Source: Liolophura sinensis
Taxonomy: Eukaryota > Mollusca > Polyplacophora > Chitonida > Chitonidae
Assembly (NCBI RefSeq): GCF_032854445.1
Contig: NC_088302.1
Span: 36,710,191-36,774,190, forward strand
DNA length: 64,000 nt
Direction: 5' to 3'
Shown: positions 1 through 64,000 of the stretch, piece by piece
Numbering within the stretch: the stretch's first letter is position 1
Layout: each line of letters starts with the position of its first letter
Notes under the pieces: generated by a model
Seen by the model: the letters and a program-made list of their open reading frames with translations, nothing else
Told to the model about the DNA's origin: nothing
Databases searched by the model: none
Made by a program: the position numbers and the translations under genes

Positions 1-366
1 TCTAGACAATCTGGACACACCAGCCCCTTGTTTTGTGAAGGTTACACATGCTCAATTTGGTCCAAGATTTGCCTTCGAACTGAAAAGTGAAGGAGCACTG
101 ACTGGGTAACTGTTATAGGCACTGGGTAATACTGCCACAGAGACATTTTAAATTGTTTAGGTTGTTGATGCACAATAAATTTCTGCACTGTTAGTTTGCA
201 TCCAATTAAATATATCCGAATTTTGTCTGTTTGGATAGAACCGAAAACTTGTTTGCTACTTCGCATCCCCCTGGAGGTTACCAAGGTAACAAAATGCTAT
301 GATTTCACTTTCAGCAACCAGAGCTCCAAAAATGCTGGTCATGCTTGGTTGATTGTTTGGTATGTT

Positions 367-647
367 CTATCTATTTATTTATTTATTTGATGGGTCTTTT
401 AAGCCGTACTCATGAATATTTCACTTATACGACGGTGGCCAGCATTATGGTGAGAGGAATCCAGGCGGGATCCGGGCAGAGCCGGGGGAAACCCACGACC
501 ATCACAGGTTGATGGCAGACCTTCCTACTTACAGCTGGAGAGGAAGCCAGCATGAGCTGGACTTGAACTCACAGCGACCGTATAGGTGAGAGGCTTCTGG
601 TCATTACGCCGCGCTAGCGCGCTAACCAAATAAGCCACAGAGGCCCC
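367..647 (-). mobile_element. tRNA-derived SINE, complete copy with TSD
   Basis: Read on the minus strand it starts at 647 with a tRNA-like head: an A box like TGGCTTATTTGG, then a B box AGTTCAAGTCC. A conserved body follows, and the element ends in an (AAAT)n tail at the left. A perfect 10-bp target site duplication, TTGGTATGTT, flanks it at 357-366 and 648-657, which shows retrotransposition and fixes both ends. The same family recurs at least ten more times in the window. Confidence 0.88.
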
Positions 648-814
648 TTGGTATGTTTTAGAAAAAAGAGGCAAACTGCATGTGGTGGTATGGCATTGTA
701 CCATGAGAAGGCTGGAGAATATGTATTTTTGAGGTTAAAGTTGACAAATTTACTACATAAATGGTCAGGAAAATCAATGCGCTCCTGTAACCTGAATGGC
801 CCATGGTAAAAGAC

Positions 815-870
815 AGCAAGCCCATGTTGAAAGAGAGCAAGCCCATGTTGAAAGAGAGCAAGCCCATGTA
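815..870. repeat. 21-bp tandem repeat, about 2.7 copies
   Basis: The unit AGCAAGCCCATGTTGAAAGAG is repeated head to tail with almost no divergence. It is non-coding and isolated, and no gene is linked to it. Confidence 0.75.
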
Positions 871-3800
871 AGATGTCAAAATCTGACCTACTGACTGACA
901 GATAAAACGGACCAACCAGCTTACAGAGCTGTTAAGCCAAAGCTAAAAATGAAGATAAAATGTAAAAAAGCCAGAACAGAAAGCAGATGTGTTTGAACAT
1001 GGAAAATAAATGCTTTACACAGCTTGCAGAATTCATAACAGTTATTCCCAGACACAGGGGCTTAAGATGTTTGGCTGTAAAATGGATCTGTCCTATCAAC
1101 TAGAAAATTACCCAGTCCATGCATGTATTATAGGTGAACACAGTAAAAGCATTTTAAAGTCTATAAATACAACCAAAATTAAGTGTCTCAGTGTTGTAAA
1201 TCCAGCCCTGAATGAACTAGTACTAATTATCCATTTGAAATAGCCAAGTAAACCAACACCAAGCTTGTCATGCTGTACTTTCCCACCCTTTCCCCCCTAC
1301 AAATAATGCTGTTAATGGACTAGCCCAACCAGCTCTGGGGAGGTTAGAGGCTGGAAATCAATAGCTGGCTGAGGCGTGGTACTGAGGTGACTGTGCCACA
1401 CACAACAGTCCATGTGGAGAAGCCAGGCTGTCTGTGGTATCCACTGAGGAGCCTGTCTACAGGCTGCACAGCTGAAGATCAAGACAACATCATAGCTAAC
1501 CAGCCGGTGGGCTAAGGGCCAAACATAGCTAGAACAAAGCCTGGGCTATCTGTAGGTTGTGAGGACAATCTTGTCTTTTCTGCTGCAGAGTCCGCTAGTC
1601 TGAGGTATGTGAACAGACAAAGGTTCTACCCCCACAATAAGCATCTCTGACGACAGTGCACCGACTCAGGGCTTGCCGAGATCTAAGATGAACAGTGTTG
1701 GAGGAACAACATGATTGTTTCAGAGACTCAGTATGGTAAGTCAACATACAGTGATATTGTATGCTGGTACAGACAGCGGCTATGTAAAGACAGCGTTCAT
1801 CATGTAGTGCCTATAACAGTTTTGTCTATTCAGACACTGGCACATGAAGATGTAAGGTTATCTCTAAGTCAACTCCTACCTTACTGCACATATATTAAAT
1901 CCTGGTGAAGTTTTTGGAACACTGAAGTTCATGATGTGTGGGATTATCTGGAATAGCTAGCACTGCAATGGTGAGAATACTCACTCAGGCTGTATATATG
2001 CCACGCAGGAAGTACTTTTCATAACTAAAAACAAAAAGCTACATAGTCAGTGACGCATGGCATTAAACCGGCCAAGCATGTGTGTATTAACATGCAAACC
2101 AGTACCTGCTATATCTTATCACTGGGTTAAATCATATACATAAAACTGCATCACTCGTTGCATATACATGTGCGTATCACCTGAACATCTCAGGTGAAAA
2201 ACAACTCTCAGCAGAAACTGGAAGATCAGTCGGATTACGCTGCCAGATGCATGATCCCAATCAGGGAAATTTCTTTGATCAAATGTCCATGTGTGCATGT
2301 TAGTTTATTTGTTACACTCCGATAGACACTTGGCCATGTACCTGTAATATAGGGTAAGCTCATTAGACTAGCCAGGTAATTACCAGACTTCACAGGCAGA
2401 AATCTATACACAGGTGTGATGACATATCACTATTCATGTGAGCTTAGGAAGGTCCTAATTAAACTGGATGCCTCAAGGAGTGAACTTGTACTGGTTAACC
2501 ACCACCCCCATCCCCTCTCAACCCATCTTTCCCAACGTCCCCTCCAAACACTATTCAATGTATATACAAGCCGGTTTCAATCAGACTGAGTATAGCCTGC
2601 AGGCTATATCAGGCACTTACTGATTAACTGCTTATTTGCATGCAAACAGCACACCTGTGCACCCAATTCTTAAAACAGTTTAATTTAATGACTATGCAAA
2701 TACAGCAGGAAAGTGTTCTCAGGGAAGATCCTTTGTATCAATGTGAACTTTACAGTGGGAGTTTCTGCCATATCTCTTGTAACTCCACAATTTGGTAACT
2801 CCTCTTTCACCCCCCCCCCCCCTTTCCAACCACACTGGAACAGAGAGGTGTTTTAATCAGGAGTCAATATAGGTTACGCATACCCCTCCTGGTTATAAAA
2901 TAAGCCTATAAGCCTATGTAGCATGAGTATGCATTAGTTTAATGTTCACAAATATGCACATCAAAAAATGCAATTCTTAAGCAAATTTTGTGAGGAACTT
3001 TCATGTGGACATTACACTACATGTACTCCTGTATGTACTGTATATGTACATGCATATGTAGAAAGGACAACTTTACACATGTGAAAAGGACATCTTTACA
3101 CAAGTGAAAATGAGCAGTTTCATAATAACAAACACAAATTTGAAATATCTGGAACATCCTGCAACACTTTGATGTTTTCCTGCAGTCAGTCCTCTTGTTT
3201 CTAAAGAGAATGGCCTGTGTTAACAGATATCATGTCCGACCAAAAGTAAGTTGCAGCTAAAACAGGCCAATTTACACAGAGTAAATCTTCTTGTGTACAA
3301 AAATGTAGATTACCTACTAGTACATTTGACATGACTCATGGCTCTGGGTTAGCTAGCCTGCCATAGAGCACTGGATATATCACACGGCTATCAGGGAAGG
3401 AAATTGATTCGTTTCCACAAATACTCTACATTGTTAATCACTGAGGATTGAGCTTGCCAAAGCGTGTCATGCAGATACATGCTGCACAAGGAATATCCCA
3501 TCCCCAAAGCTTCACAGGCTTATGAATTTTTAAGCCATATGCAGGTATCTCACAATAGGTTTTAATGTCGCAGACCTCGTTAATATACACATTAATACAG
3601 CTATTTCAGAACTGAGTGCTTCTAAATCATTCTGGAGACACCGTTGGATATTGTTCTGAGAATATAATGTATAACGAAGTACATGTATGGCTGCTGTATA
3701 TCGATGCAAGGTTATGTAACATGGCCGCAGCCATGACTAGTTACATGGCTTAGGTAAACATGCTGGAGCTCTTCTTGTTAGTGTGTACAACCTTATAACA

Positions 3801-6800
3801 GACAAGCCTCACAAACTGACAATGCTAATAAACATCAAAGCTGGCTGACATAACAATCAATGGACTAGCCCTGCAGTTTAACTCAATGTTTTCAGTACTG
3901 ATTAATGTCTTCTGGCCAGTAACCTTCAGATGCCATTTCAGCCAGAGGCAAGAAACACTGAATGTATATTATTGTATAGATTTTGCCCACACAACACGTA
4001 AACCTTCAGATTTAATCCAAAGTCCTTTTAAGAGATAACCTGATTTTAACAGAACAGAAATAGCACACTGAAAGGAAATATACAAACATGGTGGAGAGAG
4101 TATTGAGCTGAGGTAACTGACCGATAGGTCAAACAGTAGGATACTATGGCTAAACTCTTTTACAAAGGTAAACAATAAATGTATCCTGTGATAACCTGGA
4201 AATTATGGTATTATTTATGATTTTAAATATCAATAATTGTTTTTTCAGGCTTCTCATTCTTCTTCATTTGACATTACATAAAGAATATAAGAATATACAT
4301 GTATGTAGGTAAAATATAATCTACAAGGATGGGGTTATTTAGCTTTCCATGCAAGTCGTGAAATGCTATCTTTTAAGTTACTGCATTCCAGTGACAATTG
4401 TTTATATCTAAGTGAAAAATGAAAAGCTCACATCATGCTGTGTAATTTTAAGATGAAAGCTCTGGTCATAAAACATTGTCACGTTACTAAACAAGCAAAC
4501 AGCATGTAGTACAAATACACACAGTGTGTCCTCAGTTAAAGTCCAGCTCTCTACTGAGGTAAATGTATATAAAGAGGTCAAGTGAGAGAGTATACAGTGC
4601 TCCTATTGTTGTGTGGCTGGAGATGAACAATGGTGGGGACTGAGACCACTCAAAATTAACTCCTGGTCTTGTAAAAGGAAGCAATTTGAAAGATCAATTT
4701 ACTGGTGATAAGGCCTGTGTTTAGGTGTAGTATTATAGTGATACACACTGAACCTGTACCAATAGTTCCAATGACTTATGTGATATCCAATCATTTATCT
4801 TAAAAACCATCCAAGTGAAACTTTCTGCTGGTGTGAATGAAAGGGCACAAAAAAGTGAAGCTGTGTGGTAACAAATAAAACCAGACAAAAAAAAAACAAC
4901 ACAATTATTTAGAATATAAGCAAATAATGATTAATGTGACATATGATGACAAAAAAATGTATAATGTGTATCTTGCAGTCTATCACAGTATCACAGAGCT
5001 TTAACAGCTATCCCTACAGGTGTAAAGGTTAATCAGAAATAGGCTATTCGTTAGAGTGAAATTTCATCCATAATCAATGACTGCACCATAACTAACCCTC
5101 ATTAACTTCATTCTGCACTTCTGGTGCTTCCACAGAACTGAGTGCGTTCTCAATTTCATCTTGTTTGATGAACAAGCTCAAATTCTCTCTAGCTGTGGAT
5201 CCTGCAAAGAGTTTTTGTGTAGTCTTGCACTCCAACTCGCAAGTTTAAAAACTGTGCCTAAAATCTGAGAGACCAACACCCAGACAATGAGACCATTACA
5301 GCTGTTTTGCATTGTTAAAAATTCTTCAATCATTTCACACCCTTGGTTGGCCCATGCATGCTGTACATCACACATATATCATTTTTGCACAGCCTCTAAT
5401 CTTGTGCAGTAATAAGTATTTCAGATTAAAAAAGATAAGTGCAAATTCGCGATAGCTGTGACCTCCACTCACAGTGCTGCACTAGAAAAGTTTATATCAG
5501 ACAGAGCATCTGGCAATGGTTAGCTATACATGTATGTCAGTGGTGTTCATATGTGTGAGCTTACTACTGATGACAGGCCCTTAGCTCTCAACTCTCAATA
5601 ATATTTATCTCTGACAAATACCCAACTACATATCCTTCCTGCACAGAAGTAGGCGTCCAATGCAGCCGCTATACTAGGAACCGGCTACAGGCTGATATTT
5701 ACACAGGGACAAAAACTCACTTCAGTACTTGTTACAGGTAGGGATTATGTACACAAGTCATACCTCATCCAGGATACTGGCTCTAACTTGTGGGGCTTAA
5801 CGCAGCGGGGTGGCATGCTGAGGCCAAGCTCTTGTTAATGGGGAAAGCTTGTTCTGGTATTTGGGAGACTGACAGAAAGCATCCATGCAGGGTGATAAAA
5901 ACTCCACTTACTTGAAAATGCATGTACAAAGTGTATTGTCTACCACATCATGTTGACCAACAACTTACACATGCATGTATGTACAATGCATGTGGTTTAT
6001 ACGGGTATGTATAGCGATGGGTTATTGCTCTGAACCTCTTTATTATCCTATCCCTCAATTAATTCCCTTCACCCTCATGTGAAAAAATGCCATTGTTACT
6101 ACGAAGCATATTGGGTCTCTGCTACTGTTCATGACAGATCATCTGAAGAGAAAAACATCACAGGTATGTTCAGCAGTGAGTGAAGGTGTATGGTAATGGG
6201 TGGACCGGGGGGCAGGGTGTCTGGGCAGATCATTTCTACTAGGAACTGGTATTTTTCTTCGTTCTGCCCTATCTGGCTTGAGTGCAAGATGACAAGAAAC
6301 TCTACAATCAGAGGTCGACTTTTTGTTGCAGCTATTGTGTATCTTACGAAATGATTTCAAACTTTGTAGCAAATTAGCTCAACATATAAATGCTCATTTA
6401 TGTACAGTCAGTTCTTCAAATGATTCAGTACTTCAGCTAATCTTTAAAAGCCTTTTACCTAATGGATGCCAGTATAGATTAATAGAAAAAGCAGCAAACA
6501 AGAAATAATAAAAAAAAAGTTAGGATTGAAAATTTCCCAATGGCTGTGGCACCCACTGGATATTTTGAGATGTATCATAAAAAAAGGCGTGCGTGATGAT
6601 ATCTTTGGGGCAGATCGTTGGGGTTTAATTTCTTTTTGCCATGCTCTTACAGTCTGCCATCCAATTACTTCCTCAATCCATTGGATATTTTTTCTTGAAA
6701 ATGTCTCAGACAACCCGCCAACTATATACATATGTATACAGACTTGCCGTTAAAGGCTGACAGGGTACTTCTGCAGAATCTAGCAAGGAACTCTTGAGGC

Positions 6801-9800
6801 GCATACTTCCCATGAGGAGATTCTGGCATTCTTAGGTCGAGCGGAAAGTAGGCAGTATCTTGCCTTATTGCTGCCGGGTTTAATGATGTTTGCCTTCTGG
6901 CGTGTGCGGGTTTATGGACTTAATTGTTGTGCGATGGGAGTGATCATACTGGTTGTCATTGCGCCTCTCCTACAGAAAAAGTATACCCTAAAACCATAGT
7001 CATCTTCCTGCTCAAAGCAGTCGATGTCGATAAAAAAAGGAGGTTAAAAAAGGAAAAGTGCTGCGCCTCGGAATCGTGTGTCTGGTAATATACATAATGG
7101 AAGGCTTTTTGAGATATGCTAAAGGCCTTCTGCCAACCAGTGGTGAAAAGCTGTGGATATTGATATTGTCTGTGGCAGGAAAGGGCGTGTACATTTGTGT
7201 GTATACATATATATATTCAACATTAAGGCAACAAAAACTGGTCAGAAAACAAGACTACCATTACAGTTTCAAAAGCATCTGGATAACAAACGTGAGGAGA
7301 GCTGTTAAATTCTGAAGCAGATAGAGAAGTCTGTGCAATGTTAGTCAGGTGGGCATCCCTTCATGTACTCAAAATGAAACTGTTGCATACTTGGTTCTAC
7401 AGCTAAGTAGGCATTTGCAAAAGACTGTAATATTGGCCAGGAAGACATTGGTAACCCTGCCTCATCCCTTCACATGAAGCAGGTTGCATACTACAGTTCT
7501 ACAGCTAAGTATACAAGTGCAAAAGACTGTGGAAAACATGCTACTGGGAGATAACTGGTACCTGATGACAGGTCTTGGGTGTTTGTTGTTAGGAGACACC
7601 AGGCTTGTTTTTAGGCGAGTGTAAGGTAACCCTTTAAGAGCTCCAGGTATGTTCAGACAGGAAGCCATTAGCTGTCTCCGCTATATCCTATGTCAGACAT
7701 CATGATGGAGGTTGCTGGTAGTTCAGCTCATAGACTTCCAGCTCTCTTCATCTGGGGTCATTAATTCCAGGCAACTATTTTTAACTAAAGTCAGTATTTG
7801 AAACGTGACTTAAAACACTTATTTTGGGATTCTAAGAGTAAAATTGTGAACATACACCATCTCCTAGTATTACATTACTAACTAGATCTTTTAGGCCTTA
7901 AACTCAGCATATTCTTTGTAATGAAATTTTAACATAAACAAAAGAATGACTTTGTTGAACATGCCTCAGGTCACTATAAAAGAGCACTGACTTCAATTCC
8001 CTTTACACTGAATGGTGCTTGAAGACAAGATCAAGTACATTATCAACAAGTACAAAAACTGAAAAGGAAAATGTTAGGGGTGTGTGTGTTGGAGGAGAGG
8101 AGGGGGGAGGGGTTGCATTTAGATTTACATGTACATTAAGTAAACAGCAACATTCAAAATTCCCACGACTTTCTCGGAACTTACAGCCAGACAGCCACTG
8201 TACATATATACGACCACTCTGACTCGTGATAGACTATGAAAATTTGCCTCTTCACAGCAATTTTGTCCTTACAGAGAGGAATTAACTTGCAGACTCTTGT
8301 GTACAGTAAATGGCTCCAAAAATATCTTTATCAATGCTCAATTTCATTAAGCCAAGTGTACAACTGCATGTCTTTCCACTACCTATAACATGAATAAGAA
8401 ACTTCGTGATGAAGACAGTTTTGTATTCCATCTATGCAATTCAAACAGCAAAAGCCAGTTTCTTTGACCAATAGAAGCATGTAAAGGTCAGGTAAAGCTG
8501 GTCCTGCAGAGATTTTTATCAATAACACATTTATCATGATTCTCTGGGGGATTTCAGGGTTGCTGATGAAGGTGGCCTTTTGTGAACCGGAAATTCCTCT
8601 GGGCCAGTTTGTCTCTCCCTGTTCAAGAATTCACTAGGGACACATATAACACTTTAAGGAAAGCACAGAAAAGGAAAATGGATTAACAGTCGGGGACACT
8701 GCACAAACGCTCTCCATAAGAGACATGGATTTTTCATGAGTGATACGGTTATGCCTAATCTGTGAGATTGTCATGGTTACGCAGTCGTCGGATATCGAAC
8801 TGTTTTGCCCTCCCTCTCTATTCACATGAAAAATGTAACACACATCCCTTAAAGGGGTCAGTCTTAGAGCCTAGTACTAGTCAATCAATGGAACAGGGTG
8901 AAGCTGAGGAGAGATAAGGGTATAGATGTAGATAGTGCATGTAGATATGAGAAGAATGTAAACATGAGCTTTGTCAGGTTTTAACCAGTGATGCCTACTC
9001 CTATCAAGTTATGTATCAACCCATACAGCTTCTGTAGACCATACTTCACTCAACCAGATCAACACATGCATCATCAAATGAGGCTTAACAAGGTAAAAAA
9101 TGGCTTTAGGGTAGCTTGTAACATTCCTTCCTGTCTTTCAGAAAATGGTATCTTCTGTTTCTCCTAGTTTACCTCAGATTTTTGAGGTATTTTTGCTTAC
9201 AAAACACTTCGGTAGGACCTAAGCACTGCGGCGTTACAATGTATAACAATGTGCTTGTGCTGTGTTTTGGGGCCTCTGTGTAGCCCGTTATAGTCTCCTA
9301 TTGCCTCTTCCCTCAAACCAATCAATGCCAGCTTACATACTGACACTGTACGCTAAGGTATAATTTGGTGCAATGCTTCCAACAGATTAGTAGAAGCAGT
9401 ACAGGAAACAATGAATCCCCACACAAATTGGAGTTGACCAAGCAAAATACAGAGATTTTGACGAGTTGTTAGTTTCTCTTGATAATCTCCAAACCAAACT
9501 ATATGGAGAAAATAATTAAAATTCCAACAGGACTGACATTTAAATTGTATTTTTAATCGAAATCTTGACATGATTATTACTGTCTGCTGGCAAGGTAATT
9601 CTTCTTTTCTTGGGGGCACAGGTACTCCCAATGAAGAAGTCACAACCTATGTGTCATAATTCAAAATCTGAACTGCACAATCCTGCTTTTTGTGGTGTAT
9701 GAATCAAAGAGAAACTATCTGTATGTTAAGTGATCAAGGACTTTTATGTAACAAATACACATATACCTTGATTTGTTTGCATATCACAAAACAAGTTCAG

Positions 9801-10840
9801 TTTAATTTGAAGATTTAAGTAATTTGATAATTGCAGTGAAACTAAACTGACTACCTTGGTAGAGACTATAATACAAACAATAATGTTATCAATGTAGACA
9901 AAATACAGCCCTTCCGAAGGGGCTAATTAAACAAGACAAACATTTGAATTTTAGAATCCTAGATCTTTTGCAGAACAGAAAATGATGACTGTAAATAGCT
10001 ACCACAGTACATTTTCCTCACCAAAGTATCCACAGCACACTGTACAAGGTAAATGCATGAAAAAAGTGACAAATTCTAAACATCTGTACCTATGTGCAAG
10101 TTATTAAAATGTCACTGTATGGGGCGGTTTGTTGATGAATCCATGTATATTCATATCTAGATGTCTAGATGGCAGCAATCTATATACACTTAGCAAATAT
10201 CAGCCAATGTATTTCATTAACATGTGCACAGCAGGTTTTGTATACGATTCCAAAATCTTGCCCGACTGGGATGAAAATCTCATATACAGACGGAAGCACA
10301 TACAAATTCATATGACAGGGGCTCAATAGGTTTACAGTATCAGCCATAGTACTTGAGTTGTAAATTCATACTGTAGTAAATTCATGAAAAAGACAAAGTG
10401 TAATTGTCATGGTAATGCGAGCCGAGTGCTGTATCTCTCTACACTCAGGCCTCCCAACATGTCACCTGAAATCAATAGCTGGTGATTACTAACACACATA
10501 CAGACAGCTTTCTATTAAAGTGTAGACTATTGATTATACCTGGAGGTTTGTACTCAGGGGTGAAGAGGTATCTATGCTTTACCTGCATAGAGTACTGATA
10601 CGCTAGAGCATTGGGAACCAACACGTATTTCAAAAGCCACGGTGTCAGTTACACAAGTAACTGGACTTACTCACACCCTGAAAGGCTCCGTAATCCTTTA
10701 ACTTTTTCCATATGAAAGATTAAGATTCACTGGGATTTACATACCTTTTCAATTTGATTTTGAATATAAAACTACACTGGTTTGGTTTCCTGGTTTCAGG
10801 AATTCAAAAAAGTATAATTTGTACCAGTACACCCAGAATA

Positions 10841-11069
10841 CACTAAATGACCTAAACTTTTGTCCATGACTAAGTCGCTCATTTTCTACATTCTGGGAGT
10901 TCTGTTGATTTTAGAAAGTTGATTTGAGACATGTTTGAAAGGTAGGATGATAACCTACCGGGAAAATGTAAGTTTTAGCACCAGTAGTAATATCTCATTT
11001 ATTTGCCTCAAATGACATTTAATTGCCTCAAAGAATGTTCCTTTGTGGCTGAATTTAGGTCATTTAGAG
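10841..11069. mobile_element. MITE (229 bp) with terminal inverted repeats, copy 1
   Basis: The left end CACTAAATGACCTAAACTT is mirrored at the right end, whose reverse complement reads CTCTAAATGACCTAAATTC. A TA dinucleotide flanks both ends (10,839-10,840 and 11,070-11,071), as expected for a Tc1/mariner-type target site. The element has no coding capacity. A shorter relative sits at 22,255-22,381 and shares internal words such as CCATGACTAA and TTGATTTTAGAAA. Confidence 0.7.
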
Positions 11070-12404
11070 TAATGCTTTGTTAAACATCCTGCAAACATGC
11101 AGAAATGTTGAAGAATTACACTAGAGAGGGTTAACAGTTGAACATAACATATATTCTTCACCAGCCAAGATCTTTTAAAAAAAGAAACACTAACTTTATT
11201 CTTTACCTACTTTATAAGGGTACTTTTATATCTTTAAAAGAAAAATGAAATGCTTTGTTTTCATTTCTTAATGTGCTGATTATCATGTGACATAACATAC
11301 AACAGTACAAACAAATTTATCAGCTTTCACATTGGGCTGTAAAAATGGCTTTGAAGTACAGTTTTCTAAAGGCCCGTGGTGAGTCTGAATGGGGGCGGGT
11401 GTGTGGGGAACAGATCCAATGGGTCCGATTGAGTTGTAGGGATGCGGAGGGGGCACTAAGCTGGCCTGAAGAAGCCATACAGTATCTATGTACATGTCAC
11501 CTTGCCCACACTAATAGCGACATGACCAGGCTCGAGGCACATCTGTGTGTTCACTAGCAAGATCAACGATGACATAATTTCTAAGTTGATGGAAAATATG
11601 CATAATATTGAGGGGTAATTAACAGGTATAAAAATACCCCCAAAGTAAAATTTTTTGAACAAAACTTCCAGAGTATAATTTTCTTCATTCAAGAAACATA
11701 ATCTTTGTTTTATAGTTCATTTTCATGTATCCTTTAATAAAAAAAATATCCCTTTCCTCCTGTATTCCTCATGCATAAAGTTTTCCCTGATGATTATGAT
11801 GTAACAAGGGAATCTAATTAACTGGAAAAATTACAAAAGTTTAAGTGAAATAGTGGGTTCCAGGAATTTTATATTTTATCGTTTAATTATGGTGGTCAAA
11901 TCTGTTACAAGTACTTTATCTTTAGATGACTTTAATGTTGGGTTTAAACAAAAAGAATTTCATCCAACATCATGAAATGCACACTCCAGGTGAAACCATG
12001 CTATTGTTTTGTTTGAGATCCAACATGGCTGACACACATTGCTGACAAATCACACTGAACAGGTTTCAATCATGAAACATTTACCTATACATGTTTACAT
12101 CAGCACTATGTAAGCTAAGCACATATCAGTGATTTATTGTCCCAACATTCAGATTGCAGAGAGACATAAATCAACACAATAAGGATGTTTATGTAAGTAC
12201 ATGTACCTGTGCTAAAGGCAGCCCTAGACTTTGGACAGGATAAGTCTGTAAAACCTTGAAAGGGTCACACGAGGTCAGCTACAATCCCACTGTACACAAG
12301 TACCCTTACACTGTACATATCTATAAATCAGGGACATGTATTTCTGGCTTTGTGTAAAGTTACAGGGGGACCAGCTGATATCAGAGTTGGGCAGTGACCC
12401 CATG

Positions 12405-12427
12405 TGTATGTGTGTGTGTGTGTGTGG
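12405..12427. repeat. (GT)n microsatellite
   Basis: A short run of alternating GT lies next to a G-rich tract. No gene is nearby. Confidence 0.7.
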
Positions 12428-13871
12428 CAGGGGGGGAGTTGTCTGGGTGGGGATGTACCAGAGAAAACTTAACACTATGTTATACCTCCTGTGTTATCAG
12501 CAGTGAGGGAGGCTTCACCAGTCTCAGCCAGTCTAAGCTCCTCTCAACACTGGACATGTACCCTAGGGTGCATATGGTGGGCAGACAAGCTTCCTGAATA
12601 GGCAGAGAATCAATAATATCTTACTGTGGAATCCTTCCTTGGCTACCATCTAATGGATTGGGGCATTGCGTAACATAATTTAATAGGTGGAGTGAAATAA
12701 CTATTAGTTTGGATGAGTTGTCACTCACGCTGTTGAGGTGCTTCCACTTTTGTAAAGGCATGTATGCATGAGTAAATGGCCTTCTGACAGGCACCTGATG
12801 TTATCTCCTCCTTGATGTGTATGTGTGTACTTACATATCTTGTGTGCCTGCATTTATTATATCAGTTACCTGAACTCATTGTTTTTTCTCACTACTTATG
12901 TATTATATTTGTCAACTTCAACCCCCAAAATATATAGATCCCCTAACTGGTAATATGACATACCACTAAATGCAGCTTACAACACATCAAAAACTTTACC
13001 CAGCATGTCATGATGACCACTATTTGTCTGCTGTTGTTGCTGGAAGAGAAATCAAAGCCTTCTAGGGGATGGGTAGTAATAGCAAAGTAGTGGCAAAAAG
13101 GTTTCAGTTCTACCAAAACAGAAAAAAATTCTGATATATTTTCACTGAGTGCAAATTAACAGCACTACAATATGGAATAGATCAACACACTACAGTGTCT
13201 GACAGGCAGTATTATCCAATCAGTGCCTCCGCACTCTTCAACTCGGAGGTAAATCTTGAACTCAACAGCACATGTGTAGCATATAAGTAACAACTGGCAG
13301 CCATGTGCAATATCTGGGGAGGTGGGGTGGAGGGAAGAAGGGATACTTCATCTTCCTCACTCTCACTGAGCAATGGATTAAAGCTTCAACAGTGTCTATT
13401 GTTAAATGCAAGCTGTTGCACATAATATTGTTGTGCAAGATAGTCATTAATGTTTATTATCATACTGAAGAGTGTAGTTGCTCTTTGGTGTCCATATAAC
13501 TGGTTGTGGCTTTGCACTATAAATACTGAACAATTTACAGAGGACACAGGGATTTTGGATAGCTTTAATCACTTCTACATCCTGTTGATTATTGGGCACA
13601 GTGATACAAGTGATTAATACAAATGATTAGATTTTAATACTTCCCCAGGATGATCGTTCACATAGCATAAATTACTGAGTTGTTCCTTCCAAAAGTTTCT
13701 CACACAAGTTCTGACATTGTGTAAGAGAAAAATTCTAAGTATGGCATTAAATAACAAAGAAATAAATAAATCGCTGCCTTTTGAACACTGGCTTGTCAAA
13801 TTATTAAGAATAGGGACAGTTAATTACAGCATCATTCTTTAACAGGTTGTCCTGTACTTAATAACAATTTA

Positions 13872-13975
13872 TTCTTTTCCTTTTGCCAGGTTCTGTGCTC
13901 AGTTGACCAGAAGACAACCTAGTACAATGTTTATATGACAGCCCATTACCAGGCTTCAGCCAGGCCCACAGTAGG
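13872..13975 (+). promoter_or_regulatory. 3' splice site and uORF-bearing 5' leader of the LRR-Ig gene
   Basis: A long pyrimidine tract followed by GCCAG ends at 13,889, a strong acceptor. The coding exon therefore probably starts at 13,890 with an 86-nt leader, and at least one untranslated exon should lie upstream. The leader has two upstream ATGs: a four-codon uORF at 13,927-13,938, and a 20-codon uORF at 13,935-13,994 that overlaps the main ATG in another frame. The main ATG (13,976) has A at -3 and G at +4, a strong initiation context, so the uORFs could lower but need not block translation. Confidence 0.55.
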
Positions 13976-16966
13976 ATGGTACCCCAGGGAGTAAAGGAGG
14001 CCTTCTGGCAGCTGCGACAAAGCTGTGTTCTGCTATTATTACTACATCTGTTAGCTGGCAACTCTGCTACCACCAGTGCTATCTGTCCAGATGTGTGCGT
14101 GTGTTCTGGGGATGGCCAGGACGCTGTATGCCAAGATGCACGGCTTGATTCCCTCCCACCAGGCTTGTCTACCGATCTCCGGACTCTCAGCCTGCACAAC
14201 AACAGGTTCACTACCCAGCGCCTCTCGGGGCAGTTGGAGAAGTTCCCAGAGCTCTACAAACTGGACTTGGCTTACAACTCTATCAGGGAGATACCATCCC
14301 ACATGTTAACTGCTCTCCCCAAACTTCACACACTCAGCCTGACTTCAAACCAAATAACAACCATACATACTGGTGCATTTACTAACCTGACATATCTTGA
14401 ACAATTGGATCTTTCAAGCAATCTACTTCAGCAAGTTGATCATACTATAGGAATTGATTTACTCCATGTTAAATTATTAAATCTGTCCCACAATAACCTT
14501 AACCATTTAGGTAATTTAACATTCCAAAATTTTCAAAAATTAAGAGTGCTAGACCTTAGTTTTAATCATTTAGCCTTCCTGGACCCAGATGCTTTCAGCG
14601 GACTCCTTATGCTAGAGGAGCTCTACCTCCAGTGGAACAAAGTAGCCAACAGTTTTGATATAATGTCCGATTGGAGTCAGTCCTTGCCAAGCATACTGCA
14701 AATTGACATATCTCACAACATGATAGTAACTCTGGACAATCACACAGTTCAGTCAAATTTTGAAATGCTTCAATACTTAGACATATCATACAATGATCTG
14801 GCAGCCCTGCCTGCTAACATGTTCTCAAACTACTCTCAGCTGAAAGTGCTAAACTTGGGAAAGAATCCCTTACAGAATTTGACCGATGATGTCTTTGAAG
14901 ACATATCACAGCTGGAAAAACTTTATCTGGACAACTGCACCAGCCTTCGCTATATTCCGAACAAGTTATTTGAGCCCCTGACTTCTCTACAATATTTAAA
15001 CTTAAGTAATAATCCCCAGCTGGGCTACCTGGCCACCTCTACATTTGATGCCTTAGCCTCTCTAAGAGTACTGGACCTAAGCCGCAACAACCTGAGCTCC
15101 CTGCCAGAGGTGATATTCCAGCACACTTCCAGCCTCCAACAGCTGTATCTCAGCCACAACCCTCTGACCTGTGACTGTAATCTTGCCTGGCTCCTCCAGC
15201 TGATGGAGTCCAGCAACACTGTCCTCAGTGATCAGGCAGCCGTACGGTGCACCTATACCAACAACTCCAGCCAGGCCCGACTGCAGGACCTCAGCAAAGA
15301 GAGTCTGGCTTGTGAGCCGCCCATCCTGCTATCTAATGACACGGACGTGTACTGGCCAATCGGATCGTCAGCATTCCTGTCATGTGATGTGTACTCCATC
15401 CCAGCCCCCGTGATAACCTGGATAACACCCCGGCACCAGCGCCTGGTGTACCATGACCATCACCCACTGGCCACGGGGCACCTGCCCTCCCGGGAAGACG
15501 TAGAGCCAGGCTCCTGGTTTCACAAGAACCACCCTTGGCACTTTAGCTCGTCCTACTACTCCCAGCTGCCTGAGTCTGAGCGCATCATCCTCCTGGGTGA
15601 CGGCACTTTGTTCATTGACTACGTGCAGCGCCATGATGGCGGCCCGTATCAGTGTATTGTTGACCATCCACAGGGTAACCTGAGCAGGGTGATAACTCTG
15701 CACCTTGACCATAATGTGATACAGAGCGTCAAGCTTATGAGCATCATCGTAGGCCTTAGCTTAGCGGTCTCTTTCTTCACTATTGCCACTGCCATCTGGG
15801 TGATCAAAGTGGCGGCCAACCGCTGCATTAATCAACGCAAGCGGGAAGCCATCAAAAACATTATCGATAACTTGGACGCTTACAAAACCCACCAAATCGG
15901 GCGTATTAAGGAAATTAGTGCGAATCAGATGGGGAAATTCAGAGATCAGTACCACTTTCAGCTGGAGAGACTACGGGATAATTACAACCAGCAAATGTAC
16001 CGCATTCGTGAAAACTGTGCTCAACAAATGGACAAAATTCGAGATAATTATGCCACCCATGTTGGAAGGATAAAGGACTATAGTTCAAACCGGCTGGAGA
16101 GGCTGAGAGACAACTACAACGCCCAAATAATACGCATCAGGGAGTATGGCTCCCTTCAGCTGGAGCGCCTGCGGGAGAATTATAAACTCCAGCAACAGCA
16201 TCTTATAAAACTTTTGGAGACAATGAATTTCGACACCTGCAAAACTGTGATAGAAACTGACTGTGTTCGAGCAGATTCCATGCTGTTCGACTCTGAAGTC
16301 TTTGTGGAGCCTATGGTCGACTTGCCTTACTTGCTAGAGACTGACCCACCCTCTTGTACTGGGAGTGAGCTGGACTATGTAACAGCCTCCAGTAACTCAG
16401 ATAGTTTGTCCAACACTATGGACACATGCAGTAGCCTTCATGATGTGGAGGACAATGCTTTCAAGCCAAGTGCAATGCAGCTTCTGCCGGGTCTGGTGAT
16501 CCAAATGCCCCATGAACTCTGCCCAGACAACCCCGTGGAGCTGTCACCTGACCTCATCTTACCTCCTCCTCCCATTTTGGAACTACCGTTGCCAAGTAGC
16601 CTGCCCTCAGGGGGAGCTGCCGAGTCGGACACGCAGAGTGAGACAGAGAGCTGTCACCGGGAACATCACCGCAAGCCCCACCACAGGCGTAGGAAAGTGA
16701 AACACAGGCCTAAAGGAGTAGAGACAACTGTTGTGGTAGAGGCTGCGGCCCTCCTCCAAACTGCCCAGAATAAAGACCAGTCCGAGGATCAAGGTGGTCA
16801 ACACGGCTCTGACAAGGGGCCTGGCCAGAGCACTGATCCGTTACTGACCAGTGTCCCTATCAATACAGGGGACAGTGCTGTGTTGGTCGTTGACAGCAGT
16901 CAGTCGTCTGACAAGCTCCACCCACTGTCTCAGAGTTTTGGGCCCGAAAGAGAATCTATCGTCTGA
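13976..16966 (+). CDS. LRR-Ig single-pass transmembrane receptor with hendecad cytoplasmic tail
   Basis: This intronless frame encodes 996 residues. Residues 1 to about 31 form a signal peptide with a leucine-rich core. An LRRNT cap begins at Cys37, followed by about 13 leucine-rich repeats (roughly residues 65-395) with LxxLxLxxN signatures, and an LRRCT cap starts at Cys399/Cys401. One Ig domain has its disulfide pair at Cys470 and Cys560 (DGGPYQC); the spacing is longer than usual for an Ig fold. A single membrane helix covers about residues 587-612. The cytoplasmic side contains nine 11-residue repeats (643-741), acidic and Pro-rich stretches, a His/Arg cluster, and a C-terminal SIV that fits a class I PDZ ligand. 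Family knowledge suggests an adhesion or signalling receptor, often neural, similar in plan to Kekkon, LINGO and AMIGO proteins. The plan fits several families, so I give no symbol. Confidence 0.93.
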   Translation: MVPQGVKEAFWQLRQSCVLLLLLHLLAGNSATTSAICPDVCVCSGDGQDAVCQDARLDSLPPGLSTDLRTLSLHNNRFTTQRLSGQLEKFPELYKLDLAYNSIREIPSHMLTALPKLHTLSLTSNQITTIHTGAFTNLTYLEQLDLSSNLLQQVDHTIGIDLLHVKLLNLSHNNLNHLGNLTFQNFQKLRVLDLSFNHLAFLDPDAFSGLLMLEELYLQWNKVANSFDIMSDWSQSLPSILQIDISHNMIVTLDNHTVQSNFEMLQYLDISYNDLAALPANMFSNYSQLKVLNLGKNPLQNLTDDVFEDISQLEKLYLDNCTSLRYIPNKLFEPLTSLQYLNLSNNPQLGYLATSTFDALASLRVLDLSRNNLSSLPEVIFQHTSSLQQLYLSHNPLTCDCNLAWLLQLMESSNTVLSDQAAVRCTYTNNSSQARLQDLSKESLACEPPILLSNDTDVYWPIGSSAFLSCDVYSIPAPVITWITPRHQRLVYHDHHPLATGHLPSREDVEPGSWFHKNHPWHFSSSYYSQLPESERIILLGDGTLFIDYVQRHDGGPYQCIVDHPQGNLSRVITLHLDHNVIQSVKLMSIIVGLSLAVSFFTIATAIWVIKVAANRCINQRKREAIKNIIDNLDAYKTHQIGRIKEISANQMGKFRDQYHFQLERLRDNYNQQMYRIRENCAQQMDKIRDNYATHVGRIKDYSSNRLERLRDNYNAQIIRIREYGSLQLERLRENYKLQQQHLIKLLETMNFDTCKTVIETDCVRADSMLFDSEVFVEPMVDLPYLLETDPPSCTGSELDYVTASSNSDSLSNTMDTCSSLHDVEDNAFKPSAMQLLPGLVIQMPHELCPDNPVELSPDLILPPPPILELPLPSSLPSGGAAESDTQSETESCHREHHRKPHHRRRKVKHRPKGVETTVVVEAAALLQTAQNKDQSEDQGGQHGSDKGPGQSTDPLLTSVPINTGDSAVLVVDSSQSSDKLHPLSQSFGPERESIV
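15902..16198 (+). repeat. Nine tandem 33-bp/11-residue coding repeats (hendecads)
   Basis: Nine consecutive 33-nt units encode the pattern [RK]-[IL]-R-[DE]-N-Y-x-x-Q-[LM]-x, for example RLRDNYNQQMY and RIREYGSLQLE. Charged residues at positions 1, 3 and 4 and hydrophobic ones at 2 and 10 recur without a break. A weaker tenth unit (NLDAYKTHQIG) precedes them. An exact 11-residue period is the signature of a hendecad, right-handed coiled coil. It lies about 30 residues inside the membrane. Confidence 0.9.
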
Positions 16967-17919
16967 TCTGGGCACAGCCACACTACAGTGTTGTAAAACT
17001 ATGAGTTCAAACATTTGTGAGACCACGTTCCTAAAGGCTCCAAAATCAGTGAACTATTTTTGTAGATCATTTATGGAATTAGTTCCTCACAAACCCTATT
17101 TTCTGTACCTTTTCGCACATAAAGAGGAGCGGCAAACTTCACGTGTATTCTGCAGTGAATGACCTTTTTCTGGTAATTTTTTAACAGCACTGCCTAACTT
17201 TTAGTGTTTAACAGGCGTGTAGAAGTTCTAAATGTGAACAATTTTCAAAGAATATGCCAAACTGTAAGGTGTGCTAATGTGTGAAAAGGTAAGAAGAATA
17301 GGGTGAAATAATTTATTCAAGGCACATTTGTGATTCTAGCAAAAACCTGTCCATGGATGATGCGTGTTTTGAAACCATGAATAGAAGTCAATATATATAC
17401 ACATTTACACTGACTACATTTACATTCTGTATGTATTTGTGTTTGATGATTATCTTATAAACACTGATAGCTACTTAAGCAAGCGGAAGCATCTTGCATG
17501 TTGGTGTATGTGATTAAGTGCCATTACTATGTGCCCGATTCACACGTCGTGTTGTCTCCCTTAGTTGAGTTGACTAATGTTTGTTAAACTTCTGTACCAA
17601 AAGATACAGTGCAAGGCATGCACTTTACAAGGTTCACATCTGCTATCGTTTTTTTTCTCCAGTTTGTGCTTAAAAGGATATTTTTGCACTGTACTGATTT
17701 GCTTCTACTTTGGTGCTTTTTGTTAACTTACTCAACAGCTTGTACGTCTACTTCTTTAGATGGTTTAACTGCCATATTTTTATTTTGGACTTAAGATTAG
17801 ACCTTCGTTTACTTCACAGTTTTTTTTTGTTGACTTTCCTCAAAGTTCTGTACCAACTTACGCCAAAGTTTCTCTGTCAGCTTGCACCAGAGTGTCTATG
17901 CTGGCTTATTTCAAAGCCT

Positions 17920-17925
17920 AATAAA
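17920..17925 (+). terminator. Candidate polyadenylation signal of the LRR-Ig gene
   Basis: This is the first canonical AATAAA I see after the stop codon at 16,966, giving a 3' UTR of roughly 950 nt. Later AATAAA-like sites exist near 19,330, so the true end could be further right. Confidence 0.4.
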
Positions 17926-20900
17926 TTTACATTGTAGGCTATGTATGCACTCTTTATATACAAAAGGTTTAAAAAGCATATTCAAGCAACTCAACTATTT
18001 GTCTTCACTACATACAACTCTAGACATTAAAAGCAATGACCAGGCGAAAAAGCATAAAAAAGAAAACAAAAAGTGTCTATGTACTGTACATGTTGACACA
18101 CATTACTTTATGTTATTATTCACATTTCTTAAGCAAATAATTTAAATTAAAAAAAATATATATATGGATACCCAGCTTACTGTTAAATGTCAATGTAACC
18201 ACCACCTTTGTGCCATTTTCATGATAAAGTGCTAATACTCAAGACTCTAGTCAACTGCTTGGTATCTAGTCAGAAAACTATATACTACTGATGTGCATCT
18301 TGATGAAGTCCTGTGCAATTATTTACAGCTTTGATATAATGATGTGTGTATTTATGGAAATTTGAATGGTGTTAAAGCATGAATAAGTTGCAATATTTAA
18401 GCAAGAATGATAAGTTATTTTTACAGATTTTTTTTTTTTTTGAGATGTATTTCTGTATAATATGACATATGGCATCAACAGACAGTTTACTTTCCTTTCC
18501 AGCCTATACACATGTACTTAGTCTTACATGAAGGAGTTTATGTAGAATATGTGTTATTCCACACAGGCAAGAGCTGGATATCTCTTGAAGTAAATAACAT
18601 GACATTGAATAAGTGCTGAAGGACACTCGATTATGTCGGGTTCAAGTCTCGGGATGACATCATGCACAATGTAGACATTGTGTCGTTTGTCAGCACTCTT
18701 CTTGATATAACATGAAAACATGCCAGGCTGGGTTAAAATACCAAAACTTTGACTGATACAGCACCAATGGTTGTGAAGTAAACAATACCCTTCTCTTTGT
18801 GGTTCCCAGATGAGCATGAGTTTGAATGACCTTTGTCTAGGCATTAAAATCCTGCCAACCAGGGTTGTCTGGCCTTTGCTATAGGACTTCACCATTTTGT
18901 ACAGCACAGCAAGGTATGAATGGTATAAATGAACAAACAGCTATTGTCACCATTCTTCATTTGTTTTAGGCATCCTAAAAAGAAAAACAAGTTTTGCCTA
19001 ATCCTATGAGTTAAAGAGTTTGTTTGAAATTCTTCATTCAATCCACTCCCCTGGATCCAGAGTTGTGATGCATGAACTATTGTCCATCACAAATTGGATG
19101 CTTTTTCACACAACATGTAAATGTTTTTCTCATTGCAATATTTCAACATTTTGTTTCTACATATGTTACACAGAAAAATTCACTTGGAATACCCTGATAT
19201 TACCAGTTTACTTTACTCATTCAACCAAGAAATCCTTTTAATGGAGAGAAAACAGGATGATGATGCTACAAAGTGTTATGAAGTGTGTGTACATAAACTG
19301 TAAGTATGAAAGGAGATTAAAGAAATTTGAATAAAAACACTTCATTATTGTGTTTTCTTGCTTTCTGCAAATAGTATTAACAAACTTATTTATATTTAGT
19401 ACGTGTGCATGATATTTCTAAACAGGTGAAATAATGGGTCCACTCCATAAAGCGAACATAGCACTATGTGCACTTAACTACCAAGAAGATGTACTAACTG
19501 CAGTTACAAGCATGTATTAAACACAACATGTGGTTTGTGAAAAAGGCCCTTGGTTGTGTAATTCACCATGTACTTGTATCCCTATTTTCAGATATTCCTG
19601 GAAATGTTCTGAGACAAATCAGCTGTTAAGCGTGTATCAGCTGACATAACAAATGTAAGGACACTGTCTGCAGGCCACAACATAACAATGATACATGTAC
19701 GTCATGTAAGTTGACACCTTGCATCATTCAGCCTTGATCATCTACTGTATGAAATATGTATCAGGAGTTCATTATACACAGTGGATTTTGTATAACTGCT
19801 TGAAGGTCAAGATCACTTTCAACATGGCAGTTAGTGATGAAGCAAACTGTACATCTGCATTGCTGAAATATTGCTTTGTTAATGAGGCTTTTCAGAAGAC
19901 CTGTCACTAAGCAAAATGAATGAGTGGTAACAATTGGATGAGGTCTCACAATTATTTCATAACTGAGAGTTTTCACAAAAGATCCCAAGTTCCTAAATGC
20001 TCATACAAATGGCATTTTCTACAGGCAAATTAACAGTGGCATGACTGGTCAATACGAAGACAAAATGTCTAGAGGAGAAGATATTGAAAATTTTACGCAT
20101 GATTGCCTGTCTTTAGTTTGCTTGTGAAAAAACATTGCAAATAGGTTAACTGTCATTGCAGGCTGTGGAGTGCTCAAAGAAGATATTCCTCAGTAGGTCT
20201 AAATCTGTGGGTATCATTCTCAACATTATAAAGTAACATCTGGACTCTGCCAGCCCAGACTCTTTGTTATTCGCAGGAATTGACATCACTCGTCTTTTTT
20301 ACTGAAGTGAAAATCACCCTACAGTGTCAAACTTTCAATTTCATGATTCATCTTACAATATCTTGATAAAAGTCTAGAATTCTGACAAAATTTCTACATT
20401 GACGACACCAAATATATGCTGAATCAACAAAGAAACTATGCAAGGATACAAACATACCTTTTCTTACATTTACATGCATCTATTGTAATTTTTTCTGTCA
20501 TTTGTTGTCCAAAAGCGATAAATGGTTGCTGATATGGCATCTCTGATGTGGTGTCAAGGTCAATAACTAAGTGAGGGTAAAGTTGAAAGTTCACCAGTCT
20601 AATACTTGTTGCGTCCACGTAACTTGTGGACATCTAGAAAAGGGCCAATCCATGACATCCTCAAAAAATTCTCTGACATCGGGGAAAATGCCACAATCAT
20701 GGTTAGATGACAATGCATCTACCTTGCACCTCCCCGTTACATTAATCCTGAGGAAAGCATACCAACAGCTTAATCATGTTCATCTCACATCAGGCAAGGC
20801 TTGATATGTTGTCCTATAAACTGAACTGTTGAACATTTGCAATAGCTTGAGTCAGATGTTCTAAAGAGACAAAGACTGGCGGACCAGAGTAACAGGAGAC

Positions 20901-22254
20901 TTTACTAAATAATCACCACCAGGCAAAAGTGTCAAATGGTCCAAAGCTTTACGCAGAATGTACTTTAATAATCTTATTCGTTATCTTTTAAATTTCAGGA
21001 AATTTCCATCCACTTTTACTTTTATGTGCAAGTGTATTTTGTAATTCTGGAAAAGGATATCATGAACGAAAAAAAATTACCTCAGAATTAATAGCTAAAT
21101 TTACCTGTATTTCTACCTATTTTTGGGCAATTTGCTGTCATTGTTCAGCTACATACTAACGTACTTAAAAATAACAAACATGGAAGAACACATTTCAAAT
21201 CAATGAAATGGGAAATCGTTATTTCATTCGATGTAACACTAGTTTTACATTATCAACAATCTGTTAGAGCATACAATCATTTCCATTGGATAGCCCAGAA
21301 TATGATAATTTAGCCATAAGTATCTCCTAAGGCAATTAATTTGTTATTTGTGGAGGCGTTTCAGTAGAGGTGGGTTTAGATCGAAGCCTATGGACCCCTT
21401 CATGAGGAGAGCAGGTAATAAAGACTAAACCTTACTGTATAACCTGGCTTACTTATTTAGAATATGTACAACTTCCCCCTAATAACAAATTACCAGGGAG
21501 ATGACTCACAATTCTATTGTACATGTGCACTAAAATATTTATACTGAGGAAAACCAATGCTTGTTTCAGGGAAGCATATATGTAGAATCATTTAATACAG
21601 CCAACACTAACTGGTGGTGAGAAACTTTAAATGCAGGAACAATGAGATTTTTTTTTCTTTCACCATAGAGTGATCACGAACATCTGTTAGCTGGCTGTAC
21701 TAGCACATTTATATGTCACATCAACACCTATCCTCACTCAACATCAGGCAGTTATATGCCTTATTGCAGGGCAATACAAATGACCAGTAAAACAGCTGAG
21801 GCCCGTTTCACAAAGTTGACGCAGCACTACGTCAGGCACATTTACCATGGTGACATATCTCTTCTCTCTATTTTGCCATGGGAAATATACCAGGCGTAAT
21901 TTTTGACTGCTTCGTAAAACAGGCCCCAGTTCACTCTCTGGCTTTCATTCCATACAATATTTTCACATGTACTTGTTATAAATTTAATTACCAAAATGTT
22001 GATAGCACAGAATTCAGCATCTGACACCCAGCAAATCATTTCAGGGAACTCATTATCACAGTCCAGATTTCACAAGATAAGTCCATAATCCCTGCTATTG
22101 TTGTTCATTATACCAAAACGTACATGCATTCATCAAATTCTACAGTAAAATACTAAATATAGTTTACAGCTGATACCTGATATCTTGGAAACGAAAAAAA
22201 AAAAGAAAAGAAATAAAAGTGTGAAATGATGAATAGGTCAAGAAACATAAACTA

Positions 22255-22381
22255 CCTTAAATGACCCTACACTTCATCCATGACTAACTTGCCCATATTT
22301 CTTGATAGCGAGAGTTTTATTGATTTTAGAAAAGTGTTTTAATAATGCACTTTAGTGGGCAAAATTTTACGTCATTTAGGG
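22255..22381. mobile_element. MITE (127 bp), internally deleted relative of 10,841-11,069
   Basis: Its ends (CCTTAAATGACC at the left; reverse complement CCCTAAATGACG at the right) match the family at 10,841-11,069, with TA on both sides (22,253-22,254 and 22,382-22,383). It retains the CCATGACTAA and TTGATTTTAGAAA segments but lacks about 100 bp of the interior. Confidence 0.6.
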
Positions 22382-23779
22382 TATGTACAATTGAAATGTA
22401 TATATACATGAATTCATGTTCCATGACAATACTGCTTCTTGTTTGCCAAAGATTGGCAGAGACAAGCTGCTCTCAGAATAATGTGCTATGCTGTAATATC
22501 ACTGGAAATCTAAAAAGGGCATGAATGTCTAAATTCTACTACATTTGAAAACATTAAAACTGATTTCAACACAAAGACAGTAGGTTTCATATGTATTGCA
22601 AATTAAAATATAGTTATTCATTAAAACATTGAGGACATGTACAAGGGCCATGATGCTTTGTTTTTCTTAATTCTTTATAATTTACTTCTTTATGATTTAA
22701 TATCTGGTGTTGAGCCCTAATCATTAACTGATCTTCTACCAGAGGAGGTGGAAAAGTTCTTGGCCTGTGCTACTTACGGAATAAATAGAAAAGTGAATTA
22801 ACCTTCATTTTTTAATATATTGGGTAATCTCCCTCTAATCTGACATGTTTCTCATATTCCCTTAATACTGATACTGTTTCTCAATTAGTTACCTACATAG
22901 TGAGCGGATAGGAGGACTTGGAAGTTTTCAACCTCTCTTTGTAATTAGTAAATGCTATAATTAAGAACAATAAAACATCATAAGAAAAAAGGTCCTAGTT
23001 CATCTATTCAAGTCTTCCCTCAATGGATTCATTCCCCAGGCCCCACATTGCACCACCCCTTTTTGTGACACTGTTACTTATCATCCCACTCCCTCCAAAA
23101 GCATTCGTGACACCAAGGCGTAACCAGTGTGTCTGGCATCCAGTTGACCTATTTACAACAGTACTGTCTATGTATGATAGGTCAACTGTGTGTTCTAGTG
23201 CAACTGTTCAAAATCTATATAATGTACGTTATATATGGTATTTTACAATATAACTACATGTGTTTTCAAGTCACAAAAGCTACAGGAACACACAGTTGTA
23301 TTTTATTTTTTGGAAGATTTATGGAGTAGAAAAGCCTTGGAAAGTATATAGATACATGTATGATAATGCTAATGATCCGGCAATGTAAAGCTTACCAAAT
23401 CTTTCTCTTTTTTTTGCATAAATATCAAAAGAAGAAGATATGATTGAAAATATTATAGGAAAAGACAACCAAGGAATTTCTTGAAAATGAAGGTTGCAAC
23501 ACATCTGTTCATATCTTATTTTCAACCAATCACACTGCCTCAACTCTTAAACTTCCAGCCAATAGTTCAAGCTGGCCATTCCCCGTTTTCAGTCGGTTGG
23601 CCCATTCCGTATGATTTACCTGGAGCATTTGGGTATACACTGTACCTGCCCACAGGTAACAACCCATTCACACACAATACCTGCTACATAACTGCAACTT
23701 TGCAAGACCTGGTATATGATCCTCTTGATCTTGCATTTGGTATTTGTTTTGGGATTGTTAACTTCATCTTCACTTTAAG

Positions 23780-24180
23780 GTAATGTCCATGAATTGTCTC
23801 AGAAAGCCATATACCAAACTTCAGTTCAGAATAACCAAAGTCCAAAGCAGGACAAACGCAGTTATAATTTTGCTGAAAGAGGCCGAAACATGAACATGAC
23901 CCGTAACTTGCAAAGTTAAAGCTCACCACCAAATTGGCTCAAATTGATTTTTGAAATAAAGTGCAAAAAGCTGTGAAAATCCAAAAACATGATAAAGTGG
24001 CCATAATTTGATGGGAAATGGACAAAAGATCTCAAAATTGAACTTGATCTGTAACCATGTACAGAGTTTCATTTCAATATGATGAACTGTTTTGAAAAAA
24101 ACAGTCTGGAAAATTTTTTCTGATGGACTGACTAACAGACAAAATGTGAACTTACAATCCCCTCTGGTAGCAGTAGGGGA
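23780..24180. repeat. Probable interspersed repeat
   Basis: The block ends with a GACTGACTAACAGACAAAATG-like run and then CCCCTCTGGTAGCAGTAGGGG plus an A-rich end. That layout is familiar from dispersed elements of mollusc genomes. The left boundary and family cannot be fixed from one copy. It lies just beyond exon 8 of GLYR1. Confidence 0.35.
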
Positions 24181-24200
24181 TAAAAAATAGAATAGCTTAC

Positions 24201-24485
24201 CTTGACTGGTGACCTGTTCCAGACCATGACCTCGTGCCCTGACAGCAGTAGATTCATCACCATCCCCTGACCCATGATGCCTAGCCCCAGGAAGCCTATC
24301 CTTAGCCGCGTGGGTACCATAGGTTTCCCTGGAGATGTAGACTGTAAGATGTCCTGCTCACACTGTGTACCTGAGGTGGACAATTCTGACGCGGCAGCTG
24401 CTGTGGCCGGCGAGATCTTGAGAGGGGAGCTCTTTGGTGAGGCAGCGACGTCCGGGTTAAAATTGGACAGTATGGGCGACACGTT
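24201..24485 (-). CDS. GLYR1: GLYR1 exon 8: linker end and NAD-type Rossmann start
   Basis: It has an acceptor TTTCAG and a donor AAG|GTAAGC, 95 codons, phase 0 to 0. A Ser/Pro-rich linker precedes RLRIGFLGLGIMGQG, the first strand and glycine loop of the Rossmann fold, and HEVMVWNRSP. The frame continues past the donor only to a stop at 24,132, so without splicing the domain would be a stub. Confidence 0.88.
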
Positions 24486-27400
24486 CTGAAACAGTGAAAA
24501 TAGCGGGCTTCAAGATGTTGTTCCCGTTCTGGAAAAATCACATAACATAGAAATCAACAATAACAGGTGTAGGTTGTGTCGTGTTTCCTCCCAGCATAAT
24601 TCTGGCCGCCATTGCCTAAGTTAAATATTCTTGAGTACAGCATAAAACACTAATCAAATAAATAAATAAATAAATAGGTTGCATTACTGTCGTAAACAAA
24701 TTGAAATCTGCAATAGCAGCAATATCCAGCATAAAGTCGATGTAGCCATTCATTCAAACCCTTTAAGGTCAAACCAAAAGACAGAAAGCTAGTCCAAGTT
24801 AAAAGATATGTCCATAATTTGACCAGTAGACCAAGAGTGAATTCTAGAGCTGCTTGCCATAACAATAAATGTACTGAAATTTATCTGCATTTCCACTCAC
24901 ATCTACTCTACATGGAATATTTTTGAACTTTATTTGTAAGTTTAAATTTTTAACTTATAGGAAATCCCAAAATGGATCAATGTACATTTTCATAATTCAA
25001 ATGTTGGAAGCATAAATCACTTCGAAAATTAACAGGATTTGTAAAAGATTAAATAATTTCAACACTGGCATTATCATCTAAACCCCCTGAAGCCCTAGCA
25101 CATCAGAGTGATAGCAGGAATTCATATTGTACATCATTAGTGGAGTGATAACAGTATGGATTTGAAGGTCTTCACACATAATTTATACACGTCAATCTGA
25201 AGGAATGAAACTGTCCCCACTCAAGACTTTCTTATTTGAGATACACATTCTGCTTGAAGTCAGAGCAATGACCTGTCTGGCAATGAGAGACCCAACTTAC
25301 TGGTTTTCCATGCTTGTAAAATCTAAGCTGTTAGCATTTCCATCCTGGCGAAGGAGCAATGACTTACTGATAAACATATTAATTTATTTATTTCATTCAC
25401 GTTTAACACTATACTCAAGAATTTTCCAACTGTAAGACAGCCTTCAGGTTTATGGGCAAAAGAAATCAAAGTGGCCAGACTAAAGCCCTGACCCCTTTAG
25501 GTATACACGAAGCATTAATTTATGGAAGGCCACCCTAATTACATGTATAACAAATATGACTTGTACAAGTGAGTTCACATATGGAGCTTCTTAACTGGAC
25601 CTGGGACTTGTGGTACCCCATCTTACTGTGTGTTCTATATTCCTGGCCTTGGGTTTGGGGGAGTCCTTGGCTACTGTTGCCTCGGGGGGTGAGGCCTTTG
25701 AAGGTGACACTCTGGAAGGGGAGGCGGGCATCTTCACCGTTATTTGGCTTTCTTCGTCTGCTGTGACCGTGAAGGAGGAGATAACACTCTTTTTATGGCA
25801 GCTTTTTTTTTCTCTGCCTGTTCATCTGTGTTCTGAAAACAAAATGAAAAATCTTGCAATGTAAAAATCAACACCAAAAGCAAAATTTCAACCACGTGAA
25901 GCTTGTCAGTATGTCCACTGTGCCACAGAAAATTTAGATACAGGGTGGGATATGAAACAAAGGAAATTAGGGAGACAAGGTTGCACATTAAAAAAAAAAA
26001 AAAAAGCTCACCCCATAAAACACTTAATTAAAACTGGGAATTACACCAAAGAGCAAAAAGAAAAAGAAAGGAAATGGTACGTTCCAACACCACAAACCTT
26101 TAACTTCAATTGCCTGACATCCTCTTCATAGTTACTGATTGATTGAGATAGTGCAAAAGACTGGTGCCAGACAGAGGTTAATAAATATATAAGGTTATAA
26201 AGGAATGGAATGGGAACCATAACATGTGCTGCTTTTGTGCACAAATGCCGTGTACAAATACTCATTCTTTTCTATAAAAGCGAGAGCCGAGTTTTCCTGG
26301 GAAGGGTCGTATATGTAGAAAATTTTAACACATCTGTTCCATGTTAATACCATGTTAAAATATCAGCATCCAAAATTCAACTCACGAGCAGTTGGCGATG
26401 ACATGTGCTTTGTATCAATTGACTTTGAGCATTTACCTGCTTTGGAGATAACAAAGTCTTCTTAACTGGGATTTCTTTGGGCTTGGATTTGGGGAGAAGA
26501 GCAGCCTGAAAATACATCACAGCAACGTATTACAGGGCAGACTAGGGTATGAAGAAGCACTACTAGCCATCGATTCAGGCTCCATGCTGTGGGAGAGAGG
26601 AGGCAGGGCATGCACCAATGAACTAGGGTAACTAAGATAGGTTTGTACGACTTATACCTCTTTTGCTACAAGTTGATGGGAGGGAGCATGAAGATTCAGT
26701 GAAGGTCCACATGTCCGTTCACTGATTGTGTTCACAAATGATTCTGTGTATTCAGTGTAGTCGAACAGGTGAGTTCGTTTATTCAGTATTGGCTAACAGT
26801 TGATTTTGTTTATTCAGTATAGGTTCACAGATAATTCTGTTTATTCAGTGTTTGTTTACAGATCACTTGATAAAGTCTGTTTATGTACACAGGTCATTTC
26901 ACTCATTCGGTGTAGGCTCACACATGATCTTGCTTTTTTAAGGATTGACCATAATATTTTTTAGGTTTATTGGGGGATAAACAAAACATCTGCCGTGCAA
27001 ATTGTACGGATCTGCATAATGGTTCATTCATTGTCTGCCTGGCATCATTGAAAACTGATGACCGCTTCTCCCGTGTGTTACCGGCTTTATTTCTTATTTG
27101 TATAATTTCTTACATACCTTTGTCTTTGGGAGTTAGTGTTAAACGTTGTTTTGGAAATGGATCTTGCGATTATCGACTTGGAACGCCTTTTACGGACTAT
27201 GAATGGTATATGAAATGACGGACTTGACGCTTATATATACAAAAGCCTGCACAGCAGTTTCTTCGATATACCCCAATAAACCTAAAAATAGTACAGCCAA
27301 TACTTGTAATTTAATTTAAGGCATAAAAAAATGTCATCTTATGTTTTACTTCATTCCTAACTGTGAGAAATGTTAGTCGACTGTGTTGAGGCACGAAACA

Positions 27401-30400
27401 CCACAGGCTCTTAAATACACATTTTATGAATGAGATTTTTCGGGCCAGTGAAATTGTTGATCAAAGTTTTACCGTTACTAAGCAACATCATTGGCGAACA
27501 AAACCACGAGGAAAAAGAACTGCGAATAACTTAACATTTAGACAGTGAAATCTAAGAGAAGTTTAGGCACAGAAGATGTAGAAGGAGTTGAATTTATTTT
27601 GTGAGATGAATTTCCTAGGTGACAAGACGTTTGCCCTGTGAAAAAAAGGACTGTTGTTGTTGTTGCATGCTGGGGCTATACAGTAGTGTGTACACAGGTG
27701 ACTTTGCAATGCCGCTTGTGAAATATGGAAAATATCTCACTATCTAAATCTTACTGAATATCTAAGGACTTTAAACATCAGTTGGAAAGTGATTTTCGTC
27801 AAACTGGCTTGTTTTGGCAATGTCATTCGCACTCAGCTCTGCACAGCATGCGCCCCACTGACTCATGAGGACTGTCCGTGTCAGTGTTCTATTTGTCATT
27901 TTACGTGACGTGCCTTCCGTCTTTTTCAGTTTTCTTAGAAAAGGTAGTCCCGCATGGGAGTGGCTTCATTTTTTTCTGTTTATTGGAGTATAAACCCAAA
28001 AATCGGATTAAGCCTTACAGGGGTAAAGTCAGGAAAATTAAACTATTCAGGTTTATAAGGCTGACACATTGCTTTGTTGATTCACATTATTTTGTTGATT
28101 CAGAGTCGGTTCAATGCTCATTCTGTTGACTTATAGTAGGTTCACATGTCATTTTGATTCAGTGTTAAGCTGAACATCATTTTGTTCAATGGATGGCAAG
28201 CCACAGCTTCGCTCAACACATGAAAACGAAATTCAAGACATCCACACTTAATAGATGAAGTTATCTGAAGGACCGTACTGAACTGTACCATGAACATTTT
28301 TCGGTCACACTTTCTTAGAATTTTACACCAGGGCTGAAACGCATTTTAAAACCAGTGTCCTCGGTATACATATGTCAGGGATGAGACAGACACTAGGACG
28401 AAAAAAAGGATATACAGCACAACAATAATTTTGTCATTTTTAACATTTCTGAATTAAATTCTGATGCATTTTTCTTTATAAATAGAGGAATTCCTCCAAA
28501 AAGAGGACAAATCTCATGCCTGATATGTAACAATGTCAAGAGCAACAAGTAATTCCTTATGTGCTAGCTAAGGATTGTTCCAACAGAAGAATTCCTTATG
28601 TGCTAAGGATTGTTCCAACAGAAGAATTCCTTATGTGCTAACTAAAGATTGTTCCAACAGAAGAATTCAACCATACGGTGATCTGACTGGAGGAGATGTG
28701 TGTTCAAACAATGTGTCAAATCTGCCGAGTTGGCAATGTCCCCCACCTTAGACATCAGATCTGTTGCTTTTTGTAGAAAGTTTGAAATTATTTTCGCTAT
28801 TAGTATATAGCAATTCCCTCACTGAATATTATGTGTGACTGTTCAGAGAAGTTAATTTGAGCACAGTGCCATGAAGATCAAACACACATGCACACAACTT
28901 TTTTCGTTCAGGTTATAAATATGCGCCACGTGTGCTGAATTTACAATTTATTCCCCTCCTTGGATGCTGTGTATTTTGAAAATGAAGAGGGTAAAATTGG
29001 GCCTGCACAAAGAGGTTACCAAGACATGGGCACAAATAATAAATATTAGTTGAATCTGTTGAATTTACAGTTTTCAACTCCTTGGATGTTGTGTCCCAAT
29101 GTTTGACAAGGGATGGAGCACAGGACTATGGTTAAATGTACAGAAAGTTTGAAACTGATTTGCCCTGTGGATTGAAAGTAAAACTAGATTTTAATACAGA
29201 AGTTCCCAAACACACCAAGCTGAAAAATCTTACATACACTGTATCTATGTTGGTGTTATGATAAAAAATAAGAACCAAACCTTAAAACATGATAAAAGCC
29301 TGTTTACAAGTGTTATGCAAACCTCCCCCCAAAAAACAAGCAAAGAAACACATAAAATAAACATATAACCATGGAGTTTCGGGACACATGCAAGTATGAC
29401 AGGTGATTAAGCATTAATGCAACAGAAAAAATGTATGAACAAGCCACTGTTAGACAATCTATGCTTATCTATGGAGAAAAGAGTGTTACTGAATATATAA
29501 TCTATTTGTTCTCCATTTATTGACAAGAACACTGACTAATGAACACAAGTGACATTTAAAACCTTTAGTAGAATTCAAACACTGTTCTAACTCAGGATAT
29601 TAAAAGATTTACTTAGAACTGCCCATGCAGAAAGTTAAAAAGATTAAATCAGTAAAGTACCATACCACAAAGGTCAATGTACACATGCATGAACACATGA
29701 ACACATACCCACCTCGTATTCACCTTAACACAACTACATCTCTACAACAAGGCAGTGGGGCTGTGAGGAGATGGACTAGGAGAATTCTTACCTTTGGAGT
29801 GATCTTGGAGGAGGCCAGGGAGCCTGATGATAATGAGAAGGAGAGTTCTCACCTTTGGGGTGAACTATCTGACCCTCGTAGAGGCAAAGGTGGCCTGATC
29901 ATGAGGAGAGGGACAGCAGGATTTCTCACCTTTGGGGTGACCTTTTTTGACCCTGGTGGAGGTGGAGAGGACTGACCATGAGGAGAGGGACTGGGAAAGT
30001 TCTCATGTTTGGGGTGATCTTTCTGACCCTGGTGGAGGTTCGACAGTCTGGTGATGAGAGACAGTGGGGGATTTTTCACCTTTGGGGTGACCTTTCTGAC
30101 CCTCGTGGAGGTTGGGCAGTCTGGTGATGAGAGACTGGGGGATTTTTCACCTTTGGGGTGACCTTTCTGACCCTGGTGGAAGCGGGACAGCCTGATGAGG
30201 AAGAGAGGGACTGGGGGAGTTCTCACCTTAGAGGTGACCTTTCTGACTCTGGTGGAGGTGGGACAGCTTGATGACAAGGGGAGGAAATAGGAAAGTTCTC
30301 ACCTTTTAGGTTACCTATCTGACCCTCATGGCGGCAGGGTGGCCTAATCATGAGGAGAAAAAGTGAAGTTCTCACCTTTGGGGTGACCTTTCCCCCCCCT

Positions 30401-33400
30401 GGTGTAGGTGGGGTGGCCCGATCATGAGGGGAGGAAACACGAAAGTTTTCATTTTTGAGGTTACCTATCTAACCCTCGCAGAAGAAAGGTAGTCTGCTGA
30501 TGAAGAGAGGGAATAGGAGAGTTCTCATCTTTGGGAGAACTTTCTTACTCTGTTGGAGGCAGGGCAGCCTGATGATAAGGAGAGGAAGTAGTTCTCACCT
30601 TTGGAGTGACGTTTCTAACCCTGGTGGAGGTGCTGCAGCCTGACGTTGAGGAGAGGGATAGAAGAAGTGTTCACCTTTGGGGGTGACGTTTCTGACCCCA
30701 GTGGAGTCAGGGCAGCCTAATGATGAGGAGAGGGACAGGAGGCATTTTCAACCTGGGGTGACTTATCTGACTCAAGTGGAGGCGGGGCAGTCTGACGATG
30801 AGGAGAGGGACAGGGGAAGTTCTCACCTCTGAAGGTGACCTTTCTGATCCCAGTGGAAGTGGGGCAGCCTATTTATTATTGAGGAGAGGGACCAGGGGAG
30901 TTCTCACCTTTGGGGTAACCTTTCTGACCCTGGTGGAAGCAGGGCGGCCTGAAGATGATGTGGTTGATGAAGAAGACTCACTAACATCTGTTCCATTCTG
31001 TACAGCCAGTAAGGCTTTCTTGGTCTTAGGGAAGCTGGGCTTGGAATTCTACACCACACAGAAAAACAACACAAAATAATAATACTGGTACATAGCAAAT
31101 AGACCATGCAAATCAGCCAAATAACTATGTAAGCTGTAACAGCTAAGTCAATTTTCTGACTACTCCTGATATTGATTTCTCAACTTTTTGTACTTAAACA
31201 AATATCATTACTATTAAATGGCTTATACAGAACTGCCACACAATGAAACTCCTAAAGATGTTCAGGACAGTTTTGGGCTACGAAACAAATGGCAGGCAAT
31301 TTTGTTGCGCTCTTACTGACTGGTTTTATCGACAATTCTGGCTAGCCTCAAAGCCGTCACATTTTATAAAAGTGATACTTGTATTACTTGTAGTACATGT
31401 AGATTCATGGTTTAAGCCAGTTTTATTTATACCAAAACTGACACAAATAAACTACCAGTATCGTTTTTCTCACGAACAATCATTTGCACCACTGAAACTA
31501 CTGAAAGCATGATAAGGAAAAATGACTTCAATTCTGAAATGTTAACATTCCCAGAACGTTAACTAAAGACAGGTATTCCAACATTTCAAATAGTGTCTGT
31601 ACGTCTCTAGAATTAGACTAGTGAAGAGAAATCTATGAAATGTTGCATGGGGTTAGATTTACTTAATTGATTGGTGTTTTATGCCGTACTTAAGAATATT
31701 TCATTTATATGACGGCTGTGGCCATCCACGGGGTTAGACCCAATGTTTTAAAAGGTCAGGGTGTTTATTATTATTATTATTCAAAGAACAAGTGGAACTA
31801 ATTAATTTGTTAATGAGCTATGTTAGAACATACATATAAATGAACAACATCAACTATACATTATGTACATAATGTAAATCTATCAAATAACAGTATATGG
31901 CCTAGTCTTAACACACACATGTAGCATACATAGCTGTATACGTCTGGTTAATACAAACTGGAGCAGGTAGAATACAGTTGAACTTTCAGAAAGTGTCATC
32001 AATCCATTTTTGGTGTAACTTACTTTCACAGCCATTGTCTACACTGCATGGTGACAAGGATTTATGAGGTAAGTTACATACAAAATGCATTTACAAAGCT
32101 TTATGAAAATAGTTGCTGGATGAGAAGACAGCTATAGAATGTAGAGGAAAAGCTCACAACCAGCCCAGCCGTGGAGAGTGAAGGCAGCAAATAAAAGAGT
32201 TAGCGCGACTGGCTTCAGCATTTTCATATTTCAATTTATCCAAGAAAACCTTACATGCAAGTCTTGGCTCAAATGAACAAATTCTGCTGAAGCTGGGCTT
32301 TAAAGACCACAATAATTATCCATTGCTGGGCAAGCCACAACAGATCTTTGTTTCCAGAAATATTCAAACTAAATAGTTCAGTTATGATGCAGATGGAATT
32401 ATGGGTTAACGTCCATCTGCTGTCAGAGACATCCATCATGGGTTTTGATGGTGCTGTCAGGGATGAATCATTTCTGTCAATATCTACAAGATTGAAACTA
32501 AAACTACTTGGCCATTCTCAAAATGATCCTTTTCCACATGTTGTCCAGGATCACATGCTTTTCCTATCACAGATGCAATGTGCACGTATGCCCTATTGCA
32601 CAAGCAATACGTTGTGCCCAGTCGCTGTATCAGATGCAATGTGTGATGTGTGATGTATTCGATTGACTGTCGATTTAATTTGTTATGCCTTCATGTACTG
32701 TCATTTTATGATGCTGTTCAAGAACAGTTTCTCATTTCAGATAAGCCTTGGATGTTATAACTAGACTAGTAGCTGGCCAATACCATACCCTTTTCTCTTG
32801 TCAGCCAACCTTTGACTGTTACAACAAGACTAGCAGCTGCAGTTTGGTGCTCCTGGCCAACATGAGACCCTTTTCTCTTTTCAGCCAACCTTTGAGTGTT
32901 ACAACTAGACTAGCAGCTGCAGTTTGATGCTCCTGGCCAACATGATACCCTTTTCTCTTTTCAGCCAACCTCTGACTGTTACAACTAGACTAGCAGCTGC
33001 AGTTTGGTGCTCCTGGCCAACATGAGACCCTTTTCTAATTTCAGCCAACCTTTGAGTGTTACTACTAGACTGGCAGCTGTAGTTTGGCGCACTGGCCAAC
33101 ACCAGACCCTTTTCTAATTTCAGCCAACCTTTGAGTGTTACAACTAGACTAGCAGCTGCAGTTCGGCGCTCTGGCCAACACGAGACCCTTTTCTCATTTC
33201 AGCCAACCTTTGAGTGTTACTACTAGACTGGCAGCTGTAGTTTGGTGCTCCTAGCCAGCACGATACCCTTTTTTATTTTTCAGCCAATCTTTGACATTAT
33301 GACTAGACTATCACGTGTGCATGTGGTCCTGTCCAAAACCATACCCTTTTCTCATTTCAGCCAAGCTTTAAATGTTATGACTAGACTAGTAGTATTACAG

Positions 33401-36400
33401 CCATAGGTCGGCTTGAAAGCCTGACGCCGGATACCAACCTTTTTACGAACGCCTGTGAGAGGCTCACGTGAATAGTCCCTATGAGGGGAGTTACCCGAAG
33501 GACGATTAGGGAAAATCTGAGCGAGTTCCTCGTCAATAGACGGCAAGTCCATTGCCTGGGCCTGAACCTGAAAAAGGCAGTAACGTGGGATTTACTGGTG
33601 TTTTGTTGGTGGATGACCATACACCTGCTGACAAGGAGACTCAAAGGTTACAGAGAGCTACTAGAAACCCACTTTGTTTTAGCCAGAATGCAAAAACAGA
33701 CCCATGGGGTTTACGAGATATGAGATTGACCGGCCACACCACAGGTTAACAATAGGTACTGAGAGTCTGATTAAGAAATGCTAGGACTTAAGGATAGAGA
33801 GATGTGACTGAATGAGCTTTATCATAGCACAGATAGATGTTGGATGGTGTTATGAAATTAAATGTAGACTGATTTAGTGAGTACCTCAGTGATATGGGTT
33901 AGACGTTAAAAGAATCTACCTGTATCTACTGAAATCTACCACAAGAACTGTGCATGTGAAACTCATAACACATTTGAAAAAAAACCCCATTAAAATATGG
34001 AAATCCTAACCACAACCACAGTCTGCATTTCTGTCTACTCCACATGCATTATGGTTACCACAGGAAGCTTGTACAACCACAGACACAGAACCACCAACAT
34101 GACTGATGATATCAACTGCTGAATAACTGAAAGCCTGCTTGAACTCTGAGTACTAGTACTCCATTACCATTGGCCCATTCCATGGCTGCTATATGATGTG
34201 TGGGGTAAAAGCCAAAATGCACTACATCCACTTGGATGATAGATCATAGCAAAGTCTCAAAGTAGATATGTGGTGGAATGGAATGTGGTGAAAGTACAGT
34301 TGTTTTAAGCTCAAAATAGACAAGATAATTGCCAAATCAGGCTACAAAACCTTAGCTCCCAAGTAAACCTTACGATATCGACAATAGGTTTAGTGTGTGT
34401 ACATACGTGTTTGCAAGGGTAATTTGTTTTCTGAAATTATTTGACATGTCAGTTACAGAAATTGGATGCTTACGTCAACAAGTATTTAAATGTTAGTCCA
34501 ATGTTAGTTGGTTTGGAATTTTAAAAAACAAAACTGTTAGACTGAACAAAAAAAACCAGCAAAAATATGTTAGAAAAACACAAAAGTCTGGTGTATTGAT
34601 AGAACACCGAAAGCAAACTTGGCTGAAAAAAAACAAACCTTTCTTAGTATTGTCCCAGAGACAAACTAGGTGTTAGACAAATGTATACACTGAACCAAGC
34701 ATTGCCACAAAAATGCAAGCGCAATAAATTTTGGCAAAAAAAAAAAAAAAAATAATAATAATTCTGTAAAATCACAAATAGTTACTGAATCATACTACAA
34801 GCCAGAGCATTAGCTTCTCACACAATCAAGAGTGACAATCTATGTGTAAAAGCTGCACAACAAATTCTGGACATGGGAGGACATTGGCTGAGGTGAGCCT
34901 GAAGGATTGTGAAAGGCACATGCAGCGAAAGGCAAGTGCTTGTGAATGGCCCAACTCATGCGATGACAAATGTAAATGCCTAATGCCAAAACAACTGACT
35001 GACTGGTAGTAGGTATACAGTTCACACTAATATGGCTTCACTATTTACATGTACAAAGATCATCAGCCAGCAAGATGCATTGCTCAGCCCCAATTGTGAA
35101 ATTAGCATTAAAAACTATGGTTTCACATGCTGACACATTTTGTTTGGTTTTTAAAAACAAAATATTCTGTCATTTGCCCTAATTCACTTCTTCGCTTTAG
35201 CTTTGTTACCATTCAGAAATGTCACCTCTTACATCAAAAAAGAAAAAAAAACAAAAAAAGTGTCCACACTATCTGTAGCTTAACCATAACATAATGGTAT
35301 AACTCATTAACTGACATATATTCCTTTCCTACTCTGCTATTCTTCCATTCTTTAAGCTACAAATTAATGCTAAAACTTCTGTAAACCTACGAAAACCTAT
35401 TTAATCCTGACCATTTTTAGCCATGGCAAGCAGATAATTCTGTCGCTCTGTCAGACAAATTTTTGTACCTCTCAACTTTTAACTCAGGCTATAAACTTCA
35501 GCCAGGCTGCCAGACATAGATTTTAGCAGGATGCTGCAGCTCTTCCAAATTAGCGCTTGCTATCCTTCTCAACTTTCTGCTTCATCTTTAAATATCATAA
35601 TCTGAGCTGTAATCGTCACCTTAGTCCTCATCTTTACAGAGTTGATGGAATTCCTTTTTCATCAAACACCAATTATTTCTAGGTAGACATTTGCACTTTT
35701 TCGTTCATATCACACTGCTTTTGGTAATCATTTCAGGTCTGACAGCCGCCTGTGTATGGTCGTGGGTTTCGCCTAGACTCAACTCCCTCTCGAGAAAATG
35801 CTAGCCAAGATCATATACAATATAAGTGAAATATTCTTGGGTATGACGTAAACCTCCAATCAAATAAATAAATTCTTTAATAATTTTATATTATTTTATG
35901 CTGATATCCTAAATAATTGGCAGGACATTCAGGAGTAACATAACTGAAATTTAATAATGTATGAGCAGCTTGAATGACAGCCAGCCCTTTTAACATGCGT
36001 CAGCCGAATCTCAATTTTCACAACTAAGCAAGGTTTCAGTTTCCTCATCACTACAGTTTCTCTTTCTATTAGTAGTTTCCTGATATGAGCATCACTAAAC
36101 ATGTATTTTCACTTGTTAACAGCAGTTTCCTTATGCGAGTAACTGCACATGTGACAGATGCTACCACTCATCTAGTCATCATACTGCTTCTGAATGTGAT
36201 CAAATTGTTCCGCTTCACTAAATGCAGCTAGAGCCACATGCAAATTATGACAGACCTGCTGAAATATTCAATAGTGTACACAGTTTATTGATGGATTCCT
36301 AATACAGAGTATAATCTGGTCATCAGTGTCAAATTAGACAAGACAGTCTTAACCTAAATTTAGGAGAGATTACTCTTGTGTATGCTTTGCCACCTTGCAG

Positions 36401-39400
36401 CTGAGCACCACGCGAAACAAAGTCAGTCATCCTGAGGGCAACATGGGGAATGGAGGTCGGTTTCACAAGGTGATTTCAGGATTAAAGATAATCATAGGTA
36501 GTGTTGCAAGGTATACACTATGAGGTCATGGCTGAGGAGATAATCCTACTGCCAAGTTTGGGCCATCTGACAGAGCTGAGTGGCAGGTATCACAATGTGT
36601 CCATATTTGTGTAGCGCAACATGCATGTAACTATCAGAACTACTAGAAGCTATGGTAGTTACATTAACATAACACAAATATACAGCTTTTGAATTTGGGG
36701 TTTTGTCTGGGTAAACATCTGAGCTAAAATTTTTAAATGCTAACAGAATTATTTGAGTCCAATTTTCGTCATCTGCCTTGGTGATAACATTTTTGATCTT
36801 AAAGCACACCTCTACTGTGTAGTCTGGATCACAAATATTCAAATATTCCTCCTTTTTTAGATCCTACATTAAGCATTGGTAAACTGACCAACTTGTAAGG
36901 TGAAGAAAAAATACAGTTTTGTAAATTTGAAAGACAGCCTTTCAGACAGGTCTGTAGAGATAACAGTGCATTGTAAATGTGCCTGTATTTTGAAGGGTAT
37001 TTCTTTCTTTAGCTCAGTGATTTTCAGCACTTTCTACTTGGAGAGGTGGTGATATGTTTCCAAAAAGGGCTGCACATGGCTCTATAGCACTATGAACACT
37101 ATGTCAAACTGAAAGTCGTTGCCCTACACGATGGCAGTTTCTGCATACAGAGATTTTCAGGCATGGTTTGGTACAGTATAGGTCCCTGTACACTAAAAAC
37201 AATGCTAAGCATCTAGAGTGAAAGTGGATATGAAAAAATAAAACACATACAGATTCATCACAGATCTGGTTTCCCCAATTTCTACCTGGACACCACAACA
37301 GAGAGAACACAAACAAGCAAACATTAGTAGAAAAAACAACAAACCGTAGCTGGCATGGTCTTGATGATGTCTTCGATGGCTTCTATTGCCTCTTTAAACC
37401 CGCGTGGTATCCTAGAGGACAGTGTGAACTTGGTCTTGTTGTTGACATAACTCCACATGCTATCTTCTGGGATCCAGGCACTGAGATGAGATGACAAAGT
37501 AGATCAATCTTCCACACTATTTATTAAACTGCTGATCACAGTCTGACACAAGAATTTTACACCTACACCTGGGCAGTCAGAATTATGGCTGGAGGAAACT
37601 GGAGTGACTAGAGTAAACTGAAGTGACTAGAGTAAACTGGAGTAAACTTCTGACATTTAGCGGGTTACTGACAAACTTTCACAGGTACGACGCATAAATA
37701 TGTACTCCAAATACATGGCAGACAAGTGGTTTTCAATGAAAGTGAATGTCGGAGCACAGATGCCTGCTTGTAATCACCAAGGCTCCACAAACTATGAGAG
37801 CAGGTCACAGATGAGCAACTTGAATCACTCATATCCAGATCTGAAGTAGCTGGCAACTGGATATCTAAAATATCGTATTTACATGTAACTGCAGTGTACA
37901 CAATACATTCAAGATTGATTTGATTGATCCCTGTGTATCACCATACTCAAGAATATTTCACTTATACCAGTTGCTAAATACCTCAGTTGGAGGGTGTTTT
38001 AGTTTTAAGGCTACCAGAATATCTGCGTGCACTACAAATGTAAACTAAACTGGTGCTACTTACTAGTTTTCAGATCCATAGAAAAACACAAATTGATGAA
38101 CTTTCTTGTTTGAAGGTTTCTTCACTTCGGGCTTTGGCTCAATAACCTGAATACAGAAAGATAAAAAAAAAAACAGAGTGAAGTGCGGATTTATTTCATT
38201 TATTGCATTCTCTCAAGCAACATTTCTAATTGACCTGCTTTTCCAGGGATTCAAAAACCATACCTTTCCCTGCATGACACATTGTCACATTCTACATTCA
38301 GAATCTACTCTTATGCCAAGAGCTTTCCCAGAACTACATAACTGACAATGTTGTGATGTACATACCAAGAAGGACTATTACACACAAAGAACCAGTCAAG
38401 CAGATATTGTGATGCCCCTATTAGCATGCAGTAGATCTAGTCAAGAGGCAATATTTTTACAATGATTAAGTCTTTCCAAGAAACATCCATAATCAGGGGT
38501 CGAAGTAACGCCTGTCTACCTGCCGATGGCAATTTTTCTCGTTGACAGGTCACAAAAAAGTTCACTTAGTAAGTTTACAATTGTGTTTAAGTCAATATCC
38601 ATGCATGTCTAAGTATGTGAAATCCGTATATTTAATTCACGTTGCCACAATGGAAATGTTGTCTAGACTTTGCCATTTTCAGCCCAAGCCAGTCAACCCT
38701 GTTAGGAGGTCATTTAGTGGACGAGGACTTTCTCAAGGAACCTATCATATTTGCACTTCCAATTCCGTGACCAAGCGTACCTTCATCGTTATAGAACGCA
38801 CTTCGCTTACCACAACAAGGGCAAAATCAGATCTGCAAGAAACCATTTTCGTTAGGAAAAATGCTTTCTCTAAAACTTTTTTGCACGAGTCCACAGCTAT
38901 GACAGAACGAACAGCATCAACAAATGCTTGACAAAAGCACACATGCACATGACTCTAGAGTCTCTCACCATTACATTAGTCTGTTGGAGTTGCTGGCCAC
39001 AGTTATATTAATGAAATTTTCTTGAATACAGCGCGAGACACCAGTCAAATAAATAAATAATAAAATGTGAAGTTAAAACTTATAGTCCAAGCCTCCTCCT
39101 ATCCCCCAAAAGTGAACAACATTAAGACCACACACAAGTACAGACTGAACTCAAGCAAGTAAGTTTCATTCTGACGATCAAGTCGGCAGGTGTCGTGGTC
39201 TTGACAGAATATTGAATAAAAAAAGAAATGCTACTGAAACCAAATATTCTTGTAACATGGTAGACTGATAATGCTTAGTGCAGGTGGCCAAACTGAAATT
39301 ATATTTGCAATATGCAAAACTGGCGATCCATAGCGGTAGCGCTAGCACAGAATGGACTTTCTGAAAATTAGACTGATGGGGACAGGTTTATACCTGGAGG

Positions 39401-40674
39401 CGACAGGCACAAAAAAAGTCTACCTGTCTCTGTCACAGACAGTTTAAAAAAAACATTTCCACCCCTGATTACACTACACACCTTATCCTCATGTTTCTAG
39501 TACAATCAAGCATTTACCATCCATGTCTACCGAACAGATGTCTTGACTTCAGAGTCTAGTATCAACTCCATTTTCAACAATTCTTTGCTGAGCAACAATT
39601 TCTGACACTTCTTCCCCATTCATGCTTCGATCCGCATTCATTTTCACTGCTTGTGGCCTACACAGCAATCTCTCAAGAAACACAAGCTCGTAATACTTCC
39701 ATAATGTTTGTCACAGGTTTCTCCGCAAACTCTTGAGGCAATGTACGACGAAAGCAATTCGTGTGCATACATGAACAGTACTCAGTCAAAAGTGAAAGTC
39801 TGAAAGTGTAAATGGTGTTGTTGCTGTCATAAATTTTTGAAAACACTTATCAGACAAAATGACAACTGTGAATAAGAAGATAAACACTATAATTACTTGA
39901 CAAAACATGAAAAAGGATGACAATGGGAGTGGTTTATAGTCAGCAGTTAAAAACTATTAATGACTAAATACTTCTGACTACAACTTCAACATTTTGTCAG
40001 GCTTATCATAATAGTTGTTGAAAGAAACAAGAAACAGTCTGTCTGAGTTTAGGCCTAGGCCTATATTATCAAGGAAAAATAATATTCAAATCATGATGTC
40101 AAAAAATGAAAAGTTCAAAACATGTGCATCTTTTCTGAGAAGAAAACATATGGCGTTACAATCAGCTGCTTAAAGTCATTGTAAATAGATAAGATCAAAT
40201 ATTACTAGATCATAACATGCCACATGGAAAACAATCTGCAAATGTAACGGCACAAGAAAATGATAGCCCTAAAAATCATTCGAACTCCTGTGCACGACAA
40301 TCTAAGTAAAGCACAACTGAGACATCATCAACACACTTACACGTTACTTTACGGCAGTAATGTCATTTACTTTGTTATGACCATTCCACAGTTAAGAGGC
40401 ATCAGAATAGTCGAATACTGGCTTAAAAATCAGGAGATCTGCACGTAAAGCCTACAGCCGGCGGCCAGACAATGCCTTCTTACAACTGACGCTACATGTG
40501 AACTTACCTTCCCTGGCCAAGCTGGGAAGCCTTTCATCTTCGCCCTGCAAACATAAGTGACATGGGTCATTTTTTTCACATTCCTCAGAAAATCGGAAGT
40601 CAGATAATACAGAAACGAATGGAAAGTCGAATTTCTTACCACACAAAATCTCCGATCCTGAATTTAGCAGCCAT
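24201..40674 (-). CDS. GLYR1: GLYR1/NDF (N-PAC) gene, eight exons seen, 3' end not found
   Basis: Eight minus-strand exons with GT-AG boundaries and compatible phases: 40,640-40,674, 40,508-40,544, 38,064-38,146, 37,345-37,480, 30,908-31,048, 26,437-26,505, 25,627-25,832 and 24,201-24,485. Exons 1-4 give a 97-residue PWWP domain (GDFVWAKMKGFPAWPGK; FYGSENYAWI). Exons 5-7 give a Ser/Pro/Lys-rich linker. Exon 8 opens the dehydrogenase-like Rossmann fold with GFLGLGIMGQG. In other animals GLYR1 is a nuclear nucleosome-destabilising factor that binds chromatin through PWWP and tetramerises through a beta-hydroxyacid-dehydrogenase-like domain. Two oddities: exon 7 is 206 nt between phase-0 introns, with an in-frame TAA, and the rest of the dehydrogenase domain (about 250 residues) is not visible to the left. 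The PWWP-to-Rossmann architecture makes the identity firm. Confidence 0.88.
24590..24680 (+). mobile_element. SINE fragment (tail side)
   Basis: TAAATATTCTTGAGTACAGC, then ACTAATCAAATAAATAAATA, in the plus orientation. It lies in the GLYR1 intron just upstream of exon 8. Confidence 0.6.
25375..25432 (-). mobile_element. SINE fragment (tail side)
   Basis: TTTATTTATTTCATTCACGTTTAACACTA is followed by TACTCAAGAATTTTCCA, a worn tail of the family in the minus orientation. Confidence 0.5.
25627..25832 (-). CDS. GLYR1: GLYR1 exon 7: linker exon with a one-base frame break
   Basis: The acceptor is TTTTCAG and the donor ACA|GTAAGA. Entering in phase 0, it reads a Lys/Ser/Pro-rich linker and hits TAA at 25,740-25,742. 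The remaining 3' part is coding-like only in a frame shifted by one base (MPASPSRVSPSKASPPEA) and joins exon 8 in phase only in that frame. The length of 206 nt is one short of a multiple of three. Short A runs (A9 at 25,803-25,811 and AAA just before the TAA) are natural sites for a missing base. It is either an assembly or allelic indel, or a skipped, poison-type exon. Confidence 0.72.
26437..26505 (-). CDS. GLYR1: GLYR1 exon 6: basic linker
   Basis: It has 23 codons, phase 0 to 0, acceptor TTTCAG and donor CAG|GTAAAT. It encodes AALLPKSKPKEIPVKKTLL followed by SPKQ, a basic stretch suited to DNA or nucleosome contact. It could be skipped without changing frame. Confidence 0.82.
26705..26933. 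repeat. Degenerate tandem repeat, unit about 35-45 bp
   Basis: Words like TTTATTCAGTGTAGG and GTTCACAGAT recur about five times with strong divergence. The same words reappear at about 28,055-28,200, so an old array may have been split or duplicated. It is intronic in GLYR1. Confidence 0.5.
26957..27288. mobile_element. MITE (332 bp), Tc1/mariner-like ends
   Basis: The left end TTTTTTAGGTTTATTGGGG is matched at the right end by the inverse (CCCCAATAAACCTAAAAA), about 18 bp of inverted repeat. TA flanks both ends (26,955-26,956 and 27,289-27,290). An 82-codon open frame inside resembles no transposase I know. It sits in the GLYR1 intron between exons 5 and 6. Confidence 0.75.
27291..29759. 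other. GLYR1 intron, no exon seen
   Basis: This part of the intron between exons 5 and 6 contains the second cluster of the degenerate TTCAGTGTAGG repeat (about 28,055-28,200) and a three-copy 35-39-bp repeat (28,551-28,668). I see nothing else of note. Confidence 0.5.
28551..28668. repeat. Three-copy tandem repeat, unit 35-39 bp
   Basis: The unit runs AATTCCTTATGTGCTA, then AGGATTGTTCCAACAGAAG. Copies start at 28,551, 28,590 and 28,625; the middle copy lacks 4 bp. Low divergence points to a recent expansion. Confidence 0.75.
29760..30960 (-). repeat. Minisatellite of about 16 units (about 76 bp) derived from the 3' end of GLYR1 exon 5 and its donor
   Basis: On the minus strand each unit holds a pyrimidine-rich CTCCTCATCATCAG, about 41 nt resembling the end of exon 5 (STRVRKVTPK), and a donor-like AAAG|GTGAGA. 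Donor positions recur at intervals of mostly 70-81 bp (for example 30,906, 30,825, 30,673, 30,597, 30,374, 30,301, 30,225, 30,149, 30,078, 29,928). Most copies keep GT at the donor; a few have it mutated. The true exon 5 is the rightmost copy (30,908-31,048). The array lies just inside the intron downstream of that exon. Confidence 0.85.
30908..31048 (-). CDS. GLYR1: GLYR1 exon 5: Ser-rich linker
   Basis: It has 47 codons, phase 0 to 0, acceptor GTGTAG and donor AAG|GTGAGA. It encodes a Lys-rich start, a Ser/Thr run, then ASTRVRKVTPK, the segment copied many times in the adjoining array. I chose this copy as the exon because it alone has a long unique upstream part and a phase-matched acceptor. 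Confidence 0.75.
31661..31727 (-). mobile_element. SINE fragment (tail side)
   Basis: It matches the tail side of the tRNA-SINE family (TTGATTGGTGTTTTATGCCGTACT, then AAGAATATTTCA); the rest of the element is missing. Confidence 0.65.
32760..33400. repeat. Minisatellite, about 8 copies of 79-80 bp
   Basis: The word CAGCCAACC or a close variant recurs at about 32,802, 32,882, 32,962, 33,042, 33,121, 33,200, 33,283 and 33,359. Each unit has CCCTTTTCTCTTTTCAG, which looks like a plus-strand splice acceptor, then ACTAGACTAGCAGCTGCAG and GCTCCTGGCCAACA. The enclosing gene (GLYR1) lies on the other strand, so the acceptor-like words have no known use. Confidence 0.85.
33400..33750. other. Unassigned block with coding-like frames on both strands
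   Basis: The block is less AT-rich than its surroundings. On the minus strand a good acceptor (CTGCCTTTTTCAG) is followed by a frame reading VQAQAMDLPSIDEELAQIF and onward to about 33,375. On the plus strand a frame from 33,552 reads GFTGVLLVDDHTPADKETQ to a stop at 33,749. I recognise neither. It may be a relic of a mobile element, or the minus-strand frame may be an optional linker exon of GLYR1 lying between exons 4 and 5. Confidence 0.3.
33751..37344. other. GLYR1 intron between exons 4 and 5, no exon seen
   Basis: AT-rich non-coding sequence with a long A run near 34,736 and a SINE fragment at about 35,815-35,873. No domain or splice-bounded frame was recognised. Confidence 0.5.
35815..35873 (+). 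mobile_element. SINE fragment (tail side)
   Basis: Read forward it has AAGTGAAATATTCTTGGGTA, then an ATCAAATAAATAAAT tail, the 3' end of the same SINE family in the plus orientation. Confidence 0.6.
37345..37480 (-). CDS. GLYR1: GLYR1 exon 4: C-terminal half of PWWP domain
   Basis: It starts in phase 2, completing the Tyr codon of exon 3, and ends in phase 0 at ACG|GTTTGT. It encodes YAWIPEDSMWSYVNN, then the helical part with GFKEAIEAIEDIIKT, as in other GLYR1 PWWP domains. Confidence 0.9.
37915..37972 (-). mobile_element. SINE fragment
   Basis: TTTGATTGATCCCTGTGTATCACCATACT is followed by CAAGAATATTTCACTTATACC, matching the tail half of the SINE family with several changes. The tRNA head is missing. 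Confidence 0.6.
38064..38146 (-). CDS. GLYR1: GLYR1 exon 3: PWWP core strands
   Basis: It has 27 codons plus 2 nt. It reads VIEPKPEVKKPSNKKVHQF, then VFFYGSENY across the junction, matching the strand pair and the aromatic cage region of the PWWP domain. Acceptor ATTCAG, donor CTA|GTAAGT. Confidence 0.9.
38492..39469. mobile_element. Non-autonomous inverted-repeat DNA transposon (978 bp)
   Basis: The left end ATCAGGGGTCGAAGTAACG and the reverse complement of the right end (ATCAGGGGTGGAAATGTTT) form imperfect terminal inverted repeats. TA lies on both sides (38,490-38,491 and 39,470-39,471). A plus-strand frame of 129 codons inside does not look like a transposase. A SINE tail fragment (38,995-39,062) is nested in it. 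The CAGGGGT start also recalls hAT ends, but I see no 8-bp duplication. It lies in the GLYR1 intron between exons 2 and 3. Confidence 0.6.
38995..39062 (+). mobile_element. SINE fragment nested in the inverted-repeat element
   Basis: TGAAATTTTCTTGAATACAGC is followed by CAGTCAAATAAATAAATAAT, the tail end of the SINE family in the plus orientation. Confidence 0.55.
40508..40544 (-). CDS. GLYR1: GLYR1 exon 2: 37-nt exon with the PWWP motif
   Basis: This small exon (acceptor TTTGCAG, donor AAG|GTAAGT) completes the Trp codon of exon 1 and encodes AKMKGFPAWPGK. The signature motif is PAWP rather than PWWP, a common variant in the family. Confidence 0.9.
40640..40674 (-). CDS. GLYR1: GLYR1 exon 1: start codon and first PWWP strand
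   Basis: ATG at 40,674-40,672 in the context AAAATGG opens MAAKFRIGDFVW, split in the Trp codon at TG|GTAAGA. This is the usual N-terminus of GLYR1/NDF, with the PWWP domain at the extreme start. Confidence 0.9.
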
Positions 40675-43484
40675 TTTGACCGATTCACATGGAAAGTGCT
40701 GCATTGTGGGTGGTGCTTGTCTCACAGAGGTTCTCGTGGGGGCGGGTGGTAAACACTTTCATCTGAAAATTCCAAACATATTAATCGTACCTTAAGAGGC
40801 TTCCAAGTAAAAACAGTAAAAGTTGTAAATCTAAATGCATAGAACTGAACACGGATAATCAATAATAGGTATGACACTTCCAGCCTGATATTCATTTAGT
40901 GTCTTACTCCGAGTAAACCTCAATCGAGGGACAGGGTAACTCGTACCTTGCCCAAAGATGGGCCACTTTCGGGGAGAAGTCATTGTGTGCATTGACGCTC
41001 TCCCAGTAAACTTTCACAGGTGTGAGATGTGCGTTTCGTAAAGAATGTTATTGTAGTGTGTAGAAAGTTCATATAGACTTAAATCTCATGAGCAGTACTT
41101 TCAAGCTGCTCATACCTGATCAAATACCGAAGTTAAAATAATACTTACATCCAGTTTTTTTTTTTTTGTTTATATATCAATGCCTTCGTAGGACAATTTT
41201 TGTTCTATTTTGTTCTAAACAGTGGTGGTCAGAATGACTTTGATACTCTCTACTCTCTGTTCACATAAACTGGTTACATGTCGATCATTTATGTTCAGAA
41301 TCATACATGTACAGTAGGACCAACATATCTTCATCCAGGCCAGCTTGAGTCAATAAATGGCTTGAGACGTAAATCAATAATGTGTACTACCAATATAATG
41401 TGTGTTGCTAAGCGTTAAGGGATAGGTTCATTGGTATTGGACGGTCCGGTGTCAGTATGGAAACTGTAAATGGGTGGGACATCATGTATGGTGTGTTCAG
41501 CCAGGTATTTCATTTAGGCAGCATTGGTACAACATGAGACACATCCTCTGGCCGAAATATTAAATCCCAAGCGAACAGAACGTAATGTAATGGAACGCTC
41601 AGTTGGTTGACTTTTTGAGACAAGCAACAGATCTGGAAAACATCTGTTGAACAAATGTAGTATGTCCATTTGTCTGGGATGTGATTGTAACTAGCCATAT
41701 CAACATACGTTGCAGCCCCAATAGGAAGACTGGATGTTGTCACCCATGTATGCGGATAGCTATGGCATATATAGGACTCTGGATATATTCACAGTTGTGT
41801 TATATTGGAGTTTAAGGTCACACTCAAGGACACATCATGCAAAATCATAGTGCAAAGGTCCTGGTTTTCTGCACAAGGAGTCACACATGTGACAACTGAT
41901 TTACCCTTGAATCTGGCTATGGTAAGCTCTTACATGTGGACTAAATTTTGTTTTTATGCCATAATCAAGAATATTTCACTCACTCTAAATCTTCAACCTC
42001 CAAATCACTGTTGTAAGTGGAATTTATGCAGTTATTGTGAAAATGGCAGCAAAAAATGATTTGTTTGGGTCACTGAGATGCAAGCTTCATAAAATTGTGC
42101 AGGTTATTTCTCTACACCCCATAGTTCTTTTAGAATGTTTCAAAATATTGGTTGCAGTGGTGGTTGAAAAAGTTGAGAATTAGGGTATACGTCAGCAGCC
42201 AATATTATGGTTGAAGAAACCCACTACCATCTGCAGGTTGCTGACAAACCTTCCCGCGTACAACCGGAGAGGAAGCCAGCCTGAATTGGGCCTAAATCAC
42301 AGCGACCACATTGGTGAGAGGTGCCTGGGTCCTTTTAAGCACTCTAACCACAAGGCCACTGTGGCCTCCTCATGGCCTAAAGGAAATATCTCATTCATTA
42401 GCATACTGAGACTATATAATTCTGGAAAACCAACCAGAAATGTGACAGTTACATGAATAATTCTGAGCGACAGTAACCTTTGTCCCTTAACTCATTTCAC
42501 CTTGGTTGAACTTCTGTATTTTGTCACCACATTTATTTCTCCAGAAGTGAAACATTTTATTTCTACCAGGACAGTTGATGTTCCATTATTATTGATATCA
42601 ATTGACTTGCTTGTCAATAAAGTAAATGTCATCCAAATGGATATCAGTACTTGGATCAGCAACTGCTGCCTGTGCAAAGGTGTGGCTGTTTTATCCCAAA
42701 GCTTGTATGCAGGACTGTTGACAAGTGCACAAGAAATAGGCGAGAGGCTCAGACAGTCACCCATATATCTTGTTCTGCATTACTCACTGCTTACTTCTTT
42801 TCATGAAAGTTTTTTTAGTTTGTTTATACAGAATAAAGCATTATTGCTATATGCACAAGGCTATGGAATCACAGAGGAGGGAACCATCGTGGAAGTTATG
42901 TCACTTGTGTTTATAGCGAAATAAAGCAATATGGCCATACGTAGAAGGTCATAAAATCATGCAGGAGGAAACCACCAAAGGCTCTTAACAAACCCATCTA
43001 TTGGTAAACATACATATAGGTGCAACAGGTAAGATTCAAAAAAGATAAAACAAAAATAAAGACTGAAAATCTTATTCAGTTTAATATGTTATGTACAACT
43101 AAGATTTATCATTACTTCCTTCAGAGCCCAAGTCCATTTAACGGTATGTGAAATGCATGGGGAATCTTGCAGATGAAGTACCAGATAAAATACTAGAAAC
43201 CATGATATCATATGTGACAACTCCTGTCCATATATGAGTGATCTATACAACATCATACTGGCTTGTACACACATGAAACATGTAATAAATGCTGTCATTA
43301 CACTGATAAATGTAATTTTTCATATACAATGCAACTGTACAAATCAATATACACTTTAAAAAAAAAACAACAACCCTGATTTTGGATGTTTGATTTGATG
43401 ATTATACATGAACTATTTCTCTACTTAAAGAATGATTTTAATGATGTGAATGATAAATATCTCCTGACAGATAACGTTATGAGA
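40675..43484. other. Spacer between GLYR1 and HPF1
   Basis: The GLYR1 promoter should lie just right of 40,674 and the HPF1 3' end just left of 43,490. Between them are two parts of an eroded SINE (about 41,948-41,985 and 42,188-42,370) and no exon I can support. A 140-codon plus-strand frame at 42,502-42,924 has no ATG start and no recognisable domain. Confidence 0.5.
42188..42370 (-). mobile_element. Eroded SINE, head half
   Basis: Body and tRNA-head segments of the SINE family are clear (CAGCAGCCAATATTATGG; CCGGAGAGGAAGCCAGCCTG; CAGCGACCACATTGGTGAGA), with about 15-20% divergence. A matching tail piece lies at 41,948-41,985. Confidence 0.65.
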
Positions 43485-43489
43485 TTTAT

Positions 43490-43794
43490 TTAGTCTATTT
43501 CACTAAGGTCTGCAGAGGAATTGCGATCTTTAAGATGTGCTGTAATGATTTCTGCATACTGTGGCCGCCCCAGAAGCTGATATGCTAACGGGAGAAGATG
43601 AAGGATAGGTCGATAAAAACATTCCCCTCCAAAACTGAAGAGGTCCAAGCCAAGCTCCAAACCTTCTCCGTAATCACACTCATCGTTGGCGAACTGTACC
43701 AATGTTATCAGCTCTTGTAATGGATCAAAGTTTTTGTTTCTCTCATCCTCATCTTTGCTGTCTTTGATCTTCTTTAGTATCTTCTTCAGGTCAC
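43490..43794 (-). CDS. HPF1: HPF1 exon 7: catalytic-glutamate C-terminal exon
   Basis: From phase 1 it runs to TAA at 43,492-43,490. It contains [18 protein letters not shown], with the Glu that completes the PARP active site, then the helical [17 protein letters not shown]. An AATAAA overlaps the stop codon and is too close to be the likely polyadenylation signal. Confidence 0.93.
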
Positions 43795-46700
43795 CTAAAA
43801 AGACAAAGGGAGATAACCAGGGTTACACATAAAACAAACGTTAATAGTTGGGCATGTGAAAGACAGAGAAAACACCATTGTGAAGTATATGTCAGACAAG
43901 TGACAATTAAACACTGTCCAAAAAAATAGTGCAATTTGTTTTGTTTTTTTTTTATTTCAAAATAGTAAAATGTATTTGAAAGTATATATATTATTAAGTA
44001 TTTGAAAGTGACAATATTGGGACCAGTGACGTCACATCAGCTTTTTGCCACTTAACACACACAGACTGCTACATTTGAACAATAAAAATGCATACATACA
44101 TGTAGAATTATGACCATTCACCAAATGGACTTTGAAACAAATTATTTCTAGCAAAAAATATGGATGTGATGTCACTGATACCCTCTGTGACGTCACTGAT
44201 ACCCTCTAGTTCACCACAGATACCCTCTAGTTCACCACAGACCACCACAGAATCTGATCTTAATTTTAAGACCATATTACTGAGTTGGAAAAATTCTAAA
44301 AAAGTAAATGAACTATTTTCTTGGACAGTTGATAATGATCTTTTAGCTGACTTAAACTTCACTTTACTGTTTTCTTTACCTTTAAAACAGAAACATAATT
44401 CATAAAAGATTCAATTTAACATGCTAGCAGTGTAGCACAGACACATTTTTCTGAAGGTTTGTGAAAACAGCACCATAGGGTGTTAAAGCCCTAACTACAC
44501 TTTCAAGGTCTGTTCTATCATCCTTCATGTTCAGATTTATGGATACTGTTTTGGTGGCTAATTAATTGGTCCATCCGCAATAAACATTTGACACTGAAGA
44601 ATCAAGTACTTATCCTTAAATGAGGTCATTTTGAAGAAATGTAAAGGTCTTGAAAACCTTTCAACAAAATTCCAATACCTTTAAGGATTCCAAGGACCAC
44701 TGAAAACAGACTTATTCAACACCTGTGTGCATGAACATTGTTGTCATTTTCTGAACATTTATGATGAGCAAGTGTCTAACAATTTTCATCATATGATAAG
44801 AAGGAGTCCTTAGAGTGCATGTGAGTGTAATGTGCCTCTTTGTTGCAGGACGGATTTTCACCCCTCTTGTATCTGGTGCTGCTTCACTGAGACAACTTAC
44901 CGAAGGCAAGTAAGCCCCCCCACCCAGAGCCATTACACTGATACGGGTCAACCAGTCGTTGCACTAACTCCTTAATGCTGAACGTCAAGCGAGGAAGCTA
45001 CAACTTCCTCTTTTAAAGTTTTAGGTGTGACCCGCCCCAGGTTTGACCCTGGATCTGCTGCCTCCAAAGCCGACACTCTACCAACTGAGCCATTGGCGCT
45101 GGTATGAACACTTAAGGATATACACTTATGGATCTATACTTCATAGGCCTATGGAGAAAACCATATGAGTTTTAAAGCAAACTGATTTATGAGAGATTCC
45201 CAAAATAAGCAATGAAGACTCAAACGTAAGCCAACAACAATGAAGCCAAAAAAAACAACTGAATTCAATTTCACATTCTCTGTAAGCATGGCATCTACGG
45301 GAAAAGATTTATCTTACTGTGGCAAAAAGTAAGGCTGTGCCTCAGCTTACCTGGCGTCTCCGGGACAGGCCTGTAGCCCACATCGTTATCATCAACAGGT
45401 ACAACAATTCCTGCCCCATGGAATGTTTTACACACCACTTTCTTGTCTCTCTCCTTCATTCCCTTCGTCTTCCCCTCCAGGGACAAGTTCTCTTTCTTAG
45501 CCCACTCGCATAGCTGCTTCTGTAAACTCTGTAAGGATTCCTTCTTCTCTTTTGTATTTGACTTGGACTTCAGCTGCTCATCCATGTAATATCTGGAATA
45601 ACCACCAAAATGTTGAGCTGTTTTATAAAACAGCTTGATAAGCAAAACACAGCACTATTAATGGTAAAGAACAATTTCGGTTCATCAAATCTTTAACAAT
45701 CACATATCATCATATTCATCAAATCTTCAACAATCACATCATCATATTCATCAAATCTTTAACAATCACATATCATATTCATCAAATCTTTAACAATCAT
45801 ATATCATCATATTCATCAAATCTTTAACAATCATATATCACAAGAGAAATTAGTGTTATCTCAGGTCAGAGCAAACTTATGCTTTGGGTAAAATACAATC
45901 AAATGGTTTTGGTTCACCTACTCTGAACAGGACACAGCGGATTGGAGTTACTGTTCAGAAGAAAAAAGTACTCAAATATTTATCTTAACAAGGATTCTAA
46001 CAAAAACGAGACATTAAGGTCAGAACGTCATCATTTATGGCAATTCACAGACATGCAGGGCACCAACAATGGGACATCCCTTGGATTATTTGTGCTTTAT
46101 GCGTGAAAAACCTGAGTTCAATACAAAATAGTACTTTTTGAGATATCACCCCTAACATTAACCTTAACACAGATTCACATACCTGATACACGAAGTCTTG
46201 AATTTTGTTATTTACAATAATTAATTCAACAGACAGCATCAACGCTGGAATATCCCCATCATATTAAGGTGCTTCACAAGTGTGCTAACCCTGACTACTC
46301 AGGGCATGACATTAGTCATGCCAGGCAAACTAAAAATAATTAACACTAGCTTTCTAGGTGTACGAACACCCTGTTTTTGATGAGCAAGAAGGTGTTAGTT
46401 TCACGTAAGTTTTCTAGTGGTTAAAGAATTCTAATTCTAATCCCATTAACATTAATTATACTATTTACCAGGTATAATATTATTTATTTATTAATTTATT
46501 TGGTTGGTGTTTTACGCCGTACTCAAGAATATTCCACTTCTACGACAGCGACCAGCATTATGGTGGGCGGAAACCGGGCAGAGCCCAGGGCAAACCCACG
46601 ACCATCCGCAGGTTGCTGACAGACCGGTACAATATTAAAACACTTTATAACACAGCACAGGAACATCCTACAAATAGATCGGTGCTAACTGTCCAGATGT

Positions 46701-49700
46701 ACTTACTTCACAGCAGCAAAAAGGTTGTCTCCCCTTGGTGATATTGTGCAGTTCACAGCAGCTGCATTAGCAGCCACAAATACTGGCATCTCAGATGGGT
46801 CATCCCTGATTAATATAAAACAAAGTTATTACTTTATTACTACTTTTCTACTAATTTATAAATAACAGCATCTTTCAAACTACCTCTCATTTCTTTTCCA
46901 ATCCATAAATCTAACCCGAGATAAATGCTATAAGTTAAAATTCTTGACCACAGCATTTAAGGACCATTTCAAACCAGAGAAAAACAAACAAATATCACAA
47001 TTTTTTTTCTGTAAACCATCTGACATGACTTCACATACTGTGAATAATAATAATCTAATTTAGCTCAACTGACAGAAGAATTCAGTTTCCTTATCAAAAA
47101 AATCTATCACTGCATTTGGATGGAGAAATGTGTTCTCATATGTTAACGGACCTAGAACGGTAAGGCAGAAAATCAGCCCCAGAGAGGTACGATAAGAGAG
47201 TGCAAATTTCAAAATCCCAGCACAATTCTGTAAATTTTCAAGTCAGAAAAATAAATCTTGGTTGAAGCACCCACTAAAATTAAATGGCCATAAAAGAAAT
47301 GGTTACTTAGTAATAATCCGCCAAGAATGCATTCTCAATCAAAAACGTCAATTTCTTGTTCAAACGAGGCATTGTGTTTTTAATTTACAGTAAGAAGATG
47401 AACGTTAACCAGAAAAATATCTTTACTGAAATTTTTGGGTGTGTATTTCTCTGAGCATGTTTCGTTTTGTATAATGTTCATCTTCATAAGTAATACATCA
47501 ACTTTATAATGTGATCAGTTTTGTTATATTTTGGCTAAAATCTGTATTTCTACAATAGTCTGTCAGGCAGCCTCCATAGCACAGTGGACTAACGAAGTTA
47601 CTGCTGAGAGCAGGTTGCACCTCAAGGAAGAGTTCAAATCTTTGTGACTTTTTTTCTTCTTTGAAAATATAATTTTGTGCGAGTGGAGATAGAGGCCACC
47701 TTGCATTAAATTAGTGTTATCATGAATTAGAATGGTAAAGGTATGGTATTACTTAACATTTAGCAACTATAGCGAAATCATAGGTGAATCCTGGTTGTCA
47801 TGAATTAGAATGGTTAAGGTATGGTATTACTTAACATTTAGCAACTATAGTGAAATCACAAGTGAATCCTGGTTGTCATGAATTAGAATGGTTAAGGTAT
47901 GGTGTTACTTAACATTTAGCAACTATAGTGAAATCACAAGTGAATCCTGGTTGTCATGAATTAGAATGGTTAAGGTATGGTGTTACTTAACATTTAGCAA
48001 CTATAGTGAAATCACAAGTGAATCCTGGTTGAGAGCACTTTTGGTCCTTTAGCCATCATTAACGTGTTATGCGCAGCGAAAGTATAAAGCCGAAAGTTGC
48101 ATTTGTTACATATTTATTTTATGGAATGGTGCATAGCTGAAAGTTACATTTGTGGTGCAGTGATTGTCACAGTTCTACAGTGTCTAATGCAAAACGGACG
48201 ACTACAATTTTTCGATATTATGACCTATAGATCGTATTAGTACGTTTTTGGGGCTCTAAAAGTCACATGCTTGTCATATAACAGGAAAACAAGAGTAAAC
48301 CAGAACTGAAAAAAAGAATAGTAGCCTTACAAGTGTCAGTAGCTGCCACTCACAGCTATAGTCAGTTTCATTACTTGAGGTCTACAGTTTCTCACACTGG
48401 GGCCGATTCCCCGCCTTACCGTACCAGGTCCTTTGTAACTTGCACTGAACATGATCTTAAGGCATGCACAGAATTTGAATTATTTAATTTCACAAAATTA
48501 GTCACACACAAACCAGAGGAGGCTATATATGAGTCTGCCACCTAATGGGAAGAAATACACATTTATGGCTCATGTCCCAGGCACACCATCTGGATGTTGT
48601 TTAAGGGGGGACAACTCAGAGGTATAACTGAATGAGTTAAATAACTAACCAGTCCCTAGTAGTGGGCGGTATCAATGAGTTATCTTACCTCACATAACAT
48701 TCAGTTGGCGCTATGTCTATCTTGTTTCCCACTGATGACGTGCAAATTGGTTGCGAAGAGAAAAGTTTACCTGAATGACCCAGACAGAGCACCGATTATA
48801 ATCTTCTTTGACTATCAACATAATATTTATCAAGATCAAATACACACCTGTAATACCCTAGGTGAAACTGTGTCTTGTCATCACCTTTTATCACTGTTAG
48901 GAACTCAGGCGGGTCATATTGATACCGCCAGTGGCGCAGGTAGTTGGGTGATCTCCCCTTCTTATTTGGTGACCGATTCTTATGTCGCCGACAGACAATA
49001 TCAAATGGACCAACCAATGTAAAGCCAAGTGACTCCATCAAGGCTTCTGTAATTTTAAAGACATAAAAACTATATTTTAGGAAAATTTAATACAATCAGT
49101 ACTATTTTCTGTGATCAAATAGTGCACAACATGATCAGTTAAAGTAAGAATCACCATACCTTGATTGCTATCTACTGATCATGTGTGCATCACGAAGCAT
49201 TGATACTGCAGATGAATGGTAATATTTAGACAATAGCTGTAGTCGGCTTGGTGAAAAACATGTGAATGTTTGTAATATTCATACTATAAGGATATTTATT
49301 TAAATATTTGATCGTTGTTTAATGTTATACTCAAGAATAAAAATATTTATTTATTTATTTATTTGATTGGTGTTTTACGCCATACTCAAGAATATTTCAC
49401 TGATACGACGGCGGCCAGCATTATGGTGGGAGGAACCAGGCAGAGCCAGGGGAAAACCCACGACCATCCGCAGGTTGCTGACAGGCCTTCCCACATACGA
49501 CCGGAGAGGAAGCCAGCATGAGCTGGACTTGAACTCACAGCGACCGCATTGGTGAGAGACTCCAGGGTCATTGCGCTGTGCTAGCGCGCTAACCGACTGA
49601 GAGAATAAAAATACATGAAAAAGTAGTGCCAACCACTTTACCAAGAAGCTAACATCAACAGAGGCTGAGGAATCTTGAAAATTACCTGTGTGAAAATGGT

Positions 49701-52700
49701 AATGAACCCGTTTCTTTGACAAAGTTGTTGAAAGACAAGCACCTTAACTTGACTATGGTTGTAAAATCACCTTGACCACAAGAAAGATCTCTAAAAAAGA
49801 CACTTCTTTCAACTTAAAAGAAAATAAACTCAACAGAGAAATTAAGTACCTGATGGTTTATCTGGTTTGATGCTCTTACAGAAATCCCAAAATTGGAAAA
49901 AATCTGGGGGCATTTCTACCAAGAACTTTTGTTTGAGATTCTCCTTTAGGTCAGCAGGAGAAACAGGGGCATCCTCCATGTTCTCATCCTCGGCATCAAC
50001 AGTTTTATCCTCTGACAACCTTGCCTCTACCTCTAAAGATGTTTTATCTTCACTGTTTGATGGTGATGACTTGTCTTCTTCAGGAGGCTCATCTTTCAAA
50101 ATAAAAATTAGATCGCTACAAAGAAAGAACTGGCTACTGTATGCTCAACCGTATTTGTTTATTTATCCACAAATCCTTTAAAAGAATGTGCGCTAGGTTA
50201 CTGCAATATTTTAGCCACGCATATTCCTAATTCTTTTGGCTCAAAATGACTCTCTCGTGGTTTACATAACAGGCCAAAGAAAATAAATGTTTCTAATCTG
50301 ACATATAACATCCTAGGCATGCTCAATTATTTCAATACAAATAACATGTCCAAATGAAGGTTACTTCATGTCTACTTCAACTACTTGTCAATTTGTTGTG
50401 TTAGCATGTAGCATCATTAATGTTATTCATCCAACTCACTCTTATTTTCATCTTCACTTTGTGCTTGAATATCATCTCCTTTTCCAGTCTTGCCCTTGAA
50501 AAAGTCTTTGATATTTCCTTTTTTAGTCTCTCGTTTTGGTTTCTTTTCGGGTGCTTCATCATCCTGATAAGAAAAAGAGAAAAAATTTGAATTGGTCTGA
50601 CTGATTTTCAAAGCGGCAGCCATAGATTTGATTCTAAGTTAAGTGATCTCCCTGTTAACATTCTGGCATTTACACTGTCGGTCTAAAGTGTGTGGAAAAA
50701 AAGAATTTAGTTGGCAAATTTATTCCGTTTTCACACACTTTATTACAAATTTCATCAGCCCATTCCCATGTTTGTCACAACTATACAACAACAACAACAA
50801 TTGCAAAGTGAAAGTGGTAACCTCCGTAGGCCTACGTATGCCGCCCTTTTCCCTACCAAAAATCATGTGATAAACCAGAATAGAAATAAAATCATTTCAG
50901 TACATGACGTCATTATTATTCAATGTTCGACACATCTTTAGTTAAAGACCTGTTTTGAACAAGAAGTCCCCGAAACCACAGACCACGCCGAAACACTAGG
51001 TAAGACTGCGTACGATTGGCTAACTTGGAACTTGCAGCCAATCGGCGAGCGCCTGTCGGAAGGGTTTGACTTTCACGAGCCATGGCAGCTTGTTGTCGAG
51101 GTTGCTGTCATACTACCAGATTGAGATCAACGCCTTTTCATCACACAAACCTATTTATATCTCGGTCAGCACTATATTTAGATGCTAGATTTACCGAAAT
51201 GTTAAACAAACGGGCCTAGTTTGGATACAGTGAGAATCGTGAATTATATTCACGTAAAATTGAGTCGGGCTGAGTGAAAATCACGGATATAATCCATGGA
51301 TGTTGTCACTGGCGTTTGTTTATCATTATCGTTCTGCGTAAGGGCAATTCCTGATAAAATACTTATAAATAAGACAATAGTTTCATGAGTTTATTCTGTG
51401 TCTGTCATACTGTCTGAGCTAAAGATGGCGGATTCGACTAATTCCCATGCAGTCTGTATTAAACAATGGAAGGCAGCATACTACGTAAATAAGGACAAAA
51501 AGTGGCGGTATGGACAACTGGGCCTCATCCCAGAGGGAGTTGTGTTTACTGAAGCATCCACTGGTACTTCCTCCAACACAGATACAACAGGATTCTCACA
51601 GACCATTTTGTTTTCATCATTCACCGATGTGAAAAAGACCACATCCACCATGATTTTTCCTGTCATTACAATTTCCACAAACAGCGACAGACACTGGTTC
51701 GGTTCCTTCACTGACAGACAAAGCGTGTTTAATACCGTGGCACATTTCTGGAGAATGCGTCTTATTCCTGAAAATAAAAGCCCAAGAGCAGCTGGTGGAA
51801 CACGGACAAAACTGGGCAGAGAACTTCTCAGATTAGCACACGATTCACAAGCAACTATGAGCTCAGCTGCACGGACCTTGCATCACCAAGGACAGCAAAT
51901 AGACTCTTCCTTAGCAACTATGGATGATTTGCATAATGATCTGGATGTTGCTGACAAATTTGTGTCCGAACTTGAATCGTGGCTTGGAAACTGGCGCGCT
52001 TCTGCCAATGTGCCGCTTACGCAGTCAGTATTAATTAAACACACAGATCTGCCTGACATTGCTAACTTTGAAGTCCTTTACGCGAAAGCCGTGGGTACCT
52101 CATTGTCCGGATTTGTGCCGGGATCTGTGTGGATCAGTCGAAAGGAAGGGGTGACGATATTGGGGACAAAGCAAGACATCATACAGCATTTTGGGCCTGG
52201 TGGGGTATGCTTGTCCCGGGTTAGAGTGCTTAACCCGTGGGAGTTGATATTAACAAGTTACCGTTTGGGAGAATCAGATCTCTCATACCACCTCCTCTCC
52301 ACAAAAGCTGTTGAAGCCCTGAGACACTTAGAAGTTGGCAGAGCTGACAAAATAGAGTACATGAGACCTTCCCCTGTGTATGTGTGGGTTGATTCGACTA
52401 TCACAACAGGCAGAGCCAGCTTGTTACCTAGACAAGAGTTATCTGCCCCTTCCATGCCAGCCTCTGGGGTAGTGCAGCCCAACACTACAGCCCAGACACA
52501 GAGCCAACTGTTACAAAAACATGCACCTGTGTCAGATCAGGAGGTTCAGGAACTGAGCGATATTTTATCAGATCTCAAAGGTATGGCGATTGCTGTCCAG
52601 CAAGAAGAAGACAAACAGCTAGAAGCCCTTGACACTCTGTTGATGGCTGTAGACATGGCTGATGCTCGCAGGGCAGAATTAGAGAATAGAGTACAGAAAC

Positions 52701-55700
52701 TGATCAAGAACTGATCTTGAATTTCAGAATTTATTCATTTCAATTTTTACTCATATGATGTCAGTTTAACAGGAAGTGAAAACCACAGCGGAACAGATAA
52801 ACTACTGACCTTTGACAAGTTAATGACCAACTTTCCCACACAATATTGCACACATTAATGGAGGAAGACAAGAGGTCTTCAGGTTACTTCAATGATTCAC
52901 AGGCTATGCAAAAAGCCACACGAGTGTCATTAACCATTTACTGTTACTAAGCAGTGAGTGTGGGGATATCCACAAAGTATCTGTCCCAGATGTGTGCTCA
53001 TACAATATTCTGTTGTCAGTGTCAATATCCAATTTAACCTAATAACCTTAAAACCATTTTGGTTTGCTTACTGTCTAAATTCTTCTATTTAACATGTCCT
53101 TTCCCATATCTTGTTATCATAAAGACACACCAATGCTTTAATAACCAAAATGTAAATAAAGTTCAATTCCATTTAACTGCTGGTTTGGGGGTTGTCATTA
53201 TTTATTGCTTTTACCCCCACATGTATTTTGTTTATTAGCTGATTGATTGCCCACTACAACGCGTAAGGTTTCCACCTGAAGTTGTGTGCACAAAGGGAGA
53301 TAACCAATGAGCCAAGAGGCAGTTTACCACATAATCACATGTGGCAAGTCATCCAGATGAGCTGCTTACCATCCAAACACATTCACTACCGCTTCAATGA
53401 ATAATAATTATCCTTGACATAACGCTTGGCTGTCCCAGTGTAACTCCCAGTGTAACTACATGTAGACATGTTGCACAACTGAATCTGCTCTCTCAAGTCC
53501 TTAGCATCTACTGTAACATTCCAATACAGCATATGCGTGTGTCCTGGCATGTGGTCACAGGAACAGATCAGATTTGTGTTTTGCACTGTATTCAAGAATT
53601 TCACTTATGTCACAATATATGGTTGTCAAGTTGACGGGTGGCAGTGGCATTCTATTATACAGTCCATCCTACTTAAACAACATGGCACAGACTTTAAACA
53701 CCCATCTCCTTCCCACTCATAGCAATCTTAACTTGCCCCTTCTTTTCATTTCTATGCAATTTTCCTGCGGAATCACGATTAATATCCTCTTAACTTATGA
53801 TCCTCACCCATGAAACTGATTATTATTAACTCGCTGCCTTGTGGTCACGTTACCGACTAAAACTTCGGCGGTATAAATCACTACAAAGAAAGAACTGGGT
53901 ACTGTATGCTCTAGCGTATTTGTTCATTTATCTACAAATCCTTTAAAAGAATGTGGGCTAGCTACTGCAATATTTAGCTACGTATATTACCAATCCTTTT
54001 GGCTCAAAATGACTCTCATAAGTAGGCCATTTTGAAGTGTTTCATGACCTACTTCTGGGCTTGAAAACCTCATGAAATCTATAATATTTCCATCGCCGTC
54101 TGCAAGCACAACTTCAATCTTCTTAATTCAACCCACGAAGGAATAAAAAAGAACTTGTACTCATACTAATGGAGCAGGTAAGTTTGCATGGCGTCAGCAT
54201 GGACTTCACTGAAATCGTTCCACTGGGTTGAAGTTTGGAAATCGGCAATTTTTTGGAGAGGCAGGGATAGAGTCGGTGTTACTATAGATGTCAGAATTAT
54301 AAAAAAGCACTCTGTGCCCATATAGATGGACTACGTGCTATGGTGTTTGGAGTCCAGAAATGTGCAGCGATTCTTTTGGAGAGGCCTGGTTGGACTCGGT
54401 GTTACATAGTTATGGAGTAGGTAACTCTCAAATCGAGCCATACGAAGGTGTTCGTTCTCACAAGTAATCCAAATGGCGACAGATGCTTTACGGCCGCATT
54501 TGGGGTAGCGTCTGCAAACATACTCCTTACAGCACATGCGCCCGCCGCTCTCTACCTTTCATTTTACACCACTGCCACCAACAGCAAATTTTGTACATAA
54601 ATCTTGAACAATGCCAAGGTCACTGGGGTCATGGTGATGAGGCAGGAAGTGAAGTCAGAAAACACAATTCGTCTCAACCTTTGTCTCTAGTAATACTTTA
54701 TACAGATGCATTCTATTTATCTAAAGAATGCGCAACATGATTCTAACCAACACCTAAAACAATTTCATTGATGAATGCTGATTAAATACTTGTGCGGGAG
54801 GACATAAGTGATGAGGCTAATCTAAACAAGCCTACGTATGTCTCACATCCTCCAAAGGCCAAGCTTGTATGTTGGTGGCAGTGATGTACAGCAAACGGTA
54901 GAAAGCAACGCATGTGCTATAAAGAGTATGGTCTGAAAATGTATTTGTTTTGTGAATTTGTGCAGTTGTCATGGATTGTTTTTGTTTCAGCAAGTCTCAG
55001 AACGGAATAGATTATGGGGACCAATCCCCTGACATCAGTGTATGCTAGGGAAGTTTTATTGCGTGCGTGATGAGACGGTAAATGTTCCTTACCGTCCATG
55101 CGATACATCTGGGGTTGAATTACACCATAATTCTCACAACATTTTCCTGTAGCTCGACTTGAGAATTACCCACTCTGCAACTTAATATCAGTGTGATGAC
55201 AGTTGCAATAATGTAACTCTTGCTTCTGCGAGTGGCGCATAAATGCCGCGAGGGTTACAATGTTTTCATGGGTTCTAAAATGTCAATCTTCTGACTGAGG
55301 GCATTTATCATCTTCAAAAATAAGCCACGCAGCCAATCCAAAGTTGCACAGAATATCCCCAGTGTAATCATAAACTTACTGACACCAAAAAATTCCAATG
55401 ACCAGCTCTCCTTTTCCCCCTTTTCATCTTTTTTTCCATATTTCACACTGATAGCAGCAACAACGGTTTCCAGGCTAGTCACGTGACTCAAACTCTCCCT
55501 TCTTGTGTCAACTGAAACTCACACAAACACACACCGCAGGTGACCTGCCCAGACTCGCTTTGTACGTTGTGGCATGAAATATGGTAAAAAAAAAATGGGG
55601 AAAAGGAGAGCGGGTCAGTGGGATTTTTTTGGTGCTGGTAAAGGCGTATATACGCTAGGGATATTCTGTGTAACTTTGGGATGGCTGTGTGGCTTATTCC

Positions 55701-56215
55701 TGAAGATATTTACTATCATCAATGTCCTCAATCAGTAGATCAACATATTAGAGCTCGTAACACACAGTAACTCTCTCGTTGCTTACGCGCCACTCGATGA
55801 GGGGAGAAATACATGTACGTTATTGCAACCGTTTTTGTTTTAAACATCACACCTAGATGAACTACAGCTGTTCACGCCTAAGGGCAAAACTTTTGCCTGT
55901 GCTAAATTTGGATCTGATGGATTCGACGGCATCTACTGTTACAAAACTGTAGCTAAGTTTGCACATTAACAGATCCAACTGAACTAAATTCAAAGTTATT
56001 GCTCTCGACTCCAGTCAATAAAGGCCAAGTTGTCGTTGGTAATGTTGTTATTGTGATTACTGGTCATTTCCACACCCTACCTCATCATGTTTCCTTTTCG
56101 GGTGCCTATATTGCTGAAGATGTTGAGAATTTCTCCGGTAACATTTCTCTCCATACTTGCACATCGGCAAAGGGCTTTTTCCCTTTTTATCACCTTTGTT
56201 TTCTTCACTCGCCAT
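43490..56215 (-). CDS. HPF1: HPF1 (histone PARylation factor 1) with N-terminal PBZ finger, seven exons
   Basis: Exons: 56,081-56,215, 50,440-50,563, 49,850-50,092, 48,848-49,046, 46,707-46,805, 45,351-45,592 and 43,490-43,794. All have GT-AG borders and matching phases, totalling 1,347 nt and 448 residues. In other animals HPF1 binds PARP1/2 on damaged chromatin, completes their active site and directs ADP-ribosylation to serine. Conserved points: NDVGYR (Tyr340/Arg341, matching human Tyr238/Arg239 needed for PARP binding) and FANDECDYG (Glu386, matching the catalytic human Glu284). About 100 extra N-terminal residues hold a PBZ zinc finger (Cys19, Cys25, His32, His38), an acidic/basic linker and a PIP-box-like GNIKDFF at 61-67. 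Human HPF1 (346 residues) lacks the finger; I recall PBZ-HPF1 fusions in other invertebrates. Intron 1 hosts SNAP47 on the opposite strand. Confidence 0.92.
44165..44250. repeat. Short direct repeats in HPF1 intron 6
   Basis: GTCACTGATACCCTCT and GATACCCTCTAGTTCACCAC each occur at least twice head to tail. Non-coding. Confidence 0.6.
44812..45102 (-). mobile_element. V-SINE-like element with tRNA head
   Basis: On the minus strand the 5' end reads GCGCCAATGGCTCAGTTGG (A box within) and then a degenerate B box. A body follows with GAAGTTGTAGCTTCCTCGC, CAGCATTAAGGAGTTAGTGC and GTATCAGTGTAATGGCTCTG. I recognise this central domain as the type shared by V-SINEs of bivalves and other invertebrates. 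The left end is uncertain and no target duplication was seen. It lies in HPF1 intron 6. Confidence 0.65.
45351..45592 (-). CDS. HPF1: HPF1 exon 6: PARP-contact segment
   Basis: Phases match its neighbours (AA|A in, G|GT out). It encodes a Lys-rich helix and then [20 protein letters not shown] followed by [11 protein letters not shown], the loop whose Tyr and Arg bind the PARP C-terminus in the human protein. Confidence 0.93.
45687..45840. repeat. Tandem repeat, five copies of about 30 bp
   Basis: TCATCAAATCTTTAACAATC and ATATCATCATAT alternate about five times with small length changes, in HPF1 intron 5. Confidence 0.8.
46483..46630 (-). mobile_element. 5'-truncated SINE with TSD
   Basis: Tail and body of the tRNA-SINE family are intact (GGTGTTTTACGCCGTACTCA; GACCATCCGCAGGTTGCTGA), but the tRNA head is missing. 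A 7-bp AATATTA on both sides (46,476-46,482 and 46,631-46,637) fits truncated reverse transcription. Confidence 0.75.
46707..46805 (-). CDS. HPF1: HPF1 exon 5
   Basis: It encodes [15 protein letters not shown], then [16 protein letters not shown], matching the family segment that ends in DNVFAAVK in human HPF1. Acceptor ATCAG, donor GAA|GTAAGT. Confidence 0.92.
47570..47640 (+). mobile_element. Possible tRNA-derived SINE head
   Basis: TAGCACAGTGGAC resembles an A box, and GAGTTCAAATC about 50 bp later resembles a B box. The tRNA fold is not convincing and no clear body follows, so it is likely a relic. Confidence 0.35.
47721..48030. repeat. Minisatellite, four copies of exactly 78 bp
   Basis: Units begin CATGAATTAGAATGG at 47,721, 47,799, 47,877 and 47,955. 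Later copies are nearly identical, so the array is young. It lies in HPF1 intron 4 and has no exon or splice-site homology that I can see. Confidence 0.9.
48848..49046 (-). CDS. HPF1: HPF1 exon 4
   Basis: It encodes [18 protein letters not shown], then [17 protein letters not shown] and TQFHLGYYR, close to human HPF1 (LVGPYDIL; WRFYYDPPEF; TQYHMGYFR). Acceptor TTACAG, donor CAG|GTGTGT. Confidence 0.93.
49346..49601 (-). mobile_element. Near-complete SINE with TSD, nested in an older SINE relic
   Basis: Body and most of the tRNA head are intact; the first 12-15 nt of the head are missing. The 12-bp AGAATAAAAATA flanks it at 49,334-49,345 and 49,602-49,613. The left flank (GTTGTTTAATGTTATACTCA) is itself a worn tail of the same family, so a younger copy landed in an older one. 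Confidence 0.82.
49850..50092 (-). CDS. HPF1: HPF1 exon 3: acidic linker and start of the HPF1 domain
   Basis: An acidic Ser/Asp/Glu linker is followed by [20 protein letters not shown], matching the human start of the globular domain (KLSLPEDFYHFWKFC). Acceptor TGAAAG, donor CAG|GTACTT. Confidence 0.92.
50107..50262 (+). repeat. 155-bp repeat, left copy
   Basis: It shares long words (CTACAAAGAAAGAACTGG, ACAAATCCTTTAAAAGAATG, TTTTGGCTCAAAATGACTCT) with 53,873-54,030 in the same orientation. The two copies bracket SNAP47. Confidence 0.8.
50440..50563 (-). CDS. HPF1: HPF1 exon 2: charged linker with a PIP-box-like motif
   Basis: It is entered in phase 0 after TTATCAG and left in phase 1 at GA|GTGAGT. 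It encodes [16 protein letters not shown], then [12 protein letters not shown] and an acidic end. NIKDFF resembles the IxxFF core of PCNA-binding motifs, but the usual Gln three residues before the Ile is absent. Confidence 0.82.
51015..51042. promoter_or_regulatory. Inverted pair of CCAAT boxes upstream of SNAP47
   Basis: ATTGG at 51,015-51,019 and CCAAT at 51,038-51,042 lie in a locally GC-richer stretch about 390 bp before the SNAP47 start codon. That fits NF-Y sites of a TATA-less promoter. The assignment is by position only. Confidence 0.4.
51425..52714 (+). CDS. SNAP47: SNAP47, intronless Qbc-SNARE
   Basis: ATG at 51,425 (A at -3, G at +4) opens 429 residues. The N-terminal third is the PH/GRAM-like domain of SNAP47 ([30 protein letters not shown]). 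A first SNARE motif follows ([20 protein letters not shown]), then a second PH-like region, and a C-terminal second SNARE motif ([20 protein letters not shown]) with zero-layer Gln candidates in both. There is no Cys-rich palmitoylated linker, unlike SNAP25. SNAP47 pairs with syntaxin and VAMP partners in membrane fusion. The gene lies in HPF1 intron 1 on the opposite strand and has no introns, unlike the human gene. A 10-codon uORF (51,385-51,417) ends 7 nt before the start. Confidence 0.93.
   Translation: MADSTNSHAVCIKQWKAAYYVNKDKKWRYGQLGLIPEGVVFTEASTGTSSNTDTTGFSQTILFSSFTDVKKTTSTMIFPVITISTNSDRHWFGSFTDRQSVFNTVAHFWRMRLIPENKSPRAAGGTRTKLGRELLRLAHDSQATMSSAARTLHHQGQQIDSSLATMDDLHNDLDVADKFVSELESWLGNWRASANVPLTQSVLIKHTDLPDIANFEVLYAKAVGTSLSGFVPGSVWISRKEGVTILGTKQDIIQHFGPGGVCLSRVRVLNPWELILTSYRLGESDLSYHLLSTKAVEALRHLEVGRADKIEYMRPSPVYVWVDSTITTGRASLLPRQELSAPSMPASGVVQPNTTAQTQSQLLQKHAPVSDQEVQELSDILSDLKGMAIAVQQEEDKQLEALDTLLMAVDMADARRAELENRVQKLIKN
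53155..53160 (+). terminator. Polyadenylation signal of SNAP47
   Basis: A canonical AATAAA lies 440 nt after the stop codon in an AT-rich setting; it is the first one in that orientation. Confidence 0.6.
53161..56080. other. Rest of HPF1 intron 1
   Basis: It holds the right copy of the 155-bp repeat (53,873-54,030) and a two-copy diverged repeat around 54,230-54,410 with the shared words TTTGGAGAGGC and TCGGTGTTAC. A 78-codon minus-strand frame at 55,255-55,491 encodes one hydrophobic helix but has no ATG. Confidence 0.5.
53873..54030 (+). repeat. 155-bp repeat, right copy
   Basis: It aligns along its length with 50,107-50,262 at roughly 85% identity, same orientation, 3.7 kb apart. No tail, inverted repeat or coding potential is visible. 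Confidence 0.8.
56081..56215 (-). CDS. HPF1: HPF1 exon 1: PBZ zinc finger
   Basis: ATG at 56,215-56,213 (context ATCATGG) opens 45 codons ending at GAG|GTAGGG. The motif [11 protein letters not shown]-x2-HLQQYRHP fits the PBZ consensus C-x5-C-x6-H-x5-H with its conserved Tyr, Arg and Pro. PBZ fingers bind poly(ADP-ribose) in APLF and CHFR. Phase 0 joins it to exon 2 in frame. The next ATG down the gene would give a protein without the finger. Confidence 0.85.
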
Positions 56216-57554
56216 GATGAAAGTGAAACGCGCGGTTTTATTCGGGCTAAATTTACCTTCAGCAATGAAGAGGGCAACGACTGTTGTTTTTAACAATAAC
56301 TGCTCCCTTATATGACTTATGACCTTTGACCTAAAACTGGTACCTTTCTCAGAAAACAACACAGAAAGTGATGACGTTTTACGCAGGTGCCTCGAATTTG
56401 TTTACCCGGTGCTTGGCAAAGGTTAGCCGGACGTCCGAAAAATTGCGAAACAACCCGTCCTCAATATGGTGATTATTGATATATTTTCATGCTTAATGCA
56501 ACAAAAACGATTAATTATTTTAAGATATATTCACTTGGATTTAGCAAAAAGCATTCTCAAGCTAAAGAGTAAACTAATACTGTAGGTTTGATTGACAACG
56601 ACAGCATACTATAGCTGTCACGTTTACTACACACTCAGGGAGGCCTCCTAGCCCCAGGGGCAGCCAATGGTAAACCATACACCGATTCAGGCTATGTTGG
56701 ATAAGTCATTTCTAAACAATGGCTGCAGTCCAAAACAGGTGTCAGCTTTGGCTCTTACCTCTCAGCTTGCCCGCACACACAACATCTCTCGTATATTCTA
56801 CTTATTAAAGACGCACGAAACCCAAATTCACCTCACAATCATCGCGAAAGCAGCATTTCAAATAGAAGATACCTTTCACTGTTCTTGTCATTTTCATTTT
56901 ATAGTCGAGCAGAAGGCAAGTTAATCAAACATTTCAATATACTGATTCACGCATACCCTCTGGTAACCTATTCTACAGTAAGTAACAAATCGCTCACGTA
57001 AATTTGACTAGGTAAGAACAAGGTGAACAATGGTCCTCACTCACCTGTCACGGAGAGGACTGATGAAAGTTATGTTTCTGACAATCTTACTGGCAGAAAG
57101 ATCTGGGAATCTAGAAAACATTTAAGAAATTTGCTAATGACATCTTAGCTCTTGAGCTGTCAGGGATGCCAATATAAAGTTTATTCCGGTGTGTCTTCAT
57201 TTTTCGTCAGCATCCAGCTGGTGGTAATAAGCAGTCAAGATCACTTTTAGTTCATCTTACACAAAGCTCAAACAGTCACTTTGAGTATGACATACAGCAC
57301 CAATCAAATAAAAATGTGGCATACACACTGTAATCTTGAGTTTTACAAGAGAAAATGCAACAGTCTTTCTTTATAATGACCAACTCTTTAACTTACAGAA
57401 ATTGTCATGTTTTTACATCAGGAAGTTTCTGTTTATGACTTCTAAAGGTTGAATATTGCATAATGGTGCTCTGTTGGAGAAATTTTGCATGGCGGCAGTG
57501 TGAATTTCACAGCCTGTATATTTCTGTCACTGATCATTTTGTCTTCTTTTTCAG

Positions 57555-57683
57555 CCGAGTGAATCTGCCCATATTAAGGTTGTAGCCAGGGTTCGACCTC
57601 TGACCCCAGAAGAGGTCAAAAAGGGCATGACCTCTGTGACAAAGGTTGAAGGTGATAAGGTCATTGTACAGCCAGCTGGCAAG
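57555..57683 (+). CDS. Kinesin exon: first motor strand
   Basis: Acceptor TTTTTCAG, donor AAG|GTGAGA, 43 codons, phase 0. HIKVVARVRPLTPEEVKKG is the beta-1 strand and RxRP motif of kinesin motors. The upstream exon with the start codon could not be identified between here and 56,216. Confidence 0.9.
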
Positions 57684-60600
57684 GTGAGAGTATGAGATGA
57701 CTTGGTTATGCTTGGGGAATCGTACTTATTAATTTATTTGATTGGTATTTTGCACCATATTCAAGAATACATGTATTTCACTCAAACGACGGCAGCCAGC
57801 ATTGTGGTGGAAGGAAGCCAAACTGAGCCTGGGGATACACACGACTATCCGCAGGCTGCTGACAGACCTTCCCATGTACGACTGGTGAGGCTGGACTTGA
57901 ACTCACAGCCTCCGCATTGGTGAAGGGCCTCTGGGTCATTGTGCCATGCTAGCACACTAATCACTTGGCCACATAAGCCTCCATAGGAAATTTGTATTTT
58001 ATGTTTAATTCCAGTGCATTTTTATGTGAGGATTATCCAATAATTATTTATGGGAATTTGTATTTTATGTGTAATTCCAGTGCATTTTTATGTGAGGATT
58101 ATCCAATAATTATTTATGGGAATTTGTATTTTATGTGTAATTCCAGTGCATTTTTATGTGAGGATTATCCAATAATTATTTATGGGAATTTGTATTTTAT
58201 GTGTAATTCCAGTGCATTTTTATGTGAGGATTATCCAGCAGTTATTTATGGGAATTTGTATTTTATGTGTAATTCCAGTGCTCTTTTATGAGAAGTATTT
58301 ATTTAGTTTTATGAAGAGACACAGATGTGAATCTGACTACATTTGCATATTTGGTTTGAAAAGAGATGACAAATTGACAAATATGTATACCTTATATCAT
58401 GGTCATCTGAATCTGTAAATTAAGGCTGTGTTATGTTTCCTCAATTTATTCTGTTCTAACAACTCATAACATCACAAGTTGCATATGTCTAGGCGTGCTA
58501 CAATGGCAGTCATTCCCTCATTGATGAAGGTCGCTCTATTCATGACCGAAATAAATCCCTTACAAGAATTCAATTCTTTTACAGCAAAAAGAATCTTTCT
58601 CCTAGTTTGAATTTTCATGAGATGACTTTCTTTGGCATTGTAAGACCTTCTCATTGGCCCTTAAATGGCTGGCAGCTCATGAATATAATGAGCAAAGACT
58701 TTGTACTCTTACAAGTCCTTTATGGTGTATGCACTAAAGCATAACACTGACACTTCAGTGTGGCGTGTACATTTGTGATATCTCCTCCGATAATGAAGAA
58801 ACCGATCCATTTTTCAGTCAAAACCTGTGACATCAGTTCTTGTGAGTAATAGGTTGTAGATCTAGTGAAGTGTAGAAGAAGTTTCTTTCTTTACTTTACC
58901 TCACACGACATGTAAAGTTTTTATGCTACTCGTAGTTTCACGCTCTGTCTTTCCTGTATTACTTTCCATGTTTTCAGAGAACTTTCTGGATTCTTCGCAT
59001 TCTGATAAAGATTTCTCTGGAATTCTTTATGAACTGACAGATAGGAAGCCTTTCCAATCCTAAATACTTATAAACAGTTTATAGATGTAATTTTCAGTTA
59101 CTTCAGTTGTGAGTAGAGAACTAACCAACATATACTGTGTAGTATTTCTGTTGGTGCATGGTAGATCTATACATATATTTTCTCGTAGTTAACAAACCTA
59201 ATGAGTAATAGCCTTTATTTCATACAATATTATTTCTCTCGACATTCATGAAAACATTGTCTTTATGTTACTTGTATTTACTTATTTGGGTGATTTGTGT
59301 TTTATGCTGTACTGAAGATAATTTCACTTATATATCGACGGAAACCCTTTGAATATTTGCAAATTGCTGGCAGACCTTCCCACTTGCAGCCAGAGAGAAA
59401 GTCAGCATTTATGGACTTGAACTCACATCATCTACATTGGTGAGAGGCTCCTGAGCGCCTCATCACTTGGCTACACAAGCCCCCATAGTCTTAATATTAC
59501 GCTGTATGAAGTTTTGGCATTAAAGAGCAATCAGACAAATAATGAAATGTATCAACCATATGGACCATTCACACATGTATATATTATAACATCTATAATA
59601 GTATAAGGTCTTAAAGTTAAAAGAAAATGAGAGAATATAAGCATTTAGTTCCTGTGTCACAAAGTGGCAGAATGTTTTATGAGATGAATGCGCATCCGTA
59701 CGTTAAACATTTGTTGAAACATTTGTTGAAACATTTCATGTTATAAATACTGCATCTGGCATCGTAGTTCAGATGTCAGCTATCACTCAAGGTGTAGTTC
59801 TCAGCACGGCCAATTTTTCATAGATTAATGAGCTCTCTTGAGTCTCATCGTCCCAGGTCGGGCTGTGATCTTAGAGATGGAAGCTGTATCAGATACATGG
59901 CAAAGGGCACTGCTTGTTGTTGTCACTCCAGGTTAATCCACCATTAATACTCGTTGTGTGGTTGAAAGATTCTTCAGTATGCCATTACAAATCAATTTTA
60001 AATGAATTGATCAGTCAATCAGCTGGTATGAGATATTTTCAGTTTCAGTTTGTCACTGTGTTGACAGATGCTTTGTTAACAGTGGCATCAGTATTACTTG
60101 TTAAGTGTTTCTCTGTTAGCTAATCACAAGAATCACAAATCACCAGGTTGTTTTAATGTACATGTACAGTCAGAGTGATGTTATGGAATCAAGGAAAATA
60201 TTAGAAACTTCTTATACATGTTTAAGGCTTTCCCATGACATACATTTGATGTTTTTTTTTTTTTAATGTTTCAGAATGCAACTTTCTCACTTGATGGTGG
60301 ATTTTCTCCAGATGCAAAGAATGTAAGATTTAAATAAAAGTTAAAATTAAAACCAAAAAAAACTTAAAGAAAAAAACTATAAACGGAAAAACATACAAGT
60401 TTGGAAGTAAAGAAATGCTGTTGAAAAGGTAACGCTGTGTAAAGATGTTGGACATCTGTCATCTTACTTTATGTCTACGAGGTACGAAGATAAATGTTTG
60501 ACACACTGTGTATATGCGATGAAGAAGCATTGTCTATTTGAAAGCCAATAGTTTGTTTCCGTACAGCTTTCGTTTGTTACGTTTCACATCTAGTTTTAAG

Positions 60601-63503
60601 AAATAAGGAGATATCCCAAAGAATGTGTATGTGTGTGTATGCATGATGAGTAATTGCTTTCACTTTCAGTTTGACATATTCAATGGAAAGGTTGAGCCAT
60701 ATGTAAAACGTGCTTTAGAGGGTTACAATGTGGCTGTCCTGGCCTTTGGAGCTGTGAGTATTTCTGGACTTCAGACATGTTATACCAATAATGAGAACAA
60801 AAATGTACTGTAAAAAGTAAAGTGTGTGGCCAGTGATTGCTAACCTCAAGTGAATAATACTCTGACACCCTGGCTGCTGTAGTGTATTTGCTCTATTTGC
60901 TTGTGATAGTGACATTCTGGAGATATTGTGGATATTTAACTCTGACTGAGATTGTTGGCTGTGAGTGTTGATAGTATTGATGTTGCTGGTACTTTTGATC
61001 TCTGAATGTGTTCATTTTATCTGTAGACAGGAGCTGGGAAGAGCTACTTGATGTCAGGAATTGAGGATGACCCAGGCGTTGTACCATGTGTGAGTTATCT
61101 CCCCTGATCCACCATATTTGCTACAGGGGTGATGGCCTCCAAATGCCTATTGATTTTTCATGAGCGACCCTGTTAACGATCAGTGCTGTAAATCAGCCCA
61201 AACATTCTGTGACCAATAAGCATTGCTGCCTACCTTGCCCGGCCTGTGAGAAAACAGCCATGAAAATCTTGAAATAGGTTGATCATTAAAATGTAGACTT
61301 TCCTATGCCGTCAGCTGGGAGGGTACCTAGCAATGTCAAGGGGACGCATCACACGGCACCTTCACAACCTGACATTGGGTCCTCTCGCCAAGAGATTCAA
61401 TCTTATTTAATAAAACTCATACCTGCCCAAAATTTAGACAAGATCTATTATTGTCATTCCAAGCATTAATCTGTACACTCAAAATGACCAGCAGGCAGTG
61501 CAAAAAGAATTTATACCGTCCAGAATTACATTCCCCCCCACACAAAAAACGGAAGTTGTAATAGGGTACTGTTTCCTATTCTGAACTGACCGCCTCTGTT
61601 TTAGGGGTTATCTCCCCTGATCCCTACTGTCTGCAGCAGAGGCTATCTCCCCTGATCTCCACTGTATTTTCCAGATGGAGTCTCAACTATCCCAGTTTAC
61701 ATTTCAGTCACACCACTTGGATCAGCTTCAGTCTGTGACAGACATTTTAATTGTAAATGTACCAATATTATTATTGGTTAAACAGAGAGAGACTTTGTTT
61801 GATCTAATTATTCAGCTATGTATCCCATACAAAGAAAATGTGTGCACAAAATTACAGAAATAATTGAGATTCTTTCATTAGATAAATTTTCACCTGATGG
61901 AGACACTTTATAAATGTCATACATGTATTAAATTTAAAAAAAGTTTTATCATCAATGTTTATTTTTCATTCATTTACATGAATTGGTTTTTTTGGTTTGT
62001 TTCATCAATTCAGTTGAACAGAAGTCTGTTCAAACATATTGGCGAAAAGTCTGGAAAGGAGTTTTTTGTGACTGTCTCTTATGTTGAGGTATGTGCTTCT
62101 CATTAGTCAGTAACTGATGTGTGTTAAAGTATGGTTCCACATGGTCAGATGCTGAATATCCTTACCAATTGTATTATTCTTTACTTCAGGATTCACAGAT
62201 TAAAATGTACACATATAGTCTAATTTTTGTATCATTTCAGCAGTTAAAAATATGTTAGATCTCTTGCACCATGTTGTTTTAAAACTTATATTATATATTT
62301 TTATATTAATTATTTGATACTGGTGGATATTTCAAGTCATACTCCGGATAATTTCACTTGTAGAGTAAAGTGGGGTTCGCCTACCATAAAGCCGTGGTGT
62401 TTAAGTGTTTCCACCGTGATATATAGGTGGAAATGCCCCTGAGTACAGAGTAAAAGACTAATAAGTAAATAAATAAATATCTGGTAAAGGTCAGGTTCAT
62501 GGTTTGTTAAAACCAGGCAAAGCCAACGCTATATTAGGCCACACAGCTAGTAAGGACTTTCCCATCATGCTGTTGTGGCTGATCATTCGGACTTGTATTA
62601 CTTTTTTGTCGTTTTCAGATCTTAGATGAGGAAATGACAGACTTGCTGAACCCTCATACCCGGCCCATGAAGATCCGTCAGCACCCCCATAAGGGCATGT
62701 ATGTACTTACACTCCATGCCCCTGGGGCGAAATCTATAAAGCAGTTTCTGACTTAAGTCAGAACTGAAGATCTTGTCACAATGCTCAGCTTTTAGTGCTG
62801 GAAATTTTGATACACTCATGTTAAGATAACATATATGAGGAGGCCAAAAATTTTAACTTACTGGGCTCAAGAATTAGTTTTAAAATCATATTTTAAATTT
62901 TGGCTTAAGTCAGAAATGGCTTCACCCGGGGGCCGGAATCACAAAGCAATCTTAGACTTAGGTCAAAATTTCAAGTCACTTTAAAATGTAGCAATTTCTT
63001 ATGTAACAGTGTCAAAATATTTCTTGACAACGTAAATTCTGGGTAAGGTATTGTAAAACAAATTTCAGCTAAAATAGCAAAAAGGAAAATACCAATACTC
63101 CAAGTCTGACTTAAGTGTAAAACAAATCTTGAGATCTATTAATTGTCACTTTGATTTTCATGATGTTTTCCTTATCTGCCTTATTATATACAGAATCGGT
63201 TCTTTGCTCGTCAGATTTAAAACAAAAAGGTTTAGTTGTTTTGACTAGTGATTTATGTTCTTTCTTTAGATTTCGCCTGAAGAAAACAAACTTTGTCACC
63301 ATGAAACATTTGATGAAGTGTAACAAAATACTCGTTTCTCATTTAAACTGATCATTGTTACAAATTTGTTTCCCCTCTGTCAGATATGTGGATGGCCTGT
63401 CAGAGTTGGTGGTCAAAAACTTGGAGGAACTGGAAAGGCTGTATGAGCAGGGCAACCGAGCCAAGACAGGAGGTGCCACAGATGTCAGGGCACACAGAGA
63501 AAG
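57555..63503 (+). CDS. Kinesin motor domain, seven exons, incomplete at both ends
   Basis: Exons 57,555-57,683, 60,275-60,322, 60,670-60,753, 61,027-61,089, 62,014-62,088, 62,619-62,698 and 63,384-63,503 are phase-matched. They read HIKVVARVRPL, FDIFNGKVEPYVKRALEGYN, the P-loop GATGAGKSYLMSG, DDPGVVPC, FFVTVSYVEILDEEMTDLLN and YVDGLSELVV. This is the first half of a kinesin motor, a microtubule ATPase. The P-loop has Ser where most kinesins have Thr, and Ala instead of Gln before TGAGK. The start of switch I reads DVRAHRE instead of the usual NxxSSR pattern. The start codon exon and everything after 63,503 are not identified. The YVEILDEEMTDLLNP and HPHKGIYVDGL segments recall kinesin-3, but I do not assign a family. 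Confidence 0.9.
57725..57985 (-). mobile_element. Full-length but diverged SINE
   Basis: Tail, body and tRNA-like head (on the minus strand TGTGGCCAAGTGATTAG, then GAGTTCAAGTCCAG) are all present, with small indels. It lies in the first visible intron of the kinesin gene. Confidence 0.75.
57986..58290. repeat. Minisatellite, about 4.6 copies of 66 bp
   Basis: GGGAATTTGTATTTTATGTG recurs at 58,052, 58,118, 58,184 and 58,250, exactly 66 bp apart. The period is a multiple of three, so a long open frame results, but the content is non-coding in character. It directly adjoins the SINE at 57,725-57,985. Confidence 0.9.
59272..59488 (-). mobile_element. Diverged SINE with internal deletion
   Basis: Tail (GTGTTTTATGCTGTACT), body (TTGCTGGCAGACCTTCCCAC) and head (GGACTTGAACTCACATC) are recognisable; the GGCCAGCATTATGG segment has been lost. 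Confidence 0.7.
60275..60322 (+). CDS. Kinesin exon: 16 codons
   Basis: Acceptor GTTTCAG, donor AAT|GTAAGA. It encodes NATFSLDGGFSPDAKN, the position of the usual FxFDxVF segment, here diverged. Confidence 0.82.
60670..60753 (+). CDS. Kinesin exon: helix before the P-loop
   Basis: It encodes FDIFNGKVEPYVKRALEGYN and then VAVLAFGA, leading into the P-loop. Acceptor TTTCAG, donor GCT|GTGAGT. Confidence 0.9.
61027..61089 (+). CDS. Kinesin exon: Walker A
   Basis: It encodes TGAGKSYLMSG, then IEDDPGVVPC. Joined to the previous exon it gives GATGAGKS, a valid nucleotide-binding P-loop ending in Ser. Acceptor TGTAG, donor TGT|GTGAGT. Confidence 0.9.
62014..62088 (+). CDS. Kinesin exon: central strand
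   Basis: It encodes LNRSLFKHIGEKSGKEF, then FVTVSYVE, the classic VxxSYxEIY strand of kinesins. Acceptor TTCAG, donor GAG|GTATGT. Confidence 0.9.
62300..62480. mobile_element. Heavily eroded SINE pieces
   Basis: On the minus-strand sense, TTGATACTGGTGGATATTTC and ATACTCCGGATAATTTCACT match the SINE tail. A second, oppositely oriented tail (AGTAAATAAATAAATAT) follows. The arrangement suggests two old insertions. Confidence 0.45.
62619..62698 (+). CDS. Kinesin exon: loop after the central strand
   Basis: It encodes ILDEEMTDLLNPHTRPMKI, then RQHPHKG and part of an Ile codon. Acceptor TTTTCAG, donor AT|GTATGT. Confidence 0.9.
63384..63503 (+). CDS. Kinesin exon: switch I approach
   Basis: It encodes YVDGLSELVVKNLEELERLY, then EQGNRAKTGGATDVRAHRE, and ends AAAG|GTGAGT in phase 2. 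Its last 68 nt are the source of the 79-bp array that follows. Confidence 0.88.
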
Positions 63504-64000
63504 GTGAGTCAGACAGGCTGTATGGGCAGAGGAACTGAGCCAAGACAGGAGGTGCCACAGATGTCAGGGCACACAGGGAAAGGTGAGTTAGACAGGCTGT
63601 ATGAGCAAGGGAAGCGAGCCAAGACGGGGGATGCCACAGATGTCAGGGCACACAGGGAAAGGTGAGTCAGACAGGCTGTATGAGCACGGGAACCGAGCCA
63701 AGACAGGGGGTGCCACAGATGTAAGGGCACACAGGGAAAGGTGAGTCAGACAGGCTGTGCAAGCAGGGGAACCGAGCCAAGACAGGAGGTGCCACAGATG
63801 GCCAGGCACACAAGCAAAGGTGAGTCAGACAGGCTGTGCGAGCAGGGGAACCGAGCTAAGACAGGCGGTGCCACAGATGTCAAGACACACAGGGAAAGGT
63901 GAGTCAGACAGGCTGTGTGAGCAGGGGAACCGAGCCAAGACAGGAGGTGCCACAGATGCCAGGGCACACAGGGAAAGGTGAGTCAGACACGCTGTGTGAG
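63436..64000 (+). repeat. 79-bp tandem array made of kinesin exon end plus splice donor
   Basis: After the true exon the sequence repeats a unit of 68 nt of exon (from AGGCTGTATGAGCAG to CACACAGGGAAAG) plus 11 nt of intron (GTGAGTCAGAC). Donor GT positions fall at 63,504, 63,583, 63,662, 63,741, 63,820, 63,899 and 63,978, exactly 79 bp apart. All seven keep AAAG|GTGAGT. The array runs off the right edge. Because 79 is not a multiple of three, including extra copies in mRNA would shift the frame. Confidence 0.95.

Follow-up and report, generated by a model that had tools for sequence, protein, structure and literature searches.

The window, a stretch of 64,000 nucleotides, lies on the contig that is scaffold_4 of GCA_032854445.1, a HiFi assembly of the chiton Liolophura sinensis. 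Its end contains part of a kinesin gene and a tandem array of splice donors; the features are summarized in Table 1.

Kinesin gene and donor array

The 120-nt exon that ends at donor 1 matches PF00225 on its own over profile positions 161-201 with E 0.0025, which is under the Pfam cut-off. Joined via donor 1, the seven exons match profile positions 41-233 with E 1.1e-48 and 166.3 bits (cut-off 29.3). The kinesin switch I motif NxxSSRSH is absent; in the alignment, DVRAHRERAHS stands where KIF13B has NMNEESSRSHA. Judged by its predicted product, the gene is a divergent kinesin.

Table 1. Positions of the kinesin exons and the donor arrays (window coordinates)
Feature	Position	Strand	Remarks
Second donor array	29843..30958	-	TRF: 76-bp unit, 14.8 copies, 72% matches
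Upstream kinesin exon, predicted	60275..60322	+	
Upstream kinesin exon, predicted	60670..60753	+	
Upstream kinesin exon, predicted	61027..61089	+	P-loop TGAGKS
Upstream kinesin exon, predicted	62014..62088	+	
Kinesin exon preceding the array exon, predicted	62619..62698	+	
Kinesin motor exon, 120 nt	63384..63503	+	Ends at donor 1; encodes (I)YVDGLSELVVKNLEELERLYEQGNRAKTGGATDVRAHRER
Unit 1	63436..63514	+	68 nt of real exon end and 11 nt of intron start
Donor 1 (GTGAGT)	63504..63509	+	Sole donor of ten preserving the kinesin frame
Units 2 to part of 8	63515..64000	+	Intronic; six more AAAG/GTGAGT donors
Seventh kinesin exon	64401-64495 (window-equivalent)		Outside the window

The 79-bp unit of the array spans the exon-intron boundary, with 68 nt of exon and 11 nt of intron. 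Within the window (63436-64000), TRF reports 7.2 copies with 90% matches, 0% indels and a score of 906. Seven donor GTs are located there (63504, 63583, 63662, 63741, 63820, 63899 and 63978), and all seven read AAAG/GTGAGT. Three further donor GTs follow outside the window, at window-equivalent positions 64057, 64136 and 64215, before the array comes to a ragged end at about 64280, giving a total of 10.7 copies and a length of 845 bp (L003:526-1370). The ten donors thus define nine spacings, each of exactly 79 bp. GTGAGT follows AAAG in 10/10 full units, with one extra G in unit 9; a -1/+1 nt pair in this unit leaves the 79-bp spacing unaffected. A whole-genome DNA search, in which only the best candidates were scored, found the array at a single genomic site. 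The original prediction had described the end of a kinesin exon repeated at exact 79-bp intervals, with 68 nt of exon and 11 nt of intron per unit, continuing past the window and presenting the cell with many equivalent donors; the positions, the PF00225 motor over the joined exons and the ten donors with a GTGAGT core agree with this description throughout.

The gene is intact with its genuine boundary at one end of the array: donor 1 is in frame, and the motor domain is continuous over the seven exons. The codon across donor 1 precedes TGA (AG/G TGA), so that donors 2-10 all stop at this same codon, after residue 41, with each step lengthening the exon by 79 nt. Any later donor would therefore break the protein, as had been foreseen. 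The accompanying idea that three retained units would restore the frame is ruled out by the TGA common to donors 2-10. From frame and homology we infer that donor 1 is the donor used by the cell; on the sequence it would have to be used, since it gives the 120-nt exon and a continuous motor. A 13-nt GTGAGTCAGACAG 'intron', which would make the unit 66 nt (22 codons), is open on paper and was rejected, as unit 2 contains a stop and the frame is shifted in unit 9; 13 nt is also far under any known size of animal introns.

Pairwise similarity among the ten full units is 84-96% (mean 89%), and no two of them are identical; hence the array is not very recent. The divergence is several times the heterozygosity of the L. 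sinensis genome, which is reported as 1.24% (PMC11068029). Near identity had been taken as a sign of recent growth or conversion; these values speak against recent growth, whereas some block copying is visible in the pairs u6/u9 (96%) and u5/u9 (94%). Mirage clusters are characterized by concerted evolution in their interior that leaves out the edges; in the kinesin array, unit 11 is the most divergent (78-87%). Unit 1 is no outlier (86-95% to units 2-10), yet differs from the majority of the other units at three sites. Changes in units 2-10 are distributed over the codon positions as 14/20/18, and these units, with their stop and frame shift, show no coding constraint. The mean change per site in the array is about 6.7% (53 changes in 790 sites), with zero substitutions in the core AAAGGTGAGT across ten units. 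The TGCCACAGATG block (columns 39-49), which has no splice signal, is equally invariant, and for this reason donor conservation was rejected as proof of function; 3 of the 79 circular 10-nt windows of the unit are without change.

Donor arrays in the genome

Tandem repeats of tens to about 160 bp across an exon-intron boundary are termed mirages. Perfect donor triplets with a spacing of 60-90 bp gave 2182 matches in the genome vs 360 for the reversed motif, and those with a spacing of 91-120 bp gave 1243 vs 281; the counts are of overlapping matches, in which a few large arrays weigh heavily (e.g., C1:5471572-5475216). Per 100 single motifs, 6.51 triplets were found for the donor vs 1.48, 2.66 and 1.82 for three composition-matched control motifs, equivalent to per-occurrence excesses of 2.4, 3.6 and 4.4 times in ascending order. 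The looser motif GGTRAGT gave 7363 matches vs 5858 when reversed, a mere 1.26-fold excess, and for acceptor motifs the per-occurrence excess was 2.0-fold (698 of 67,198 vs 157 of 29,741). This motif scan, together with an exon test on sampled arrays, suggests that the kinesin array is one of many such arrays at exon ends in this genome.

In the exon test, the ORF ending at the 5'-most donor had a Pfam match (E<=0.01) in 10/31 donor arrays vs 1/21 controls (Fisher p 0.034), in a non-random sample with 16/31 arrays from the initial 5.5 Mb of a single scaffold. The match ended <=2 residues from the donor in 8 of the 10 positive arrays. For matches above the Pfam cut-off the numbers are 7/31 vs 1/21 (Fisher p 0.12), and with the exon-like control L057 counted they are 10/31 vs 2/21 (Fisher p 0.09). 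The longest ORF had a median of 38 for the 31 donors vs 25 for the 21 controls (one-sided Mann-Whitney p 0.006), control ORFs having been ended before the TGA within the control motif. Two further control ORFs of at least 30 aa had no Pfam match, and the control count remains 1/21. No ORF of 30 aa was found at the first donor in 11/31 arrays, which may be plain repeats. The sole Pfam-positive control, L041 (VWC), itself carries CAG/GTGAGT, and L057, which by eye is transporter-exon-like, has CTG/GTGAGT in 12/12 places printed; because both carry GTGAGT donors, the controls are not entirely free of mirages.

C3:9749517 was left out of the sample as a neighbor of C3:9731536, C1:4275879 and C1:4277191 were counted as one array, and L024 was taken about 1 kb upstream of its listed match, anchored on GGTRAGT. 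Donors in L017 are mostly 26 bp apart. Two exon peptides had no match in ncbifam. The ORF of L019 had no PDB match and that of L015 had one with only E 0.0081; by eye, these were read as nucleoprotein TPR and ArfGAP, respectively, and both were left out of the counts.

Past the array, the protein was seen to continue in three of the four genes followed: in the GH31 gene (profile 201-245 before the array, 247-293 after), in the SUFU gene (40-80 before, 83-135 after) and in an Fe-hydrogenase-like gene, where the large-subunit domain is followed by the small-subunit domain. Three ORFs past the array of the fourth, an SNF2 gene (L059), had no match. Read-through beyond donor 1 stayed open over the 200-237 bases examined in 2/12 arrays, L006 (39-bp steps) and L024 (81-bp step).

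Origin of the array

Read from its sequence, the kinesin array is very probably a mirage-type minisatellite whose intronic copies are tolerated while donor 1 is used, as would be the case at many other exon ends. A segment of about 79 bp, covering the 3' end of the kinesin exon together with the 5' splice site, would first have been duplicated in tandem and would later have grown to ten units. Array growth would cost little, since the original exon and donor would remain 5' and all added copies would fall within the intron; duplications across a donor may thus be tolerated while the 5'-most donor keeps working. Since the GTGAGT core is common to all ten donors, donor 1 would have to win by position, presumably because it is transcribed first and, under exon definition, lies closest to the upstream acceptor. 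Mis-spliced RNA would stop early and would be open to nonsense-mediated decay.

It is very unlikely that the repeated donors are functional and kept by selection, as alternative donors or as a platform recruiting U1 snRNP. Such a role would agree with a core unsubstituted in ten units and with the open read-through of L006 and L024, which makes in-frame repeats from later donors possible. Against it, the block without a splice signal is just as invariant as the core, kinesin donors 2-10 lead to an immediate stop, and only 6 AAAGGTRAG donors are left inside the approximately 15 units of the second array in the window (with one more, at 29791, just past it), so that donors are not generally kept. 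Tandem repeats are well known to cause trouble in assembly, and a collapsed or artefactual assembly was the doubt attached to the original prediction. Apart from this general difficulty, nothing in the analysis points to an artefact, which is extremely improbable, since there are no Ns in the 9,900 bases examined and the ten full units all differ. The 845-bp array is also short against the HiFi reads, reported with a mean of 8,347 bp and 14x (PMC11068029).

An ordinary minisatellite that touches the exon by chance, with donors in arrays since arrays are common in or near genes, is conceivable, if doubtful; this reading bears on the cause of the abundance, not on the anatomy of the array. The genome is rich in all tandem repeats, the reversed motif alone giving 360 triplets, and the small excess of GGTRAGT and the excess of acceptor motifs point the same way. 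Chance is weakened as an explanation by the excess of perfect donors over all three composition-matched controls, a comparison uncorrected for local gene density. Rather unlikely is the stronger proposal that minisatellites in the chiton genome arise preferentially at 5' splice sites, beyond the effect of gene density. The tandem duplications would then be seeded by some property of the donor, such as its sequence, R-loops or a conflict between transcription and replication at the exon end. Growth would be a one-way ratchet, because each new copy lands inside the intron, and arrays of near-identical donors would be left in perhaps hundreds of genes. If so, the open read-through cases (L006, L024) could supply in-frame isoforms differing in repeat number.

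Comparison with known systems

The founding paper on mirages is reportedly that of Canestro (2002). The chiton kinesin array is like the amphioxus mirages in its boundary-spanning repeat, in the splice signal of each unit and in the genuine boundary kept at one end. It differs in its host, a mollusc rather than a cephalochordate, and the chiton is set apart by the many genes affected and by an abundance measured against control motifs. In amphioxus, 'mirage' minisatellites are reported from Adh3, the globins BflGb6 and BflGb9 and troponin C, with similar repeats in PGBD5; many units have AG/GT splice signals, and donor-side and acceptor-side cases occur (PMC3087553, PMC3902484). Length polymorphism and somatic instability are also reported for amphioxus. 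Regular splicing reportedly seems undisturbed by mirages, judging from Adh3 data and from RT-PCR on globins (PMC3087553). In the open-licence literature searched, the term 'mirage' was found in use for splice-boundary repeats of amphioxus genes; the kind of array is known, and what looks new against that literature is its occurrence in a mollusc and its abundance.

Human variable internal tandem repeats in genes of segmental duplications are similar in being minisatellites of about 30 bp that can sit at exon-intron boundaries, and are argued to activate cryptic splice sites and to form new introns; unlike the chiton arrays, they belong to recent primate duplicates, and identical donors arrayed after a conserved exon are not described in the available part of the source (PMC2812944). 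Intron gain via tandem duplication of AG/GT proto-splice sites is comparable in that duplicated splice signals create extra sites (PMC3087553), potato RdRp being a reported case (PMC4974935), whereas in the chiton the intron pre-exists, the copies add donors and no new intron was seen. Earthworm metallothionein genes also have intronic tandem repeats in a spiralian gene, but these are inside intron 1, and the available text does not describe splice-site repetition (PMC12783039).

Arrays of identical donors are natural experiments on spliceosome choice between equal sites, as position and context must decide where the core signal is constant. They supply material from which new introns, exons and isoforms could arise, and gene prediction is likely to be misled by them. 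If they are as common in this mollusc as the scan suggests, tandem duplication at the edges of exons would generally give rise to mirages, which would then be no lancelet oddity.

The second donor array of the window extends to a donor with its GT at 30907, which belongs to a predicted exon at 30908-31048; no Pfam match was found for this exon. An 80-bp array at 32773-33389, where no exon was seen by reading, is acceptor-like in appearance.

Anatomy and reading frame of the kinesin array

Ten GT splice donors follow a kinesin exon at 63504 + 79n (n = 0-9), with zero exceptions. The original prediction of a 79-bp spacing, with units of 68 nt of exon and 11 nt of intron, was confirmed on the sequence. 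So were AAAG|GTGAGT at 7/7 donors within the window and an extension beyond it; the array runs to about window-equivalent position 64280 (window numbering carried on past 64000), giving 10.7 copies in total. A whole-genome DNA search, with the best candidates scored, placed the 79-bp array at a single site.

Coordinates of arrays and predicted exons
Feature	Position	Strand	Remarks
79-bp tandem repeat	63436-64000		7.2 copies in window (TRF)
Exon bearing unit 1	63384-63503		Predicted
Next kinesin exon	Start at window-equivalent 64401		Predicted
76-bp array	29843-30958	minus	14.8 copies, 72% matches between units; reaches donor of predicted exon 30908-31048

Of the gene's seven predicted exons considered, six lie within the window and one past its end; joined in frame, they match the kinesin motor domain (profile 41-233, E 1.1e-48). 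The junction peptide at donor 1 is ...RAHRER|AHSIFTITVEQ.... Joining donors 2-10 to the next exon places TGA directly after RAHRER in 9/9 cases, and the proposed exception, a frame rescued by retention of three units, therefore fails. The switch I region reads DVRAHRERAHS, versus NMNEESSRSHA in KIF13B, and judged by its sequence the chiton protein is a divergent kinesin. Across the exons at 61027-61089, 63384-63503 and L003:1491-1585 (L003 being sequence past the end of the window) the protein keeps the P-loop GATGAGKS together with the altered switch I, which may point to weak or lost ATPase cycling. The same gene carries a second donor array beyond the window (L003:7776-8437, 52-bp units, donors CAG|GTAA), where a predicted exon ends ...REIQERVLLLQKDKDQ|; the units behind it contain CACCAG|GTAAATG donors as well as acceptor-like pieces reading CCTGCAG.

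An assembly artefact is an unlikely source of the array. The contig has 58,388,612 bases in an assembly of 632 contigs (GCA_032854445.1, scaffold_4), built, as passages of its description state, from 14x HiFi reads with a mean length of 8,347 bp (PMC11068029), so the 845-bp array is easily spanned by reads. Among the ten full units there are no identical pairs. The assembly was first published under the name Liolophura japonica (PMC11068029), since amended to L. sinensis (PMC12441733).

Units 1-10 are 84-96% identical (mean 89%); the yardstick for this divergence is the genome heterozygosity of 1.24% given in part of PMC11068029. Unit differences are spread about evenly over codon positions (14/20/18), the frame is closed by a stop in unit 2 and shifted in unit 9; the extra units are thus not maintained for coding. 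Substitutions are absent from the donor core AAAGGTGAGT. By our own count a second block, TGCCACAGATG, which contains no splice signal, is equally invariant, so invariance of the core is no proof of selection for donors. Units 6 and 9 are 96% identical, and some units resemble block copies.

Anatomy, frame, homology and motif-array abundance were observed directly; from them we infer the remainder of a mechanism. Tandem duplication across a donor would be nearly free, because neither the exon nor its first donor is displaced and the copy turns into intron. Since one core is common to all ten donors, donor 1 would be picked by position, and mis-splicing would lead to early stops.

Test of other donor arrays for a position at exon ends

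A sample of 31 donor arrays, excluding the kinesin array, was compared with 21 arrays of the reversed motif (one further listed neighbour was left out). Fifteen came from the list for 69-71 spacing; the other 16 lie within the initial 5.5 Mb of scaffold C1 (60-90 list), and one of these is on the 69-71 list too. The 5'-most copy was located by script, and ORFs ending exactly at its donor were translated. ORFs of at least 30 aa were present at 20/31 donor loci versus 8/21 control loci; a repaired control gave two additional ones, one in a new locus. Pfam matches (E<=0.01) were obtained at 10/31 donor loci (GH31, MCM OB, TPR, Vps18, DUF4537, Fe-hydrogenase large subunit, ankyrin, antistasin, SUFU and SNF2) versus 1/21 controls. 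Seven of the ten exceed the Pfam cut-off, and in 8/10 the match reaches to 2 residues or fewer from the donor. In PDB, single ORFs matched MCM6 (E 8.9e-15), TTC7B (E 1.8e-11) and Fe-hydrogenases (E 6.5e-7).

The single control match, which exceeds the cut-off, is a VWC exon, and CAG|GTGAGT is present in its array too. Another control, L057 (C3:24973741-24974541), is an 88-bp array with CTG|GTGAGT in 12/12 places printed; its exon is transporter-like by eye and has no Pfam match. It is likely a mirage, a minisatellite with units spanning an exon-intron boundary. Fisher p values were 0.034 for 10 versus 1, 0.12 for 7 versus 1, and 0.09 for 10 versus 2, with the exon-like L057 counted.

Sequence beyond the array was examined for four genes, and in three of them the encoded protein was found to continue there: GH31 (profile 201-245 before, 247-293 after), SUFU (40-80 before, 83-135 after) and Fe-hydrogenase (large-subunit domain before, small-subunit domain after). 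Three ORFs searched past the SNF2 array gave no match. From this continuation, the three arrays are placed in the intron directly behind the true exon end, where use of the 5'-most donor makes sense. The GH31 exon past the array is apparently present twice with small differences (L061:286-564 and L061:489-707), which suggests a duplicated exon. Read-through past the first donor is open over the bases examined in 2/12 arrays, in a GH31 gene (L006, C1:26353473, 39-bp steps) and an antistasin-domain gene (L024, C1:1309524, 81-bp steps). Both step lengths are divisible by 3, so the choice of a later donor could change the number of protein repeats while keeping the frame.

Abundance and known systems

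The genome was scanned for motifs occurring three times at set spacing; counts refer to overlapping matches rather than to arrays and are strongly influenced by a few large arrays. At 60-90 bp the loose motif GGTRAGT gave 7363 matches versus 5858 for the backward motif, and the full consensus MAGGTRAGT 2182 versus 360 reversed (360 also when run separately). The consensus gave 155 versus 29 at 69-71 and 1243 versus 281 at 91-120. The roughly 100 matches listed for 60-90 spacing contain 16 arrays, from which a total of a few hundred is roughly extrapolated. Single motifs numbered 33,494 (donor) and 24,251 (reversed). Triplets per 100 single motifs were 6.51 for the donor, 1.48 reversed, 2.66 rotated (a motif that may overlap real donors) and 1.82 rotated and reversed. 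The acceptor TTTYCAGG showed a smaller, twofold effect (698 per 67,198 versus 157 per 29,741 for its control).

Passages of two amphioxus papers (PMC3087553, PMC3902484) name such repeats mirages; they cover cases on the donor side and on the acceptor side, data that point to regular splicing, and instability both in length and in somatic tissue. Part of PMC2812944 describes minisatellites at exon-intron boundaries of human genes that lie in segmental duplications, and proposes intron formation. The chiton array is of this known kind in a different host. Host and abundance are unexpected, as the open-licence papers searched yielded no report of such arrays in molluscs or of their genome-wide abundance.

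Other repeats

In the 76-bp array, six AAAGGTRAG donors are left in about 15 units, as expected of an older array with decaying spare donors. Some 6 kb downstream of it, also on the minus strand, ORF 24132-24509, presumably GLYR1-like, matches PF03446 (E 1.1e-8). An 80-bp array at 32773-33389 (7.8 copies) carries CTTTTCTCATTTCAG-like acceptor sequence in its units, read on the plus strand; inspection by eye revealed no exon there. Contig C99 (108,685 bp) contains seven COX1 matches spaced about 15.5 kb and is probably an assembler-made head-to-tail concatemer of the mitochondrial genome.
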